Shown here: piece after piece, positions 1-64,000 of the stretch
Numbering within the stretch: the first letter of the stretch is position 1
Layout of the letters: the number at the start of each line of letters is the position of its first letter
Assembly (NCBI RefSeq): GCF_009177095.1
Contig: NZ_AP021861.1
Location: forward strand, 992,001 to 1,056,000
Length of the DNA stretch: 64,000 nucleotides
Reading direction: 5' to 3'
Origin: Lacipirellula parvula
Lineage (GTDB): Bacteria; Planctomycetota; Planctomycetia; Pirellulales; Lacipirellulaceae
The notes under the pieces: model-generated
What the model was told of the DNA's origin: nothing
The model's database searches: none
Seen by the model: only the letters and a program-made list of their open reading frames with translations
Position numbers and translations under genes: made by a program

Positions 1-581
1 TGTAGCCTCTCGACGAGCTCCGCCGGCGTCACGTCGATCAGCTCGATTTCGTCGGCATGCTCCAAGACCGCGTCCGGCAGCGTCTCGCGGACGACGACGC
101 CGGTGATTTGGGCGATAATGTCGTTCAGGCTTTCAATGTGCTGAACATTCAGCGTCGTCCAAACATCAATGCCCGCGTCGAGTAGCTCAATAACGTCTTG
201 CCAGCGTTTGGCGTGCCTGAGGCCTTCAGCATTGGTGTGCGCGAGCTCGTCGACGAGCAGCAGCTCGGGCTTCCTAGCGAGTGCAGCGTCGAGGTTAAAC
301 TCCCGAAGCTCCACGCCCCGGTACGGAACAAACAGGTACGGAATCGCTTCGAACCCCGCAGCCAACGACTCTGTCTCGACCCGACCATGCGGCTCCACAT
401 AGCCGACGACGACGTCGACGCCTTCCGCGCGCTCGCGCCGCGCGGTCGACAGCATCGAATAAGTTTTCCCGACCCCAGCGGCATAGCCGAAGAAGATGCG
501 CAACCTCCCGCGACCAGCCCGATGCTCCTCAAGATGGAGTTGAGCCAGCAGTTGATCGGGATTCGGTCGCGAGTCGGTCAC
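1..581 (-). CDS. kdpD: KdpD sensor histidine kinase, N-terminal part (runs off the left edge)
   Basis: Sensor kinase that controls transcription of the kdp K+-uptake operon. The visible 193 codons are the cytoplasmic N-terminal KdpD domain: a Walker A loop, GYAAGVGKTY, lies at about residues 32-41, and the hallmark LLVDELAHTN follows at about 117-126, then WTTLNVQHIESLND. The start is GTG at 581, with AAGGAAG about 4-10 bases upstream and only 14 bp after the kdpC stop, so it is co-transcribed with kdpFABC. The USP-like, membrane, HisKA and ATPase parts lie outside the window; kdpE may follow there. Family identity is certain. Confidence 0.95.
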   Translation of the reverse strand, partial: MTDSRPNPDQLLAQLHLEEHRAGRGRLRIFFGYAAGVGKTYSMLSTARRERAEGVDVVVGYVEPHGRVETESLAAGFEAIPYLFVPYRGVELREFNLDAALARKPELLLVDELAHTNAEGLRHAKRWQDVIELLDAGIDVWTTLNVQHIESLNDIIAQITGVVVRETLPDAVLEHADEIELIDVTPAELVERL

Positions 582-595
582 GTTCTTCCTTTTGG

Positions 596-1165
596 CTAGT
601 CAGCCGATTGAGCGGCGTCCAACGCAAGATTCAGCTCCAGCACGTTGACGCGAGGCTCGCCCAGCAAGCCGAAGGTTCGGCCCGCGGTGGCCTGGGCGAC
701 CAACGGACGAACCTCGTCGACTTTCATCCCGCGCTGCTTGGCAACGCGTTCTAGTTGGTACTCAATCGCCGCCGGGCTGATGTGCGGATCGAGCCCGCTG
801 CCCGACGCCGTTACCAAATCAATCGGCACTCGCTTATCCGCTCCATGGGCGGCTTGCATGGCTTCAATCCGACCTTTCACAGCGTCGAGCTGCGCCGGAT
901 TCGTCGGGCCCAGGTTGCTGCCCGTCGATGCTGCACCATTGTAGCTTGCCGCCGATGGTCGGCCCCAAAAGTACTTCGGATCGGTAAACCCTTGGCCGAT
1001 GAGGCTCGAACCAACAGCCTTTCCGTCGACTTCGATCAAACTGCCTTGCGCCTGGCGCGGAAACGCTACGTTGGCGACCACCGTCACGACGAGCGGGTAC
1101 GCCACGCCGGTCACGGCCGTGAGCGCCAAGAACACGACCAACGCTGGGCGAAATTGCGATAACAT
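596..1165 (-). CDS. kdpC: KdpC subunit of the K+-transporting ATPase
   Basis: Small accessory subunit that stabilises the KdpFABC pump and helps ATP binding to KdpB. The protein has 189 residues, normal for the family, with one N-terminal membrane anchor (about residues 8-32) and the conserved blocks [16 protein letters not shown] and [13 protein letters not shown]; it ends in an ordinary KdpC C-terminus. It lies 12 bp after kdpB and 14 bp before kdpD. Confidence 0.97.
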
Positions 1166-1177
1166 AAGTATTCTCCT

Positions 1178-3250
1178 TTATGCCAAGCCGCAGGCGGCAA
1201 GGGCAACGTCAATAATTTTAATGCCAATGAAGGGGACGAGCAGACCGCCCAGGCCGTAGATCAGCAAGTTGTCCCGCAGCAAACGCGCGGCGCCGACGGC
1301 CCGGTAGGGAACTCCGCGCAGCGCCAGCGGCACCAGCATGATGATGATCAACGCATTGAAGATCACCGCCGACATGATCGCGCTCGACGGGCTGGCCAGT
1401 CCCATGACATTCAGCTTGTTGAGCACCGGGTAGGTCGTCGCAAACGCGGCCGGAATGATCGCGAAATACTTCGCCACGTCGTTCGCAAGGCTAAACGTCG
1501 TCAGCGATCCCCGCGTCATCAGCAACTGCTTGCCGATCTCGACGATCTCGATCAGCTTCGTTGGATTCGAATCTAGATCGACCATGTTGCCCGCTTCCTT
1601 CGCGGCTTGCGTGCCGGAGTTCATCGCCACGGCCACGTCGGCCTGGGCGAGCGCGGGCGAGTCGTTCGTGCCGTCGCCGGTCATTGCTACCAGGCGGCCG
1701 CCCGCTTGGTACTCGCGAATCATCTTGAGCTTTGCCTCGGGCGTTGCTTCCGCAAGGAAGTCGTCGACGCCCGCTTCCGCCGCAATCGCGGTCGCGGTGA
1801 GCGGGTTGTCGCCGGTGATCATCACGGTCTTGATGCCCATGCGGCGCAGTTCGCCGAACCGCTCTTTGATGCCCCCTTTGACGATGTCTTTCAGATAGAC
1901 GACGCCCAGCGCCCGACCGCCGTCGGCGACGACGAGCGGCGTGCCGCCCATTTTCGACACGCGTTCCACGGCCTCGCGCACATCGCCTGAAAGCGCGCCG
2001 CCATGCTCAGCGACGAACTTGGCGATGCTGTCCGTAGCCCCTTTGCGAATCATCCGTCCGTCGAAGTCGACGCCGCTAACCCGCGTTTGAGCGGTAAACG
2101 GAATGAACTGAGCGTGCAGTTCGTTCACGTTGCGTCCGCGCAGGCCGTACTTTTCCTTCGCCAACACGACGATGCTGCGCCCTTCCGGCGTCTCGTCGGC
2201 GAGCGAGGCAAGTTGCGCGGCGTCGGCCAGCGACTGAACCTGCACTCCGGAGGCGGGAATCAACTCCACGGCTTGCCGATTGCCCATGGTGATCGTTCCC
2301 GTCTTATCGAGCAGTAGCACATCGACGTCGCCCGCGGCCTCGACGGCGCGACCCGACATGGCGATAACGTTCGCTTGGATCATGCGATCCATCCCCGCGA
2401 TGCCGATGGCGGATAGCAAACCGCCGATCGTCGTCGGAATCAGGCAGACCAACAGCGCCACGAGCACGGTCACCGTGATCGGACTCCCCTGCCCTGCCGC
2501 CTCGACGCTGTACTTCGAGAACGGCAATAGCGTTGTGCACACCACCAGGAAGATGATGGTCATCGCCGCCAGCAAGATGTTCAGCGAGATTTCGTTCGGC
2601 GTCTTTTGGCGTTTGGCGCCTTCGACCAACGAGATCATGCGATCGAGGAAGGTTTCGCCGGGATTGGCCGTGATTCGTACAACGAGCCAGTCCGAAAGAA
2701 CCCGCGTGCCGCCGGTGACGCTGCTGCGATCGCCGCCGCTCTCACGAATCACGGGCGCGCTTTCGCCCGTGATAGCGCTTTCGTCGACGGAGGCGACGCC
2801 CTCGATGACTTCACCGTCGCTGGGAATCAACTCTCCGGCTTCGATCAAGATCACGTCGTCTTTCCTCAAGCTCGACGCGACTGTCAGTTGATGACTGGCG
2901 CCGTAGCGAGGTTCGTTGAGCTTCTTCGCTTGCACGTCGCGACGCGTCGAACGCAGCGAATCGGCTTGCGCCTTGCCGCGCCCTTCGGCCATCGCTTCCG
3001 CGAAGTTGGCGAACAGCACGGTGAACCATAGCCACGCCGACACGCCGAAGATGAACGCCGGCGACTCGCTGCCGCCGTTCGCAAGAGCGTAGAAGCCGAG
3101 GCCGGTGGTCAGTACGCTGCCCACGAACACCGTGAACAGCACGGGATTGCGCAGCTGGCGTCTGGGGTCGAGTTTCTTGAAGGAGTCGATGACCGCGCCG
3201 CGCACAATCGGCGGGTCAAAGAGAGGTCGTGTTTTAGGAGCAGTTGACAT
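1178..3250 (-). CDS. kdpB: KdpB, catalytic P-type ATPase subunit of the K+ pump
   Basis: ATP-hydrolysing subunit of high-affinity K+ uptake at the cytoplasmic membrane. It has 690 residues. Visible motifs are TGES (actuator domain, 161-164), the phosphorylation motif DKTGT with the aspartate at 315, and [11 protein letters not shown] in the P domain. The membrane segments fit the family: two N-terminal helices (about 36-85), a pair around 225-280 containing IPTTIGG, and three near the C-terminus. The gene lies 68 bp after kdpA. Confidence 0.98.
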
Positions 3251-3318
3251 AGGTCATCGGTCTGTTGAGACCGCTAAAAGATTTGATGGGAATACCTCGA
3301 GGTCCGCTGGCGCTTGCA

Positions 3319-5088
3319 TCAGGAAGCGATCATTTGTAAGTGCTCCACAACGGGCCCCAGTGCGAGCGCGGGCACGAACGTCAGGGCGCCGACCAGCAAC
3401 ACGGTGCACACCAGCATCACCACGAACAGCGGTTGATGCGTCGGCAGCGTGCCAGCGCTCGGCGGCGAGTACTTCTTGCGAGCCAGCGATCCGGCGATCG
3501 CGAGCACAGGAATAATCAGCCAGTACCGCGAGGCGAACATCGCGATGCCGAGCAGCACGTTGTAAAATGGCTCGTTGGCGGTCAGGCCCGCGAAGGCGCT
3601 GCCGTTGTTGTTGCCTGCCGAAGACAGGGCGTACAACACTTCCGAGAAGCCGTGAGCTCCCGGGTTGTTGAGGTTGCCCTTCACTTCTTCGCCAGACAGG
3701 TACGCCAGGCCAGGGCCTGCAACAGCGATTGCCGTGCCGACCAGCACCATGCAGCACGGAATGAGAATGACCAATGACGCCATCTTCATTTCGAAGGCTT
3801 CAATCTTCTTGCCGAGGTACTCCGGAGTCCGGCCCACCATCAGGCCGGCGATGAACACCGCGACGATTGCGAACATCAGCATGCCGTAGAGGCCGCTGCC
3901 CACGCCGCCGAAAATAATCTCGCCAAGTTGCATCAGCCACATCGGAATCAGCCCGCCGAGCGGCGTGAACGAATCGTGCATCGCGTTGACGCTGCCGTTC
4001 GACGCAGCCGTCGTCGCCGACGCCCAAATCGCGGAATTGACGATGCCGAAGCGAGTCTCTTTCCCTTCCATGTTGCCGCCGGACTGAGCGTCCGAGACGA
4101 CGTCGTCGGCGCCCATCGCCGCATACTGCGGCACGCCCGATTGCTCGGCCACGATCACGCCGAGCGTGAGCGGCAAGAAGATCACCAGCATCGCGGCGAA
4201 AATCGCCCAGCCCTGTCGTACGTCGCCGACCATCACGCCAAATGTGCAGCACAGCGCCGCTGGAATCAGCAGAATCGCGAGGACTTGGAGGAAGTTCGAC
4301 AGCGGCGTCGGGTTCTCGAACGGGTGGGCGGAGTTCACATTGAAGAATCCGCCGCCGTTCGTGCCGAGTTGCTTGATCGCGACCTGCGATGCGACAGGGC
4401 CCATCGCGAGCAATTGCGTGGTCGTGGGATCGCCTTCAGCCGACGGAATCGGTTCCGCAAGCTCAACGGTCTTGTAGGCGTCGAAGTTTTGGATAACGCC
4501 CTGAGAGACGAGCGCTACCGCCCAGATGACGGAGAGCGGCAAGAGTATGTAGAGCGTCGATCGCACAAGATCGACCCAAAAGTTGCCAATCGTCGTCGAG
4601 GTGCGACGCACCAAACCGCGAATCAGCGCGGCGAGCACGGCGATGCCCGTCGCCGCCGAGACGAAGTTCTGTACCGTCAGCGCGAACGCCTGCGACAGAT
4701 AGCTCAGCGTCGTTTCGCCGCCATAGCTTTGCCAATTCGTGTTCGAGGCGAAGCTTACCGCCGTGTCGAACGCCAGGTCAGGAGTCGCTCCCGGAAATTC
4801 CTGTGGATTGAGCGGCAACGCTCCCTGCAGACGCAACACGGCGTAAACGGCGACGATGCCGATGAGGTTGAACGCCATGACGCCGAACGCGTACTGACGC
4901 CAACCCATCTCGCTACCGACGTCGACGCCGGCAATGCGATAGATGCCTCTTTCGCACCAGCCAAGCAGTCGTTCCAGCCCGCCAGGTTTACCTTCCAATA
5001 CGCGCGCCATGTACGCGCCCAACGGCTTCGCGAGCGCGGCGAGCACCGCGACGAACAAGCCAAACTGAATCCATGCATTAACGTTCAT
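3319..5088 (-). CDS. kdpA: KdpA, K+-translocating channel-like subunit
   Basis: Membrane subunit that selects and conducts K+ in the KdpFABC complex. The protein of 589 residues is strongly hydrophobic and carries Kdp selectivity-filter blocks such as TNWQSYGGET, GTNGGGFFNVNSAHPFENPTP and SSAGNNNGSAFAG. I chose ATG at 5088: it has GGAG about 8 bases upstream and overlaps the kdpF stop as ATGA. A GTG at 5097 is in frame but would remove that overlap. Confidence 0.96.
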   Translation of the reverse strand: MNVNAWIQFGLFVAVLAALAKPLGAYMARVLEGKPGGLERLLGWCERGIYRIAGVDVGSEMGWRQYAFGVMAFNLIGIVAVYAVLRLQGALPLNPQEFPGATPDLAFDTAVSFASNTNWQSYGGETTLSYLSQAFALTVQNFVSAATGIAVLAALIRGLVRRTSTTIGNFWVDLVRSTLYILLPLSVIWAVALVSQGVIQNFDAYKTVELAEPIPSAEGDPTTTQLLAMGPVASQVAIKQLGTNGGGFFNVNSAHPFENPTPLSNFLQVLAILLIPAALCCTFGVMVGDVRQGWAIFAAMLVIFLPLTLGVIVAEQSGVPQYAAMGADDVVSDAQSGGNMEGKETRFGIVNSAIWASATTAASNGSVNAMHDSFTPLGGLIPMWLMQLGEIIFGGVGSGLYGMLMFAIVAVFIAGLMVGRTPEYLGKKIEAFEMKMASLVILIPCCMVLVGTAIAVAGPGLAYLSGEEVKGNLNNPGAHGFSEVLYALSSAGNNNGSAFAGLTANEPFYNVLLGIAMFASRYWLIIPVLAIAGSLARKKYSPPSAGTLPTHQPLFVVMLVCTVLLVGALTFVPALALGPVVEHLQMIAS

Positions 5089-5177
5089 TCGAACCACTCC
5101 GGCTTCACGAGCGCCGCGGTCAGATAAAAAAACAGTCCGGCGGACAGGACCAACGCGATCAGTTCTACGCCGTTCAT
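5085..5177 (-). CDS. kdpF: KdpF, small stabilising subunit
   Basis: A 30-residue single-helix peptide that begins MNGVELIALVLSAGL and ends LVKPEWFE. This is the classic KdpF pattern of one transmembrane segment followed by a short K/P/E-containing tail. In known complexes KdpF stabilises KdpA/KdpB. Its TGA overlaps the kdpA ATG by 4 bases, and its ATG overlaps the TAA of the upstream small ORF by one base, so three reading frames are translationally linked. Confidence 0.9.
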   Translation of the reverse strand: MNGVELIALVLSAGLFFYLTAALVKPEWFE

Positions 5178-5272
5178 TACTTGCCTCCCATCAGCCGATC
5201 GCACGCGGCGATCATCAGCCAAGAGAGCACGGCGCAGATGCAAAACATCGCCGCCATGGCTAGATCATTCAT
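5177..5272 (-). CDS. Unnamed 31-residue membrane peptide leading the kdp operon
   Basis: An ORF of 31 codons starting MNDLAMAAMF and ending ACDRLMGGK. The middle (about residues 4-23) is one hydrophobic helix followed by the charged tail CDRLMGGK. The stop TAA and the kdpF start share one A (TAATG), a coupling typical of real operon members. I recognise no named family. The arrangement suggests a Kdp accessory peptide or a leader peptide. A second start (Met6) is possible. Confidence rests on hydrophobicity and the tight junction. Confidence 0.7.
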   Translation of the reverse strand: MNDLAMAAMFCICAVLSWLMIAACDRLMGGK

Positions 5273-5597
5273 GTTTCACGTCACTCTGGATGCGATAGTG
5301 CTTACGGCGCTCGAACATTGAACGCCTTCGTAAGTATCGCGAGATCGCCGTCAAGCGCGCATCAAATCTCGAAGCGGCGGCATCAAGATTTCGTCAAGAA
5401 GGCAATTGAAAGCGGCCAGATCGGCCGCTCGTGACCATGCGCTGGTGGATATGCCCCCAACGGAGCAGTGTGCAGGATTCGTCTGTCTGACGACTTGCCC
5501 AGCTACAAGAGAAGAGGCGAGAAAGCGGAAGGCGCAATGCTCGCGCGCTGGCGATCGCTTAGAAGCGGCCGCTTCTTTCCATCATGGTCACGCGTGC
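5273..5597. other. Intergenic region upstream of kdp and downstream of gdhA
   Basis: No convincing gene. It must hold the kdp promoter on the minus strand; two TTGACG-like hexamers (about 5347-5400) are possible -35 elements, but no matching -10 is clear. Two palindromes are visible: AGCGGCC-AGATC-GGCCGCT at 5411-5429 and AGAAGCGGCCGCTTCT at 5561-5576. The second lies 22 bp after the gdhA stop. Neither is followed by a T-run on the minus strand. Confidence 0.5.
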
Positions 5598-6833
5598 TTA
5601 GTTCATGCCGTCTAGCGACGTTGCGAACGCGACGCGTCGAATGCCGATCATGTAGGCCGCTAACCGCAGCGAGATGTTGCGGGCGTCCGCCTCGGCGGAG
5701 ACTTCGTCGTAGGCGGTCGTCAGCGTGCGCTCGAGTTCGCTACGAACGCGTTGGAGATTCCAGCGGTAGTGCTGGCGGTTCTGCGCCCATTCGAAATAGC
5801 TGGCCGTCACGCCGCCGGCATTGGCCAGAATATCTGGCAAGATCGCAACGCCGCGTGCATTCAAATAGCGATCCGCCTCGGGGCTAATCGGGCCGTTCGC
5901 CGCCTCGACGATCATTGGCGCCTTGATGCGAGTCATGTTCGCCTCAGTGACCACGCCGCCAATAGCCGCTGGAATGAGCATGTCGACTTCGATTTCCAGC
6001 AGTTCATCGTTGGAGATCAGGTTGCCTTCGTTCAGTTCCTTGATGGAAGATTTCTGCTGAGCGACGTGTCGCAATGCTTGCCCGACGTCCAATCCTTGAG
6101 GGGCGTAGCGAGCTCCGTACTGATCGCTGATCGCGACGATGCGACACCCTGCTTCGCTTAGGAAGCGGGCGACGTGCGAACCGACGTTGCCGAACCCTTG
6201 CACGGCGACGCTCGTCTCGCGAGGATCGCGGTTGAGACGCTGCATGAGCTTGAGTGCTAGAATCCCCGCTCCTCTGCCGGTCGCCTCCGCACGACCCGGA
6301 ATGCCATAGTGTTCCACGGCCTTGCCGGTCACGACTCCCGGATTGAATCCGTGGTACTTATTGAACTGGCTCATGATCCAGGCCATCACGCGCTGGTCGG
6401 TGCCGATGTCGGGAGCAGGGATGTCGACGTCGGGTCCAATGATGTCGTGGATGCCGTCGATGAAGCGTCGGGTGATGCGTTCGAGCTCGCGCTCGCTGAC
6501 TTTGGCGACGTCGACGACGACTCCCCCTTTGGCTCCGCCGTAGGGAAGGTCGACCACCGCGGCTTTCCAAGTCATCAGCGACGCTAGCCCGCGCACTTCG
6601 TCCAGATCGACGCCGGGGTGATATCGCAAGCCCCCTTTCATGGGGCCGCGAGCGCGATTGTGCTGCACTCGATAGCCGACGAGGCAAGCCGTTTTCCCGG
6701 AGTCCGTTTCGTAGGGGATTTGCACTTGCACCTCTCTCAAGGGGGTTGAGAGCAGGTCGCGCAGACTGTCGTGCACCGCGAGTTGGTCTGCCGCTTCGTT
6801 GAAGAAGTGTTGCGTAGCCTCGAATAATCTCAT
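5598..6833 (-). CDS. gdhA: Glutamate dehydrogenase (Glu/Leu/Phe/Val dehydrogenase family)
   Basis: Reversible oxidative deamination of glutamate to 2-oxoglutarate and ammonium in the cytoplasm. It has 411 residues, the size of hexameric GDHs. The substrate-binding motif PMKGGLRYHP is at 64-73, the catalytic-lysine motif PYGGAKGG at 97-104 (Lys102), and a Rossmann motif GFGNVG follows near 214-219. The C-terminal NAGGVTASYFEW block is typical. It has no operon partner: 331 bp separate it from the glycosidase-like gene upstream. It could recycle glutamate made by the class III aminotransferase at 10.9-12.3 kb, but that is inference from proximity. The coenzyme (NAD or NADP) is not assigned. Confidence 0.96.
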   Translation of the reverse strand: MRLFEATQHFFNEAADQLAVHDSLRDLLSTPLREVQVQIPYETDSGKTACLVGYRVQHNRARGPMKGGLRYHPGVDLDEVRGLASLMTWKAAVVDLPYGGAKGGVVVDVAKVSERELERITRRFIDGIHDIIGPDVDIPAPDIGTDQRVMAWIMSQFNKYHGFNPGVVTGKAVEHYGIPGRAEATGRGAGILALKLMQRLNRDPRETSVAVQGFGNVGSHVARFLSEAGCRIVAISDQYGARYAPQGLDVGQALRHVAQQKSSIKELNEGNLISNDELLEIEVDMLIPAAIGGVVTEANMTRIKAPMIVEAANGPISPEADRYLNARGVAILPDILANAGGVTASYFEWAQNRQHYRWNLQRVRSELERTLTTAYDEVSAEADARNISLRLAAYMIGIRRVAFATSLDGMN

Positions 6834-7164
6834 TTGGCTGGGGGGTTATGTGATTAAGGGGCAAACAAATATTAGTTTTGAATGCAGACGTGGCGCGATG
6901 CGTAAGAGAAAGCGGCGCTTGCCAATCGTTTGGCCAGCGCGAGCCGACTCGATCCTTCGCTCGGCGCGGATTGTTAGATTGCGACGGTCGACGTGGTCGC
7001 CGTCAGTTGAGAGATTGCGGGCACGCGTTGCTCTGAACCCAAGCTCTCGCACATGCCGAGCGCGAACGCCATCCCAGACGCTCTGCGTTGGGCTTCGCTC
7101 ACGTTCACCGGCAAGCTTTTTAGCAGGGCGCTGGGATGAACACGTTCCCAACGCCCAGCCTCGC
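6834..7164. other. Intergenic region between gdhA and the sugar locus
   Basis: No gene seen. An AT-rich patch at about 6866-6886 on the gdhA side probably contains its promoter (TAATAT is visible on the minus strand). The other end holds the hairpin at 7126-7156, listed separately. Confidence 0.5.
7126..7156 (-). terminator. Hairpin just after the glycosidase-like gene, probable operon end
   Basis: On the minus strand GGGCGTTGGGA pairs with TCCCAGCGCCC (11 bp including one G-U pair) around a 9-base loop, starting about 9 bp after the stop codon at 7165. No T-run follows, so it is either a weak terminator or an mRNA 3'-end stabiliser. Confidence 0.45.
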
Positions 7165-8739
7165 TTACTTCGATTCCTTGGCGAGGCGGTCTGCGGTCGC
7201 CTGCATCGCTTTCACGAGATTGGCCGAGGCCGATTCCGCGATCGCATAGTCTTCCTTGATCTTCGCGAACGGCGTGGGGGCGTCGATTTCGGGATGCAAC
7301 ACCGCGTTTATTTCCGGGGCGTCGAGCTTCGCGAGCGCGTCGTCCAGACGCTTCCATTCGAAAATGACGCGGCCGCGGTAGCCGTGGCGCTCTTGCCATT
7401 GGCTGAACTGTTCGACAAAGGCGGCGAACAGCTCGTTGGCGTCGGCGCTTTCCTGTTCCTGGGCGACGATGAACTTCTCGCCAGCCGCACGCAGCCGCAG
7501 TTGCATGGCGATGTCGGTCAGGAACCGCTGCGGATCGCCGAACATGAGTCCTTTCAGCGGGCCCGTTTTCAGATCGCCCGCCGCCAACTTTTCGAGCGAG
7601 GCGGCCGTGGCGAGCATGTGTTCCGTGTCGACGCTCGTGAGCGCCGTCCAACCGGCGACGATCTCGGCGCCGTGGCCGGGGAGCAACTGGTCGGCGAACT
7701 CGACGTAGTCGGCTTCGGCCAGCGGTTTGCCTTGGGCGCCGCGAGCGAACGCAAAGATGTACGGCAATTGCAAGCAGTGCGTTTGGGCGTTCGCCATCAC
7801 GCCGCGGCCGGTCGGTTCGAGGCCGGCTTGGTAGGCCCGGTCAGAACCGAAGTTCGTCAGCGGGAACGTCGGCTCGCCCTCGACCGATCCGTAGCGGTAG
7901 TCGATGGCGCGATCGGTTTGGCCGACTCGGTTGGCATGATGGATATTGCCGGCCAAGCCCCATGGCTCGGGGTTCAACTCCTTGAGGTGTTTGAGCGCGG
8001 CGTCGAATTCGGCTTCGGTGCTGAACTCGAATTTGCCCGTTTCATACCAACGGCAGTAACCCGGCCAGCCGACGTGCATCCAGTAGAGCATTTCGATGCC
8101 GGGGCGGAGTTGGTCGAGCATCTTGCGATGAGCGCCGAGCAGCGCGACGAACTCTTCAGTCGTCGAACCGGGATAACCTCCCGGATCGCTGTCGATCACG
8201 ACGAATGCATCGGCCTGGGCGAGCGGGCGAAGTTGCTTTTCGCGGCGCTTCATCATCCGCTCCATCGCTTCCGCGTCGCCCGGGTTGACGCGCAGGTCGC
8301 TGAAGAAGAACACACGGTCTTCGAATGTCATTTGGCCCGCGACGGCGTCGTCAGCGATCACGTTTGGGCAGAGACAGACGAAGACCTTCATGCCCTTGGA
8401 GTGGATCATGTCGATCACTTGGCGACACTTCTCCAGGTATGCCTCGTCGCTCTTGGTGAGCGGATCGGGCATCGTGTCGATGACCGGCCAGAACTGGATG
8501 ACGTTGTAGCCGAGTTGCTTCACGCCATCGACATACCCTTCCCAATCTTCGAGCGACCATTCGCGGGCGGCGTACGGGTGGTTGTACGGCCAGTGCTGGT
8601 GGACGTAGATGCCGATGATTTTTTCCGCAGCGGGCGGCTGCGCTGGTTCGGCGGTTTTGTCGGCCGCATGAAGGGTCGGCGTCGCGAACGCGGTGAGCAG
8701 CAACAGACAGATGCCGATAATCGTGCGAATTGCGGTCAT
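7165..8739 (-). CDS. Secreted glycosidase-like protein, paralogue 1 (DPGG family)
   Basis: 524 residues with a clear Sec signal peptide (about 1-25, ending LHA-AD). The mature part opens with IIGIYVHQHWPYNHP and then WSLEDWEGYVDGVKQLGYN, the start of a (beta/alpha)8-type fold, and carries DSDPGGYPG at about 173-181. The same order of blocks (G-[IV]-Y, W-x-x-x-[QD]-W, DPGG, a late LPYIFAFARG block) recurs in the proteins at 21645, 24798 and 27682, so these are diverged paralogues. I cannot assign a glycoside hydrolase family. It is the last gene of the minus-strand arm, 94 bp after the MFS permease, and most likely acts on a glycan outside the cytoplasm. Confidence 0.75.
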   Translation of the reverse strand: MTAIRTIIGICLLLLTAFATPTLHAADKTAEPAQPPAAEKIIGIYVHQHWPYNHPYAAREWSLEDWEGYVDGVKQLGYNVIQFWPVIDTMPDPLTKSDEAYLEKCRQVIDMIHSKGMKVFVCLCPNVIADDAVAGQMTFEDRVFFFSDLRVNPGDAEAMERMMKRREKQLRPLAQADAFVVIDSDPGGYPGSTTEEFVALLGAHRKMLDQLRPGIEMLYWMHVGWPGYCRWYETGKFEFSTEAEFDAALKHLKELNPEPWGLAGNIHHANRVGQTDRAIDYRYGSVEGEPTFPLTNFGSDRAYQAGLEPTGRGVMANAQTHCLQLPYIFAFARGAQGKPLAEADYVEFADQLLPGHGAEIVAGWTALTSVDTEHMLATAASLEKLAAGDLKTGPLKGLMFGDPQRFLTDIAMQLRLRAAGEKFIVAQEQESADANELFAAFVEQFSQWQERHGYRGRVIFEWKRLDDALAKLDAPEINAVLHPEIDAPTPFAKIKEDYAIAESASANLVKAMQATADRLAKESK

Positions 8740-8833
8740 AAGATTCGATGGAGTCGAAGGTGGAGATAGCCGTCAGCGTGCGGCGGCGGTCCCCCACGAG
8801 AGGCGCCGCAGCGACTTCGTAAACGAGTGGAAG

Positions 8834-10294
8834 CTAAGCGTTGGGATTGGCGACTAATTCGTTTTCAACGAAAGGGCGCTCGGCCCGATCGGAGTCATGC
8901 AGCCAGAAGCCGCCGATTTCTTCGAGCGTTTTGTCTTTCGTCTCGGGGATCCATTTCCAGACGAAAAGTCCCCCCGCCAGGCAAATGCCGAAGAAGATCA
9001 AGAACGTTCCCCCCGCGCTGCCAAAGTGGGCGCTGAACCAATTCGTGAGCACGGGGAACAAGTTGACGGTAATGAACGACGCGGTGAACATCGCGCAGGT
9101 GGCGATCGACATCGCCTTGCCGCGGATGCGCGTGGGGTAGAGTTCGGAGACGACGACCCAACTCAGCGGCGCGAGCGTTAGCGTGAACGCCCCGGTGGCG
9201 ACGATCATCGCCAGCAGCGTCATTTGCATCGGCAGCTGGAAGGCGAAGTTGGCGTACATCAGCAGATGCCCTACGCCCATCGCCAGCGCTCCGACGATGA
9301 GAATCGGGCGCCGGCCAAATTTGCTCGTCAGCCAGAAGGCGATCACCGTGCAGATCGTGATCCAGCCGTCGATGATGACGCTGTTCAGAATGGCGTCGGG
9401 AGCGTCGGTGATGCCGGCTTCCATGAACAGCGACGGCGTGTAGAGCAGAATCATGTTCACGCCGTTGATTTGCGAGAAGACCATCAGCACAAGGCCGATG
9501 ATCACCGCCTTCAGAATGCCGGGGCGGAGCAACTCGGCGAACCCGCCGCTCTCTTCGCCCAGCTCTTGCTTGATGGCCCGCAGTTCTTGTTCCGACTGCT
9601 CCGGCGTGTTGATGCGGTTGAGCACGTCGAGGGCTTCCGCGTCGCGATTCATCATCGCCAGCCAACGGGGGCTGTTCGGCACGAAAAACAGCCCGCCGAA
9701 GAGGCCGACGATCGGGATGGCCTGAGAGAAGAACATCCAGCGCCAGTGACCGCCGAACGAGAGAAAGTAGGCGACGACGACGGCCATCGAGAGGCCGATG
9801 ACGATCGCCAGTTGGTTGATGATCACCATTCGACCGCGGAGCGGAGCAGGCGAGATCTCAGCGATGTACATCGGCGAGACAGTCGAGGCGAGGCCGACGC
9901 CCATGCCGCCGACGAAACGCCACAAGATGATTTGCCAGACCGACGGCGCGAGCGCGCTGCCGACCGCCGAGATCATGAACAACAGGGCGGCGAGCAGCAG
10001 CGACCACTTGCGGCCCTTCACGTCTGCGAGCCACATGCCGCAGAGCGGGCCGAAGGGGCAACCGAGAATCGCGCTGCCGGTGACCATGCCGGTCCAGAAG
10101 GGAGTGAGTGCGAATTCCTTCTGTAGGAAGATGATCGCCCCGGAGATGAGCGACAGATCGTAGCCGAACAGAAAGCCGCCGATCGCGGCGATCATCGTGA
10201 TGCGATAGAGGTAACCGCTGTCGTGGCCGCCTCCCGGCGGCGACAGGAGCCCTGCCCCAGAACCTGCTCCTGTCGTGCCGGAAGAATGCATCAT
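8834..10294 (-). CDS. Sugar-porter MFS permease
   Basis: Twelve-helix transporter of 486 residues in the sugar porter branch of the major facilitator superfamily, which imports monosaccharides or polyols usually by H+ symport. Visible signatures are GGFLFGYDLSLISGAI in helix 1, PMYIAEISPAPLRGRM after helix 4, the central-loop and helix-7 region with QINGVN, and the C-terminal PETKDKTLEEI. AAGGA-like bases lie about 9 upstream of the ATG pair. It lies 65 bp after the cupin isomerase-like gene. The substrate is presumably the sugar handled by this locus. Confidence 0.93.
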   Translation of the reverse strand: MMHSSGTTGAGSGAGLLSPPGGGHDSGYLYRITMIAAIGGFLFGYDLSLISGAIIFLQKEFALTPFWTGMVTGSAILGCPFGPLCGMWLADVKGRKWSLLLAALLFMISAVGSALAPSVWQIILWRFVGGMGVGLASTVSPMYIAEISPAPLRGRMVIINQLAIVIGLSMAVVVAYFLSFGGHWRWMFFSQAIPIVGLFGGLFFVPNSPRWLAMMNRDAEALDVLNRINTPEQSEQELRAIKQELGEESGGFAELLRPGILKAVIIGLVLMVFSQINGVNMILLYTPSLFMEAGITDAPDAILNSVIIDGWITICTVIAFWLTSKFGRRPILIVGALAMGVGHLLMYANFAFQLPMQMTLLAMIVATGAFTLTLAPLSWVVVSELYPTRIRGKAMSIATCAMFTASFITVNLFPVLTNWFSAHFGSAGGTFLIFFGICLAGGLFVWKWIPETKDKTLEEIGGFWLHDSDRAERPFVENELVANPNA

Positions 10295-10359
10295 GTCGAA
10301 ATCCTTCGATACTTGGAGACGCGCGGTTCAGTCCGCAGCAGACGTCAATGGAGCCACTC

Positions 10360-10860
10360 TCACGCAGAGGCCGGCACACCGATGTTGCGGTGGAGCCAGG
10401 CCATCGCTTCCGGCTGCTCGAACACGTTGTCGCTCGGGTCGCACGGCATCGAAAGTTCGAGCATCAGCGTGGGGCCGATCCCTTCGAACGAGTGAACTTG
10501 GTTCGGCGCGATGGCCAGCGTCTCGCCTTCTTTCAACACGAATTCTTCGTTGTCCATCGTGACGCGCAAGGCGCCCTTCATTACGAAGAACGTCTCGTGC
10601 TTGATGCGATGGCAGTGGCGCGGGCACATTTGCCCGTCCTTCACGAACATGTACTTGCCGCAGTAGCCGGCTTCCATTTCGTTCGCAATCCAGAACTCGT
10701 ACAAGCCGAACCGGTCGAAGTCGCCCAGGCCGAAATCGAGCACGAGCGGCACGGCGGGCGGCATCGCCACCTTCCATTCCGAAATGTGTTGGTAGCATTC
10801 GTCCAACGCGGCGCGGCGTTCTTGCGGCGGAATCTGCAATGAATCAGGAATCTCTGGCAT
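10360..10860 (-). CDS. Cupin-fold sugar isomerase-like protein (D-lyxose isomerase type)
   Basis: A 166-residue single-domain cupin. The metal-binding pattern is visible in CPRHCHRIKHETFF (two His and a Glu) and the later His of APNQVHSFEG. It resembles D-lyxose/D-mannose ketol-isomerases, in which a cupin metal site converts an aldose to a ketose, but it is shorter than the roughly 225-residue E. coli type, so isomerase activity is an inference. A strong AGGAGAGG stands about 7 bp before the ATG. It lies 44 bp after the aminotransferase in the same operon. Confidence 0.7.
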   Translation of the reverse strand: MPEIPDSLQIPPQERRAALDECYQHISEWKVAMPPAVPLVLDFGLGDFDRFGLYEFWIANEMEAGYCGKYMFVKDGQMCPRHCHRIKHETFFVMKGALRVTMDNEEFVLKEGETLAIAPNQVHSFEGIGPTLMLELSMPCDPSDNVFEQPEAMAWLHRNIGVPASA

Positions 10861-10904
10861 CGTTGCCTCTCCTTATCAGTTGAATCGTTGATGGCTCGAA
10901 AGTG

Positions 10905-12308
10905 TTAGGCAAAGCCGAGTTCGCGTTCGGTTTCGCCGATCGATTCGTCGATGATGTCGAGACCCTTGAGCAAGGCGTCTTCGCCCATGACGATCGGCGG
11001 GCTCATCCGCAGGATATGTCCGGCCGGGATCCACGCCAGGCCTTTGCGGAAGGCTTTCTGATAAACGCGGACGCCCGCTTCGTTGAACGGCGTTTTGGCT
11101 TCGCGGTCTTTGACGAGCTCGATGCCCATCAAGCAGCCTTTGGCGCGAACGTCGCCGATGATCGGGTGGTCGGCCATCATTTGCTTCAACCGCCGCAGCG
11201 CGACGTCGCCCAGATACTGGGCGTGCTGCAGGAGGTTCTCGTCTTCGATCACCTCGGTCGACGCCAACGCGGCCGCACAGGCCATCGGGTTGCCGCCGTA
11301 GCTCGATGAGGCGCTGATCGATTCGAAGCTTTCCTTGTACGGCTCGCGAACCGCCACGCACGTGACGGGGAAGCCGTTGCCGAAGCCCTTGCCGATGGTG
11401 ACGATGTCGGGGACGACGTTCCAGTACTCGGAGCAGAGCCACTTGCCGGTGCGTCCCCAGCTGGTGAGGACTTCGTCCATGATCAGCAAGATGTTGCGAT
11501 CGTCGCAGAACTTGCGGAGCTTCGGGAAGAAGTCGTCGGGAGGCATGACCGAGCCGCCCCAGCCTTGGATTGGCTCAAGGATGAACGCCGCGACGTCGTG
11601 GACGGTTCCTTTGTCGATGTACTGCTCGTAGAACCAAATGTATTTGTCGGTGTCGATCGTGCCGTCGCTCTTCGTCCAAATCGGGCGATAGACGTCGGGA
11701 CGCGGCACCATGTGGGCGCCGGGAGCGCGCGTCGCGCCGTAGACGCGGTTGCTAATTTGGCCGTGCGAAACGGCGCCGTAGGTCTTACCGTGGAAGTCGT
11801 TGAAGCAAGAGATCGTTTCGTTGCGCTTCGTCGCAGCCCGCGCGACGCGAATGGCCGCTTCCACGGCGGTGGTGCCGGAATCGTAGAACTGGAACCCGTT
11901 CAAATCGCCAGGCAGGACTTCCGCCAACTTCTCGCACAGCGCCGTTTTGATGGGCGTCGTGAAATCATGGGCGTTCATCAACATGGAGGCGTAACGGCCA
12001 ATCGCTTCGCTGACCTTCGGGTGGCAATGGCCGAGGGTCGTCACGTAGATGCCCGACGAGAAGTCGAGATACTCGTTGCCGTCGACGTCTCGCAGCACGC
12101 AGCCTTCGCCCGACTCGAACGTCACGGGGAACAGCTTCACCTGCCCCGAGAGTCCCTTGAAGTACTGAGTGCAGCGCTCGTGATACCGCTTCGACTCGGG
12201 CCCCGGCGTTTCGCCGTCAATTTGCGGGCAATTGGCTAAGTCGACTCGCGCCCATTCGAGGCTCGAGAAGGTGGACGGCACATTCGGCGAAGAAAGTGCA
12301 GATGACAT
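10905..12308 (-). CDS. Class III PLP-dependent aminotransferase
   Basis: 467 residues, fold type I. The PLP lysine lies in TIGKGFGNGFP (about residue 305) and the cofactor-contacting aspartate in LLIMDEVLTSWGRTG; YDSGTTAVEAAIRVAR is the phosphate-binding region. The family moves an amino group between an omega-amine, amino acid or amino sugar and a keto acid. The natural substrate is unknown. Its place between epimerase, isomerase and transporter genes suggests it removes or adds an amino group on the sugar of this pathway. Upstream gap 109 bp, downstream 44 bp. Confidence 0.92.
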   Translation of the reverse strand: MSSALSSPNVPSTFSSLEWARVDLANCPQIDGETPGPESKRYHERCTQYFKGLSGQVKLFPVTFESGEGCVLRDVDGNEYLDFSSGIYVTTLGHCHPKVSEAIGRYASMLMNAHDFTTPIKTALCEKLAEVLPGDLNGFQFYDSGTTAVEAAIRVARAATKRNETISCFNDFHGKTYGAVSHGQISNRVYGATRAPGAHMVPRPDVYRPIWTKSDGTIDTDKYIWFYEQYIDKGTVHDVAAFILEPIQGWGGSVMPPDDFFPKLRKFCDDRNILLIMDEVLTSWGRTGKWLCSEYWNVVPDIVTIGKGFGNGFPVTCVAVREPYKESFESISASSSYGGNPMACAAALASTEVIEDENLLQHAQYLGDVALRRLKQMMADHPIIGDVRAKGCLMGIELVKDREAKTPFNEAGVRVYQKAFRKGLAWIPAGHILRMSPPIVMGEDALLKGLDIIDESIGETERELGFA

Positions 12309-12417
12309 GCGAAGGGTTCCTAAATCGAAGGCGTTATCAACAGGATAAATAATTCAGCGTGCGAAAGCGGCTGGCGAGTTGGAGCGACTTCGCACCCGCA
12401 GAGGAATCAAAACGTCG

Positions 12418-13440
12418 TTACGGCAGCGCCACCGGCTCGCCGTCTAAGGCGTTGCACAGCCGGGCCCAGACGAGCTCGTCAATGCCGCCGCTAAGCGATT
12501 GAATGCTCCCGTCGACGAAAGCGGCGTTCATCGTCGAGTGGGGCGTTTGGGCTCGATCGACCAAGCAATTCGAAATCGCGTTTGGTTGAGTCTGAAACAT
12601 CAGGGCGACTGGAGCGACCGGATCGGCGTGGCTGGCAACCTGATCGGTCGTGTTCGTGCCGAACAACGGGCGGCTGCCAGGATTGGAGTCAGACCACAGG
12701 TTCGCGTTCGCCTCATCGCTGACGCCCGTGTTTCCGCAGGTGCCATAGCGCTCAGCGAAGGCCAACGTTTGCGACAGCCCGTCGGGAAACTGCGAGAACT
12801 TCTTGGTCGCTTCGACGCGTTTGGCTTTGCCTAGCGCCAACCCGATGGAAAGCGGAACCTCCGGATCTCCAAACGCTTGGTAGTTGGCGGCGTAGTTGCC
12901 CACCGTCCAAGGTTCGGGCGCTCCGTCGACGACGACGCGTCCCTTGTAGCTGTCGGGAAGCCCGTTCGGCGAACTCGATTCGGAAGGGCACAGGAACGTC
13001 GGAATCACATAGGCCTTGATGCGAAGACCGCCGACGTACGTGTTCACGTTGGCTTCGGCGGCTTTGAAGATGTTCCCCTGCTCGATGTATGGCAGAAGCC
13101 AGTTGAAGAACGTGTAGCCGGTTGCCTTTGCATATGGGCCGGTTTTGAGCGAGGAGTAGCCGAAAGTTTCGCCTTGCGTCATCAGCGGAGGCAAGACTCG
13201 ATTCGTGTCGTGCAAATTATGGAGGGCAATCCCCAACTGTTTGAGATTGTTCGTGCATTGCGAGCGGCGCGCCGCCTCCCTGGCAGCTTGCACCGCCGGA
13301 AGCAGCAGCGCGACGAGCACGCCGATGATGGCGATTACCACCAGCAATTCGACCAACGTAAAGCCGCCGCTAAGCAGTGCACGACGACGGTGCGTCGTCG
13401 CACCGGCCGTCGCCCCAAGTGGCAAGACGGTAAATTCCAT
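12418..13440 (-). CDS. DUF1559 type II pseudopilin-like protein
   Basis: 340 residues. The N-terminus has the prepilin cleavage and methylation motif GFTLVELLVVIAIIG with its long hydrophobic helix, followed by AAREAARRSQCTNNLKQLG, diagnostic of planctomycete DUF1559 proteins; the C-terminal block with H-x-G/DGS (NAAFVDGSIQSLSGGID) is also present. I chose ATG 13440 because AGAGGT lies 8 bp upstream; an in-frame start at 13509 would add 23 residues. These proteins are numerous in planctomycetes and their function is unsettled. This one lies in the sugar operon, 86 bp after the epimerase-like gene. Confidence 0.92.
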   Translation of the reverse strand: MEFTVLPLGATAGATTHRRRALLSGGFTLVELLVVIAIIGVLVALLLPAVQAAREAARRSQCTNNLKQLGIALHNLHDTNRVLPPLMTQGETFGYSSLKTGPYAKATGYTFFNWLLPYIEQGNIFKAAEANVNTYVGGLRIKAYVIPTFLCPSESSSPNGLPDSYKGRVVVDGAPEPWTVGNYAANYQAFGDPEVPLSIGLALGKAKRVEATKKFSQFPDGLSQTLAFAERYGTCGNTGVSDEANANLWSDSNPGSRPLFGTNTTDQVASHADPVAPVALMFQTQPNAISNCLVDRAQTPHSTMNAAFVDGSIQSLSGGIDELVWARLCNALDGEPVALP

Positions 13441-13526
13441 TGTTGTTGACCTCTGACTCTCTGCGATGATTGTGTAGCGGGCATCGGCGTCGCCTAAGAA
13501 TCGATGCACCGTAATAAACGAGGGCC

Positions 13527-14663
13527 TTAGACGACCCTCGGTGGTAATGACGACTGGAGAAAAGCGATTTCATCACATGCTTGCTTCACTGCCGTTGCCT
13601 CGGCGTGAAACTGGATCATTACTTCGAACTCTTTCTCCTCTGCTGCACCAAGCGAAACGACTCGTCCCGCGCGGGACTCAAGCGTTCGCTGATTCGGGTA
13701 ATTCGTGCCGGGTTCCAAGCCGGTGACGCGGAATTTTTCTGCTCCTAAACGATCTTTCCACAGCGTAAAGTACGGGAGCTGACGAACGTTGAACCGCACG
13801 GAAACCCCAAGCTGGCCTGCGCCGTTCTTGAGCAGTGCTTGCGTGTTCCCTTGCGCGTCAGCGGCTAACTCCAGGAAGTAGACTTCTTCAGCAACCGTTT
13901 CATCTCGAGCGCTGTAACGGTCCCAGTCGTTCAACCCCGCGGCAGAAATCTCGTCGCGAGGCGTGAGCCGGGCCGCCGGGGCGATGAACTGCGAACCTTC
14001 ATCCAGCAGCGGAGATCCAAAGTTGATGTGATACAGCAGTTGGCAATCGGCGGGCCGCGATGTGCGGTTTGCCACTCGATCGTTCACCCGCAAGGCCGTC
14101 TCGCCGAGTCGCGTGCTGATGCGCGACGTCAACTGCAGCGAGTAGGCTCCGAATCGTTGCTCGCAAACGATTCCCTCGATGGCAATCTCTTGCGATTCTT
14201 CGTCGTACGACGCTTCCACCCAGTGGGCCGGCGAATTGGCGATGCGGCCATGAAGCGGGTTTGTCAGCCGACCATCTGCTGCAAACTCGGACGGGCCGTT
14301 GGAATGGAGCCCGCAGCGAGTCAGTAGCTCGTCAAATCCTTCCAGCCACCCTGCCCCGCTGGCTTCTTCCAGAGGGACGAACTGCGGATGGACTGGACCT
14401 TCTACCGGGGAGGGCCAGCTCAGCTCGCGCGACCCCAGCCAACATTTCCAAACGTTCATGCCGCGAGTCGGCACGACGACGAATCGCATGGCGCCGTTGT
14501 CGACTTCAATGACGTCGACGCCGTCTTGCCGTCCGCCGCGAAGCGTTTGCGTTTCGATGCTCCACATTGACGACGACGTGGAGACCGCCGCGGATGAAAT
14601 TCGCTGCGGCTCCGCGTAATGTCGCTGCTTCGCGTCGCACAAGAGCCAACGATGGACAGCCAT
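13527..14663 (-). CDS. DUF4432 aldose-1-epimerase-like protein
   Basis: 378 residues with the galactose-mutarotase fold. Recognisable DUF4432 blocks are FVVVPTRGMNVWK, LHGRIANSPAHWVEA, YHINFGSPLL (substrate His) and the C-terminal TGLEPGTNYPNQR. Relatives are thought to interconvert sugar anomers or epimers. It is the first gene of the long minus-strand arm and is transcribed away from the aldolase; the conserved promoter/operator at 14756-14793 lies between them. The start is uncertain: ATG 14663 gives full length, Met33 at 14567 is an alternative, and neither has a clear ribosome site. Confidence 0.85.
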   Translation of the reverse strand: MAVHRWLLCDAKQRHYAEPQRISSAAVSTSSSMWSIETQTLRGGRQDGVDVIEVDNGAMRFVVVPTRGMNVWKCWLGSRELSWPSPVEGPVHPQFVPLEEASGAGWLEGFDELLTRCGLHSNGPSEFAADGRLTNPLHGRIANSPAHWVEASYDEESQEIAIEGIVCEQRFGAYSLQLTSRISTRLGETALRVNDRVANRTSRPADCQLLYHINFGSPLLDEGSQFIAPAARLTPRDEISAAGLNDWDRYSARDETVAEEVYFLELAADAQGNTQALLKNGAGQLGVSVRFNVRQLPYFTLWKDRLGAEKFRVTGLEPGTNYPNQRTLESRAGRVVSLGAAEEKEFEVMIQFHAEATAVKQACDEIAFLQSSLPPRVV

Positions 14664-15031
14664 AACGGAGACTATTTCTTTCGTCGCTGCGTGGCTCGAC
14701 CGACTCTCGTCATGCCGAACGTTGCGAGCCGTGGGGGCCGCCCCAATCCGAACTCTTGTGTTCGATATAAACAGATGTTATCATAAACGAACAATCGGTC
14801 AAGCGTTTTGCTCCTCATGCTCTGAGGAGTTTTCGCGTTTGCAGGAAGTCGCAAGAAGTTGCGACGGTCAGCCAGATTTCGGCGGGCCGCTGCAACGAAC
14901 CCCCGCCCATTCCTCTCGCCGCGAGCCGGCGGAGCCGCTGCGGCTTTCCGCGAAGGATGCCGTCGGCTTACGAACATCTGCGCAGCGCTGTGGGCCCGCG
15001 CAATGCCATCACCACCTATCGAAGGGTTGAA
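14664..15031. other. Divergent regulatory region between epimerase-like gene and aldolase
   Basis: No gene. The region holds promoter/operator copy 1 (14756-14793). About 240 bp separate its -10 from the aldolase start, so the aldolase mRNA would have a long leader. A partner promoter for the leftward operon is expected but I could not point to one. Confidence 0.55.
14756..14793 (+). promoter_or_regulatory. Promoter/operator-like element, copy 1 (upstream of aldolase)
   Basis: A -35 TTGTGT (14756-14761) and a -10 TATCAT (14779-14784) are separated by exactly 17 bp. The 38-bp segment matches copy 2 at 19709-19746 in 30 positions, including TTGTGTTCGAT, TAAACA and CATA; the identity extends through both the promoter hexamers and the spacer. 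GTTCG and CGAAC form outer inverted arms. A DeoR-family regulator encoded at 18.7 kb is the obvious candidate binder (inference). Confidence 0.72.
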
Positions 15032-15862
15032 ATGTCCGTCGTCCCGCGTCTCCGTCGCCTGTTTGCCGCTGACAATCGCTGCCTCAACGTGGCCGTCGAT
15101 CACGGCTTCTTTAATGAGTGGCCCTTCTTGCAAGGGATCGAAGATATGTCGCGCGCCGTGCAAACGCTGCTCGATGCCAAGCCGGATGCGATCCAGCTCA
15201 CGGCTGGCCAGGCGAAGCATCTGCAGTTTGCCAGCAGTGATGACAAGCCGGCGTTCGTGTTGCGCACCGACGTGGCCAACGTCTACGGTTCGGAGCTGCC
15301 GCGCACGCTGTTCAGCCATGTGATGGACGACACCGTCGAGCAGGCGCTTCGTCTCGACGCGGCGTGCGTGGTCGTCAATCTGTTCAGAATTCCGAATCAG
15401 CCGGAAGTTCACCAGCAATGCGTCGAGAACGTCAGCCGCCTGAAGCCGCTGTGCGAGCGGTACGGCATGCCATTGATGGTCGAGCCGCTGGTGATGCAAT
15501 CGAACTCCGCGGCCGGCGGCTACATGGTCGACGGCGACATCAAGAAGATCGTGCCGTTGGTGCGTCAGGCGACTGAACTCGGCGCCGACATCATCAAGGC
15601 CGATCCGTGCGACAACTTGGAGGAGTACCACCTTGTGGTGCAGGCGGCCTCGGGCTGCCCCGTCCTGCCGCGCGGCGGCGGAAAGGTGCCGGACGACGAA
15701 GTCCTCCGCCGTACGAGCGTCTTGATCGAGCAAGGGGCGTCGGGGATCGTCTACGGGCGCAACATCATTCAGCACGCCAATCCGGCCAAGATGACGCGGG
15801 CCCTGATGGCCATCGTGCACGGCTCGTGCGATCTGGAGCAAGCAAAGCAACTGCTCGTGTAG
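15032..15862 (+). CDS. DhnA/FbaB-type class I aldolase
   Basis: 276 residues, a TIM-barrel class I aldolase of the DhnA family (relatives: class I fructose-bisphosphate aldolase, LsrF). The Schiff-base lysine is in ELGADIIKADP, the N-terminus has the typical VAVDHGFFNEW, and the phosphate-binding end has PRGGGKVPD and GASGIVYGRNI. Such enzymes cleave phosphorylated ketoses into two three-carbon units or similar pieces. I chose ATG 15032 (GAAGGG 5 bases upstream) over 14957. It is monocistronic, under the conserved operator, and converges with the kinase gene (13-bp gap). Substrate unknown. Confidence 0.88.
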   Translation: MSVVPRLRRLFAADNRCLNVAVDHGFFNEWPFLQGIEDMSRAVQTLLDAKPDAIQLTAGQAKHLQFASSDDKPAFVLRTDVANVYGSELPRTLFSHVMDDTVEQALRLDAACVVVNLFRIPNQPEVHQQCVENVSRLKPLCERYGMPLMVEPLVMQSNSAAGGYMVDGDIKKIVPLVRQATELGADIIKADPCDNLEEYHLVVQAASGCPVLPRGGGKVPDDEVLRRTSVLIEQGASGIVYGRNIIQHANPAKMTRALMAIVHGSCDLEQAKQLLV

Positions 15863-15874
15863 GGCCTCAGTTGC

Positions 15875-17305
15875 CTAAGGCGTTAGTGCGGCGTTGGCGT
15901 CGTTCGCCATGGCTGCGTACTGAACGACGTTGTTGGCAATCGGCAGAAGTGGGTGTTGCAAACGCACCCACTTCTGCGTCACTTCTGCTACCGGCGAGTT
16001 GCTGAGAGTCGCTTCGGCGAGAATGGCGGCGCCGAGGCTTGTCGGTTCTCCGTAGGCCGTGGTCGAGACGACCAGGTTGAGCACATCGGCTTTGATTTGC
16101 AGCCAAATCGCGCTGCGCGAGCCGCCGCCGGCCGAGCGGACTTCCCGCCAGTGCGCTGCGGACGAACCTTGCAGGCGCTGCAAATGCTCTCGAAGCGCGG
16201 CCGCCACGGTTTCCATGATGGCGCGCACGACCTTGCCGCGCGGTTGCACGTCGACGTACGGCGCTAGCGCGTCGGCCGGCGTCGCGGAGCTGCGATCGAT
16301 TGTGAGGCCATCGGCCCCGGGCGCGACGCTCGTGGCCAGCGGGGCCAGGTCATCGAACTCCGGCAGGTCGGGAAGTTGGTCGCGATACCAGTGCAGGTAG
16401 TTCGCCGAGACGCTGCCAAACGACATCCGCCAATAGAGGCCATTCCGATAAGCGGGGCCTTGGTAAACGCCCGGCGCGGGGTTGTCATCGAGTTCCGCGG
16501 CGCACGCCACGGCGGCCAGCACGGTGCCAGTGGTTTCAGAAAGCATGCCAGGTTCGACGCTGCCGACGCCGATCGCGCCGGCGTACTGATCGAGCGTCCC
16601 CACGATGAAGCGGCAGGCGTTGTCGATGCCCAAGCGCTGCGCCATCTCGGGCAGAATGTTCCCCAGATCGGTGCCGGCGTTCACCACCTGCGGCAGCCAC
16701 TCGGCGTTCAAACCAAAGCGTTCGAGCGCCGGCTGCCACCAGTCGCGCTGCTCGATGTCGACCAACCCGGTGAGACCGGCGACGCCCGCCTCGGTCACGT
16801 GATGGCCGGTCATCAGCAGCGTGAGGTAGTCGCTGATGAGGCAGATTCGCGCGGTCTGTTTCCAAGCGTGCGGCTGTTCGCGCGCGAGCCATTGCAGTTT
16901 GGCGACCATGAATTCTTCGTTGAGCGCCGGAATGCCGGTCGTCGCCGAGAAATCAGCAAGTCCCGCAGACGGCGCGAGCTCAGCGCCGATGTCGGCTGCA
17001 CGCCGATCGGACCACAAGATGATCGGCGTCAGCGGGCGATTCTCCGCATCGAGCAGCGTGAAGCTGTTGCCTTGCGTCGCGAAAACCATCGCGTCGACGG
17101 TAGCGCGACGAGTGCCGTTCGGCGCCAGAACTTGCTCGATCCCTTTGCAGATCGCTGCTTCGAACTTCTCCGCCGGAATCTCCACCCAGCCAGCGTGGGG
17201 AGACCTCGCGGACGGCGTCACCCGGACGGTGCGCAGGAGTTCGCCGCGGCGGCTGAACAGCGTGAACTTGAAGTACGTCGTCCCAAGATCGATGGCGAGA
17301 ATCAT
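15875..17305 (-). CDS. FGGY-family carbohydrate kinase
   Basis: 476 residues with an actin-like ATPase fold. The phosphate-1 loop is ILAIDLGTTYFKF at residues 2-14, the central GTLDQYAGAIGVGSV carries the catalytic aspartate, and the C-terminal adenosine region has RSAGGGSRSAIWLQ and YGEPTSLGAA. The family phosphorylates sugars or polyols such as xylulose, gluconate, rhamnulose or glycerol; the substrate cannot be read off. It is the third gene of the deoR operon, 36 bp after the ceramidase-like gene, and its product would logically feed the convergent aldolase. Confidence 0.93.
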   Translation of the reverse strand: MILAIDLGTTYFKFTLFSRRGELLRTVRVTPSARSPHAGWVEIPAEKFEAAICKGIEQVLAPNGTRRATVDAMVFATQGNSFTLLDAENRPLTPIILWSDRRAADIGAELAPSAGLADFSATTGIPALNEEFMVAKLQWLAREQPHAWKQTARICLISDYLTLLMTGHHVTEAGVAGLTGLVDIEQRDWWQPALERFGLNAEWLPQVVNAGTDLGNILPEMAQRLGIDNACRFIVGTLDQYAGAIGVGSVEPGMLSETTGTVLAAVACAAELDDNPAPGVYQGPAYRNGLYWRMSFGSVSANYLHWYRDQLPDLPEFDDLAPLATSVAPGADGLTIDRSSATPADALAPYVDVQPRGKVVRAIMETVAAALREHLQRLQGSSAAHWREVRSAGGGSRSAIWLQIKADVLNLVVSTTAYGEPTSLGAAILAEATLSNSPVAEVTQKWVRLQHPLLPIANNVVQYAAMANDANAALTP

Positions 17306-17341
17306 TGCAATCGACGAGCTCTCTGCTCGTCGCCGTTAGCT

Positions 17342-18667
17342 CTAGTTTTGAGAAAGTAGTTCCAGCGTGCGACCGACGAGCAAATTGCCCGAGGCGGGGC
17401 TTTCGAAAATCGCGTTGAGCGACTCGTAGGTTTTGTCGCGCACCGCGTCGGCGGTCACGAGATATCCCTGCAGGTCGCCGTTCGCCATGCTGATGATGCA
17501 GCACTGCGGATAGCGGGCTTTGATTTCGAGCGAGAACTCGACAAACTGCTCGCCTGGCCAACCGACGTAGTGCCAATCGCCGATCTGGAAGATCGACAGC
17601 TCGGCAGGCAGCACCTCCTCGGCGGCTTGCGCCACGAAGCCTTGCTCGGAGGCGCGGCTCAAGGCCACGGTTTCTTCCGCGCCGAACAGTTTGCATTCCG
17701 CCGTGCGAATCGTGCGGGGATCGGCCGCGGCGGCTTGAAGTTGCCGGAAATCGGCTTCGGCTTGATGCAGCAACTCGTCCGCGGCGTCGACGGTGGGAAA
17801 CTTCCGTAGTGGGAATCGCAAGCTGTCCGACCGGCAACTGAGTCGCAGCGTCGAGGAGTATTCAATGCTACGCATCGCTGCTTCGACGGCGGCGCCGAGC
17901 AGATAGCCGAGGCGCGTCGCTTCGGCGACCGTGTTTTCGCGGACGACGTGCCGGGGGCTCAGGTTGCCGCATGGGCCGGTGTGGTAGATGACGGGAATCT
18001 TGCTGCCGAATGTGCGCTCCTGCAGGTATTTGCGGGCGAGTCCGGGAAAGTCGCCGCTGACGAGCGTCGACGTTTCACGCAACACCGTGGGGTGCATCGA
18101 GCAGACGAGCAGCACCGCGATCGGCGCGTGGCTTTGAGCGCAGCGCACCGACATCACCGGCGCGGTCGGGTCCGACGGTCCCGATGGGTCGAGGCGGTTG
18201 CTTCCCACCGCCGAGGCGTCGGCGACGGCGACGCCAAGCTCCGCGGGACGCTTTGTTTCGTAGGCTTGCACAGCGGCGGCGACGATGCCGTCTTCGAGCG
18301 TTTGCACGAACGCAGGATCGATCGCGGGAACACGCGGATCCGCCGCGTTGCTGAGCATCGTCATCGTCATCGGCGCCGAATGTGTGTGCGTCGCCGAGAT
18401 CAAAATGTGGGCGGCGGGGATTCCCGTGGCACGCTCGATGCACGCTTTCGCACGCAGCGCCAGCCCGCGCTCGACGAAAATGACGTCGCACGCCACGAAG
18501 AGCTGCGCGACGTTTCCGTCGCTCAGATAGAGTGCCGAACAAAGAAGCGGGTCGTTGACGCCCGTGCTGTTCCGTTCGACGTTCGGGTAACCGAACAGGA
18601 AGAGGCTGCGGGTCGGACTAATGTCGACCGCTGCGGCTCCCGCAACCAACGCATAACTTGAGCTCAT
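17342..18667 (-). CDS. Neutral ceramidase-like hydrolase, apparently cytoplasmic
   Basis: 441 residues matching the neutral/alkaline non-lysosomal ceramidase N-terminal fold: AAAVDISP near the start, the zinc-site motif ISATHTHSAP, SGDFPGLARKYL, YHTGPCGNLSPRH, and the late GWPGEQFVEF. Ceramidases cleave N-acyl amide bonds of sphingolipids at a zinc site. No signal peptide is visible (the N-terminus is MSSSYALVAGAAAVDIS), unlike secreted ceramidases, and it sits between a sugar kinase and a DeoR regulator. Amide or ester cleavage on a sugar derivative is therefore more likely than ceramide hydrolysis, but this is inference. Lies 38 bp after deoR. Confidence 0.85.
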   Translation of the reverse strand: MSSSYALVAGAAAVDISPTRSLFLFGYPNVERNSTGVNDPLLCSALYLSDGNVAQLFVACDVIFVERGLALRAKACIERATGIPAAHILISATHTHSAPMTMTMLSNAADPRVPAIDPAFVQTLEDGIVAAAVQAYETKRPAELGVAVADASAVGSNRLDPSGPSDPTAPVMSVRCAQSHAPIAVLLVCSMHPTVLRETSTLVSGDFPGLARKYLQERTFGSKIPVIYHTGPCGNLSPRHVVRENTVAEATRLGYLLGAAVEAAMRSIEYSSTLRLSCRSDSLRFPLRKFPTVDAADELLHQAEADFRQLQAAAADPRTIRTAECKLFGAEETVALSRASEQGFVAQAAEEVLPAELSIFQIGDWHYVGWPGEQFVEFSLEIKARYPQCCIISMANGDLQGYLVTADAVRDKTYESLNAIFESPASGNLLVGRTLELLSQN

Positions 18668-18705
18668 CGTGCCAGCAAGTTCTCGCGCGGTTGCTAGGCG
18701 CCTAG

Positions 18706-19467
18706 CTACGCGAGCAGAACTTGAACCCCTTTCTTTGCGAACGATTCGACCAGCTTCTTGTCAACGCCGCGGTCGGTGATGATTCCGTCCCAATCTTGTA
18801 GTTTCCCGCAGCGACAGAGCGCGGTCTTGCCGAACTTCGAGCTATCCGCGACCAAGTACACGACCTTGGCCGACTTCACCATCGTGGCCAGCATCTTGGC
18901 GACTTCCGGCGATTGCTGATAAACGATGCCCTTGTGGTCGATGCCGGCGGCGCCGATGAAGGCGATGTCGGCGCACAGTGATTCGAGGTTGGATTCTGTC
19001 AACGCGCCGACTAAGTCGGGCGACGTTGGTCGGACGTAGCCGCCGAGCAATAACACCTCCACCTTCGGCGCGTACTGCAACCGCGAAGCGATCGGCAGCG
19101 AGGTGGTGACGACGGTGATGTTCGGTTTCGCACGCAACTGCGTGGCGATCGCGAGCGTCGTCGTGCCCGAGTCGAGGAGCACCGATTGGCCCTCTTCGAC
19201 CTTGCCGGCCGCCAGCTTGGCGATCGCCTCTTTGGCCTCTTGGTGTTGGCCGTACTTCTTCAGGAATTCAAAACCAAAGCTCACGCTTTCCGCCATGGCC
19301 GCCCCGCCGTGGGTGCGAATGATCTTGCCGCTTTCGGCGAGCGACTGCAGATCGCGTCTGATCGTCATGTCGCTGACGCCCAATTCCGTGGCCAACTGAT
19401 CGATTGAGCATTCGCCGTGGGCGGCGATCATCTCAATGAGCTTTTTGTCGCGAACCGCATTTCCCAT
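18706..19467 (-). CDS. DeoR/GlpR-family transcriptional regulator
   Basis: 253 residues from this start. The N-terminal helix-turn-helix is CSIDQLATELGVSDMTIRRDL; the C-terminal sensor domain (phosphosugar isomerase-like) has LLDSGTTTLAIATQL and AFIGAAGIDHKGI. Such repressors respond to a phosphorylated sugar and usually control their own operon. It leads the operon deoR - ceramidase-like - kinase. An upstream in-frame ATG at 19539 would add 24 residues; I prefer 19467 because the helix-turn-helix then begins at the family's usual distance, though neither start has a good ribosome site. Confidence 0.92.
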   Translation of the reverse strand: MGNAVRDKKLIEMIAAHGECSIDQLATELGVSDMTIRRDLQSLAESGKIIRTHGGAAMAESVSFGFEFLKKYGQHQEAKEAIAKLAAGKVEEGQSVLLDSGTTTLAIATQLRAKPNITVVTTSLPIASRLQYAPKVEVLLLGGYVRPTSPDLVGALTESNLESLCADIAFIGAAGIDHKGIVYQQSPEVAKMLATMVKSAKVVYLVADSSKFGKTALCRCGKLQDWDGIITDRGVDKKLVESFAKKGVQVLLA

Positions 19468-20136
19468 AGGACGTGACGCATGAAGGCTGTGGGTGGCAAA
19501 CCGCAAAAGCGGAAACTCCGCATGTGGAAAGTACCCCATGCGCGTTCCGGGTGAAAGTCTGCCACTGCCGCCGACGAGCTGTTGCGCATTAAATGCGCCT
19601 CATTCGTCGCTGCTCGCGTCCTGCTCTTCGATCTCCGCAACGGCGATGTTCGCCATCGTGCGGTCTTCATCTTTTCTTGTCGGAACGATTACGAATCGTT
19701 GACACGAATGTTTGACTATGTTAATGTTTGTTTACATCGAACACAAGCCGATTCCAAAGAAGATCGTCACGTGGGAGATGGAAAAGACAGGCATGCAGCG
19801 GTCACCTATCGTCTTGGGCGGCGGGAGGTAAATGTGTGCGGACGCCATTTTTCTTGTCGCCGTTAGTTCAGAATTGCTCGCGAAGAGATCGAAGTAAAGC
19901 TTTTCTTGCGAGTGGAGATTCGTCTCTTTCATCGCATCAATGCTCGAGCGGTTCTCGCTCGGGATTGCTCCGTCTCTCGCTGCGCGCCAGGCGCGGCGTC
20001 GCTTCAGGCTGCTCGCGTTTTTGAACCATTTTTCTATGGGTTGCGGACGCTCGGCGGCCACGCCGTTCGCGCGCCCGTCAGCCAGATTGCAGTTACAACT
20101 AAGTTACATCCCCGAATCTCAAGAGGAGACTCCCTG
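19468..20136. other. Intergenic region between deoR operon and the PEP-CTERM gene
   Basis: No convincing gene; the overlapping small frames lack codon signal. It contains promoter/operator copy 2 for the leftward deoR operon and presumably a separate promoter for the rightward arm, which I cannot locate. The last 16 bp hold the AAGAGGAGA ribosome site of the next gene. Confidence 0.5.
19709..19746 (-). promoter_or_regulatory. Promoter/operator-like element, copy 2 (upstream of deoR operon)
   Basis: On the minus strand a -35 TTGTGT (19746-19741) and a -10 TAACAT (19723-19718) are 17 bp apart. Thirty of 38 positions match copy 1 upstream of the aldolase, and similarity continues weakly for about 15 bp downstream (ACA-TCG, TCAA). 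It faces deoR, 242 bp away. Autoregulation by DeoR is the natural reading. Confidence 0.72.
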
Positions 20137-21546
20137 ATGAGTACCGAATGTCCAGTCTCTGAAGTCGCCTGCGCGGCCAGCGTTCAGCGGGGCCAGGGGC
20201 GTGCGCCACAACGAGCGCGGAGACTGACTCTTTCGCCAATGCTGCAAGCGCTCGCCGTCGCGTTGAGCGCCGCGATCGTTGCCGCGCCAGCGGTGGCCCA
20301 AACGACGCGGCATCAAGTGAGCAAGACGAACCCCACCGGGCAGAACGACGTGGGAATTCGCTACTTTAACGGCACCTTCGACGTCGGTTACAGCGCTGGC
20401 GACGCTGCGTACAGCGCCGCCGCTTCCGACGGCTACTCGCTGCTGCTGTTCGATCAGTCGGAATACAACGCGCGGTTGATGGCGAACGCCGGCCGGGGCC
20501 CCGCGTATTACGGCTCCGCCGAACTCCGTTTGCCGTTCGTCGGCACCGGTCTCGACGTCCTCCAAATCAACGACGCTGCCGGTGAAAGCTACGACTGGGA
20601 GATCGTCACTTCAGGTTCAAACAACGAGTTCCAAGTCGTTTCTTCAGGCACCGTCGATACCTACACCCCCGGCGCCCCGGTCGGCCAGAAAGTGACGCTT
20701 GCTGCGCAAGGAACGCTGACTGCCGACAAGATTTACATGCTTCGCCTGAAGGTGAACGATTCCGACGGACTCAACGGCGGGCAAGGCGGCAAGTGGCGGG
20801 CGTTCATCGACGCCTTCGACGTCTACGACGAGACGCCCCTGACGTTCGACGACGACAGCAACTTCTCGGGGAACTGGAACTACGTCGACCCATCGGCCTG
20901 GGATATCGGGGTCGGCGACTCGCCGGTCTATGAAGGAACGCGTTCCGGTACGCCGGGAGCCGACGAGAAGCTCGATATCAGTTTCACGGGCACGGCCTTC
21001 GCGCTCTACGGTTTCAACTGGGGCGGCATCACCGGCGTCTACGATTGGGCCGTCGACGGCGGACTGGGAGGTTCGGGAACCGTCGACCAAACCCTCGACC
21101 TCGACGTGCACGGATTTGCCGTGCGTTGGCCGGAGTTGGTCGTCAACGGACTCTCCTCGGGCGAGCACACCCTGAGCATCACGGTCAGCGGCTCGAGCGC
21201 CGGCGGCGCCATTCCCACCGGCTTGGGCTACAACATCTTCGATGCGCTCGCGGTGTATGATTCCGGCGTCGTCATCCAGAACAACGCCGACTTCAACGTC
21301 GACGGCGTCGTCGACGGTCGCGACTTCCTGATCTGGCAGCAGGGCTTCGGTTCTGGTTCGACGCTGCAGCAGGGCGACGCGAACGGCGACTCGATCGTCA
21401 ACGCCGCTGACCTTGCCATTTGGAAGACGCAGTTCGGCGCCGCCGCCACGACCGTCGCGGCCGCCGTGCCGGAACCGGCGGCGGGCGTGATCGGCTTGCT
21501 CGGCCTCTCGCTGCTCGCTTGCTTGCGGAATCGTCGGCAAGCATAA
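20137..21546 (+). CDS. PEP-CTERM protein with dockerin repeat and beta-sandwich module
   Basis: 469 residues. A long basic N-region (about 1-33) precedes a signal helix ending VAAPAVAQ. The middle carries a beta-sandwich module with YDWAVDGGLGGSGTV, matching two modules of the next protein. A dockerin-type calcium repeat follows (ADFNVDGVVDGRDFLIW and GDANGDSIVNAADLAIW), and the C-terminus is a PEP-CTERM exosortase signal: VPEPAAG, hydrophobic helix, RNRR. It is thus probably a cell-surface glycan-binding protein. ATG 20137 has AAGAGGAG about 8 bp upstream; an upstream in-frame start at 19906 is rejected. Confidence 0.85.
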   Translation: MSTECPVSEVACAASVQRGQGRAPQRARRLTLSPMLQALAVALSAAIVAAPAVAQTTRHQVSKTNPTGQNDVGIRYFNGTFDVGYSAGDAAYSAAASDGYSLLLFDQSEYNARLMANAGRGPAYYGSAELRLPFVGTGLDVLQINDAAGESYDWEIVTSGSNNEFQVVSSGTVDTYTPGAPVGQKVTLAAQGTLTADKIYMLRLKVNDSDGLNGGQGGKWRAFIDAFDVYDETPLTFDDDSNFSGNWNYVDPSAWDIGVGDSPVYEGTRSGTPGADEKLDISFTGTAFALYGFNWGGITGVYDWAVDGGLGGSGTVDQTLDLDVHGFAVRWPELVVNGLSSGEHTLSITVSGSSAGGAIPTGLGYNIFDALAVYDSGVVIQNNADFNVDGVVDGRDFLIWQQGFGSGSTLQQGDANGDSIVNAADLAIWKTQFGAAATTVAAAVPEPAAGVIGLLGLSLLACLRNRRQA

Positions 21547-21570
21547 ACCTCGCTTGGTTGGGGACGGAGC

Positions 21571-21599
21571 GGGCGGTCGTCAACCCGGACGGCCGCCCG
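21571..21599 (+). terminator. Hairpin after the PEP-CTERM gene
   Basis: GGGCGGTCGTC and GGACGGCCGCCC pair with one G-U wobble, 25 bp after the stop. Only the short TTCT follows, so termination strength is uncertain. Confidence 0.45.
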
Positions 21600-21644
21600 T
21601 TCTCGTCATTCTGGTTGCACCATTGATTGACGCCTTGATTCGAC

Positions 21645-24600
21645 ATGAACTTCTCGCAGTTGCGGCGACGCACTCTCCATATTGAACTGCTGGAGCCGCG
21701 ACAGCTCTTGGCTGGCGACGCGCCGGTGCTGGATGTGCTTGCCGCGGAGACGCCGGCTGCTGAGCCTGCTGCCGATCTCGCCGCAGATTTCGCGGCCATG
21801 GCGACCGCAACGGAAGACGCCCAGGCGCAAACACAGCCCTGGGCGACGACTCGCGGCGTGTACGTCTTTACGCTGAGCGCGTACCAAGGCGTGTGGGCGC
21901 CGAAGGACTGGACCTTCGCACAGTGGGAGACCTGGCTCGACCAGATGGAGTTCTTGAACTTCAATCATCTCCAGCTGATGCGGGCGCCATGGTCGGAACG
22001 CCCGGCTCAAACGCCGGCGGAATTGGCGAAGGAAGCGTTGTGGGTGCAGGTGCTGCAATCGGCGAAGCAGCGCGGGATGACCACTTCAATCGTCTTCGGC
22101 ACGACGTGGCACGGTGATCTCACCAATCCCTGGCGGATTTTGTCGCCGGGCAATAGCCCTGCGGATCCCAACTGGCAGACGCTGCTCGGCGACTACCAAT
22201 ACTGGGCGAACAAGTATGGCGCCTGGGTCGATGAGTGGGTGATGGGGGGCGAGGACCCCGGCGGCTCGCCTTCGAGCGCCGGCATCAATTACGCATTCGA
22301 AACGCCGTCGCCGCTCGGGAATCCGAGCAACGTTTCGGAATTGGTCTCGCTGCAAATCGCGATGCGGTACGCCGCCAGGCAGGTGAATCCGTCGGCCAGC
22401 GTCGTGGCGGAAACATGGGGCCTCAACTGGTGGGGCACGTCGCCCGGCTACAGTTCGCAGCTGGCTGAATTTTTGGTTCAGCAGTCGCGCCTGCCGAGCG
22501 ACGTGCCGCTGAGCACGCACGGCAACGACGACGCGCTCACCAATTCTTTGCAAGCCACGGGGCGGGACGTCGACGCGTGGCCCTTCTTTCTGATTGATCA
22601 CGAATTTCCCGTCGGCCACACGAAGCTGCACTTCGATTGGACGAGAAACTATCTTGGAAAGATCAAGGCGCAGGGCATCGACAGTGTCATCGCCCACATC
22701 TCGCACCCGACGGAACAGTTGCCGTCGCTGTACGTCTACTCGCGGCTGCTCGATGACGTGAATCTGAGCGAAGCAACGCTGCTAAAAGAATTCGCCGCGT
22801 TTTTGGTCGAGCCGCCGGCGCAGCAGACGGCGCTCGCCAATGCGATCGGCAGCCTCAGCGATTTTTGGGATTCCGTGAGCGGCATCGCCAATTGGACGGC
22901 CGCCGCGTTGCAGCCGGTGAACGTGGCGGCGCCGTTTACCACGCGCTACAGCGCCGCTCAGCTCGGCTACTTGAACTCCGCGTTGGCGAACATCACCGCT
23001 GTGACCGATCCTCGCGCTGTGTCGCAGATTCCGATGCAGATCACGGCCGCCGCGTGGGTGCAAATGCTGCGGGATCAGATTCAGTTCTTGCACGACGCCG
23101 CCTACATCGGCAATTTGGCAGCTCAATCGCAAAGCTACCTCAACGATCAGTACCCCGCAGTCGCGGCGTTGATCGCGCCGCTGAGCCGGGCGGAAGCTGC
23201 TGAAATGGAGGCTGCCTTCCATTCAGCCGGCTCGGCGGGGGCCTTGCAACGCATGGAGGCGTATCTTTCGCAGTTCTGGCAGACGACCACCAATCAGAAC
23301 CATCCGCTGGGAATCATTTACGATTTCCTCCGCCTGAACATTCCGACCTCCGTCGCCGGATCGGTAGGGTTGTCCGGGGACTACTTAGAGTTTGCTGCGC
23401 CGGCCTACCCGACGCTCTTCAAACAACTCGACGGGCGCGTGGAACAAACGGACGGCAGTTTTTCGTACGCCCGCGACACGCAGTGGACGACGGAATCGTC
23501 TGCTGCATTCTCCGGCGGCACCGCGATCAAGAACTCGACCATTAACAGCGAAGTGAACATCGTGTTCTCCGGCAGCGGCGTCTCGCTGATTCACTCGCTG
23601 TGGCAACAAGGGGCGACGGCTTCGTGGTCGATCGATGGCGGCGCGGGCGGATCGGGGACGATCCAGATGAATGCCGCCACGCGGACCGATCAAGTCGAAA
23701 CGCTGCTCGCCACGGGTTTGGCGCAGACGCTCCATGTGTTGACGATCAAGAAGATCGGCGGCGCGGCCAGCACGGCCATCCAAATCGACGGCGTCGTCGT
23801 TCAGAACAACAATCGTTTGCGTCGCGAGGACGATCGCCAACTGCTGACGTACAGCGGGCAATGGGCCTCCACCAACGAAGGGACGCCTAGCGGCGGTTCG
23901 TGGCACTTCACGACGGAGAACGCCGCCTCGGTGACGATCCCGTTCACCGGCACGGCTGTCGGCATCGCCGCCACGTTGCGCGGCGATTATGGCGTGATTG
24001 CGTGGAGCATCGACGGCGGCGCCGGCGGTTCAGGGACCGTCAGCCTGCAAAGCTCCAACTATACGAATAAGATGCCGTTCATCCTCACCAGGGGGCTAAC
24101 CAACGGCAATCACACGCTGACGCTCACCAAGCAGAGCGGGTTCCTGATCAACATCGACGCCGTCGATTCGGCTGTCGAGCAATCGGCCGACTTCAACAAC
24201 GATGGCATCGTCGACGGCGCCGACTTCCTGGCCTGGCAACGAGGCTTCGGGGCGTCGGGCAACGCAACGGCAGCCCAGGGAGACGCCGATCTCGATCGCG
24301 ACGTCGATGCCGACGACTTGGCTATCTGGCGGACGCGATTCGGGCAAAAGGCTGCCAGAACCGCAGTCTCGTTGGCAGTCGCCGCGACCGAGGCGAGCGT
24401 GAGTGAACGTTCCAGCGTCGCAGCTTCGGAGTCGTCGGAATCTTTTAGCGCCGCTGCGAACGTTGAGGGGCAAGACTCGGCGTCGGCTCTGGCTGCGTTG
24501 AATGGTTTGGAGTTGCAGTCGTTTCAACTTCAATCAAGCCGCCCAGCGATTGACCGCTTGATGGCGTTGTTTGCCGAAGAGCACTCGCAGAAGTCTCGCT

Positions 24601-24773
24601 CGATTGCGAACGAAGAGGCTGGATGGACGGCGCCCCGTCCGAGACGTGGCGAAGTGACTAGTGCCGGTCGGCCGGAACGCGATGAGCAGCTGGCCGACGA
24701 CGCGATCTACCGCTGGCTCGACGGCTCGGCTCTGAACCGCTTGCCATCGGTTCCGACCGCCTTCACTGATTAA
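21645..24773 (+). CDS. Large surface glycosidase-like protein, paralogue 2, with LEPR motif and dockerin
   Basis: 1042 residues. The N-terminus has LHIELLEPRQLLAG, a planctomycete motif of giant exported proteins in place of an ordinary signal peptide. Residues about 70-480 are the DPGG-family catalytic-like domain (GVYVFTLSAY, DWTFAQWETWLDQ, GGEDPGGSP with the aspartate at 204). Two beta-sandwich modules follow, marked WSIDGGAGGSGTI and WSIDGGAGGSGTV, then a dockerin repeat (ADFNNDGIVDGADFLAW, GDADLDRDVDADDLAIW) and a low-complexity tail. No PEP-CTERM signal is seen. Likely a surface-displayed glycan-degrading protein; the hydrolase family is not assigned. Confidence 0.78.
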   Translation: MNFSQLRRRTLHIELLEPRQLLAGDAPVLDVLAAETPAAEPAADLAADFAAMATATEDAQAQTQPWATTRGVYVFTLSAYQGVWAPKDWTFAQWETWLDQMEFLNFNHLQLMRAPWSERPAQTPAELAKEALWVQVLQSAKQRGMTTSIVFGTTWHGDLTNPWRILSPGNSPADPNWQTLLGDYQYWANKYGAWVDEWVMGGEDPGGSPSSAGINYAFETPSPLGNPSNVSELVSLQIAMRYAARQVNPSASVVAETWGLNWWGTSPGYSSQLAEFLVQQSRLPSDVPLSTHGNDDALTNSLQATGRDVDAWPFFLIDHEFPVGHTKLHFDWTRNYLGKIKAQGIDSVIAHISHPTEQLPSLYVYSRLLDDVNLSEATLLKEFAAFLVEPPAQQTALANAIGSLSDFWDSVSGIANWTAAALQPVNVAAPFTTRYSAAQLGYLNSALANITAVTDPRAVSQIPMQITAAAWVQMLRDQIQFLHDAAYIGNLAAQSQSYLNDQYPAVAALIAPLSRAEAAEMEAAFHSAGSAGALQRMEAYLSQFWQTTTNQNHPLGIIYDFLRLNIPTSVAGSVGLSGDYLEFAAPAYPTLFKQLDGRVEQTDGSFSYARDTQWTTESSAAFSGGTAIKNSTINSEVNIVFSGSGVSLIHSLWQQGATASWSIDGGAGGSGTIQMNAATRTDQVETLLATGLAQTLHVLTIKKIGGAASTAIQIDGVVVQNNNRLRREDDRQLLTYSGQWASTNEGTPSGGSWHFTTENAASVTIPFTGTAVGIAATLRGDYGVIAWSIDGGAGGSGTVSLQSSNYTNKMPFILTRGLTNGNHTLTLTKQSGFLINIDAVDSAVEQSADFNNDGIVDGADFLAWQRGFGASGNATAAQGDADLDRDVDADDLAIWRTRFGQKAARTAVSLAVAATEASVSERSSVAASESSESFSAAANVEGQDSASALAALNGLELQSFQLQSSRPAIDRLMALFAEEHSQKSRSIANEEAGWTAPRPRRGEVTSAGRPERDEQLADDAIYRWLDGSALNRLPSVPTAFTD

Positions 24774-24797
24774 AACCTCCGCCTTAGGGGAAAGTAG

Positions 24798-26735
24798 ATG
24801 ACGATCCTCCGCATGTTCATTGCTCTCGCGGCGTGCGTCACGAGCGCCTCCGCCGCGATCGCCCAGGCGGACGCTCGGCCATGGCTGATCGTCACCGGTA
24901 CGAACGAATCGCCGGCCGTCGTCGAGAACATCACCGCGCTGCAGCAAGGCGTCGCCGCGCTGTTGGGAATGCCGGTTTCGGTCGTCGCCGACACCGCACT
25001 TACGGCGGAGCAGCGCGAATCATCTAATCTGCTCGTAGTGGGCCAGTGCGATCACAACAGCATGGCGGCTGAGCATTTGGCTGGTCGAAAGCTCGAGGCG
25101 GCGCTGCGTGACGAACCAAAGTTCGTGCAGCAGCAAGGCTATGTGGTAAGCGTCAAACCAGCCGCCGGCGACTCTGGCAAGGTGATCGTCGCCGCCGGTT
25201 GGAATCCCTTGGGCGCCATCTACGCCGCGTCGCACTTGCGGACGCATTTGCAGCGCGACCAGGGCGAGTTGCTGCTGCAAAAGGAACGTACGGCCAAAGA
25301 GGGGGGCTATCACGAAGTCTTTCGCCCCAGCTTCGAAGAGCGCGGCGTTTACTACAACGTCGCCTGGCAAGATTTGGGCGATCTCACGCCGATCAATTGG
25401 ACCGACGAGCAGTGGCGCCACTGGGTCGATAAGGCCGTTTGCGCTCAGTTCACGCACATCTACTTTTTCCTGTGGTCCGAGCATCTTTGCTTCGACAAGT
25501 CGCCCGCGACGAATAACAAGTTCAATCGCACGTTGCACGAGCGAATCGCCACGATGATTCGCTACGCGCACCAGCGTGGCTTGAAGGTCACGCACCAGTT
25601 CTCGCCGACGCTGATCCCGCGCGACATCTTCAAAGCGAACGAGCTAACCGCGAAGGCGTCGATCGAATACGCCAAACATGGTTTTCCAGTCGCCTGTTGG
25701 GCCGCTCCCGATCGTTTGACGCTCGGCCCCTATTCCTGGAACGGCGTGCGCGATCTGGCGACCGACGCTTACGCCAGCGAGGTGAACTGGTTCCGCGAGG
25801 CCGACGAGTTTAGCCTTGTCTTCTACGATCCGGGCGGCTGCTTCTGCGGGCCCGACCAACAAAATTGCCGCGAGCATCAGGCGCTTCGCATGATGGAGCA
25901 AGTCGACGCCTTCCGTTCGATCGTGAAGCAGGCCAATCCCGCCGCACGCTATCAGGTTCATCTGTGGGCGATTTGGGCGTTGGAAGAAACCTACAAAGTC
26001 AAATGCCAGGATCAGTTCCTCGATCTGCTTCAGCGATATCGAGACGCCGACCCCAAGTCGGAGGTGGAACTGACGGTGATCGACCGCCTCACCAACGGCG
26101 GCACGACGCTCGAGCCGGCCATGAAGCGCGGGCTCCGCCGCAACGGGTTCATTTTTCCCACGAACGTGGAGAGCGGTTGCAACCTGTTGATTCCGATGCT
26201 GGGTTACTTTCCCCCCACGATGGAAGCGGCTCGCCAGTACCAAGTCGACGCCGTGCATCACATGCGAATTGAAGAGCCGAGCAAGTTTGCCAATTCGTAC
26301 ATCGCGTCGCGGTTCTTCTGGAACTCCTCCGCCGATCCGCACGAGGCGTTGCGCGAGTACGTGGAGTGGATCGCTAACGACAACGCCGAGGCGGCCGATC
26401 AGCTCTACGAGGCGCTCGTGTTGCTCGATTCGTTCATGTGCGAGGGGGCCGAGAATCAAGATCATCTCGCGAAGGGAAAGCAAATCGAATCGCTCGTCGC
26501 CTCCGCGTTGAATTCGCTCGGCCCGCAGAAGGCGGAAGAGCTGGAGTGGCTCGCCACGACTTCGAAAGCTATCGCGCTCATCGGCGCCGCGATCGGCGAG
26601 CCCGATCGCACAGACCAGCTCTCGCAGGAATTCGCTGCGCTGATGGCGTCGTCGCCGACGTTCGCCGCGACTCACACGCCGCTCGGCAACTACGTCGGGT
26701 GGATCAAGAAGGGTTGGAATCGCGAAAACTTTTAG
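24798..26735 (+). CDS. Secreted glycosidase-like protein, paralogue 3, with alpha/beta N-domain
   Basis: 645 residues with a Sec signal peptide (about 1-23, ending AIAQA). Residues about 28-160 form a small alpha/beta domain (WNPLGAIYAASHLRTHL) like the N-terminal domains in front of GH20, GH67 and GH84 barrels. The catalytic-like domain begins ERGVYYNVAW, WTDEQWRHWVDKA and has YDPGGCFCG with the aspartate at 344. The cysteine pair CFCG resembles CNCG of paralogue 4. The N-domain suggests a hexosaminidase- or glucuronidase-like fold, but the family is not assigned. Ribosome site AGGGGAAAG lies 7 bp upstream; the previous stop is 24 bp away. Confidence 0.78.
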   Translation: MTILRMFIALAACVTSASAAIAQADARPWLIVTGTNESPAVVENITALQQGVAALLGMPVSVVADTALTAEQRESSNLLVVGQCDHNSMAAEHLAGRKLEAALRDEPKFVQQQGYVVSVKPAAGDSGKVIVAAGWNPLGAIYAASHLRTHLQRDQGELLLQKERTAKEGGYHEVFRPSFEERGVYYNVAWQDLGDLTPINWTDEQWRHWVDKAVCAQFTHIYFFLWSEHLCFDKSPATNNKFNRTLHERIATMIRYAHQRGLKVTHQFSPTLIPRDIFKANELTAKASIEYAKHGFPVACWAAPDRLTLGPYSWNGVRDLATDAYASEVNWFREADEFSLVFYDPGGCFCGPDQQNCREHQALRMMEQVDAFRSIVKQANPAARYQVHLWAIWALEETYKVKCQDQFLDLLQRYRDADPKSEVELTVIDRLTNGGTTLEPAMKRGLRRNGFIFPTNVESGCNLLIPMLGYFPPTMEAARQYQVDAVHHMRIEEPSKFANSYIASRFFWNSSADPHEALREYVEWIANDNAEAADQLYEALVLLDSFMCEGAENQDHLAKGKQIESLVASALNSLGPQKAEELEWLATTSKAIALIGAAIGEPDRTDQLSQEFAALMASSPTFAATHTPLGNYVGWIKKGWNRENF

Positions 26736-26788
26736 CCCGCGCTGAGGCCACTGGGCGATCCAATTGCCGTTCCTAGGGAAATGAAAAC

Positions 26789-27607
26789 ATGAACCGACGA
26801 TCGTATAAACATGACGCCGGCACGCCGGCCGAGCAAACGTCGAGTACCAGTTCCCGTCCGTCGCGTCGTCAGTTCAATGCCATTAGCGCCTCCTTGTTCG
26901 GAGCGGCGGCAATGGCGCCCGCATTGGCGATCGCGGACGAGCCTGCAGCCCCCGCTTGGCCGACCGGCCGACGGATTCTCTTTCAGGGTGACTCAATCAC
27001 CGACGCCGGTCGGAAGCGGGACGCGAGCGCCGGCAAATCGCTTCCAGACGAGCTAGGCAATGGCTACGCGTGGTTGGCCGGATCGCAACTGCTCGTCGAC
27101 TACCCCGATGCTGGGATTGCCCTGCTCAACCGCGCAGTCAGCGGCTCCACGCTACAAGGCATGGCTGAACGCTGGCAGGCGGATTGCATCGATCTCAAGC
27201 CAGACCTAGTTAGCGTTCTCATCGGCGTGAACGACGCCTCCCGCGCGTTGGAAACAAACACGATTGAGCAGTCGCTCGAAAGATTTGAGACCGACTACCA
27301 CGCCTTGCTAGCGCTTACGAAGCAATCCTTGCCCGGCGTGAAGCTGATCGTTTGCGAACCTTTCGTCCTCCGCTGCGGCGTGATCAACGACAAATGGTTT
27401 CCGATGTTCGATCAGTTCCGTCAAGCGGTTCGCACCGTCGCCGCACGCGCCGACGCGGTGCTGGCTCCGCTTCAGGAAATGATGGACCGAGCCGTCGCCC
27501 TGGCCCCGCCCGAACGCTGGGCGGCCGACGGCGTTCACGCCACGATGGACGGAGCGTCGCTGATGGCTCACGTTTGGCGGTCGGCGCTTGACGCGAGCAT
27601 CGAATGA
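26789..27607 (+). CDS. SGNH/GDSL-family hydrolase, exported
   Basis: 272 residues. The N-terminus (SRRQFNAISASLFGAAAMAPALAIA) is a twin-arginine-like signal. The esterase triad blocks are present in order: LFQGDSITDAG (catalytic Ser), VLIGVNDASR (oxyanion Asn) and WAADGVHATMDG (Asp/His). Such enzymes remove acetyl or other acyl esters from polysaccharides, fitting a debranching role beside the glycosidase-like proteins. The gene is in the same direction as its neighbours, with 53 bp upstream and 74 bp downstream to the chosen next start. Confidence 0.92.
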   Translation: MNRRSYKHDAGTPAEQTSSTSSRPSRRQFNAISASLFGAAAMAPALAIADEPAAPAWPTGRRILFQGDSITDAGRKRDASAGKSLPDELGNGYAWLAGSQLLVDYPDAGIALLNRAVSGSTLQGMAERWQADCIDLKPDLVSVLIGVNDASRALETNTIEQSLERFETDYHALLALTKQSLPGVKLIVCEPFVLRCGVINDKWFPMFDQFRQAVRTVAARADAVLAPLQEMMDRAVALAPPERWAADGVHATMDGASLMAHVWRSALDASIE

Positions 27608-27681
27608 ATGCGGGGCCGTCGGCCGCAGCTTCGTCGCGCACAGTCACACTGCGCCGATTCATCGACCGAGGAGTTTCTAAG

Positions 27682-29139
27682 ATGCCGTCGAGTCTGCCAA
27701 ATCAATCAGTCAATCGCCGCGACTTTGGCAAAGCCTGCTTCGTAGGGGCCGCCGCTTCAAGCCTTTCTTTCGGCGCAGCCAGCCCGCTGTTTGGTGAAAC
27801 AAAGCCGGCGCCCGCTGCGCAGGAGAAGCCAGGCGCGGGTGGATTCGACCTCCGCGGCGTCTATTTCCACGACGGGTTTACCGCCGACCCGCAGCGTCTG
27901 GCGCCGCTCCACTGGGAGGAGGCCCAGTGGAGCCGACAGATCAAGTGGCTCTCGGCGTGCGGCGTCAACGCCGTCGAGTTCTCGACGATGCTCGAGTTCA
28001 ACCGGTTGCCGTCGACCGAGTTGGAACGCAACAAGATCGCCGATCGATTGCAGGTGCTCGATCTTGCTCACGAGCTTGGATTGCAATTCGGCTATATCTT
28101 GTCGAACACCGTCGTCAGCACCGTGCCCGCGGATCAAGAGCCGGGCGACCAGAGTAAAAACCGCGCCGTGCAACTCTGCCCACGTCAGGGCGACAACTTC
28201 CAGAAGACCGTCGATTTACAATCCTGGTACATGCAGACGTACAAGGAGGCCGACTTCTTCGAAGAGTTCGCCGCCGACTGGGGCGCCTGCAACTGCGGCG
28301 CGTGCGGCGTCAACGACTACATGCGGTACGTCGAAGAGTTCGCCCATCGCTTGCAGAAGCAGAATGCCGCTGCGCCGCTCTACGCAAACACGTGGTCGAT
28401 CTCGTTCTGGGGCGAGTATCCGATCCCCAAGGGTTGGAACAACGTGTTCTCCAAAGAGACCCCCGGCAGCCAAGCCGTCGTCGCCGCGCTAAGCGGCATG
28501 CCGGCGAACGTCCACCTCGCCCTGCCCTGCCATAATCTGTACCGACCGCTCGTCTTCTCTTCGTTCGGCGGCAAGCAGCAGACCCCTGTGTTCCCGACGC
28601 TCGCCGACGTGCAGTCGATTCTCGATTCGGGTCGGCACGTGATGGGCTGGCCGCACTTCCTGATGGACGACGACACAGCCCGGGCGCCTCAATGGGGGCT
28701 GGTCCACGTCGAATTGCGTTACATCAAAGCGATGCTGCAAAGCCTGCGCGCGGCGGGCCTCGATCGCGTCATGGGCAATCTCTATCTGCCCAATCTGCAG
28801 CTCGCCAATACGTATGGGTTCGGACGATTGGCTCAAGACCCTGCCGCCGACGTCGCCGACGTGCAGCGAGAGTTCGCCCGCAACATTGTCCAACCCGAAG
28901 ACGTCGCGGCGCTCGCCGACGTCCTCTCGTGGCTCGACAACAACAGCTACTGGGATCAACAGATGCCGCCGGACGCCCGCGAGGCGCCATTGCCGTGCGA
29001 TCTCAATCGTGACCGCGTCGGCAGTGTTCTCGCCGGCTTGCGGCCGCTGAGCCGCCCAGAATTACCGATACCGGTCGACGCTTCCCAATGGCTCGACGAC
29101 CTGCGCGCGACGATTCCTCGGATGACGTGGGCGACGTAG
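27682..29139 (+). CDS. Tat-exported glycosidase-like protein, paralogue 4
   Basis: 485 residues. NRRDFGKACFVGAAASSLSFGAA is a twin-arginine signal (about 11-33). The domain opens with LRGVYFHDGF, HWEEAQWSRQIKWL and carries ADWGACNCG at 198-206, which replaces the DPGG of its relatives but aligns with YDPGGCFCG of paralogue 3. The late RVMGNLYLPNLQLANTYGF block matches GVMANAQTHCLQLPYIFAF of paralogue 1. ATG 27682 has GAGGAG about 8 bp upstream; an earlier start at 27604 overlaps the previous stop but lengthens the protein before the Tat signal. Last gene of the rightward arm. Activity unknown. Confidence 0.78.
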   Translation: MPSSLPNQSVNRRDFGKACFVGAAASSLSFGAASPLFGETKPAPAAQEKPGAGGFDLRGVYFHDGFTADPQRLAPLHWEEAQWSRQIKWLSACGVNAVEFSTMLEFNRLPSTELERNKIADRLQVLDLAHELGLQFGYILSNTVVSTVPADQEPGDQSKNRAVQLCPRQGDNFQKTVDLQSWYMQTYKEADFFEEFAADWGACNCGACGVNDYMRYVEEFAHRLQKQNAAAPLYANTWSISFWGEYPIPKGWNNVFSKETPGSQAVVAALSGMPANVHLALPCHNLYRPLVFSSFGGKQQTPVFPTLADVQSILDSGRHVMGWPHFLMDDDTARAPQWGLVHVELRYIKAMLQSLRAAGLDRVMGNLYLPNLQLANTYGFGRLAQDPAADVADVQREFARNIVQPEDVAALADVLSWLDNNSYWDQQMPPDAREAPLPCDLNRDRVGSVLAGLRPLSRPELPIPVDASQWLDDLRATIPRMTWAT

Positions 29140-29402
29140 TCGCGGCTCGACGAATTCGATCGAACTGATCGTCGCCCCGCAAACAACCAGCGGCGAAACC
29201 ACGCGCCGCCTGTGGCCGTTACTGATTGCGACATCATAGGACGAATGTGAGAGGTCGACTCTTACATGACTGTCGACAAACGCGTCACCCTACCGCGACT
29301 CTTGCTGTCCCATTCACTGGGACAAAAAAAGCGGCCGCTGTAAGTCACTACGAGTAGATGACTTACAGCGGCCGCTTCGGAAAACAACGTTTCCATAGAG
29401 AG
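29140..29402. other. Intergenic region with terminator of tRNA-Ser
   Basis: No gene. A small hairpin GTCCCA-TTCAC-TGGGAC (29307-29323) lies next to the large tRNA terminator. No T-rich terminator for the rightward sugar-locus arm was found. Confidence 0.5.
29321..29377 (-). terminator. Strong intrinsic terminator of the tRNA-Ser transcript
   Basis: On the minus strand AAGCGGCCGCTGTAAGTCA pairs perfectly with TGACTTACAGCGGCCGCTT (19 bp, partly extended by CTAC/GTAG in the loop) and is followed directly by TTTTTTT. It begins about 26 bp after the tRNA 3' end. Confidence 0.93.
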
Positions 29403-29491
29403 CGGAGAGGACAGGATTCGAACCTGCGAACCAGGTTTCCCCGGTCACCGATTTAGCAAACCGGCGCATTCGACCACTCTGCCACCTCTCC
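29403..29491 (-). tRNA. tRNA-Ser (anticodon GCU)
   Basis: The 89-nt sequence folds into the cloverleaf: acceptor stem GGAGAGG/CCTCTCC, anticodon loop TTTGCTAAA with anticodon GCT, a long class II variable arm (GACCGGGGAAACCTGGTTC) and T-arm GCAGGTTCGAATCCTGT. The discriminator is G and CCA is not encoded. It would read AGC/AGU serine codons. Confidence 0.97.
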
Positions 29492-29902
29492 AGAAGGGGC
29501 GGGGGCGGCTCAGCCGGTCCCGCGGTCGTTCGTCAATTCTAGGGCATTCCGCCCGCTTCGCAAGGTCGCTCCTGCAGAGCGTTTTGCAGCTCGCTTTCGG
29601 CCACTCAATGCGGCATGGTGGACGGGTGTTTAGTTTCTGGGCGTTGCTCCGCATGGCGAGTGAAGCGTAGAGGCGGAGCCAACCAAAGCCACCGGCTCCG
29701 CCGGTGGACGAAGTGCCCTTTCGCCTCCGTCGCTAACTAATGTCGCCTCTTAGTGTCGCGTCAAAAGCGACAGATAGAGCACGATAAATCGCCGAAGTGA
29801 CGCAAGCAAAAGGAGTTACAGCGAAGCCTTAGTGTCGCCTAAAATCGCATTCGCGCCGCGAAGCAAATGCGACACGACACCAAGACTGGTTCTGGTTAGC
29901 GC
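29492..29902. other. Intergenic region with small repeats, upstream of tRNA-Ser and downstream of holB
   Basis: No gene. The decamer TTAGTGTCGC occurs twice (about 29750 and 29830). A hairpin CCACCGGC-TCC-GCCGGTGG is at 29691-29709, and TCGCATT/AATGCGA form another inverted pair at about 29847-29873. The tRNA promoter must lie at the left side. Confidence 0.45.
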
Positions 29903-30913
29903 TCACCGCGCCGTCAGCCGGCCCGCCGTCTGGCAACTCGCCAAGTCGTCGATCCAGTTCTCCAGCAGCGTCGACTGGTTCGCGTTGCGGTCGAGTTGCT
30001 CCTCGGCTTCGAGGCAGCGATCGATCGCGGCGAGCGTTGCGTCCGCCGAGCGACCCTCGCTGGCGAGTTGGCGCAGCGAATCGCTCAGCCGCGCCGCGAC
30101 CAGGGCGAGCAGCTGGCGGAATCGCTGCCGACGGGCGTCGGCCTCTTTGCCGGCGGCGTTGATGAACTCGTCGACCTCGCGCGTCAGCCGCGCGGCGTCG
30201 AGTTCGCCTGACAACCACTGGGCCGCGAACCGATCACGCATCTGCCACAGCGAAGCATCCGCCAACTGCCGAGCTAACGTGAGACTGCCATGACTTCGAC
30301 TCGCCAGCTCAGCCGCCGCCTTTTCGTCAGCCGCGAACCCTTCGGCCAACGCGAGATTTTGGACCGCTTCCTCAGGCAACGGTCGGAATCGAATCACCTG
30401 CGAACGCGACAAAATCGTCGGCAACTGCCGGCTACGAGCGGTGCCAATCAGCAAGATGACGGCCCCCGGCGGCGGTTCTTCGAGCGTTTTCAGCAGGCAG
30501 TTCGCACTCTCCGGCGTGAACCAATCCGCGTCGTCGATGATTGCCACGCGACGCCGGCCGAGCATCGGTCGCAGGGCGATGTCGTGGCACAGTCCTTCCT
30601 GGTTGCGGCGTTCGCGCGGCCCGACGAACTGCTCGATCTTCAGCGACTTCGAGCCGGGCGGAGCGGCGATTTGCAGCAGATCGGGATGGTTCCCTGAGGC
30701 TGCCAGTCGGCACGATTCGCATTGGCCGCACGTTTCGAGCGCCACGGGATCGCTCGCCGTGCAAAGGAGAGCCTTGGCGAGCTGCAACGCAAACGACCGC
30801 TTGCCGATCCCCTCGGGCCCGACGAACAAGTAGGTCGTCGCCAGCCGTCCCGCGGTCAGCGAGCGACGGAACTGCTCGACAACTTCGTCATGTCCCTGAA
30901 TGCCTTGCCACAT
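29903..30913 (-). CDS. holB: DNA polymerase III subunit delta' (clamp-loader)
   Basis: 336 residues. Clamp-loader subunit that helps load the beta sliding clamp on primed DNA. The AAA+ Walker A-like loop is FVGPEGIGKRS, the four-cysteine zinc module is CGQCESCRLAASGNHPD, and the sensor region has IIDDADWFTPESANCLLKTLEEPP and ILSRSQVIRF. ATG 30913 gives the normal beginning MWQGIQGHDEVVEQF; a longer frame to 31267 overlaps the divergent gene and is rejected. Confidence 0.93.
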   Translation of the reverse strand: MWQGIQGHDEVVEQFRRSLTAGRLATTYLFVGPEGIGKRSFALQLAKALLCTASDPVALETCGQCESCRLAASGNHPDLLQIAAPPGSKSLKIEQFVGPRERRNQEGLCHDIALRPMLGRRRVAIIDDADWFTPESANCLLKTLEEPPPGAVILLIGTARSRQLPTILSRSQVIRFRPLPEEAVQNLALAEGFAADEKAAAELASRSHGSLTLARQLADASLWQMRDRFAAQWLSGELDAARLTREVDEFINAAGKEADARRQRFRQLLALVAARLSDSLRQLASEGRSADATLAAIDRCLEAEEQLDRNANQSTLLENWIDDLASCQTAGRLTAR

Positions 30914-31049
30914 CGTACTATCCGCTGAAATCTCGCCATTTTGCCAAACGAATCGCCGGCGCCATAACATCAGCATACCGGGCCAATGCCCCTCTACGAA
31001 TAGGCCGAGGAGAGTTCCTGTTTTTCCATCTTGAGCAGTCGTCAAAAAC

Positions 31050-32453
31050 TTGCCCGATCCAAGCCACTCATCGCCGCAGTTCGTGAAGTGCCCCGCGTGC
31101 GGCACGAAGCTTACCGTGCGCGCCGAGGACGCCGGCCGCCGCGGCCAATGCCACGTGTGCGACAAAGTCTTCCGCATTGGCGCTCCGCCGGCCCCAGCCG
31201 CGTCAGCACCGGTTCCGCCGCCAGCTCCCTCATCCCCACCGCCATCGCCGCGCTCGATGGCCGACATCTCGAACGATCATCTCCACCCGCTCCACTGCGA
31301 AGTCTGCCAGACGCTGATGTACGCCACCGACGACCAAGTCGGCACGCAATTGAAGTGTCCCGACTGCGGCCATCTCAACCTGGCGCGTCCGCGACCGGCG
31401 AAGCGTCCGCCGCCGCGCGTGATGGTCGACGACGGCGACGAGTATCAACTCGACGAGACGCACGTCCCGCCGCCGACGCCTGTCCTTACATCGATTGAAT
31501 CGCGCGAAGCCGAAGGCCGCGCTGCTGCCCGCGCTCGCATGGGAGTTCGAGCACTGGAGCCTGACCCGTTCGACGACGATGTCGAAGAGCCAGCCGCGCA
31601 ACCCGCCGCAAAGCCAGCTTCGCGCTCGCGTCCTGCGAATGCACCTGCTGCAAACTCCCCTGCTCCGCGCCCCGCGGCAGCTCCGTCACAGTCCGCTCGC
31701 AAGAAGCCGCAGCGTTCGCGCCATCGCCCGGCGGTCCCCGTCGTGCAGGGCGTTTTCTCGATGATCTTCTCGGCGGAGGTCATGGTCCGTTGGGTCGCGC
31801 TTTCGCTCACGCTGACGGGCCTGCTCTTTCTGTTAGCCTCAGCCGTGAACGCGATGGGGACGCAGGCCCTGTACCTGCTGCCGTTCTACGCCGGCGGTTG
31901 CATCGTCGCAGGCTTTTGGATGATCAGCGCGGCGCCCCTCTTCGTGGCGATCATCACCGAGAGCAGCGGCGGCGCCGACGAACTTCACGACCCGCCCGGC
32001 TGGATGGCGCTCGACTACGCCGAGACGGGGTTCATCATCATCGCGACGATGCTCAGCGCGCTCCCCGGTTGGCTCGCGACGAAGGCGGCGGTGGGGATTC
32101 CAGATGAGCAGCGGTTTGCACTCGCCGCGGCGATCTGGTTGATCGTCTTTCCCTTCATTGTGCTCTCCGCGCTTGAGCAAGGCTCGATGTTCGCGATTTT
32201 TTCGCCCCGAATCGCCGCCAGCGTAGTCCGCTGCTTCATCCCCTGGGCGACGTTTTACATCGTCTCGGCGCTCGCCGTAGCGGCTGCGGGGGGCGTTACA
32301 TATTTCCTGCTCTCACAGGCCAATCTGCTCGCCCTCTTCCCCATCCCATGGCTCGCCGTCGCGCTCGTCCTGCTCTACATGCGCCTCATCGGCCGCCTCG
32401 GCTGGTGGATCGCCGATGCGATGCCCCCGCCTGCAGAAGCTCCGAAAGAATAA
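31050..32453 (+). CDS. Zinc-ribbon membrane protein, hypothetical
   Basis: 467 residues, apparently from a TTG start. Two zinc-ribbon-like motifs lie at the N-terminus: CPACGTK...CHVCDK and CEVCQT...CPDCGH, each two CxxC pairs. A proline/alanine-rich linker follows (about 140-225), then five or six membrane helices from residue 245 to the end. This layout is common in planctomycetes (MJ0042-like ribbon plus membrane domain) and its function is unknown. It diverges from holB and converges on purQ across a long inverted repeat. Confidence 0.8.
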   Translation: MPDPSHSSPQFVKCPACGTKLTVRAEDAGRRGQCHVCDKVFRIGAPPAPAASAPVPPPAPSSPPPSPRSMADISNDHLHPLHCEVCQTLMYATDDQVGTQLKCPDCGHLNLARPRPAKRPPPRVMVDDGDEYQLDETHVPPPTPVLTSIESREAEGRAAARARMGVRALEPDPFDDDVEEPAAQPAAKPASRSRPANAPAANSPAPRPAAAPSQSARKKPQRSRHRPAVPVVQGVFSMIFSAEVMVRWVALSLTLTGLLFLLASAVNAMGTQALYLLPFYAGGCIVAGFWMISAAPLFVAIITESSGGADELHDPPGWMALDYAETGFIIIATMLSALPGWLATKAAVGIPDEQRFALAAAIWLIVFPFIVLSALEQGSMFAIFSPRIAASVVRCFIPWATFYIVSALAVAAAGGVTYFLLSQANLLALFPIPWLAVALVLLYMRLIGRLGWWIADAMPPPAEAPKE

Positions 32454-32454
32454 G

Positions 32455-32536
32455 TCTCACGCAAAGGCGCGAAGGCGCAAAGAGAGTGCAAAAGTCTTTC
32501 TGTCTTTCCTTTGCGCCTTCGCGCCTTTGCGTGAGA
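32455..32536. repeat. 28-bp inverted repeat between convergent genes
   Basis: Arms TCTCACGCAAAGGCGCGAAG... (32455-32482) and its exact reverse complement (32509-32536) are separated by 26 bp. It starts two bases after the stop at 32453 and ends 10 bp before the purQ stop, so it could end transcription in both directions. The arm itself has internal direct repetition (AAAGGCGCGAAGGCGC). Confidence 0.85.
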
Positions 32537-32546
32537 TCTTTCTTAT

Positions 32547-33314
32547 TCAAGCAAAGTAACCAACAGCGTTCCGAAATAGCTGCAACCCAGCCCCTTCGTC
32601 GAACTTCGCCCGCCGCGTCCATTGCGGATGCTGCGTGCGGTCGATGAACCGTTCGGGGTGGGGCATCAGCCCAAACACGCGGCCCGAGCGGTCGCACATG
32701 CCAGCGACGTCGCGCGCGGCGCCGTTGGGGTTGTACGGCTGTGAGTTGCAGCCGCCGTCCGCTTCCGCGTAACGGAGCGCCAGTTGACCAGCGTCTTCGA
32801 ACCGATCGAGCGCCGCATCGTCGCGCCCGAGGAATTGTCCCTCGGCATGAGCGATCGGCAGCTCGATGCTTTCGATTCCCTGCAGAAAAACGCAACGATC
32901 GCTGGCGACGCGGAGGTTCACCCAGCGATCAATAAACCGTCCCGACTTGTTCCAGTTAAGCGTCGCCGCCGGGCCTTGCTCGTCATCGATGTCGAGCAGC
33001 CCCGACTTCACGAGGATCTGAAAGCCATTGCAGATGCCGAGAATCAATTTTCCGCGATCACGAAACGCCGCCAGCGAGTCGGCGAGGTGATGCCGCAACT
33101 GATTGCCGAGGATCCGCCCGGCGCCGAGGTCGTCGCCGTAGCTGAACCCGCCCGGCAGGCAGAGGATCTGATAGTCGGCCGCCAACTGCGGCGCCTCCAG
33201 CCAGCGGTTCACATGCAGCCGCTCCGTCGTCGCGCCCGCCTGCTCGAAGGCGTAAGCCGTTTCAACGTCGCAATTGGAGCCCGGGGCCCGCAGCACAAGC
33301 ACGCGTGGAGTCAT
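32547..33314 (-). CDS. purQ: Phosphoribosylformylglycinamidine synthase, glutaminase subunit PurQ
   Basis: 255 residues, class I glutamine amidotransferase. It supplies ammonia to PurL in step four of purine synthesis. The nucleophile motif is ILGICNGFQIL; the His/Glu pair is in LMPHPERF. The start of the fold is VLVLRAPGSNCDVE, and the LPGGFSYGDDLGAG loop is present. It follows purL by 83 bp containing a strong hairpin. Confidence 0.96.
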   Translation of the reverse strand: MTPRVLVLRAPGSNCDVETAYAFEQAGATTERLHVNRWLEAPQLAADYQILCLPGGFSYGDDLGAGRILGNQLRHHLADSLAAFRDRGKLILGICNGFQILVKSGLLDIDDEQGPAATLNWNKSGRFIDRWVNLRVASDRCVFLQGIESIELPIAHAEGQFLGRDDAALDRFEDAGQLALRYAEADGGCNSQPYNPNGAARDVAGMCDRSGRVFGLMPHPERFIDRTQHPQWTRRAKFDEGAGLQLFRNAVGYFA

Positions 33315-33351
33315 AGAGAGGGTTCAGGGTTCGGGGTTCAGTAGCCGCTTA

Positions 33352-33392
33352 AGTGAGTGCCACTGCTGGACTAGCCAGCAGTGGCACTCACT
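33352..33392. repeat. 18-bp hairpin between purL and purQ
   Basis: AGTGAGTGCCACTGCTGG and its exact complement flank ACTAG. No T-run follows on either strand. It may tune purQ expression or be a dispersed repeat; the purL-distal side also has a short GGTTCAGGG/GGGGTTCAG repetition. Confidence 0.8.
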
Positions 33393-33397
33393 CAACG

Positions 33398-36328
33398 TTA
33401 ATACCGCAACGGGCTTTGCCAGGACTCTTTCAATTGATCATTCGCCACATTCACCAGCGTCTCAACGCCCGCCTTGATCGTCACGAGCGGCGACTCGACA
33501 ACGACGCCGACCTGCGCCACGGGCAAGCTGGCGAATTGCCCTTCGAACACGGCCGCATGTTCGGGAGCCACTTCGCACAAGAATCGGCTGTTCGACTCGC
33601 TGAACAACTTCACCACGGGCGAGAGCGAGGCGGTGCCAGTCGGCACGCCATCGAGTTGCACCTCAACTCCCAACCCGCCGGCGAACGCCATCTCCGCCGC
33701 CGCCGCGGCGAGGCCCCCTTCGCTCAGGTCGTGGCACGAGACAATCGACCCGTCGCCGATCGCCCGGTGCACCGCGGCAAACGTCGCCTTCGCCCGCAGC
33801 CCGTCGACCGTCGGCACGGCGCCTCCGTCGAGGTTATTTACCAGCGTGTAGTGCGAACCGCCGAGTTCGTCCTTCGTCTCGCCGACGAGGTAGAGCAAGT
33901 TGCCGGCCCGCTTCAGGTCCATCGTCACGCACTGGGCGACGTCGGCCACCTGGCCCATCGCGCTGATCAGTAGCGACGACGGAATGGCAATCGTCTGCTT
34001 TTGCCCCGCGTCGTCGAAGTAGCTGAACTCGTTGTTCAGGCTGTCCTTGCCGCTGATGAACGGCGTCTCGAAGATCAGCGAGAGGTCATGGCACGCGATC
34101 GCCGCGCGGACGAGGGCGCCGAGCGTTTCGCTCCGTTCGCAATCGCCCCAGCAGAAGTTGTCGAGGATCGCGATGCGAGCCGGATCGGCGCCGACGGCGA
34201 CGCAGTTGCGGAGGGCTTCGTCGATCGCGCTCGCCGCCATGTGGTAGGGATCGAAATCGCCGTACCGCGGGTTCATGCCGCAGGAGATCACCACGCCGCG
34301 CCGCGAACCGAGCACCGGCCGCACCACCGCCGCATCGCCGGGGCCGTCGCACTGCACGCCCACCAGCGGCTTGATGGCGCTGCCGCCCTGCACTTCGTGA
34401 TCGTACTGGCGAATGATCGACTCTTTGCTTGCCACGTTGAGCGAACCGAGGATCGCCTGCAGCGAATCGGCGACGCTCATCGTGTTCGTCGTAGACAGCG
34501 GAGCGACTGGCTTCGACGTGTACGACGCTTGCCGCACCACTGGCGGCCGGCCGTCATGGAGGAACGCCATCGGCATATCGCCCACGACGTTGCCGTTGTA
34601 CTTCAGCACCAATCGGCCGGTCGGTTCGAACGTGCCGATGGCTGTCGCTTCGACCCCTTCGGACGCGCACAGCTGATGCAACTCGGCCCAGTTCGCTTCG
34701 GGCACGCTGAGGACCATGCGCTCTTGCGCTTCGGAGATCCAGAGCTCGGTGTACGACAGACCGGCGTACTTCACCGGCGCCTTGTCGAGGTGGACCTCGG
34801 CGCCAATCTTTTCGCCCATTTCGCCGACAGCGCTACTGAAACCGCCGGCGCCGCAGTCGGTCATCGCGGTGAACAGGTTGCGATCGCGAGCTTCGAGCAG
34901 CACGTCGAGAACCTTCTTCTCCTCGATGGCGTTGCCGATTTGCACGGCCCCGCCGGAAAGTGATTCGCTCTCGTGGGTCAGCTCGGCGCTGGAGAACGTG
35001 GCGCCATGGATGCCGTCGCGGCCCGTCTTACCGCCGACGGCGACGATGAGGTCGCCCGGCTGCGGTTCCTTGAACGACTTGTCGCACGGGATCAGTCCGA
35101 CGTTGCCGCAGTAGACAAGCGGGTTGCCGAGGTACCGGCGATCAAAGTAAACGGCGCCGTTGACCGTCGGGATGCCCATCCGGTTGCCGTAGTCGCGGAC
35201 GCCTTCGACGACGCCGCGCATCACCAGCTTCGGATGCAGCACGCCCGTCGGCAGGTCTTCGACCGCCGTGTCGGGCGGGGCGAAGCAGAAGACGTCGGTG
35301 TTGCAGATCGGCTTGGCGCCGAGGCCGGTGCCGATCGTATCGCGAATGACGCCGCCGATGCCGGTGTTGGCGCCGCCGTACGGTTCGAGCGCCGACGGGT
35401 GGTTATGCGTTTCGACCTTGAAGGCAACGTTGAACTGGTCGTCGAACTTGACGATGCCGGCGTTGTCCTTGAACACGCTGACGCACCAGTCGTTCTTCCC
35501 CCAGCGACGCCGCAGTTCTTGCGTCGCGGCGAAGATCGTCTCCTTGAGCATGTTCTCGAACTGCCGATCGCCATCCTCGTCGCGGTAGGCGATCCGCCCG
35601 GCGAGCGTCTTGTGGCTGCAGTGCTCGCTCCAAGTTTGGGCGACTGTCTCAAGCTCGATGTCGGTCGGTTCGCGGCCGAGCTCGACGAAGTAGCGCTGAA
35701 TCGTCTCCATCTCCGCCGGCTGCAGATAGAGCTGGCCTTCCTTACTGAGGCGGACCAAGCCAGCGGCGTCGAGATCGCGAATGGCGACGGTCTTCAGCTC
35801 GAACTTGTACGCGCTTCCCGATTGCAGGCGATCGAACGGCAGCGGGCCGACGATCACTTGCTCGATCGCATCGTTGGCGAGGAGCTCGCTACTAATGGCG
35901 CGAACCTCTTCGGCCGTCGCGTCGGCGATCCAGTACTTCCGCAGCGTGCGGACCGCATCGACTTCCCAGCCGAAGTCGCGGACGCCCGCTTCGGCGCTTT
36001 GAGCCACCGGGTCCATCACGCCGGGCTTGAGCAGCACCTGCACGAGTTGCGTTCCCTCGCCGGCGGCGATCCTCTCGGGCGCGGCGGCGAGCTTTGCATC
36101 GCTCACCTGGCCGACCAGATATTCTTCGGCGACCGTGTCGGCAAATAGCTCGCGGGCGAGCCGTTCGATCCGCTCGGGCGACAGCTCGGGGCCTTGCACC
36201 AGATAGCCGCGCGACGAGGCGACGCGCACCTTCTGGGCGAGTCGCAGCGCGATCACGTCAGCGGCGACGCCGTCGGCGTCGAGGTCGGGGAGTCCGGCAC
36301 GGGGGTGGAGGTCAATCTCCCACAGCAT
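33398..36328 (-). CDS. purL: Phosphoribosylformylglycinamidine synthase PurL with fused PurS-like N-terminus
   Basis: 976 residues, larger than the usual PurL (about 740). The extra 230 N-terminal residues contain two PurS-like alpha/beta units: [17 protein letters not shown]...[11 protein letters not shown] and [16 protein letters not shown]...[12 protein letters not shown]. The PurL core has the ATP-site motif [38 protein letters not shown]-type block, and [18 protein letters not shown] near the end. With PurQ it makes FGAM from FGAR. ATG 36328 lies inside the end of tyrA (17-bp overlap), suggesting coupling; a TTG at 36358 is possible. Confidence 0.95.
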
Positions 36329-37175
36329 CTCGAATCCGTTTCGCTTCCTGGAGCTCAAGGGTGAGGGCGGGCACGTCGCCGCCGCTCAATGCGGCATCGA
36401 ACTGTGCAAGTCGGTGCTCAAACCGCCGCAGCGCGTCGAGCACCGCCGCACGGTTCTGCGTAAAAATCTGCGTCCACAGCTGCGGCGAGCCGGCGGCAAT
36501 CCGCGTCGTATCGCCCCAGCCGGCGCCGGTGAGTTGCAGCCATTCTTCTGGCGTCGCAGACGCCAGGGCCGCGGCAATCAGGTGGGGCAAGTGGCTCGTT
36601 GCGGCCAAAGCGCGGTCATGTTCCTCGGGTGAGAGCAGCACCACCTCGGCGCCGAGGGCTTCCCAAAACTCTTTGGTTCGCTCGACCAATCCCGGCGGCG
36701 TGTTATCTTCGGGCGTGACCAGCACGAGGCGGTCGACTAGCAGGTCGGCGCGGGCATGTTCGGGGCCGGTGCGATGGCCGCCGGCGAGGGGGTGGCTGCC
36801 GATGAAGTGGGTGCCGGGGGCGGGACGCCCCGGCTCGCTGGGGGGGAGTTGTTTGATCTCGCGGCAGATCTGGGCCTTCGTACTGCCGGCGTCGGTGATC
36901 GTTGCGCGGGGGGCGGCCGAGGCGACGGCCGTCACAGTGTCCACGATCGAGTCGACCGGCGTGGCGATAATCACCCAATCGGCGTCGGCGACTCCCTCCA
37001 CAAGGTTCGTCGTGCCGCGGTCGATGGCGCCGAGCTCGCGGGCCTTCTCCAAACTGGCCATCCGCCGGCCGACGCCGACCACCTCTTGGGCGAGTCCGCG
37101 CTGGCGCAAAGCCAAGCCGATCGATCCACCGATCAGGCCGACGCCAATGATCGCGACGCGAGGAGGGTCGGGCAT
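36312..37175 (-). CDS. tyrA: Prephenate dehydrogenase
   Basis: 287 residues. NAD(P)-dependent oxidative decarboxylation of prephenate to 4-hydroxyphenylpyruvate in tyrosine synthesis. The Rossmann motif [17 protein letters not shown] is at 7-23; the catalytic-His segment is [19 protein letters not shown], and [11 protein letters not shown] follows. No ACT domain is visible, so feedback regulation may be absent. It leads the tyrA-purL-purQ unit. Confidence 0.94.
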
Positions 37176-37767
37176 GCCAAGGGCGGGCGTTTGGAGGGAA
37201 AACGGTCAGGCGGGAAGCATGCCGGGGCAGCCGCTCGGCCAGCGAGGGCGCCAAACTTCCCTGGAAAACCGGCATTCTATCAAACGGCCCGGCGGTTGCA
37301 TGGGGGTAATACCGAGGGAAGGCTGGATGCGCAAAGTTTTTGTGGGTTTTCGCCGATGCATCTGACTTCGATTCACGCTTAGACAGCAGAGGAAGGGGGA
37401 TCTTCCTAATTCCAGGGCTGGAGCCGATGGCCGTCGTGGTTCGCCACACGGTCCCGACTCCGGCCCACTCAGCATGACTTTCGGAGGACCGAAGGGCATG
37501 CCGCCGGGTGCGAATCTCCAGTAAAGTTGCCGCCGACCGCAAGGTCTGGCTAACCGGCACAGGCGATTCCCCCCAGTTTACCTAGGGAGAAAAAATCTCA
37601 TGCTGTCGCTCCGGTTTATCTGCAAAGCGCCGATTACGCACTACAATACCTTGCGCAGAGCGGGGTCGATTAGTCTGTCGAGCAAGGGATACCGTTCGAT
37701 GGGGTTACCACGAGGCGAAGGGAATTGCGCAGTCTCACGTCGTTCGCTCGAATTGGAGGGCGGTCAA
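37176..37767. other. Divergent intergenic region of tyrA and the DUF1573 gene
   Basis: No gene is required here. It holds the structured segment at 37395-37574 and, closer to the DUF1573 start, alternative starts at 37600 and 37699. Short reading frames crossing it look like shadows. Confidence 0.5.
37395..37574 (+). ncRNA. Candidate structured RNA or leader upstream of the DUF1573 gene
   Basis: The ends close as GGGGGATC (37395-37402) with GATTCCCCC (37565-37573, one bulge). Inside are: a 9-bp stem GGGCTGGAG/CTCCGGCCC enclosing CCGT-C-GTGG-TTCG-CCAC-ACGG; a second stem GCATG-CTTTCGG-AGGA-CCGAAGG-CATGC; and GACC-GCAA-GGTC with a GNRA-type loop, flanked by GCC/GGC. GNRA on the plus strand favours rightward transcription. 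I recognise no known riboswitch class and no terminator follows, so it may be a 5' leader. Confidence 0.45.
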
Positions 37768-38859
37768 GTGTTGCGCAGTATGGGGTTAGCTCTGCTTGTT
37801 CTTCTATCTGTCGCCGGCGGCGCGCAAGCGCAATCGTGGGCGGAGAAGATGTTCCCTGTCACCGATCACAACTTCGGCACGGTCGCCCGCGGGGCCGACA
37901 CGTTCTACAAGTTCGAGGTCACCAATCCTTATAAACAGGACATGACCCTGACCGGCGTTCGCTCGAGCTGCGGTTGCACCTCGCCGACGCTGGAGACCGC
38001 CGACGGCAAGGCCCCCGAGAATGGCCAGATCGTTCTGAAGAGCCATGAAAAAGCGTACGTGATGGCCCGCTTCAACACGCGGACGCACGTCGGCCAGAAG
38101 GGCGCCACCCTGACGGTGAGCCTCGGCGGCCAATACGGCGGCGAAGTTCAGCTGCACGTTAGCGGCAACATCCGCAGCGACGTCGTCTTCAATCCAGGCG
38201 CCATCGAGTTCGGCGAAGTGAATGAAGGCGAAGCCAAGGAACAACGCGTCACGGTCAACTATGCCGGCCGCTCGGACTGGGAAATCGTCGACGTCACCAA
38301 CGACAACGATAACTTCGAAGTCGAACTGCTCGAAGCGAACCGCACCGGCGGCAAGATCTCGTACGACTTGGTCGTCCGCCTGAAGAACAACCTGCCCGCC
38401 GGTTATGTGAAGGACCAACTGACGGTCGTCACCAACGACAACCGCGCTGAGAACCAACGCATCCCGCTGATCGTCAGCGGCAACGTGCGGCCGGAGTTCT
38501 CGGTGACGCCTGCCCAACTCGCCCTCGGCGAAATCCAGCCAGGCGCCCACGTCACGAAGAAGATTGCCGTCCGCGGCAAAGAGCCGTTCAAGATTGTCGA
38601 CGTCAATTGCGGCGAAGATTGCTTCGGCTTTAAGACTGACTCGGAAGAGGCTCGCAAGATCCACTTCGTCGACGTCACCTTCACTGCCGGCGAAGCCCCT
38701 GGCAAGCTGCAAACGCCGATCCAGATTGTGACCGACCGCGACAACCGCGGCGCCACCTGCGTCGCCTCGGCGACGGTCGTTGCGGAAACGGTCGAAGCCC
38801 CGGCTGCGGCCGCTGCCGCCATCGACGACGATGCCGTTCGCACGGTGTCGGCCCAGTAA
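37768..38859 (+). CDS. Exported DUF1573 protein with ASH-like beta domains
   Basis: 363 residues from GTG 37768 (GGAGGG 7 bp upstream). A signal peptide follows at once (MGLALLVLLSVAGGAQAQ). DUF1573 is shown by HNFGTVARGADTFYKFEVTNPY and the cysteine pair SSCGCTSPTL; at least two further immunoglobulin-like repeats follow (VVFNPGAIEFGEVNEGE, FSVTPAQLALGEIQPGAHV). Such proteins are exported and of unknown function. ATG 37699 and 37600 are alternative starts. Confidence 0.85.
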   Translation: MLRSMGLALLVLLSVAGGAQAQSWAEKMFPVTDHNFGTVARGADTFYKFEVTNPYKQDMTLTGVRSSCGCTSPTLETADGKAPENGQIVLKSHEKAYVMARFNTRTHVGQKGATLTVSLGGQYGGEVQLHVSGNIRSDVVFNPGAIEFGEVNEGEAKEQRVTVNYAGRSDWEIVDVTNDNDNFEVELLEANRTGGKISYDLVVRLKNNLPAGYVKDQLTVVTNDNRAENQRIPLIVSGNVRPEFSVTPAQLALGEIQPGAHVTKKIAVRGKEPFKIVDVNCGEDCFGFKTDSEEARKIHFVDVTFTAGEAPGKLQTPIQIVTDRDNRGATCVASATVVAETVEAPAAAAAAIDDDAVRTVSAQ

Positions 38860-38906
38860 GACGTTGCGGCGATAGCACTGCAGTCGATCGATCTACAACA
38901 TTCATC

Positions 38907-38934
38907 TAGCCCCGGGCAAGCTTGCCCGGGGCTA
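38907..38934. terminator. Perfect palindromic hairpin after the DUF1573 gene
   Basis: TAGCCCCGGGCAAG followed by its exact complement (28 bp, no spacer), then TTTG. It sits 47 bp after the stop. Same design as the palindrome at 45141-45168 (shared GGCAAGCTTGCC core), so it is one of a repeat family that may double as a terminator. Confidence 0.7.
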
Positions 38935-39143
38935 TTTGCGTTTACTGGCGCAATGCGTTTACTGACGCGAATCGCTCCGCTGCTGCAGGCTGCTAGCGTC
39001 CGCCGCCAGCTTCCGTTGACGCCCCTCAGCCTTCTCGCCATACTCCCGCCGCTTGTCGGCCGGCGCGTGCGCATGCGCTCTGCCTGCCGACGTGAGCATT
39101 GGCGTCTCTTCACTCGAAAAAACCTGGCGATTGAGCGGCTCGC

Positions 39144-40100
39144 ATGGAGCTGGTCACCAACTGGAGTCGATGGTTCGTCCCGCGCGCTTGCGTCGCGGCG
39201 GCGATCGTCTGCGCCGGTTGGTGGGCAGCCGCAGCAGCCAGCGGGCAAGAGCTGGAAGCTTCCGAGGAGTTCTACGACGTTCAGCAATCGCTCGGCGTGA
39301 GCGAACCTCTCTTTCCTGACGAAGGATCGGTGCTTCAGGAAGAGGTGCTGCCTCCCGCCGATGGCGAGCCATCGTTCCTCGATGGGGACGACGTCCCTGA
39401 GCCCCTCGACTCGTTTGGCGGCGTTGATCCGCTGGCACGGCCGCACGAGCACCTGCGCCCCTTCGACTACATGCGTCACTGGGGCTTCCACCATTCGTCG
39501 ACCGAGGGACGCTTCACCGACAAGAACGTCCCGCTTAATTTCAGCAGTTGGCTGAATCGGCCGTTCCACATCGATTGGTTCGCCGGGCCACTGCTGAGCG
39601 ATAGTCCGAACAAGACGATGCACGTCAAGCAGACGAACGCCCTGTTTGGCGGCCTGCGGTTCGGTTGGGACTTCGATTACTACTGGGGAACCGAGTGGCG
39701 GTTTGCATGGTCCGATCCTGAAATCTTTTACGAAGGCTCGTCGGACCGTCAGCCAGGGCAATACTGGGCGAGCGACGTCAACATCCTCTACTACCCCTGG
39801 GGCGATACGCGAGTCCGACCCTTTTTCGTGACTGGCGTCGGCATTAGCCAAATCGGCTCGCTCCATAACGACGGCGGCGGCCTTGAGGCAAATCTCCTCG
39901 GCACGCCGTTTGGCCTCGGCATTCAGTTCCAACAGACGCCATGGCTCGTGTGGCGGGCGGAGATCATGGACAATCTCGCCTGGGGGAGCGAAGGAATCAG
40001 CACTACACACAACGTTTCGTTCACCGCGGGGATGAACATTCGCTACGGCGCTCGCAAGCCGTCGTATTGGCCGTGGCGAACGTCGCGGAGCACTTGGTAG
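39144..40100 (+). CDS. Outer-membrane beta-barrel-like protein
   Basis: 318 residues with an N-terminal export signal (about 13-36, AIVCAGWWAAAAASGQ). From about residue 130 there are alternating hydrophobic strands with many aromatic residues (GGLRFGWDFDYYWGTEWRFAW, DVNILYYPWGD, RPFFVTGVGIS, LGIQFQQTPWLVWRAEIMDN) ending NVSFTAGMNIRYG, the pattern of small outer-membrane barrels. An acidic linker precedes the barrel. No specific function is recognised. Confidence 0.75.
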   Translation: MELVTNWSRWFVPRACVAAAIVCAGWWAAAAASGQELEASEEFYDVQQSLGVSEPLFPDEGSVLQEEVLPPADGEPSFLDGDDVPEPLDSFGGVDPLARPHEHLRPFDYMRHWGFHHSSTEGRFTDKNVPLNFSSWLNRPFHIDWFAGPLLSDSPNKTMHVKQTNALFGGLRFGWDFDYYWGTEWRFAWSDPEIFYEGSSDRQPGQYWASDVNILYYPWGDTRVRPFFVTGVGISQIGSLHNDGGGLEANLLGTPFGLGIQFQQTPWLVWRAEIMDNLAWGSEGISTTHNVSFTAGMNIRYGARKPSYWPWRTSRSTW

Positions 40101-40124
40101 AATTGAGGCAGAGGTCGCTGTCTT

Positions 40125-40213
40125 CTAGCCCCCTGGCTCCGCCAGGGGGTCGCGCTCCACAAGGCAACGCGTCGCGTTATTGAAGCCCACCCCCTTGCGG
40201 AGCCAGGGGCTAG
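40125..40213. repeat. Inverted REP-like pair
   Basis: The left arm CTAGCCCCCTGGCTCCGC (a hairpin CCCCCTGGC-TCC-GCCAGGGGG by itself) and the right arm GCGGAGCCAGGGGCTAG (40197-40213) are inverted, about 55 bp apart. Same family as 42475-42560. Confidence 0.8.
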
Positions 40214-40264
40214 AATGCTCGCGTCAACAATCTCCTGCAAGTCCCCCCTGCCCCGCCGCACGCT

Positions 40265-41731
40265 TTGCCTTCCTCCGTCGACCCATCAACGCACGCTCAA
40301 CCGCCGCGCATCGCGGTCGTCGGCGGCGGCATTAGCGGCCTAGCGGCGGCCCATCGGTTGCGGAAGCTCCTTCCCCGCGCCGAACTGCAGCTTTTCGACG
40401 CGAGCGACCGGTTGGGCGGTCCGCTCTACACGCTCGCCCATGACGACGCGCTGCTCGAGCAAGGGGCCGACAGCTTCCTCATCAAGACGCCGTTCGCGCT
40501 CGATCTCTGCCGCGAGTTGGGGCTGGCCGATCAACTCATTCCCACGAGCGAGCAACATCGCCGGGCGCTCGTCGTTCGCGACGGCCAACTCGTGCCGGTG
40601 CCGGAAGGCTTCGTGTTAATGAAGCCGCAGTTGCTCAAGCCGATGCTGCAGTCGCCGTTGTTCAGCTTGCTCGGCAAAGCGCGCTTGGCGGCCGAGCCGC
40701 TCGCACTGGTCCCCGCCGAGGTGAACCGCCCCGGCTACGACGAGAGCGTTGCCAGCTTCGCCACTCGGCGGTTGGGACGCGAAGTTTACCAACGGCTGGT
40801 TGAGCCGCTGATCGCCGGCGTCTACGTCGCCGACGCACACAAGCTGAGCTTGGCCGCGACCTACCCCGAGTTCCTCGAAGCGGAACGGGTCCACGGCAGT
40901 TTGTGGCGGTCGGTGCGCAAAGCGCGATCGCTGGCGAAGCCGGAGGAGCCGGGCGCCGCGCCGGCGACGGCCGCCCGCTATGGGCAGTTCGTGACGCTCC
41001 GCGGCGGATTGCGAGGATTGGTCGATGCGCTCGTCGCAACGCTGCCCGCCAACGCCCTGCGGCTCCGCACGCCGGTGATGCAGGTCGAACGTCACGCCAC
41101 CAACCACTGGACCTTGCGAACAACCCCCGGTGCACCGCTCGAGCATTTTGATGGCGTGATCGTCGCGGCTCACGCACCGCAGGCGTCGCCGCTGCTGAAG
41201 CACCTCGACGGCGACCTATCAAACGAGTTGGCCGCCATCGAATACGCCAGCAGCGCCGTCGTCACGCTGGTGTACCACCGCCAAGATATCGATCATCCGC
41301 TCGACGGATTCGGCATCGTTGTGCCGGCGATCGAGCGCCGGCCGATCGTCGCCGCGAGTTTCCTCACTGTCAAATTCCCGAGCCACGGGCCCGCCGGGCG
41401 AGCAATCGTTCGCGTCTTCTCTGGCGGGGCGTTGCAGCCCGATAAGGTCGATCGCGACGACGCGGAGCTGATCAAGATCGCCGCGGAGCAGATGGCCGAC
41501 TTGATTGGGGCTCACGGCTTGCCGATCGAAACGCACGTCATGCGCTGGCGCGACGCGATGCCGCAGTACCATGTGGGGCACGTCGCCCGCGTCGAGTCAA
41601 TCGAAGCACGGGTCGCGTCGCACAACGGCTTGGAACTGGCGGGCAACGCCTACCGCGGCGTCGGCATTCCACAGAGCATCCACAGCGGCCGCAACGCCGC
41701 CGAGCGTTTGGCGAAGCAACTAGCCAAGTAG
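40265..41731 (+). CDS. hemY: FAD-dependent protoporphyrinogen/coproporphyrinogen oxidase
   Basis: 488 residues. Oxidises the porphyrinogen to the porphyrin in late heme synthesis. The FAD fold starts IAVVGGGISGLAAAHRL; LEQGADSFLIKTPFALDLCRELGL and VYQRLVEPLIAGVYVADAHKLSL are typical of the HemY type, and the C-terminal ELAGNAYRGVGIPQSIHSG closes the FAD site. It starts at TTG 40265; no better ATG lies nearby. Whether it acts on proto- or coproporphyrinogen cannot be told. Confidence 0.92.
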   Translation: MPSSVDPSTHAQPPRIAVVGGGISGLAAAHRLRKLLPRAELQLFDASDRLGGPLYTLAHDDALLEQGADSFLIKTPFALDLCRELGLADQLIPTSEQHRRALVVRDGQLVPVPEGFVLMKPQLLKPMLQSPLFSLLGKARLAAEPLALVPAEVNRPGYDESVASFATRRLGREVYQRLVEPLIAGVYVADAHKLSLAATYPEFLEAERVHGSLWRSVRKARSLAKPEEPGAAPATAARYGQFVTLRGGLRGLVDALVATLPANALRLRTPVMQVERHATNHWTLRTTPGAPLEHFDGVIVAAHAPQASPLLKHLDGDLSNELAAIEYASSAVVTLVYHRQDIDHPLDGFGIVVPAIERRPIVAASFLTVKFPSHGPAGRAIVRVFSGGALQPDKVDRDDAELIKIAAEQMADLIGAHGLPIETHVMRWRDAMPQYHVGHVARVESIEARVASHNGLELAGNAYRGVGIPQSIHSGRNAAERLAKQLAK

Positions 41732-41858
41732 CCGCCGGTCAACGACCGGCCGGAGCGAGTACAAAACCAGGCTCGCCCTTAAGCCAGCAAGCACGGAATC
41801 ATTTAAGCAAGTAGCCTCCACCGATCATCGCTCCGGCGGGGGCGTTGCCCCGCAGCCG

Positions 41859-42326
41859 CTAGCGCCACTGCAGCGTGGCGCCGGCGTCGGTCATGCGGGC
41901 TTGCAGTTCCCAATCCGCAGGCGAGACGCCCGGATCGAACTGGCTTTGCAATTCCGCCAACCGCTGCAAGTCGTCCATCAGCTGCGGATTGCTCTTAATG
42001 GCCGCTTCGATCGCCGTGGCGCTGTGATGGCCGTCGACGCGCAGCAGTCCCGTGGTTTCGTCGAAGCGAATCGACGCCTCTTCGTCGGCTTGCACGCCTG
42101 CCGAGGCGAACAATTCTTGCAGTTGCTTGGAAACTCGCTGTTCCAGCGAGGTCGCTTCCGAGGCGGCGGCCTTCGCGTCGGCGCTCGCGGTCGAATCGCT
42201 CTGATCGACTGCCGTCTGGAAGAATGAGCCGAACGGCCGCGACAACGCCCCTAAGGCGCTTTGGAGGCCATGCGTGGCGGTGCTGGCCGCCGCGGGCGCA
42301 GCCGCAATTCCGAAGAGGGCGTTCAT
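41859..42326 (-). CDS. Hypothetical protein, 155 residues
   Basis: Small soluble-looking protein with no signal peptide. It is rich in Ala, Ser and Gln, with a helical, possibly coiled segment (SLEQRVSKQLQELFASAG) and DETTGLLRVDGHH in the middle. I recognise no family. Its codon use fits the neighbours and the frame is closed cleanly, so I take it as real; it lies alone between REP-like repeats. Confidence 0.6.
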   Translation of the reverse strand: MNALFGIAAAPAAASTATHGLQSALGALSRPFGSFFQTAVDQSDSTASADAKAAASEATSLEQRVSKQLQELFASAGVQADEEASIRFDETTGLLRVDGHHSATAIEAAIKSNPQLMDDLQRLAELQSQFDPGVSPADWELQARMTDAGATLQWR

Positions 42327-42474
42327 GCTGTTTCGATCTGCGAAGAGTCAGCGGCACGAGAGACGAGCGGCCGTTCCGCGCAGCGCGCAGAACAAGGCCA
42401 TCCTCTTCATCGACTCAACCATCAGCCGCCGGTGAGGCGAACTGCGTAGAATCTGCGGCTGCTAGCAGCGCTTC

Positions 42475-42560
42475 TAGCCCCGGGCTCCGCCCGGGGGCCG
42501 GTCGCCATTACGAGGGACATCGCCGCGCGTGGTGCTGCCCCCGGGCGGAGCCCGGGGCTA
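42475..42560. repeat. 24-bp inverted REP-like pair
   Basis: TAGCCCCGGGCTCCGCCCGG... (42475-42498) and its exact complement (42537-42560) are 38 bp apart. Each arm is itself a short GC hairpin around CTCCG. The pair resembles 40125-40213. Confidence 0.88.
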
Positions 42561-42596
42561 CAGGCGACTTGTAAGCCCAAGGTGCAACAACCGCGG

Positions 42597-43955
42597 CTAT
42601 TGATTCGCTAGCCGCGACTCCGCGCGATGCTGCTCGGCCAGCACCGTTTGGCGGGCGTCGATCTGCCGCCGCAGGAACGCCAGGTCGGCGTCGCTGAGAT
42701 CGGCGAACGCCACGCGCGTCATTCGTCCGGCGTCATTCCGCAATGCAACGCTGCCGTCGGCGACGCCGACGACGCGAGCGGTCGTCAACGATTGGCCGTC
42801 TCGGTTGTTCCAGTCGCGCGAGGCGTCGCTCGCCCAGCCGCCTGGTTCGGTGAGCACGTCGTTCGAAGCGCTCGGGAAGAGATCATTGAAATCGACGTCG
42901 TCGTTTTTCTTGTCTTCTTCCGCGGCGGGTTTGGATTCTCCAGCCGGGGCACTTTCTGCAGCTGGGGCAGCGTTGGCGGGAGCACTTTCGGCCGGCGGCG
43001 TCGTCGAGGTCGATGGCGTGATCGGCTCGCCAAACAAGTCGGTCGCATCTGGTTCGGCTGGCGTCGTCGCGGGTTCTTCCGCAGCGGGTTCCGTCGGTTG
43101 GGCGGCCGGTTGTTCAGCGGCCGGCTCGGCGGGCTTCTCCGTCGCGGGCCCGCCGAACAGCGAGTCCATCGGATCTGCCGTGGCTTCCTCCGCGGGGGTA
43201 GCCTCCGGTTCCGCGGCTGGCTCAGCAACTGGCGCTGGCGTCGCTTCGACTTCCGGAACAACAGCGGCCGGCTGCTCCGTCAGCGGTTGCTCGGTAGCAG
43301 GTTCCCCGAACAGATCGGCCTCGACCGTTTCTTCTTCGGTCTCGGTGAGTGGCGCTGCCGGCGTCGTCGCTTCGGCCGGAGTTTCGGTGACTGATTCGGT
43401 AAACGCCTCTTCCTCAACTGCGGGCGTCGACGATTCGACGGGCGTCGCGGGAGCGGCAGGCGTGACGGGCCTCGACTCCATTCGCCGGAGCGGATCGGCG
43501 TAGCGGTCTTGCGCCGCGGCTGGCGCTACCGGTGCAGCGGCGGGAGGCGTCAATGGCTCGGGGGCAGGCGTCTCGACGATCGTTGGCGTCGCCACGTTCG
43601 GCGGCGAAAGCGGTTTGGCGGCCGACGATTCGATTGCCGCGGCCGGCTCAGCTGGCTTCGGGCTGGGTTGCGCGGGTTCGGGCTTCGTCGCGGCCGGCTT
43701 CTCGGCAGGCGTAGGGATCGCTTCCGCCGTTGGCGTTGGCTTGGCGTCGCTCTTGCTCGGCGCAGGCTCGCAGCACGCATCGGCTTCCACGGTTTCCACC
43801 GGCAGGCAGCAATCGACGACTGGCGCCGGCTCGCAGCAAACCGGGGCTGGCATGCAGCAAGGGGCGATTGGCCCGTTCGCCGCGGCCAAACGCACCGATA
43901 TTCCCGCCAAACCCAACAGGGCGGCCACCGTTCGCTTCATCGTTCGTACTTTCAT
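42597..43955 (-). CDS. Exported low-complexity protein with C-terminal SHD1-like domain
   Basis: 452 residues. A signal-like N-terminus (MKRTVAALLGLAGISVRLAAA) is followed by a cysteine-rich stretch CCMPAPVCCEPAPVVDCC and about 260 residues dominated by Pro, Ala, Glu and Thr, with LFGEP/LFGGP repeated four times. The C-terminus (about 395-440: RVVGVADGSVALRNDAGRM, VAFADLSDADLAFLRRQ) is an SHD1-type domain common in planctomycete proteins. GGAG stands 9 bp before the start. Perhaps a surface or stalk-like protein; function unknown. Confidence 0.75.
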   Translation of the reverse strand: MKVRTMKRTVAALLGLAGISVRLAAANGPIAPCCMPAPVCCEPAPVVDCCLPVETVEADACCEPAPSKSDAKPTPTAEAIPTPAEKPAATKPEPAQPSPKPAEPAAAIESSAAKPLSPPNVATPTIVETPAPEPLTPPAAAPVAPAAAQDRYADPLRRMESRPVTPAAPATPVESSTPAVEEEAFTESVTETPAEATTPAAPLTETEEETVEADLFGEPATEQPLTEQPAAVVPEVEATPAPVAEPAAEPEATPAEEATADPMDSLFGGPATEKPAEPAAEQPAAQPTEPAAEEPATTPAEPDATDLFGEPITPSTSTTPPAESAPANAAPAAESAPAGESKPAAEEDKKNDDVDFNDLFPSASNDVLTEPGGWASDASRDWNNRDGQSLTTARVVGVADGSVALRNDAGRMTRVAFADLSDADLAFLRRQIDARQTVLAEQHRAESRLANQ

Positions 43956-44125
43956 CTCAATCTGCTCCAGTAGCGGAAGCCCCAGTCCTCCGCGGCACGC
44001 CCGCCATCGTAAGGCGAGCGGCCATGCGATTCAAATCACCCGTCGCCAGCAGCGCCGGCGGCTACCAATCGGGCCGTGAATCCCCTGCTCATTCACCCAC
44101 GTCGCGGGGATTGCAGCGTTGCCGT

Positions 44126-44995
44126 CTACTGGACGGCGCCATCGACGCCCGAGAAATTTCCATGATCCAGATACGATTGCACCGCTTGATGCTTGTCGGC
44201 CAGCAGCCGTTCTTCCATCTGATGCTGCGTCGCCTTGCTCTGCCAGGCTTGTGCGAAGGGGCCGCTTAGCTGCGCCGACGGCGCGTCGGTCAGCAAATCC
44301 ATCGCTCGTTTGAACAACTCGGCGCCCTCTTTGTGCCAGGCGAGCGCCTTCTCGGCGTACGACGAAATGTGCCCGTCGACTCCGCGGGTATCGAGCTTTT
44401 CGATCGCCTCCGCCGCCGCCTGATGTCCCTTCTGGCGCAGCGTCAGGTATTCGTAGAGCGCCCAATTCTTCGAGCGATGGGTCGCCTTCACGGGGCGCGT
44501 CGCAGGTTTCGGTTGCTTGGGCGGGCCCTGGTTGCGAAGCGTCAGGTAGTCGAAGACTTCGAGGTCGGTCGATTTGGCATTCGCGGCGTTGCGGCCGGCG
44601 AGTTCGTTCTTCATGCACTCGTCGATCGCCTTCCAATAGGCGAGCGTCAAGGCATGACGCTCGGCCGCCGGCAGGGCGAGCGCGTCGGCCAGCGCCTTGG
44701 GCTGCTCGGCGGTCGTGGTTGGCAACCCTTTGCCGTCGAGCGTGGCGCCGACTGCTTGATGGATGTCGACGCTCACTGCCGCCGGATCGCCGACCGCTTC
44801 AGACGGCGCGATCACTTCGGCGTGCTGCAGCGCTTTGACCGTCACTTCTTGGACGTTGATGCCGTAGTACATCGAGCCGAGGATCAATCCGCCGATGAGC
44901 GCCACGGCGCAGCCGATGATTTCCAGCACGATGCCGCCGCGCCGTGCGCGCGAACCATAAATGTAGCTAACCGGCAGCGATGAGCGGTGACGCAT
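44126..44995 (-). CDS. Hypothetical single-pass membrane protein
   Basis: 289 residues. One membrane helix at about 21-43 (GGIVLEIIGCAVALIGGLILG), the remainder apparently periplasmic and mostly helical, with TLRNQG and TLRQKG repeated in similar settings (EVFDYLTLRNQG, ALYEYLTLRQKG). No known family. GGATGAG-like bases lie upstream of ATG 44995. It is isolated, followed by the Cys/Pro-rich protein gene in the same direction after 170 bp. Confidence 0.65.
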   Translation of the reverse strand: MRHRSSLPVSYIYGSRARRGGIVLEIIGCAVALIGGLILGSMYYGINVQEVTVKALQHAEVIAPSEAVGDPAAVSVDIHQAVGATLDGKGLPTTTAEQPKALADALALPAAERHALTLAYWKAIDECMKNELAGRNAANAKSTDLEVFDYLTLRNQGPPKQPKPATRPVKATHRSKNWALYEYLTLRQKGHQAAAEAIEKLDTRGVDGHISSYAEKALAWHKEGAELFKRAMDLLTDAPSAQLSGPFAQAWQSKATQHQMEERLLADKHQAVQSYLDHGNFSGVDGAVQ

Positions 44996-45133
44996 CGGAT
45001 CTCATCCTCAAAAGGTGACGACGCCCAAGGGCGTTTTGGTGCGAGCGCCTGCTGCGCTCCGCATCAAAAGCATAGGTCGCACCATGCAGAATGGGGGGCC
45101 GCACGCTAACCGGTTGTAACGGTTGTAGGCAGG

Positions 45134-45170
45134 CAAAAAATAACCCGCGGCAAGCTTGCCGCGGGCTATT
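45134..45170 (-). terminator. Terminator of bipA (palindromic hairpin plus T-run)
   Basis: On the minus strand CCCGCGGCAAGCTTGCCGCGGG, a perfect 22-bp palindrome, is followed by TTATTTTTTG. It lies about 40 bp after the bipA stop. The core GGCAAGCTTGCC is shared with the hairpin at 38907-38934. Confidence 0.85.
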
Positions 45171-45209
45171 GAGGACTGCGATTGCTTCACGGTCGGACGA
45201 CTGCGGTCG

Positions 45210-47105
45210 TTAGACCTCTAATGCCGCCGCTTTCCGCGATTCGCGCTTGCGGTCGTTTTCGTTGAGCATCGTTTTCCGCATGCGGATGTTCTTCGGCGTG
45301 ATTTCGACGAGTTCGTCGTCTTCGATGTACTCAAGGCACGCCTCGAGCGACATCTCGCGGACCGGGCGGACCTTCGCGTTGTCGTCCTTGCCCGAGGCGC
45401 GGACGTTCGTGAGCTGCTTGCCGCGAACGACGTTGACTACCAGATCACCTGCACGGCAATTCTCGCCAACGATTTGGCCGAGGTAGCAATCCTCGCCCGG
45501 GCGAACGAAGAAGATGCCGCGGTCGTACAGGGCGTCGAGCGAGTAGGCGGTCGCCGAACCCGATTCGTTCGAAATCAGCACGCCGAGCTGCCGCTTGGGG
45601 AGTTCGCCCTTCATCGGCTCGTAGCCGAGCAGCGTGTGATGCATGATCGCCTGCCCCTTGGTGGCGTTGAGCATCCGGCTGCGGAGACCCATGAGCGAAC
45701 GGGCGGGAATGCGGAACTCCATGTGAATGAAGCCGCTCGTCGACGAGCGATGGCCCATCTTCACCATTTCGGCCCGGCGGTCGCCGAGGAGCGCCATGAC
45801 GGCGCTCTGGCAATCGTCGGGGCAGTCGACGACCAGCTGCTCGATCGGCTCGCACTTCACACCGTCGATTTCACGGTAAATCACCTGCGGCTTGCCGACG
45901 CAAAGTTCGAAGCCTTCGCGACGCATGTTCTCGATCAGGATGCCCAAGTGCATCATGCCGCGGCCCGAGACGCGGAACTGCTCCTGCGTCGGACCCGGGG
46001 CGACGCGGAGGGCGACGTTCGAGCGGAGTTCCTTTTCAAGCCGCTCGCCAATCTGGCGGCTCGTGAGGAACTTGCCGTCCCGGCCGCTAAAGGGGCCGTC
46101 GTTCACACGGAACATCATGTGGAGCGTCGGCTCGTCGACTTTCGTGTGCGACATCGCGTGGGGTTGATCCGCGTCGGCGATCGTATCGCCGATTTCAATC
46201 GGCTCCATGCCGACGACGGCGCACAAGTCGCCCGCCGCGACTTCGTCGACTTCAACCCGCTCGAGGCCTTCAAAGGCCAATAGTTGGACGACATTCTTGC
46301 GGGTGACTTCGCCGAGATGGTCGATCACGGCGACTCGCTGGCGCTTGCTGATGACGCCCGCATGGACGCGGCCGATGGCGATCCGGCCGACGAACTCGGA
46401 GTAATCGAGCGAGGTGACCTGGAACTGCAGCGGTTCGCCCGAGCGGTTTTCCTTGTCCGGCGGCGGCACGTGACCAATGATCGATTCGAACAGCGGAATC
46501 AAGTTGCTGTTTTTATTGTCGAGATCGGCCGTGGCCCACCCGTCGCGAGCCGAGGCGAAGATGACTTGGAAATCGAGCACATCGTCGGGGGCGTCGAGGT
46601 CGACCAGCAGGTCAAAGACTTCGCTGACGACTTCGTGCGGGCGCGAGTCGGGGCGGTCGACTTTGTTCACGACGACGATCGGCTTCAGGCCGCGCTCGAG
46701 CGACTTCTGCAGCACGAACCGCGTTTGCGGCATCGGGCCTTCGTAGGCGTCGACCACCAGCAGCGTGCCGCTGGCCATGTTGAGCACGCGTTCCACTTCG
46801 CCACCGAAGTCGGCGTGGCCCGGGGTGTCGATCAGGTTGATGCGGTAGGTTTCGCCGTCGGCGGCGGTGTAAGCCACCGCGCAATTCTTGGCGAGGATCG
46901 TGATGCCGCGTTCGCGCTCCAGATCATTGCTGTCCATGATCAGGCCGTGCTGACCGCCGGCGAGCTTGTCGAGTTCCTCATTTCGGTACAGGCCCGACTG
47001 GTAGACCATCTTGTCGACCAGGGTGGTTTTGCCATGGTCGACGTGGGCGATGATCGCCACATTTCGAAGGTGCGACGGCGGGACGACAATTCGACTACGG
47101 GCCAT
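45210..47105 (-). CDS. typA: Ribosome-associated GTPase BipA/TypA
   Basis: 631 residues, a translational GTPase related to EF-G that aids ribosome assembly and stress adaptation. G1 is AIIAHVDHGKTTLVDKM; the switch region is ERERGITI, G3 DTPGHADFGGE, G4 NKVDRPDSRP. The BipA-specific C-terminal part has ISNESGSATAYSLDALYDRG and RAGDLVVNVVRGKQLTNVRASG. It has its own terminator at 45134-45170. Confidence 0.97.
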   Translation of the reverse strand: MARSRIVVPPSHLRNVAIIAHVDHGKTTLVDKMVYQSGLYRNEELDKLAGGQHGLIMDSNDLERERGITILAKNCAVAYTAADGETYRINLIDTPGHADFGGEVERVLNMASGTLLVVDAYEGPMPQTRFVLQKSLERGLKPIVVVNKVDRPDSRPHEVVSEVFDLLVDLDAPDDVLDFQVIFASARDGWATADLDNKNSNLIPLFESIIGHVPPPDKENRSGEPLQFQVTSLDYSEFVGRIAIGRVHAGVISKRQRVAVIDHLGEVTRKNVVQLLAFEGLERVEVDEVAAGDLCAVVGMEPIEIGDTIADADQPHAMSHTKVDEPTLHMMFRVNDGPFSGRDGKFLTSRQIGERLEKELRSNVALRVAPGPTQEQFRVSGRGMMHLGILIENMRREGFELCVGKPQVIYREIDGVKCEPIEQLVVDCPDDCQSAVMALLGDRRAEMVKMGHRSSTSGFIHMEFRIPARSLMGLRSRMLNATKGQAIMHHTLLGYEPMKGELPKRQLGVLISNESGSATAYSLDALYDRGIFFVRPGEDCYLGQIVGENCRAGDLVVNVVRGKQLTNVRASGKDDNAKVRPVREMSLEACLEYIEDDELVEITPKNIRMRKTMLNENDRKRESRKAAALEV

Positions 47106-47290
47106 AAAAAGGTCTCAAGAAACGCGGGAAGTGCGCCGCCAAGCAGAGGCGGCGCGCAGAGGGGCGGGGCCGCAATTGTACGGGATTCCACCCCCGAGGT
47201 GCAGCCCTCGCGGGGACCCGCGGGGGTCGTTGGGAACAATTTCCTCGTTGCACGCGGTGCAGTCGTACGTTTGCAGCGTCTACGTCAACC

Positions 47291-49195
47291 TTGTTGCCGG
47301 CGCCTGCCGACTCTATACTTTTAGTGGACCAAAGTGATACTGGCGAGTTTCCCCACCCCCGCACCTCGCCGCTGGTTCGCAGCATCCACGAGACGCCCCT
47401 CCCTTGGATTAGCGTGGTGTTTGAACCTCAAGCGTCGAAAAGCTCGGCGTCCACCAACGCCGCAGCCACAGAGCGGACGAAGATTCTCTATCTCGGCGGC
47501 GCCCACGATGCGCAGCTGCATCTCCAAGAGCGCCTTGGAGATGACGTAGAGATCGTCCCCCTCGATTCGACCCTCAAGGCCCTCGCCTTGATGGGCCGGG
47601 GAGAATACGCCGGCGTTTTTGTCGACGCCGACCACTTTTCCGAGGCGAGCGACGTTGGCCGCCTCCTGCAGAACGACCGCATCCTTCAAGGGATGCCCGA
47701 TGGCGTCGTGCTGCTTGATTCCGAGAATTGCGTCGTCTGGGGTAACGGCCGCCTCAGCGAATGGACGAAACAGAAGGGCGTCCTGGGTCAGAACTTTTAC
47801 CAGGTGCTTGGTAGCCCCGAGATCATGGGGCCCGACTTCTGTCCCTTCCACACCGCCCTGTCGACGCGGAAGTCGAGCGCTTCGGTCCTCCGCTGTAACG
47901 ACAACAAATATTATCGGCTCCACGCGGCGCCTTTGCTCGATTCGAGCGAGGCGCCGACTCATTTGGTAGTCACGGTGCACGACGTGACTGCCGAAATGCT
48001 GCAGCAGCAGAAGCTCGAAGCGATCCACCAAGCCGGCAACGAACTCGGCGACTTGGCTCCCGACGACGTCGCCGATCTCGACTACAACGAACGCGTCGCG
48101 CTGCTCAAAGAAAACATCCTCCACTGCATGAAGGACGTGCTCCATCTCGACGTCATCGAGATCCGCATGCTCGACCAAGAGACGGGCGAGCTCAAGCCGC
48201 TGATGGCCTTCGGCATGGAGCCCGAAGCCGCTGCTCGCCAATTGGAAGCCTCGGAAGAGGGGAACGGCGTTACTGGCTACGTCGCCTCCACCGGCAAGAG
48301 CTACATCTGCGGCAATGCCCAGGACGACCCCCTGTACCTTGAAGGGTGCAAGGGTGGCCGCAGCTCGCTCACCGTTCCGCTGTTGCTGCAAGAACAAGTT
48401 ATCGGGACGCTGAATGTCGAGAGCCCGGAAAGCGACGCCTTCGACGACAGCGACCAGCAGTTCCTCGAGATCTTCGCCCGCAACGTGGCGATGGCGCTCA
48501 ACACGCTGGAACTCCTCGCCGCGGAAAAAGCTGCCGTCGCCGCTGCCAGCGTCGAAGCAATCCACGCCGCCGTCGCTTTGCCGGTCGACGACATCCTGAA
48601 CGACGCCGTGAACATCATGGAGCGTTCGGCGAATATCGATCCCGAAATTGCTTCGCGGCTGCAGCACATTCTGCGGAATGCTCGCGATATCAAGCGGGTG
48701 ATTCAAAAGGTCGGCCAAAACATGGCGCCGGCCCAAGCGCATCCGACCCTCGGAGCGGAAAACCGCCCACTGCTGGCTGGTCGTCGCATCTTGGTAGTCG
48801 ATGCCGACGAGGCCGTGCGTTCGTCCGCCCACGAATTGCTCGACCGGTACCACTGCTTCATCGAGACGGCCCACGACGGCGCCGAAGCCCGCTCGATGGT
48901 CCGCAACGTCGCTCCCGAAAAGTACGACGTCATCATCTCCGACATCCGCCTCCCCGACATGAGCGGGTACGAGTTGCTGCTGAAGCTGCGAGAAGTGACC
49001 GATCACGTCCCGCTCGTGTTGATGACCGGCTTCGGTTACGATCGCGACCACACGATCGTCAAAGCCCGCCGCGAGGGGCTGAAGTTCGTCCTCTACAAGC
49101 CGTTCCGGCTCGATCAGCTCGTCTCGGCGATTGAGCACACGATCGAGGAACAGCAGAAGCAGGCGTCGCCAGACGTGCTGCTCGCGGATGATTGA
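47291..49195 (+). CDS. PAS-GAF-receiver protein lacking a kinase domain
   Basis: 634 residues from a TTG start (the true start may be further in, e.g. GTG 47417). Order: a short receiver-like start (KILYLGGAHDAQ, about 64-120), a PAS domain (QGMPDGVVLLDSENCVVW, about 130-235), a GAF domain (about 265-415, ending SLTVPLLLQEQVIGTLNVES), a helical stretch like a degenerate HisKA (VEAIHAAVALPVDDILNDAV), and a C-terminal receiver with RILVVDADEA and ISDIRLPDMSGYE (phospho-acceptor Asp). No ATPase domain is seen. It probably senses a signal and is phosphorylated by another kinase. Confidence 0.8.
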   Translation: MLPAPADSILLVDQSDTGEFPHPRTSPLVRSIHETPLPWISVVFEPQASKSSASTNAAATERTKILYLGGAHDAQLHLQERLGDDVEIVPLDSTLKALALMGRGEYAGVFVDADHFSEASDVGRLLQNDRILQGMPDGVVLLDSENCVVWGNGRLSEWTKQKGVLGQNFYQVLGSPEIMGPDFCPFHTALSTRKSSASVLRCNDNKYYRLHAAPLLDSSEAPTHLVVTVHDVTAEMLQQQKLEAIHQAGNELGDLAPDDVADLDYNERVALLKENILHCMKDVLHLDVIEIRMLDQETGELKPLMAFGMEPEAAARQLEASEEGNGVTGYVASTGKSYICGNAQDDPLYLEGCKGGRSSLTVPLLLQEQVIGTLNVESPESDAFDDSDQQFLEIFARNVAMALNTLELLAAEKAAVAAASVEAIHAAVALPVDDILNDAVNIMERSANIDPEIASRLQHILRNARDIKRVIQKVGQNMAPAQAHPTLGAENRPLLAGRRILVVDADEAVRSSAHELLDRYHCFIETAHDGAEARSMVRNVAPEKYDVIISDIRLPDMSGYELLLKLREVTDHVPLVLMTGFGYDRDHTIVKARREGLKFVLYKPFRLDQLVSAIEHTIEEQQKQASPDVLLADD

Positions 49196-49317
49196 TTGCG
49201 GCGCTTTGCCGGCGGCGAATCACTTTTCTCCCCCCTTTAGCCGGCATGTAGCGGCTACCCAGAGAATGCTATAGTTCGGTCACGCCGAACTTCATTCACC
49301 CTCAGCCGCAACCTGCC

Positions 49318-50487
49318 ATGACAGCCGTTCTCGTCTGGACCGGACTGGCCGTCGCCGGCTTGGGGCATGCGCTGCTCTGGCTCGGCGTCGCGAACCGGCT
49401 GCACGGCTATGGCTTGCCGCGGCCGTTGGTGAAAACGATCGTGCCAGTAGCGGGAATCGTCGGGATCGCGGGAATTATGCTGCTCGCCCAGCGATTCCTG
49501 ACGCGGGGCGACGAGCCTTTCAATCCGTTTGTCGTTCACGATGCGGTGGCGGTCTATTTGTGGATCTGTGCGACGATTGGCGCGGGGGCGTTCATTCTGA
49601 AGCCGTGGGTCGAATCGCAGCGCTACGACCGGACCGTGCTCCGTAGCTGGACGGCTGCTCGTCGCGACGTGGTGAAAGCGCTCGGCCATCGACCGCTTCG
49701 TTCGCTCAAGTCGCGGCTGCTTGCGGCGTTGCCGTTCAATGAAGCGATGTCGCTCTCGATCGATCGCAAGAAGCTGGCGATTCCCCGCCTGCCGGCGGAA
49801 CTCGAAGGCCTGACGATCGCCCACCTCAGCGACCTCCACATGACGGGCGACGTGGGGCGGGAGTTTTTCGACTATATGGTGCGGCAGGTGAACGACCTGC
49901 GGCCCGACGTGATCGCCATTACGGGCGATATTATCGAAGAACCGGAGTGCTACCCGTGGATTCACGAGTCGCTGGCGAAGCTGTGCGCGCCGCTCGGGGT
50001 CTACTTTGTCCTGGGAAACCACGATGCGTTTATCGACGTTCGCCGCACGCTTGAGGAATTGAAGCATGCAGGTCTGATTCATGTCGGCGCCCGGCCGATC
50101 CGCGCGGATTGGAACGGCGTCCCCGTAACGCTGCTCGGCAACGAAGCCCCCTGGCTGCCGGGGCCGAAGGTCGGCGAACTGCCGGCTCGCCGCGCGGACG
50201 TGGAGGAATTCCGCCTCGCGCTGGTCCACTCGCCCGATCGAATCGCCTGGGGCCGGCAAGTCGACGCCGATCTCGTGCTCGCGGGGCACACGCATGGGGG
50301 GCAGATTCAGTTGCCGATTCTTGGCGTCGTCGCGAGTCCCAGCATCCACGGCGCCCGTTACGCCTGCGGCGTCTTCCGCCGCGGCGACGCGGTGTTGCAT
50401 GTGAGCCGCGGCGTCAGCGGCGAAACGCAACTGCGATGGCGTTGCCCGCCTGAGATTGCGCTGTTGGAACTAACGGCACTGAAGTGA
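49318..50487 (+). CDS. Membrane-anchored metallophosphoesterase
   Basis: 389 residues. Three N-terminal membrane helices (about 1-25, 38-58, 75-95) precede a calcineurin-like phosphoesterase with IAHLSDLHMTGD, AITGDIIEEP, FVLGNHDAF, LVHSPDR and LAGHTHGGQI, all five metal-site blocks in order. It resembles the YkuE type found near membranes. Substrate unknown. Confidence 0.92.
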   Translation: MTAVLVWTGLAVAGLGHALLWLGVANRLHGYGLPRPLVKTIVPVAGIVGIAGIMLLAQRFLTRGDEPFNPFVVHDAVAVYLWICATIGAGAFILKPWVESQRYDRTVLRSWTAARRDVVKALGHRPLRSLKSRLLAALPFNEAMSLSIDRKKLAIPRLPAELEGLTIAHLSDLHMTGDVGREFFDYMVRQVNDLRPDVIAITGDIIEEPECYPWIHESLAKLCAPLGVYFVLGNHDAFIDVRRTLEELKHAGLIHVGARPIRADWNGVPVTLLGNEAPWLPGPKVGELPARRADVEEFRLALVHSPDRIAWGRQVDADLVLAGHTHGGQIQLPILGVVASPSIHGARYACGVFRRGDAVLHVSRGVSGETQLRWRCPPEIALLELTALK

Positions 50488-50523
50488 CGGACTCGTCAGC
50501 TCGAAGATTCTCGCGAGCTCACG

Positions 50524-51228
50524 CTACGCCGTCAGCGCTGGCTCTTCGCCCGCGAGTTCCGCATGCAGCTTCGCCAGCTCGCTCCGTGCATCATCGCCGC
50601 CGAACGCTCCGCGAACTTGCAGTCGACGGATAACGCCTTTCTCCATGAACTGCGGTCCGAAGTTCCAGAACGCGCCGCTGAACCGCCGATCCGTTTCCGC
50701 GGCCGTCGCCGTGAAGTCGCCGAGGCGAGTCGCTTCGCAGTAAACGGCTCCCGAATCGCTAATGCACGAGATTCCCTCGCCGAGAACGGCAGCGGCGCGA
50801 GCGAACGCGCTGGAACTCACCGTCACCTGCGGATGCGCTTCCCACAACGGCGTCTGCACCGAGCAAATCAAATCGACCGTTGGCGTACCATCCGCCGCAT
50901 CGATCGCGCGCCAGTAAAGCTGCAAGTTGAACGGCAGCTCCCGCGGCTCGCGGTAGCTCGCGACCAAATCGCGCCCGCGAATGTACGCATCGGCAATCGT
51001 CCACGGTTCGTCAGCCGACGTGCCGCGCGTTTCAGTTGCAGAAACGTCGACTCCCATCAGCGAACCGACGATCGCCGCCCCGTCGACGCGAATCGCCGTC
51101 AGCCCGTGCGAGGGCTGCGCCAGATCGATCATGCCGACGAGTCGTCCCGTGTGGAGAATGGCGCGATGGCCGTCGAGTTCCCAAAAATCTGAACGCGCCG
51201 CGCCGCCGCTCTGCAAATTCCCCGACAT
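50524..51228 (-). CDS. Conserved-looking hypothetical protein, 234 residues
   Basis: No signal peptide or membrane helix. It appears beta-rich (DFWELDGHRAILHTGRLVGMID, FNLQLYWRAIDAADGTPTVDLICSV), similar in feel to mutarotase-like or planctomycete beta-sandwich proteins, but I recognise no family. ATG 51228 is chosen for GGAG 8 bp upstream; a longer frame to 51342 would run into the terminator at 51321-51360. Confidence 0.7.
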   Translation of the reverse strand: MSGNLQSGGAARSDFWELDGHRAILHTGRLVGMIDLAQPSHGLTAIRVDGAAIVGSLMGVDVSATETRGTSADEPWTIADAYIRGRDLVASYREPRELPFNLQLYWRAIDAADGTPTVDLICSVQTPLWEAHPQVTVSSSAFARAAAVLGEGISCISDSGAVYCEATRLGDFTATAAETDRRFSGAFWNFGPQFMEKGVIRRLQVRGAFGGDDARSELAKLHAELAGEEPALTA

Positions 51229-51320
51229 CGCCTGCTCCGGGCCGATTGGATAGTTGGATTCGTCGCCACTTATTTTGCGGCTCCCCTCCCCCAACGCGAG
51301 GGCCTGCGCGGCGCGAGACC

Positions 51321-51360
51321 AAAAAAAACCCCGCCGTTTCACCGAAGTGAAGCGACGGGG
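51321..51360 (-). terminator. Intrinsic terminator with C(UUCG)G loop, no annotated gene upstream
   Basis: On the minus strand CCCCGTCGCTTCAC-TTCG-GTGAAACGGCGGGG (two mismatches) is followed by TTTTTTTT. The UUCG loop closed by C-G is the most stable class. Since it faces left and lies upstream of the gene at 50524-51228, it must end a transcript coming from about 51.4-51.6 kb. Confidence 0.88.
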
Positions 51361-51412
51361 CCGGAACAGAGAAGAGGCCGGTTGTCTGTTGTGGGGGGAT
51401 AAAGAAGATCAG

Positions 51413-51508
51413 TCAATGGCCTATCGCATCACTGCGAATGGTTATGCTGAACAGACTTCCAACCACATCCTCCTCGTTCACTGTGATCATACCCGGTCCA
51501 ATCCTCAT
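51413..51508 (-). CDS. Candidate 31-residue ORF (or small RNA) before the UUCG terminator
   Basis: ATG to TGA, beginning MRIGPGMITVNEEDVV and ending RSDAIGH, 52 bp ahead of the terminator hairpin. No good ribosome site. It is equally possible that the transcript is non-coding. The case for a transcript rests on the terminator, not on the ORF. Confidence 0.35.
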   Translation of the reverse strand: MRIGPGMITVNEEDVVGSLFSITIRSDAIGH

Positions 51509-51658
51509 GTCCAGCTTTTTGTCGCGAGACTCCGCAGGAATTTTTCGGGAGACCGCACGAGATTCGCTATAAATAATCGCTACTTCCTAACCCGTAAGGT
51601 TTTGCGTCAAAATAGGTATCCCGACCGTCAAGTCTTGCCAACAGGTGCATTTCCGCCG

Positions 51659-52447
51659 ATGAACGCCGCGAATCCCACTCCCGCCGAATTGCTGGCCGTC
51701 TGCGAACTCGCCGCCCGCGCCGGCGCCGAGCAACTCATCGCCTGGCGCGGCCGATTCAAGACCCGCGAGAAGGCCCCCCGCGATCTCGTCACCGACGCCG
51801 ATTACGCCTCGGAAAAGGCCGTGCGGGCCGTGATCGCCGAGCATTTCCCGGATCACGGCATCCTCGGCGAGGAAGCCCCCGCGATGGAGCAACTCGAGCG
51901 GCCCTACTGTTGGGTCGTCGATCCGCTCGATGGGACGATCAACTACGCCCACGGTCTACCCTGCTATGGCGTCTCCGTGGCCGTCGCCAGCGGTGGAAAG
52001 CTTTTGGCCGGCGTGGTTTACGATCCCGAGCGAAACGAATCGTTCGCGGCCAGTTTGGGCGGCGGCGCCCGGCTCAATGGGGAGCTGATGCATACCAGTT
52101 CCGCTCAAACGGTCGAGGAATCGCTTGTCGCGGTCAGCTTCCCGCCGCGGCTCGATGATATTTCGCTCGATCTGCGGGCATTTATGCAGGTGGGGCCGCT
52201 CTGCCAGGCGATGCGGCGCACCGGTTCCGCGGCCTTGAACTTGGCCTATGTCGCCTGCGGGCGGCTCGATGCCCACTGGGCCCACGAAATCCACCCCTGG
52301 GACGCTGCCGCTGGGGTGTTGTTGGTGAGCGAAGCCGGCGGAGCCGTCACCGCAACCGACGGCCAGCCGTTCGATCTGGTTCGGGCCGATTACCTGGCCG
52401 CCTCGTCGACCCCGCTACACCAGCAGCTGCTGCCGCTCATCGGCTAG
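51659..52447 (+). CDS. Inositol monophosphatase-family phosphatase
   Basis: 262 residues. Mg2+-dependent phosphatase of the IMPase fold. Metal-site motifs are GILGEEAP, WVVDPLDGTINYAHG and the C-terminal IHPWDAAAGVLLVSEAGG. Relatives act on inositol-1-phosphate, histidinol phosphate or similar. ATG 51659 begins MNAANPTPAELL, the normal family start; the longer frame to 51254 crosses the terminator and is rejected. Confidence 0.93.
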   Translation: MNAANPTPAELLAVCELAARAGAEQLIAWRGRFKTREKAPRDLVTDADYASEKAVRAVIAEHFPDHGILGEEAPAMEQLERPYCWVVDPLDGTINYAHGLPCYGVSVAVASGGKLLAGVVYDPERNESFAASLGGGARLNGELMHTSSAQTVEESLVAVSFPPRLDDISLDLRAFMQVGPLCQAMRRTGSAALNLAYVACGRLDAHWAHEIHPWDAAAGVLLVSEAGGAVTATDGQPFDLVRADYLAASSTPLHQQLLPLIG

Positions 52448-52749
52448 CGAATCGCTGCAACCCCTTCCAGTGAAATCGCTTACGGCTGCTTACGGAGAGG
52501 CGTCTAACCTGCCGCGCACGGTCCGTCGCAGCCCGCGCAATCCGCCGCAGATGCTGGTTTTTGCGACATTTTGCGGCCCACCGCCGCGTTGGTGAATGCT
52601 TTTACCTGGCCGCATGCTGCCTACAATGGAGGGACGCTCCCCTCTTTTCGCGTCGCTCGGCTGCCGCTCCCCAAACTGCGACACCCTTTTCGCCGTAGAA
52701 TAGCCAGCTGCCGCCCTTTTCGCCTTTGTCCCTGAACGGTCGCTTCGAC
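52448..52749. other. Intergenic region upstream of the giant-protein operon
   Basis: I see no gene, repeat or clear promoter here. Confidence 0.45.
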
Positions 52750-55700
52750 GTGCCCTGGTTACGCTTATTTCTGGCAGCATTCGTGCTAGCAGTCGGTTCG
52801 TCGCCGCTGCGCGCGCAGGAAGCAGTTCCAGAAACGCCGCCAGCCGTCGTCCCCGCTGGCCTTCCGCCGACCGTTACGGCTCCGCCAGTTGCCGCGCCGG
52901 CACCGGCGCCCGCGACCGTCGTTCCGACCACCCCTTCCCCTGGCGCCTTGGGACCTGACGTTTTCTTCCTTCCCGACGCGAACGGGAATCTCCGCCGCGT
53001 GCTCGGCTACCGCTACGAAGATTTCTTCCAGTCGTGGAGAGCTGCCCAAAGCCAGCAAGACGAAGTTCGCCAGCCAGAGTTCGCGCTCCTCGACCTGAGC
53101 GCCAACGCGACGGCCGAAGAAGACTTCGTTGCCATCGATCTGCGGATCGAAGTTGAGATCCAGTCGAGCAACTGGGTCGAAGTGCCGCTGCAGCTCGGCG
53201 CGCTGATCATCGACAACTGGAAGTCCGGCGGCAAAGACTCGCGTGACTTCATCTTGTTCGACCCCGTGCGTCAAAGCTACGTCGCCTGGATCCAAGGCAA
53301 ACCGGGCGACCGTCGTGAGATCGAGCTCACCGGCAAACTCATCGTGCAACGCGACGGTGACAGCCGCCAACTGGAGGTTGAACTCCCCGCTGCGGCGACG
53401 TCGCACGTCGACTTCACCTCGTCGGGCGAAGTGGAGATCGAAGCGCCGAAGCTCGCCATCCATTCCACCGTCACCGCCGACGACGGCCGCTACACCTCGC
53501 AGATTGAAGGAGCCAAAGGTCGGCTCGCGTTGCGTTGGGGACCGCGCGTCGTCGAGCAGTTCGATCGCGCCGCCACGCTTAGCGCCGGCGTCGACGCCAC
53601 GGCGACGATCGATCCAGGCCGCATCACCTACGAAGCGGTCGTCGCGCTCCGCAGCTTTGGCGAACCGCTCGATCGCGTTCGCATCCGCTTGCCGCGCGGC
53701 GCCGCGGCCGCATCGCTGCCCGCCGGGGCCGGTTACGAACTGATTCCGATTGCCTCAACTTCCGGCCGAAATGGCTCATCGCTGGTGGAGGTCCGCTTCG
53801 ACCAGCCCTCCGCCACCCCGCCGCCAGTGCGGCTGGTCGCGGAGCAAACCGGCGGCGCCGACGCCGCAGCCCCGATGACTGCGACTCCGTTCGAGGTCGT
53901 CGGCGCGTTTCGGCAGCGAAATCAGCTCGTGATCCGCGTCAACGAGCTCCTCCATGCCGACTTCCATGGCGAGGGGCGGATCGAGCAGATCGACCCGCTG
54001 GAACTGCCTGAGAACCTACGAACGCCCGCGCCGCTCGCCGCCTTCTCTGGCGCCGGCGCCGACTGGGAACTAGCGATCAGCACGCAGCCGCGGCAACGCA
54101 AAGTCCGCGTCACTCCCACCTACGCAATGAATCTCGGCAGCCACGGCGCCACGCTCGACGTGACGCTCGACTACCAATTCCTCGGCGGCCGCACGTTCGA
54201 ACTGCGAGCCGATTTGCGCGGCTGGGAACTGACCGAACAGCCGATCGAATCAGGCGGCGTCGTTGATCTCATCGAGCAGCATGTCACGCCCGCGGGCGTA
54301 TTGGTGTTGCCGCTGAAGGAGTCCGACCTGCAGCAGACGCGCGTCCGCTTCACCCTCCGCCGCGAAGCGGGCTTGGGCCTGCACGATTTGCCGCTGCCGC
54401 AGCTCCTCGAGGCTTACACGCTTCCGGGCGTCCTCTCGGTAAGTTGCGACGATGCTTGGCGGGCAACGGTGCAAGTCGAAAACTCCAGCGGCATCACCTC
54501 CGCAGAGTCGAATGGCCCGACGAATGGAACCGCGAACGGCGTCGCGAATGGAGCTGCCGCGACTCCCGCTTCGGCGATCGCGGCAACGCCCGCGCTGGAT
54601 GTGCCGGCGACGCCGCCTTCGCGCCGCGACGCCGCAGCCCGTCGCTTCCAGATATTCCTCGAGCGGCCGCGGGTCGCCATCGACGTCAGCGAGCGCGAGC
54701 AATCGATTGCCGTTGATTCCACCGTCGACGGTAAGCTCGCCGACGGCCGGCTCGAAGTCGAGCAACGACTCCGCTACGACATTGCGTTTCAACCAGCCAG
54801 CGAGCTAACCGCGACAATCCCGGCGGCGTTGTCGTCGAATTCCGCGTTTCAGCTATTGCTCGACGGTCAGCCGCTGCCGGCGACGGCGTTCGAGATTCAA
54901 CCGCTTTCCGCAACCGCGACGGCAACCGAGCTCAGTCGCCGACTCGTGGTGCGGCTTCCGCGCGCGACCGTCGGGCGGACCGTCCTGCAGCTACGCTCGG
55001 CGTACGCGATCGACGAATCGCAACAAACGGGACGTGCGAAAATCACGTTGCCGCTCGCCATCCCCGCGCTGCCAGCCGCGACGCGCGCGAACATCGCTTC
55101 TGCCGCGGGGCAGGCGCGAGTGGCGTTATGGTCCGACGCCGAGACGGAGCCGTGGCGCTCCATCGCTCCCGACTCGACCGGCGTCGGCATCGACCAGCAA
55201 CCGACGTTGCTGCAGGCCTCCGCGGCGAAGCCCGTCGGCGAACTTTCGCTGCGATTGGAGCCTGCCCTCGGCGACGCGCCAGCGGAGGTGCGCTGCGATG
55301 CGACTTGGGTGCAGACCTGGGTCGTCGGCGGGCAGCGGCAAGATCGCTTCGTCTACCGTTTCCGCACGAGCGCCCCGCAGGTGGAGCTCGTGCTTCCAGA
55401 AGACTTCGAGGGGCGTCCGCTGGAGGCGGTGCTCGATGGCCAGGTGATTCCCGCCGATCGCAGCGGAGCACGACTAACCGTCGTCTTGCCGCAAGGCGAC
55501 GGGTTGCAAACGCACACGCTTGAGTTGCGCCGACATGCTCCGCAGCGAATCGCCGCGACCACCGGTCTGAGTGCGAGCTTCCCGATGATGGAGAACGTCC
55601 AAGGGACGCGTCCCTTCTTTTGGCAACTGATCGTGCCGCGCGACATGTCGGTCGTGACGACTCCGGCTGGCATGAATGGCGAGTACAAACTTGGTTGGCG

Positions 55701-56229
55701 CGAGTGGAGCTGGGGCCGGCAGCCGACGCAGGGGCAAGACCAGCTCGAAGAATGGACAAATGCGACTTCCGCGCCGGAACTGCCTGCCTCGACGAACGAG
55801 TACCTGTACAGTGCGTTCGACTCGCCGGCGGCGGCCGATGTGCAACTGGTTCGCCGTGCGTGGTTGATTATCGCCGCCGGCGCAGGAGCGCTCGCCGTCG
55901 GTTTGGTCGCTCTCTACACGAACCTTGGTCGCACCGCCGGTTTCTGGCTCGCCGCCATGATTGCCGCGGTCGCTTCGCTCGCCGCCTACCCCGAAGCCGC
56001 CGTCATGCTCGTGCAGGCGATCTTCCTGGGCGGCGCGTTCACGATTGTTTCACTGCTCACGCGTTGGCTATTGGCCGATGTTCGCATCCGCCGTTCGGCG
56101 CCCCCGGCCCCGCCGAGTTCCGTCGCCAGTCTGACGGCGACGCAGCCGTGGCTCGGCGAACGCCCCGACGATTCCATCGTCGCGACGACTTCCGGCTCGA
56201 CGCGCCAAGTCAGCGGGACGTCGCCATGA
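52750..56229 (+). CDS. Giant exported membrane-anchored protein, unit A
   Basis: 1159 residues from GTG 52750 (or 1167 from TTG 52726). A signal peptide comes first (LRLFLAAFVLAVGSSPLRAQ), then a Pro/Ala linker and VFFLPDANGNLRRVLGYRYEDF. About 900 residues of beta-rich sequence follow, with recurring blocks such as VEVELPAAATSHVDF. Membrane helices are at about 1036-1112 and a short cytoplasmic tail ends the protein. No recognised domain. The gene overlaps the next by ATGA. Confidence 0.8.
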   Translation: MPWLRLFLAAFVLAVGSSPLRAQEAVPETPPAVVPAGLPPTVTAPPVAAPAPAPATVVPTTPSPGALGPDVFFLPDANGNLRRVLGYRYEDFFQSWRAAQSQQDEVRQPEFALLDLSANATAEEDFVAIDLRIEVEIQSSNWVEVPLQLGALIIDNWKSGGKDSRDFILFDPVRQSYVAWIQGKPGDRREIELTGKLIVQRDGDSRQLEVELPAAATSHVDFTSSGEVEIEAPKLAIHSTVTADDGRYTSQIEGAKGRLALRWGPRVVEQFDRAATLSAGVDATATIDPGRITYEAVVALRSFGEPLDRVRIRLPRGAAAASLPAGAGYELIPIASTSGRNGSSLVEVRFDQPSATPPPVRLVAEQTGGADAAAPMTATPFEVVGAFRQRNQLVIRVNELLHADFHGEGRIEQIDPLELPENLRTPAPLAAFSGAGADWELAISTQPRQRKVRVTPTYAMNLGSHGATLDVTLDYQFLGGRTFELRADLRGWELTEQPIESGGVVDLIEQHVTPAGVLVLPLKESDLQQTRVRFTLRREAGLGLHDLPLPQLLEAYTLPGVLSVSCDDAWRATVQVENSSGITSAESNGPTNGTANGVANGAAATPASAIAATPALDVPATPPSRRDAAARRFQIFLERPRVAIDVSEREQSIAVDSTVDGKLADGRLEVEQRLRYDIAFQPASELTATIPAALSSNSAFQLLLDGQPLPATAFEIQPLSATATATELSRRLVVRLPRATVGRTVLQLRSAYAIDESQQTGRAKITLPLAIPALPAATRANIASAAGQARVALWSDAETEPWRSIAPDSTGVGIDQQPTLLQASAAKPVGELSLRLEPALGDAPAEVRCDATWVQTWVVGGQRQDRFVYRFRTSAPQVELVLPEDFEGRPLEAVLDGQVIPADRSGARLTVVLPQGDGLQTHTLELRRHAPQRIAATTGLSASFPMMENVQGTRPFFWQLIVPRDMSVVTTPAGMNGEYKLGWREWSWGRQPTQGQDQLEEWTNATSAPELPASTNEYLYSAFDSPAAADVQLVRRAWLIIAAGAGALAVGLVALYTNLGRTAGFWLAAMIAAVASLAAYPEAAVMLVQAIFLGGAFTIVSLLTRWLLADVRIRRSAPPAPPSSVASLTATQPWLGERPDDSIVATTSGSTRQVSGTSP

Positions 56230-59200
56230 GCTGCGCGCGCCGTTGGTTGCTCCTGGCATTGATCGCGACGTTTGCAGCGCCGTCGTCTCGCTCCGCCGTC
56301 GCTCAGCTGGCGCCCTCGCCAGCCGCAAACGCCGCCCCCGCGACGGCGATCGAGTATCGCCGCGTGTTCGTGCCGGCTGATCGCACCGCCGATTGGCCGA
56401 CCGGCGGTGCGCAGTTCCTGCCGATCGAACGGAAGGAATTTGAGCGTTTGGTCGAGCAAGCCGAACAACGCCGCCAGTTGGACCGAGTCGGTGGAGCGCA
56501 GCTCGAGTCTGCGGAGTACACGGCCCGCTTGGCCGAAGGGGATGCTCTTACTGGCTCTGCCAAGCTGGCAGTAAAGCTGGTTGAGACCAAGACGCCGGCC
56601 GTCTTGTCGCTTGCCCCTTGGAACGCCGTGTTACTACGAGCACGCTGGCAGAACTCGGCGGCCGAGTCGTCTCCGGCCACGATCGGTTTGTGGACGGCCG
56701 CGGCGGGATCTCCAGCCAAATACGGCTTGCTCGTCGAGCGAACCGGTGCGGTCGAAATCGACTGGCAACTGGCCGTGGAGCGCCAAGCCAACGAACTTGA
56801 ATACCTGCTCGAACTCCCGAACGCCGTCACGCAGCGACTGACGCTGGAACTTCCGCCAGGGGCCGCGCCGTCGATCGCCACGGGACAATTGATTGCAGGC
56901 CCCGTGGCCGCGCCCGGCGGAAATCAGCGGTGGGTGTTTCAACTCGCCGGCGGCGGCGAGCATCGCATCCGCATCAGCCGGCCGATGGCCGCCGGCGTTG
57001 CCGAGGCACTTGATGCGACCGCGTCGCTGCCGCTCGCGGCGATGACGGAGGCGTATCACCTCACCCCCGATGGCGCCGACTACGAAGGCGAACTCCGTCT
57101 TCAACCACGCGGGACGCCGCTCACTGAGTTGCGTCTGCAGACCCCGCCTTCGCTGCACATCGCCGAAATCAGCGTTGATCGACAAATCGTCGAATGGCGG
57201 CGCGATCCCGACGAAGCCGGCGTCATCACGGCCTTGTTGCCAGCGCGGCCGAGCGGCGTCGGCGACGCTGCGGTTGTCGTGACGATTCGCGGCGCCGCGG
57301 CGGCGAACTTCGAATCGGCGTGGAAGTTGCCGAACATCGTGGCGGAGCAAGTTTTTTGGACCGAAGGAACGACGACGCTCTGGATCGATCCGGCGCTCGA
57401 GCTCCGCGCGATCACCCCGCGCGAGTGTAGTTTGCTCAACGTCGTTGGGGTTGGCAGCGGCGCCGCGGGCGAGGTGTATCGGCTGCAGTCGTGGTCGTCC
57501 GCCGCGGCGGCGGAAATTGTCGTTGGCGATCGTCGCGAGGTTGGGCATGCTCGCAGCGCCACAGTCGCGGAATTTTCGGACCGCGAAATCGTTGCTCGCA
57601 GCCGTACCGTTTTCTGGGCGGAGGGGGGGCGTACGTTCCATGTGATCGCGCCTTTGGTTGCTGATTGGAACATCGAGTTGGTCGAGGGGGCGCCGGCCGA
57701 CGCGATTGTCGAATGGCACGTCGAAGAGGGCGAGCACCGCCAGCTCCACTTGCAGTTACGGCGTTCCCCGACCGCGGCCGAGCCGCTGACCGTCGCGATC
57801 TCCGCCCGCAAACCATGGCGGGCTTGGACGCGGATGGCGACGCTCGGCGATTTAGAGTTTGTCCGATTCCCGAGCGCCGGAGACCAACGCTGGTTACTGG
57901 TCAAGGATCGACGCGGTAATCAAATCATCCCCGACGCCGAGCTTGCCGACGCCGTCGCTGCGGCCGCTGCGTTGCCTGTCGACGCTCAGCCGCTGTTGGG
58001 CGACGCCGTCAGCGGCCTGCTACTCGACTTGAACGACGCCGATCCCGCGTCGCTCGTCACCGTCGCCTCGACGGCGGCGCGGTTCGCGGCCGAGGCGCGG
58101 CTCGATCTGACCGCGGCAGCCGCTGGTTACGAACAACGGGCCGAATTTCTTTGCCGGCCGCTCGCTGGCTCGCTCGTCGAACTGAGGTTGCTGGCTCAGC
58201 GGCCGCTCCCTGCCGACGCTGAGTGGGATCTCGAATCGGGCGAAGTGCTCAGCGTTGAACCGATCGCCAATGCGACGGCTCCTCCGCCGAATACGGCCGC
58301 AACGGCCGACGGAGCGAAGGCCCCCGTGCAGTATCGCTTGAGGCTGCCTCAAGCGCGCACGGCGCCATTTCGGTTTCACGTTACTTGGCGTAGCGCTGCG
58401 GCGTCGGACGCCGTCGTAAACCAGCTGACGCTGCCCGATGCCGAGAATTGGCAAGCGTGGGCGATCTTCCGCGGCCGTGCGGAGGCGGTGGACGTCGATT
58501 CCCGCGGCGCCGCCGCTGCTCCCGTGCTGCCTCCTGCAGCCGCCGGTCAATTGCCAGCGCTCGCCTGCCTCCGCTTGGGCGATGATCCTGCCATGTTGAT
58601 CGCCGACGCTCCCGGGTTTACCACCCGTCTGCTGACGACTCAAGCGTTTCCTCCTGCAGCCGCGGCAGCGGCGAATCAGCTGCAGCCAACGGAAAAGCCA
58701 GCGAGCGAGACTGAAAATAAGCCCGCACAAACGGGCGTCATTGCATGGAGTTGCCATGCTCAAACGCAGCAGCTCGCGGACGGCACGCAAAGCCATCGCA
58801 TCGTTTACGCCGTTGAGTCTCCGCAACCCACCGACGTCCAGCTGACGGCGCCTGCAGGCGCATCGTTTGTTTCCGTTGCGGTCGACGGTCACGCGCTCGT
58901 CGCCGCGCCGGCAGTCGTCTCCCATCGCGTCCGCTTTCAACTTCCTGGCGTTGCCGCTCGCCAAGCGCTCGTCGTCCAGTTGGAAAGAAAGATCGCACCG
59001 CTCGAACGCCATGCTCAAATCGAACCCGCGCTACCGGAGGCGTCGTTTCCCGTCGTCCGCGGCACCTGGAACCTCCGCTGGCCGGCCGCATACAACGCCG
59101 TCGCCCAGGACGGCTCCGTCGCGAGCGCGAAGCGAGCCGGTCTCGCCGCGGCGAGCGTCTCGGCGAACGATTGGCTGGCGCGATTGTTCGGTCCGGTGTC

Positions 59201-62200
59201 TGGTCGCGGCGGCGAACGTTGGTACGACGGCATGCTGCTGGCCCACGTCGACGCCGCCTCGCCGGTAATTCCTGCCACTTCGACGCGGCTGGCCGCGCCC
59301 GGCGGCTGGACGACGCTCACGCAGTCTTTCGTTGACCATCCCGCGCCGGTCGCCCTGCGTCTGGCGAGCGGCGAACAAGCCAACTGGCACGTTGCGTGGC
59401 TGATCGCCGCCGTCGCTTCCGCCTGGCTGTGGGCTCGCTCGCGTCGCGGCGTCGTCACACTCGCCGCTGCTGCCGCCGCAATCTGCTTGACGGTTCCGCT
59501 GCCGCTCGTCCCCTTGCCGCAAGCGGTGTTCTTAGGGGTGCTCACCGGCGCCGTCGTCCGCCAATCGGTCAGCTTCCTGACGCGGCAGCGCCGCGAGACC
59601 GATCGCTCGCTCGCCGCCCACGCGGCGGTCCTGTTGTCCTTGACGTTAGGCTGGCAGGCATTGGTCGAAGAGAACGCAGCAGCCGCTCAAGAAACGGCGC
59701 CGCCGCAAGTCTTCTTCCCCGTCGATGATCAGGGGCAACCTGTCGGCGACGACGTTTACGTTCCCGCCCCGATGGCCGCGAGCCTGCTGCCGACTACGGC
59801 CGGCGTGGCCGAGTCCGCTACCTTGGTCGATGCGAACTACCAAGTCGAGCTCGAACCGTCGGCAGGCGTCAACCAGATCGTCGCGACGCGAGTCGTTCTC
59901 CGTTTTCGTTGGAAATCAGAACGCACGAACGCCGTCGTCGAACTTCCGCTCCACGCAGCAGACGGATTGTGGGATGCCGCTCAGTTTCTTCTCGACGGTC
60001 AGCCGATTACGCCGAGTTGGAACGTGGCGGGAACCTCTATCGCTTTCACGCTGGCAAAGTCGGGCGATCATGAACTCACGGCGCGCATGACTCCCGTCGC
60101 TGCATCGTCATCGGCGGCGCAGGTCTCGCGGCTGCAACTTTCCGTTCCGCCGCTGGCGGGCGGGACGCTCGAGGTGCTCCATCCAGCCGGCCTGATGGCC
60201 GTGCACGCGACTGCCGCTACGCATGTCGCCAGCGAATCGAGCGCTGCCCGGACCCTGTTACGACTGGCGCCCGCCGAGACGCTCGACCTCGTCTGGCCTG
60301 CTCGGCTTGCGAACGACGGCGCCGCGATCGCCGTCGAACAACTTTCGCTGCTGGAGGTCGATCCCGCGGCCGCGCGCCTCGACGTGCGGTTGCGGCTCAG
60401 CGGCGACGGCGCCGTCGACGCCATTCGGCTGCTCGCATCGCCGCAGCTGAAGCTCCTGCCGCTGCCGGAAGGTTCGCCGCTCGAAATCTCGCCGAGTTCG
60501 CTGAGCGAAGCGAATCAACCAGGGCTAGTGGAGCTTCGCTTTCGCTCGGCCGCGACGTTGCCGCAAACGGTCGCGTTGCAGTTCCAATTGCAGCGCACCC
60601 TCTCGGTCGGCCGCATCGACTACCCGTGGGTCGACGTGTTAGGGATGAATGTTCGTTTGCGTCATTTTGCGGTGATCGCCGATCCGCGGTTGCGGGTTCG
60701 CGACAACGCCGGCGCCGGCCTGGCGCCCGTCAGCCCTGCCGAACTCGAACCATTGTGGGGGCCGGCTGTTTCCGCCTCGTCGCTGCAGTACGCCGCGTCC
60801 GTGGCTAACCCGCAGTGGTCGCTAGACGTAACGCCTACTCCGCCGCGATTTTCGTCGCGCGAGTCGCTCGAACTCCACTGCGATGATCACGATGTGCGCG
60901 TCGTGTACACGGCGGCGATCGCCGAGCTAGGCGGCGAGTTGCTTGCTCATCGTTTGTCCGTTGCGCCTGAACTGCAAATCGAACAAGTCTCCGTCACGCT
61001 TGAAGGCGTTGGCGGCGACATTCCCGTACGTTGGGCGCGTCCGCGGCCAGATCAGGTGCAGCTCTTCCTCAGTCGGCCGCTCACCGAATCCCACGTCATT
61101 CGCGTTGCCGGACGGCTGCACGACATGATCGTGGCGACGCCCCCCGCCGCCGCAACGGCCGACGCGGGTACGCTTCCTGCGATCGAGCGTCGCGTCCAAG
61201 TGCCGCGAATTGGCCTCGAAGCGAGTCCGACGGCGCCGATTGATTTGCTTCTGTTCCGCGCGAGCGACCTGCTCGTCGGCTGGGCGGACGCAGCGCCGCC
61301 AGCGAAAGCAACGCCCGTCCCGGTCGATTCGAACCAAGGCCTGCTCGTTGGGCAGTACGCCCTGGCCCGCGGAGCCGCCGCGTTGCCGGAACTTGTCATC
61401 AGTCCCAACAACGCCGAGTTCGACGCCGACGCGCTGCTTATGCTCGAACTCGATCCCGCTGAAACTGTCGCCGAGTGCCGCCTGCGAGGCGAGGCGAGCC
61501 GCGGCCTCGTCGATACGATCGAGTTGATCGTCGACAAGAACTGGCGGGGCCCGTTCGCCGCCGATCAAGGCGCCCGCGTCACAGTGCGCGATCTGCCGGC
61601 CGATCCTGATCGCCAACTCCTGGAAGTTCGCTTGGCCGCCCCGGTTGCGGCGGGCGGTTCGTTCGGGGTGCGCGTCCGCGGGCCTGTCTCACTGGAAACC
61701 GACCAACGTATTCGCTTTCCTTCCTTCCGCATCGCGAATGCCAAGCAGCAACAGGCGTTTCTCGTGTTGCCCCCCACCGCGGGCAATCTCACGGCGGAGT
61801 GGACGCTCCGCGGTCTGCAACCGCAGCGACTGCCGAAAGAGCTCACTACCGCGCTGGGAGTGGAAAAGTCACCGCAAGCGTACCGCGTTTTGCGCGAGCG
61901 GTTCATCGCCGAGCAGCGAGTTTTCCCCGATGCGATGCGCGTCGCTGCGTATCGACAGGCCGAGAATCGCCTCGAGATCGACGCCGCGGGGCATGTGGCC
62001 GCACAATCGCAACTGATCGTCCAAGCCGGCGGCGGCGACGTCTGTCGCGTCACGCTTCCGGCTGGCGCGGAGCTTGAGTACGCCTCCGTTGACGGCGTAC
62101 CGCAGGCGGCGCCAACGGTCGCCGACGGCGTCTGGCAGGCGCCCGCCGGTTCCAGGTTCCTGCCGCGAGTGTTTCTGCTGAGCTATCGCTTGCCACGCGC

Positions 62201-62888
62201 GAGCATGAAGTCGTCGCGGCACTTTTCTGTGCCGCAAGTCGCCGTCGACGGCCGCACGTTCGCGCCGCAACGGTCGCTGTGGCAAGTCGTCGACGCACGT
62301 TCGGTCGAATCGACCGCCAAGGCCAAGCCGCTCGGCGCCGCCGAATTTGCCGCCGCCGCACGCCGCGGCCAGATCGACGCCTTCCTCGACGCCTACCCGT
62401 TGGCGTCGCAGCTCGCGGAGTGGGAACTGCAACTCTGGCGGCAACCCTGGTTCGATCGACTCGACGCGACGGCTGCGAGCGACGATCCCGAAGCCTGGAC
62501 GCGATTGCGCGAGCGTTTCGGCAGAAGCTCGTCTTCCAAGAAACCGCCGGCAGACGTAGCCGATGCGCGGGAGCTTCCGTCGCACGAATCGTTGCTCGCG
62601 CGTCATTTCCAAGGCGACGATGAGGGCGCGCTGGAGTTAGTTCCGCAACGCGAGCCCCTTCCTTACTTCCGTTGGTTCGGCGCGTTCGCCCTTGTCGCCG
62701 CGATCGGCTTCGTCTGGCGGCACCCCGTAGCGACGCATACGATCGCGCTGCCGGTCCGCCGCTGGCCCTACGCCGCCGTCGCTGCCGCGGGCGCGCTCTG
62801 GTGGTGGTACCTCACCCCCGCCCTCCCGGGCCTCGCGATCACCGCCGTCGCCGTGATCGCGTATTGGAAGTCCCGCAAGACGCTGTGA
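56226..62888 (+). CDS. Giant exported membrane-anchored protein, fused units B and C
   Basis: 2220 residues. ATG 56226 overlaps the previous stop (ATGA) and starts a signal peptide, CARRWLLLALIATFAAPSSRSAVAQ. Unit B (about 1-1128) ends with membrane helices at about 1057-1110. There follows a signal-like stretch (HAAVLLSLTLGWQALVEENA) and QVFFPVDDQGQPVGDDVYVP, resembling the start of the mature part of the preceding protein; unit C (about 1130-2220) ends with helices and the basic tail YWKSRKTL. Together with the preceding protein it forms three similar units of about 1,100 residues. No known domain is recognised. Confidence 0.78.
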   Translation: MSCARRWLLLALIATFAAPSSRSAVAQLAPSPAANAAPATAIEYRRVFVPADRTADWPTGGAQFLPIERKEFERLVEQAEQRRQLDRVGGAQLESAEYTARLAEGDALTGSAKLAVKLVETKTPAVLSLAPWNAVLLRARWQNSAAESSPATIGLWTAAAGSPAKYGLLVERTGAVEIDWQLAVERQANELEYLLELPNAVTQRLTLELPPGAAPSIATGQLIAGPVAAPGGNQRWVFQLAGGGEHRIRISRPMAAGVAEALDATASLPLAAMTEAYHLTPDGADYEGELRLQPRGTPLTELRLQTPPSLHIAEISVDRQIVEWRRDPDEAGVITALLPARPSGVGDAAVVVTIRGAAAANFESAWKLPNIVAEQVFWTEGTTTLWIDPALELRAITPRECSLLNVVGVGSGAAGEVYRLQSWSSAAAAEIVVGDRREVGHARSATVAEFSDREIVARSRTVFWAEGGRTFHVIAPLVADWNIELVEGAPADAIVEWHVEEGEHRQLHLQLRRSPTAAEPLTVAISARKPWRAWTRMATLGDLEFVRFPSAGDQRWLLVKDRRGNQIIPDAELADAVAAAAALPVDAQPLLGDAVSGLLLDLNDADPASLVTVASTAARFAAEARLDLTAAAAGYEQRAEFLCRPLAGSLVELRLLAQRPLPADAEWDLESGEVLSVEPIANATAPPPNTAATADGAKAPVQYRLRLPQARTAPFRFHVTWRSAAASDAVVNQLTLPDAENWQAWAIFRGRAEAVDVDSRGAAAAPVLPPAAAGQLPALACLRLGDDPAMLIADAPGFTTRLLTTQAFPPAAAAAANQLQPTEKPASETENKPAQTGVIAWSCHAQTQQLADGTQSHRIVYAVESPQPTDVQLTAPAGASFVSVAVDGHALVAAPAVVSHRVRFQLPGVAARQALVVQLERKIAPLERHAQIEPALPEASFPVVRGTWNLRWPAAYNAVAQDGSVASAKRAGLAAASVSANDWLARLFGPVSGRGGERWYDGMLLAHVDAASPVIPATSTRLAAPGGWTTLTQSFVDHPAPVALRLASGEQANWHVAWLIAAVASAWLWARSRRGVVTLAAAAAAICLTVPLPLVPLPQAVFLGVLTGAVVRQSVSFLTRQRRETDRSLAAHAAVLLSLTLGWQALVEENAAAAQETAPPQVFFPVDDQGQPVGDDVYVPAPMAASLLPTTAGVAESATLVDANYQVELEPSAGVNQIVATRVVLRFRWKSERTNAVVELPLHAADGLWDAAQFLLDGQPITPSWNVAGTSIAFTLAKSGDHELTARMTPVAASSSAAQVSRLQLSVPPLAGGTLEVLHPAGLMAVHATAATHVASESSAARTLLRLAPAETLDLVWPARLANDGAAIAVEQLSLLEVDPAAARLDVRLRLSGDGAVDAIRLLASPQLKLLPLPEGSPLEISPSSLSEANQPGLVELRFRSAATLPQTVALQFQLQRTLSVGRIDYPWVDVLGMNVRLRHFAVIADPRLRVRDNAGAGLAPVSPAELEPLWGPAVSASSLQYAASVANPQWSLDVTPTPPRFSSRESLELHCDDHDVRVVYTAAIAELGGELLAHRLSVAPELQIEQVSVTLEGVGGDIPVRWARPRPDQVQLFLSRPLTESHVIRVAGRLHDMIVATPPAAATADAGTLPAIERRVQVPRIGLEASPTAPIDLLLFRASDLLVGWADAAPPAKATPVPVDSNQGLLVGQYALARGAAALPELVISPNNAEFDADALLMLELDPAETVAECRLRGEASRGLVDTIELIVDKNWRGPFAADQGARVTVRDLPADPDRQLLEVRLAAPVAAGGSFGVRVRGPVSLETDQRIRFPSFRIANAKQQQAFLVLPPTAGNLTAEWTLRGLQPQRLPKELTTALGVEKSPQAYRVLRERFIAEQRVFPDAMRVAAYRQAENRLEIDAAGHVAAQSQLIVQAGGGDVCRVTLPAGAELEYASVDGVPQAAPTVADGVWQAPAGSRFLPRVFLLSYRLPRASMKSSRHFSVPQVAVDGRTFAPQRSLWQVVDARSVESTAKAKPLGAAEFAAAARRGQIDAFLDAYPLASQLAEWELQLWRQPWFDRLDATAASDDPEAWTRLRERFGRSSSSKKPPADVADARELPSHESLLARHFQGDDEGALELVPQREPLPYFRWFGAFALVAAIGFVWRHPVATHTIALPVRRWPYAAVAAAGALWWWYLTPALPGLAITAVAVIAYWKSRKTL

Positions 62889-62926
62889 TCGAAGCAACTT
62901 CTTTCAGCTTGCGATGGGACTTTCTT

Positions 62927-63202
62927 TCAGCGGATACGAATGCCGCACAGATGCAAGATCAGCGTCAATACGAACCACACTAGAAACAACGATCCAAGGC
63001 CGCCCACACCCACGCACCACCAGGCCCGCCATTTTCCATAGAGCATGCCGTCGGCGCGGCGAATTGCCCGCAGCGCGTCGATGCCGATAATAAGAGAGTA
63101 AAGTGAGCCGATTCCGCACAGCCAGACGAATGAAAAAATCACGCCGCGATAGAGCCGTGCACTTATTCGTTGTTGCTCGGCCAGGAGTTCAGTATCTGTC
63201 AT
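62927..63202 (-). CDS. Small two-helix membrane protein
   Basis: 91 residues with helices at about 19-45 (GVIFSFVWLCGIGSLYSLIIGID) and 63-88 (VGVGGLGSLFLVWFVLTLILHL), and a charged N-terminus. No family recognised. The gene converges with the giant-protein operon, with 38 bp between the stops. Confidence 0.7.
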   Translation of the reverse strand: MTDTELLAEQQRISARLYRGVIFSFVWLCGIGSLYSLIIGIDALRAIRRADGMLYGKWRAWWCVGVGGLGSLFLVWFVLTLILHLCGIRIR

Positions 63203-63377
63203 CGCCCGCCGATTAGCTTGGTGTGATTAAGTAGCTAAGCAGTAGTCAGAATGTCGCGGTGCGAGTATCTGCAGCCTTCCGCGAACATATAAATTTCACT
63301 CCAGTGTCGCTATTTAACCAAATGGATACGGCGTTGTCTACTTAATGTTAGCGAGCGTCATGCCTCGCCAATATCGG

Positions 63378-63399
63378 ACTGGTCGCTTCAGCGACCAGT
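63378..63399. repeat. Hairpin after the ndh gene
   Basis: ACTGGTCGCT-TC-AGCGACCAGT, 10-bp stem, 7 bp after the ndh stop; flanking CGCCA/TGGCG extend the symmetry. No T-run, so termination is uncertain. Similar in style to the CCACTG...CAGTGG hairpin at 33352-33392. Confidence 0.65.
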
Positions 63400-63405
63400 G
63401 GCGTT

Positions 63406-64000
63406 TCAAGATTGATAGGCCGGCGGCCGCTGCACCACCGGCGCCGCCGCTTCCAAAATCTCCCGTCGATCGCCCCCGCGCGGCGGATAAATCCGCTCGC
63501 AGTTAATCACCCGCTTCGTCGCCTTCGCCGTGGCGCCGACCGCGACGACATGCCGATCCCACCCTTCGGTGTATAGCGCTCCCCACGGGCCAAGATCGAG
63601 CACGGTGACATACCAATCGATCCGCAGCGGCAACATTGGCAAGCCGAGCAGATCGCACACGACGTTGTGGCCCGCGAACCGCCCCATCGGCCGGCCATGT
63701 TGGCACGACATCACCGAGGCGTGCTGCTCGTCCATCATCGCCACCGCCGAATCGCCGGCAGCGAACACATGAGGCATGCCCTTCACTTGTAGGAACTCGT
63801 TGACCGGTAGCCGGCCGAGCCGGTCGCGCTGGACAGGAAAGAGTTCAGTCAGCTGATTAGCCCGCATCCCCGCGCACCACACGATCGTTCCCGCGGGAAT
63901 GAGTTCCCCCGATTCGAGCGTCGCCCCGGCAGCGCTCAATGCTGAGACGCGCACCCCAGTCCGCGTCTCGACGCCGAGCGCAGTGAGCGCCTCAGCGATT
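63406..64000 (-). CDS. ndh: Type II NADH dehydrogenase, C-terminal part (runs off the right edge)
   Basis: The last 198 codons of a FAD-dependent NADH:quinone oxidoreductase. LIPAGTIVWCAGMRAN, MPHVFAAGDSAVAMMD (FAD-binding GD motif) and CQHGRPMGRFAGHNVVCDLLGLP are diagnostic of this family. The frame is open to the window edge, so the NAD- and FAD-binding N-terminal parts are missing. It feeds electrons from NADH to quinone without pumping protons. Confidence 0.88.
   Translation of the reverse strand, partial: IAEALTALGVETRTGVRVSALSAAGATLESGELIPAGTIVWCAGMRANQLTELFPVQRDRLGRLPVNEFLQVKGMPHVFAAGDSAVAMMDEQHASVMSCQHGRPMGRFAGHNVVCDLLGLPMLPLRIDWYVTVLDLGPWGALYTEGWDRHVVAVGATAKATKRVINCERIYPPRGGDRREILEAAAPVVQRPPAYQS

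Follow-up and report, generated by a model that had tools for sequence, protein, structure and literature searches.

A predicted DeoR-family half-site array shared by the aldolase and deoR transcription units of a planctomycete sugar island

In the RhaR regulons of Rhizobiales, Chloroflexales, Thermotogales and other groups, a local DeoR-family regulator governs a sugar-catabolic gene cluster, and the RhaR motifs are imperfect direct repeats with a periodicity of 10−11 bp (PMC3870299). The mapped DeoR-family sites of Caldicellulosiruptor overlap promoters or fall within 5′ UTRs, which is the placement typical of repressors (PMC8579813), and GlpR operons with 4−8 sites have been described (PMC7567609). 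A planctomycete example is PvmA of Planctopirus limnophila, a DeoR-family protein that acts as a rhamnose-dependent native switch, with indications that it is a repressor (PMC11958385).

The locus described here is an island of Lacipirellula parvula found at positions 7165−19539 of the window, i.e., of the whole stretch of 64,000 nucleotides that was analyzed. It is like the RhaR regulons in that a local DeoR-family regulator accompanies a sugar-catabolic cluster and in the 10−11 bp repeats. It differs from them in the sequence of the predicted operator, where up to three direct repeats are joined by an additional leading half-site in inverted orientation, and in a gene set that includes an aminotransferase, a ceramidase-like protein and DUF4432 and DUF1559 proteins. 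The likeness to PvmA is at the family level, i.e., both are planctomycete DeoR-family proteins associated with a sugar-catabolic cluster, but PvmA controls a bacterial-microcompartment cluster for rhamnose and fucose, and no operator sequence for it was found in the accessible part of the report (PMC11958385). With the E. coli DeoR, AgaR and GlpR repressors the island DeoR shares the same two Pfam domains, i.e., HTH_DeoR (PF08220, E 4.6e-21) and DeoRC (PF00455, E 2.6e-49), both above cut-off. Unlike the members of that group, it scores below every curated NCBIfam equivalog cut-off (bits, with the cut-off in brackets: AgaR 178.8 (260), the archaeal GlpR_Halo 207.6 (300), SrlR 155.3 (350), UlaR 110.9 (244) and DeoR 111.2 (244)), so that none of these names applies to it. 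DeoR-family operators with direct repeats of 10−11 bp are thus known; new is the operator sequence, of which no earlier description was found in the open-access literature.

The deoR gene (18706−19467, minus strand) probably starts at ATG 19467, which is M25 of the longest open reading frame, and its product is the single PF08220 (DeoR-type HTH) protein in the genome (6.92 Mb, one contig). Both in the window and in relatives, deoR has the surroundings of a local regulator, i.e., it adjoins FGGY kinase and ceramidase-like genes and is found near transporter, aldolase and aminotransferase genes. Its operon also includes genes for a neutral/alkaline-ceramidase-like protein (17342−18667, minus; PF04734, E 1.2e-11), a neighbor of deoR in several relatives, and for a xylulokinase-like FGGY carbohydrate kinase (15875−17305, minus; PF00370 and PF02782, with the XylB model under its cut-off). 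A DeoC/LacD-type class I aldolase (15032−15862, plus; PF01791), the start of which was aligned with position 9376 of L036 in the relative G027, is LsrF- and MJ0400-like among PDB sequences. A leftward run on the minus strand is composed of genes for a DUF4432 protein (13527−14663; PF14486), a DUF1559 protein with a pilin-like N-terminus (12418−13509; PF07596), a class-III aminotransferase (10905−12308; PF00202), a D-lyxose-isomerase-like cupin (10360−10860; PF07385, E 6.7e-13), an XylE-like MFS sugar transporter (8834−10294; PF00083, with TIGR00879 above cut-off) and a TIM-barrel protein (7165−8739; weak PF01261). The aminotransferase is 73−80% identical to those of relatives, and among solved structures, 4-aminobutyrate aminotransferases and racemases come closest to it. 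Together, the LsrF/MJ0400-like aldolase, the FGGY kinase, the lyxose-isomerase-like cupin, the XylE-like transporter and the DUF4432 protein point to a kinase−aldolase sugar pathway, while the presence of a class-III aminotransferase suggests a nitrogen-bearing substrate or intermediate.

To the right of deoR, a gene for a dockerin/PEP-CTERM extracellular protein (20137−21546, plus) has a probable start at ATG 20137 with AGGAGA upstream; an arm homologous to this extracellular arm is also divergent from deoR in G027. Further to the right, the large proteins encoded at 21645−24773 and 27604−29139 are without a Pfam-named catalytic domain and are kept near deoR in G027 (about 58−64% identity); they possibly represent a carbohydrate-active family outside the assigned ones. 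The distribution of the island is patchy, i.e., none of the five other genomes of the genus has deoR (E ≤ 1e-50) and only 4 of 44 family genomes carry it, which suggests horizontal transfer or repeated loss.

The initial annotation identified two 38-bp elements, at 14756−14793 (plus strand, copy 1) and 19709−19746 (minus strand, copy 2), that agree in 30 positions, and interpreted these as a promoter/operator shared by the aldolase and the deoR operon. Coordinates, strands and identity were reproduced exactly. The next-best non-overlapping 38-mers in the window have 21−22 matches, compared to 30 for this pair, and in 1,000 dinucleotide shuffles confined to the two intergenic gaps (14664−15031 and 19468−19905) the maximum was 27 of 38. 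A rough all-pairs chance estimate for the whole window renders 30 of 38 only moderately rare, and the argument for an operator therefore rests on comparative tests. Copy 1 is located, as had been observed, in the divergent gap ahead of the six-gene leftward run. The distance of about 240 bp from each copy to a gene start also holds (238 bp to the aldolase at 15032 and 241 bp to deoR at 19467), given these starts, which are backed by the gene starts of relatives; position 15032 is M26 of the longest aldolase reading frame. The two leaders (14794−15031 and 19468−19708) share no similarity beyond the operator (best 38-mer 23). A search of the region 14600−20200 returned no Rfam RNA family, and these leaders are thus not accounted for by a known riboswitch or leader RNA.

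In the aligned sites of the window and its relatives, TGTTCR is found at positions 1−6, followed by TNAACA-like half-sites at 10−15, 20−25 and 30−35. In copy 1 these are TGTTCG (14759−14764), TAAACA (14768−14773), TTATCA (14778−14783) and CGAACA (14788−14793), i.e., a single leading half-site followed by three in the same orientation at a spacing of 10 bp; in copy 2 they are TGTTCG (19743−19738), TAAACA (19734−19729), TTAACA (19724−19719) and CAAACA (19714−19709). Half-sites 1−3 carry 1.4, 1.3 and 1.1 bits per column, respectively, compared to 0.4−0.5 in the gaps and about 0.2 in the flanks, and are kept in nearly all of the 12 sites. Half-sites 2, 3 and 4 start at 10, 20 and 30, which is the imperfect direct-repeat pattern of 10−11 bp periodicity seen in DeoR-family operators. 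The initial annotation had deduced a bound regulator from the conserved spacer between two promoter hexamers. The regulator part of this claim is supported, but the "spacer" is conserved because the half-sites run at a 10-bp phasing and not at promoter spacing, i.e., most of what is conserved in the 38 bp is an array of predicted regulator half-sites.

The interpretation that we favor, with a probability of about 0.87, is that copies 1 and 2 form the complete operator set of the island DeoR, which would repress the aldolase gene, the six-gene arm and its own operon until an inducer is present. With half-sites about one helical turn (10 bp) apart, the protein units would bind to one face of the DNA, in rows that overlap the −10 and −35 hexamers of promoter-like sequences pointing in both directions. 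When no inducer is present, DeoR bound to both rows would block RNA polymerase and thereby hold off the aldolase gene, the six-gene DUF4432 arm and the deoR−ceramidase-like−FGGY kinase operon. Upon entry of the sugar, an intermediate, perhaps the product of the FGGY kinase, would bind to the DeoRC domain, DeoR would be released and the island would be expressed. From the sequences we infer physical binding, repression rather than activation, the identity of the promoters and the inducer. Some points count against this model. The matches of the forward hexamers to a promoter consensus are limited (8 and 7 of 12, see below), conservation of half-site 4 is weak (0.56 bits per column), and both leaders in the window are, at about 240 bp, longer than those of most relatives, in which deoR is found close behind the operator. 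The deoR start codon in L021, L022 and G288 is part of a GTCAATG directly past the operator; in the window and in G027 GTCAACG is found there instead, and deoR begins some 240−335 bp farther downstream, as though an original start had been lost and the leader lengthened. These places are at about 19697−19704 (minus) in the window, about 10908 in L035, 4641 in L021, 8001 in L022 and 4789 in L040.

Repression by blocking of the polymerase is favored because the half-sites overlap promoter-like hexamers. The hexamers that were originally pointed out are present, i.e., TTGTGT-17-TATCAT in copy 1 and TTGTGT-17-TAACAT in copy 2, but they are weak. TTGTGT is a poor −35 element (3 of 6 consensus positions), and each copy also has a TTGAC-type pair that is slightly better and faces the opposite way. 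Scored over 12 positions against a consensus that is not established for planctomycetes, the candidate promoter toward the aldolase (14756−14784, plus, with its −10 element inside half-site 3) has 8 matches and that toward deoR (19718−19746, minus) has 7, while the candidate divergent promoters, TTGACC-16-TAACAT toward the DUF4432 arm (14775−14802, minus, with its −10 element over the operator) and TTGACA-17-TAATGT facing right (19699−19727, plus), each have 9. The predicted operators thus overlap hexamers that are consensus-like, in terms of a consensus not established for this phylum. GTCAA, the reverse strand of TTGAC, is found 4−6 bp past half-site 4 in 8 of the 12 sites; because of this recurrence and of the opposite-facing pairs, each copy is probably a bidirectional promoter−operator. 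Copy 1 probably serves both the DUF4432 arm and the aldolase, while copy 2 probably serves deoR and possibly also the extracellular-protein arm at 20137. In four relatives, G285, G417, G031 and G001, it is a strong promoter-like sequence, TTGACR-16-CATAAT, that is covered by the operator.

The arrangement of these hexamers also bears on a model in which the same regulator acts at the same sites, but as an activator of at least one promoter. Some DeoR-family proteins do activate, e.g., E. coli FucR, an activator of divergent operons (PMC12566272), and the weak forward promoter matches resemble activated promoters. However, the half-sites are located over the −10 and −35 hexamers and not upstream of them, the operator covers strong promoters in the four relatives mentioned above, and the DeoR-family sites mapped in Caldicellulosiruptor are placed as for repressors (PMC8579813). 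Activation is thus unlikely.

The link between the half-site array and the island DeoR was drawn from genomic association, and it could be argued that a different regulator binds to the sites. The same array is found upstream of the deoR ortholog in 8 of 8 relatives examined, the DeoR proteins of which are 49−65% identical. Across 398 genomes of the class, matches at E ≤ 0.02 are found in exactly the seven that carry a deoR ortholog at E ≤ 1e-60, a co-occurrence that is partly circular as most sites in the search model (R1) come from those same genomes. Weaker matches in G036 and G037 (E 0.04 and 0.74), in G118 and G056 (E 0.035−0.037) and at a second place in G027 (C2, L061, E 0.27) are without convincing island genes and were attributed to chance. 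In a ninth genome, G001, in which DeoR is only 37% identical, the 6.0 Mb contain exactly two mismatch-free occurrences of the diverged sequence TGTTGTAWTGTAMCATAATC, one ahead of deoR and the other ahead of the aminotransferase−aldolase genes (L037, 6489−6526 and 11884−11921), i.e., the operator has changed along with its regulator. With a site that adjoins deoR in all eight relatives, matches confined to genomes that carry this deoR and a half-site sequence that changes with its regulator in G001, binding by another regulator is improbable.

The array is also found at other island genes of these relatives. In G027 it is located in the divergent gap ahead of the TIM-barrel and DUF4432 genes (L036, 2310−2349, before the TIM-barrel ortholog) and ahead of the DUF1559−aminotransferase−cupin−MFS−aldolase genes (L036, 3834−3871, before the DUF1559 ortholog). 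Two further sites, used in none of the models, were found 20 bp ahead of the aminotransferase gene in G285 and about 60 bp ahead of a gene for an apparent iron-type alcohol dehydrogenase (Fe-ADH) in G027 (L036, 10260−11444); these confirm the predicted association of the array with a regulon. The original proposal that a shared operator for the local DeoR connects the transcripts of the aldolase and deoR therefore has strong support from the comparative evidence, while its promoter reading needs to be changed. Within the window, such a regulon would comprise deoR−ceramidase-like−FGGY kinase, the aldolase and DUF4432−DUF1559−aminotransferase−cupin−MFS−TIM barrel, with the extracellular arm at 20137 as a possible addition.

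Random occurrence of the motif all over the genome would speak against a dedicated operator, and the initial annotation had called for a genome scan. A model built from ten relatives' sites only, i.e., with the copies of this genome excluded, has exactly two matches at E ≤ 10 in the 6.92 Mb, copy 1 (E 2.1e-4) and copy 2 (E 2.35e-3), and the exact sequence TGTTCGATNTAAACA also occurs twice. With a position weight matrix of other species' deoR-upstream sites only, the two copies score 40.4 and 35.2 bits, respectively, compared to 10.3 bits for the next non-overlapping position in the window. Variants of the 15-bp core with 1−2 mismatches occur at 26 further places in the genome (7 for a reversed control pattern), and neither 43-position model scores any of them at E ≤ 10. 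The single-mismatch match L003 is found in long adjacent open reading frames that read as NADH-dehydrogenase genes, and none of the other loci that were checked has a homolog of sugar-catabolic enzymes; these were rejected as operators.

That the elements are just two sigma-70 promoters resembling each other, with no regulator of their own, is very improbable in view of these data. Such a reading draws on the promoter-like form of TTGTGT-17-TANCAT and on the fact that TTG is retained at most sites that have a gene ahead and no upstream TTGACA. Yet the TTG of TTGTGT is found in only 6 of the 12 sites, conservation is highest outside of the hexamers, in the 10-bp-phased array, the half-sites are kept in relatives while the promoter hexamers shift, and the motif is found only twice by the held-out model. 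Recent duplication of one promoter region, suggested by the close resemblance of two copies in one island, is likewise very improbable, because the likeness fades beyond 38 bp and relatives have the same pattern of conserved half-sites and free gaps at several genes.

Long-range DNA looping is a known property of E. coli DeoR. By analogy, one oligomeric assembly of the island DeoR might bridge both operators, which are separated by 4.95 kb and located on opposite strands, looping out the deoR−kinase−aldolase block, such that the whole island, including the extracellular arm, would be one switch with four divergent promoters at two sites. The E. coli protein is an octamer (PMC10991401). We consider this extension of the operator−repressor model to be speculative and rather unlikely.

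Overall, the locus has the appearance of a switch of an ordinary bacterial kind, and the two sites are very probably where a single DeoR-type regulator binds. In P. limnophila, inducible systems in common use did not work, and it was necessary to turn to a native rhamnose regulator (PMC11958385). The array described here offers a testable candidate for the operator sequence in a sugar regulon of a planctomycete and what would be a small, clean circuit, i.e., one regulator and two sites in a genome of 6.9 Mb. The operator would also delimit a catabolic pathway, as the aminotransferase, Fe-ADH, DUF4432 protein, kinase, aldolase, isomerase-like cupin and ceramidase-like protein appear to be co-regulated across relatives.
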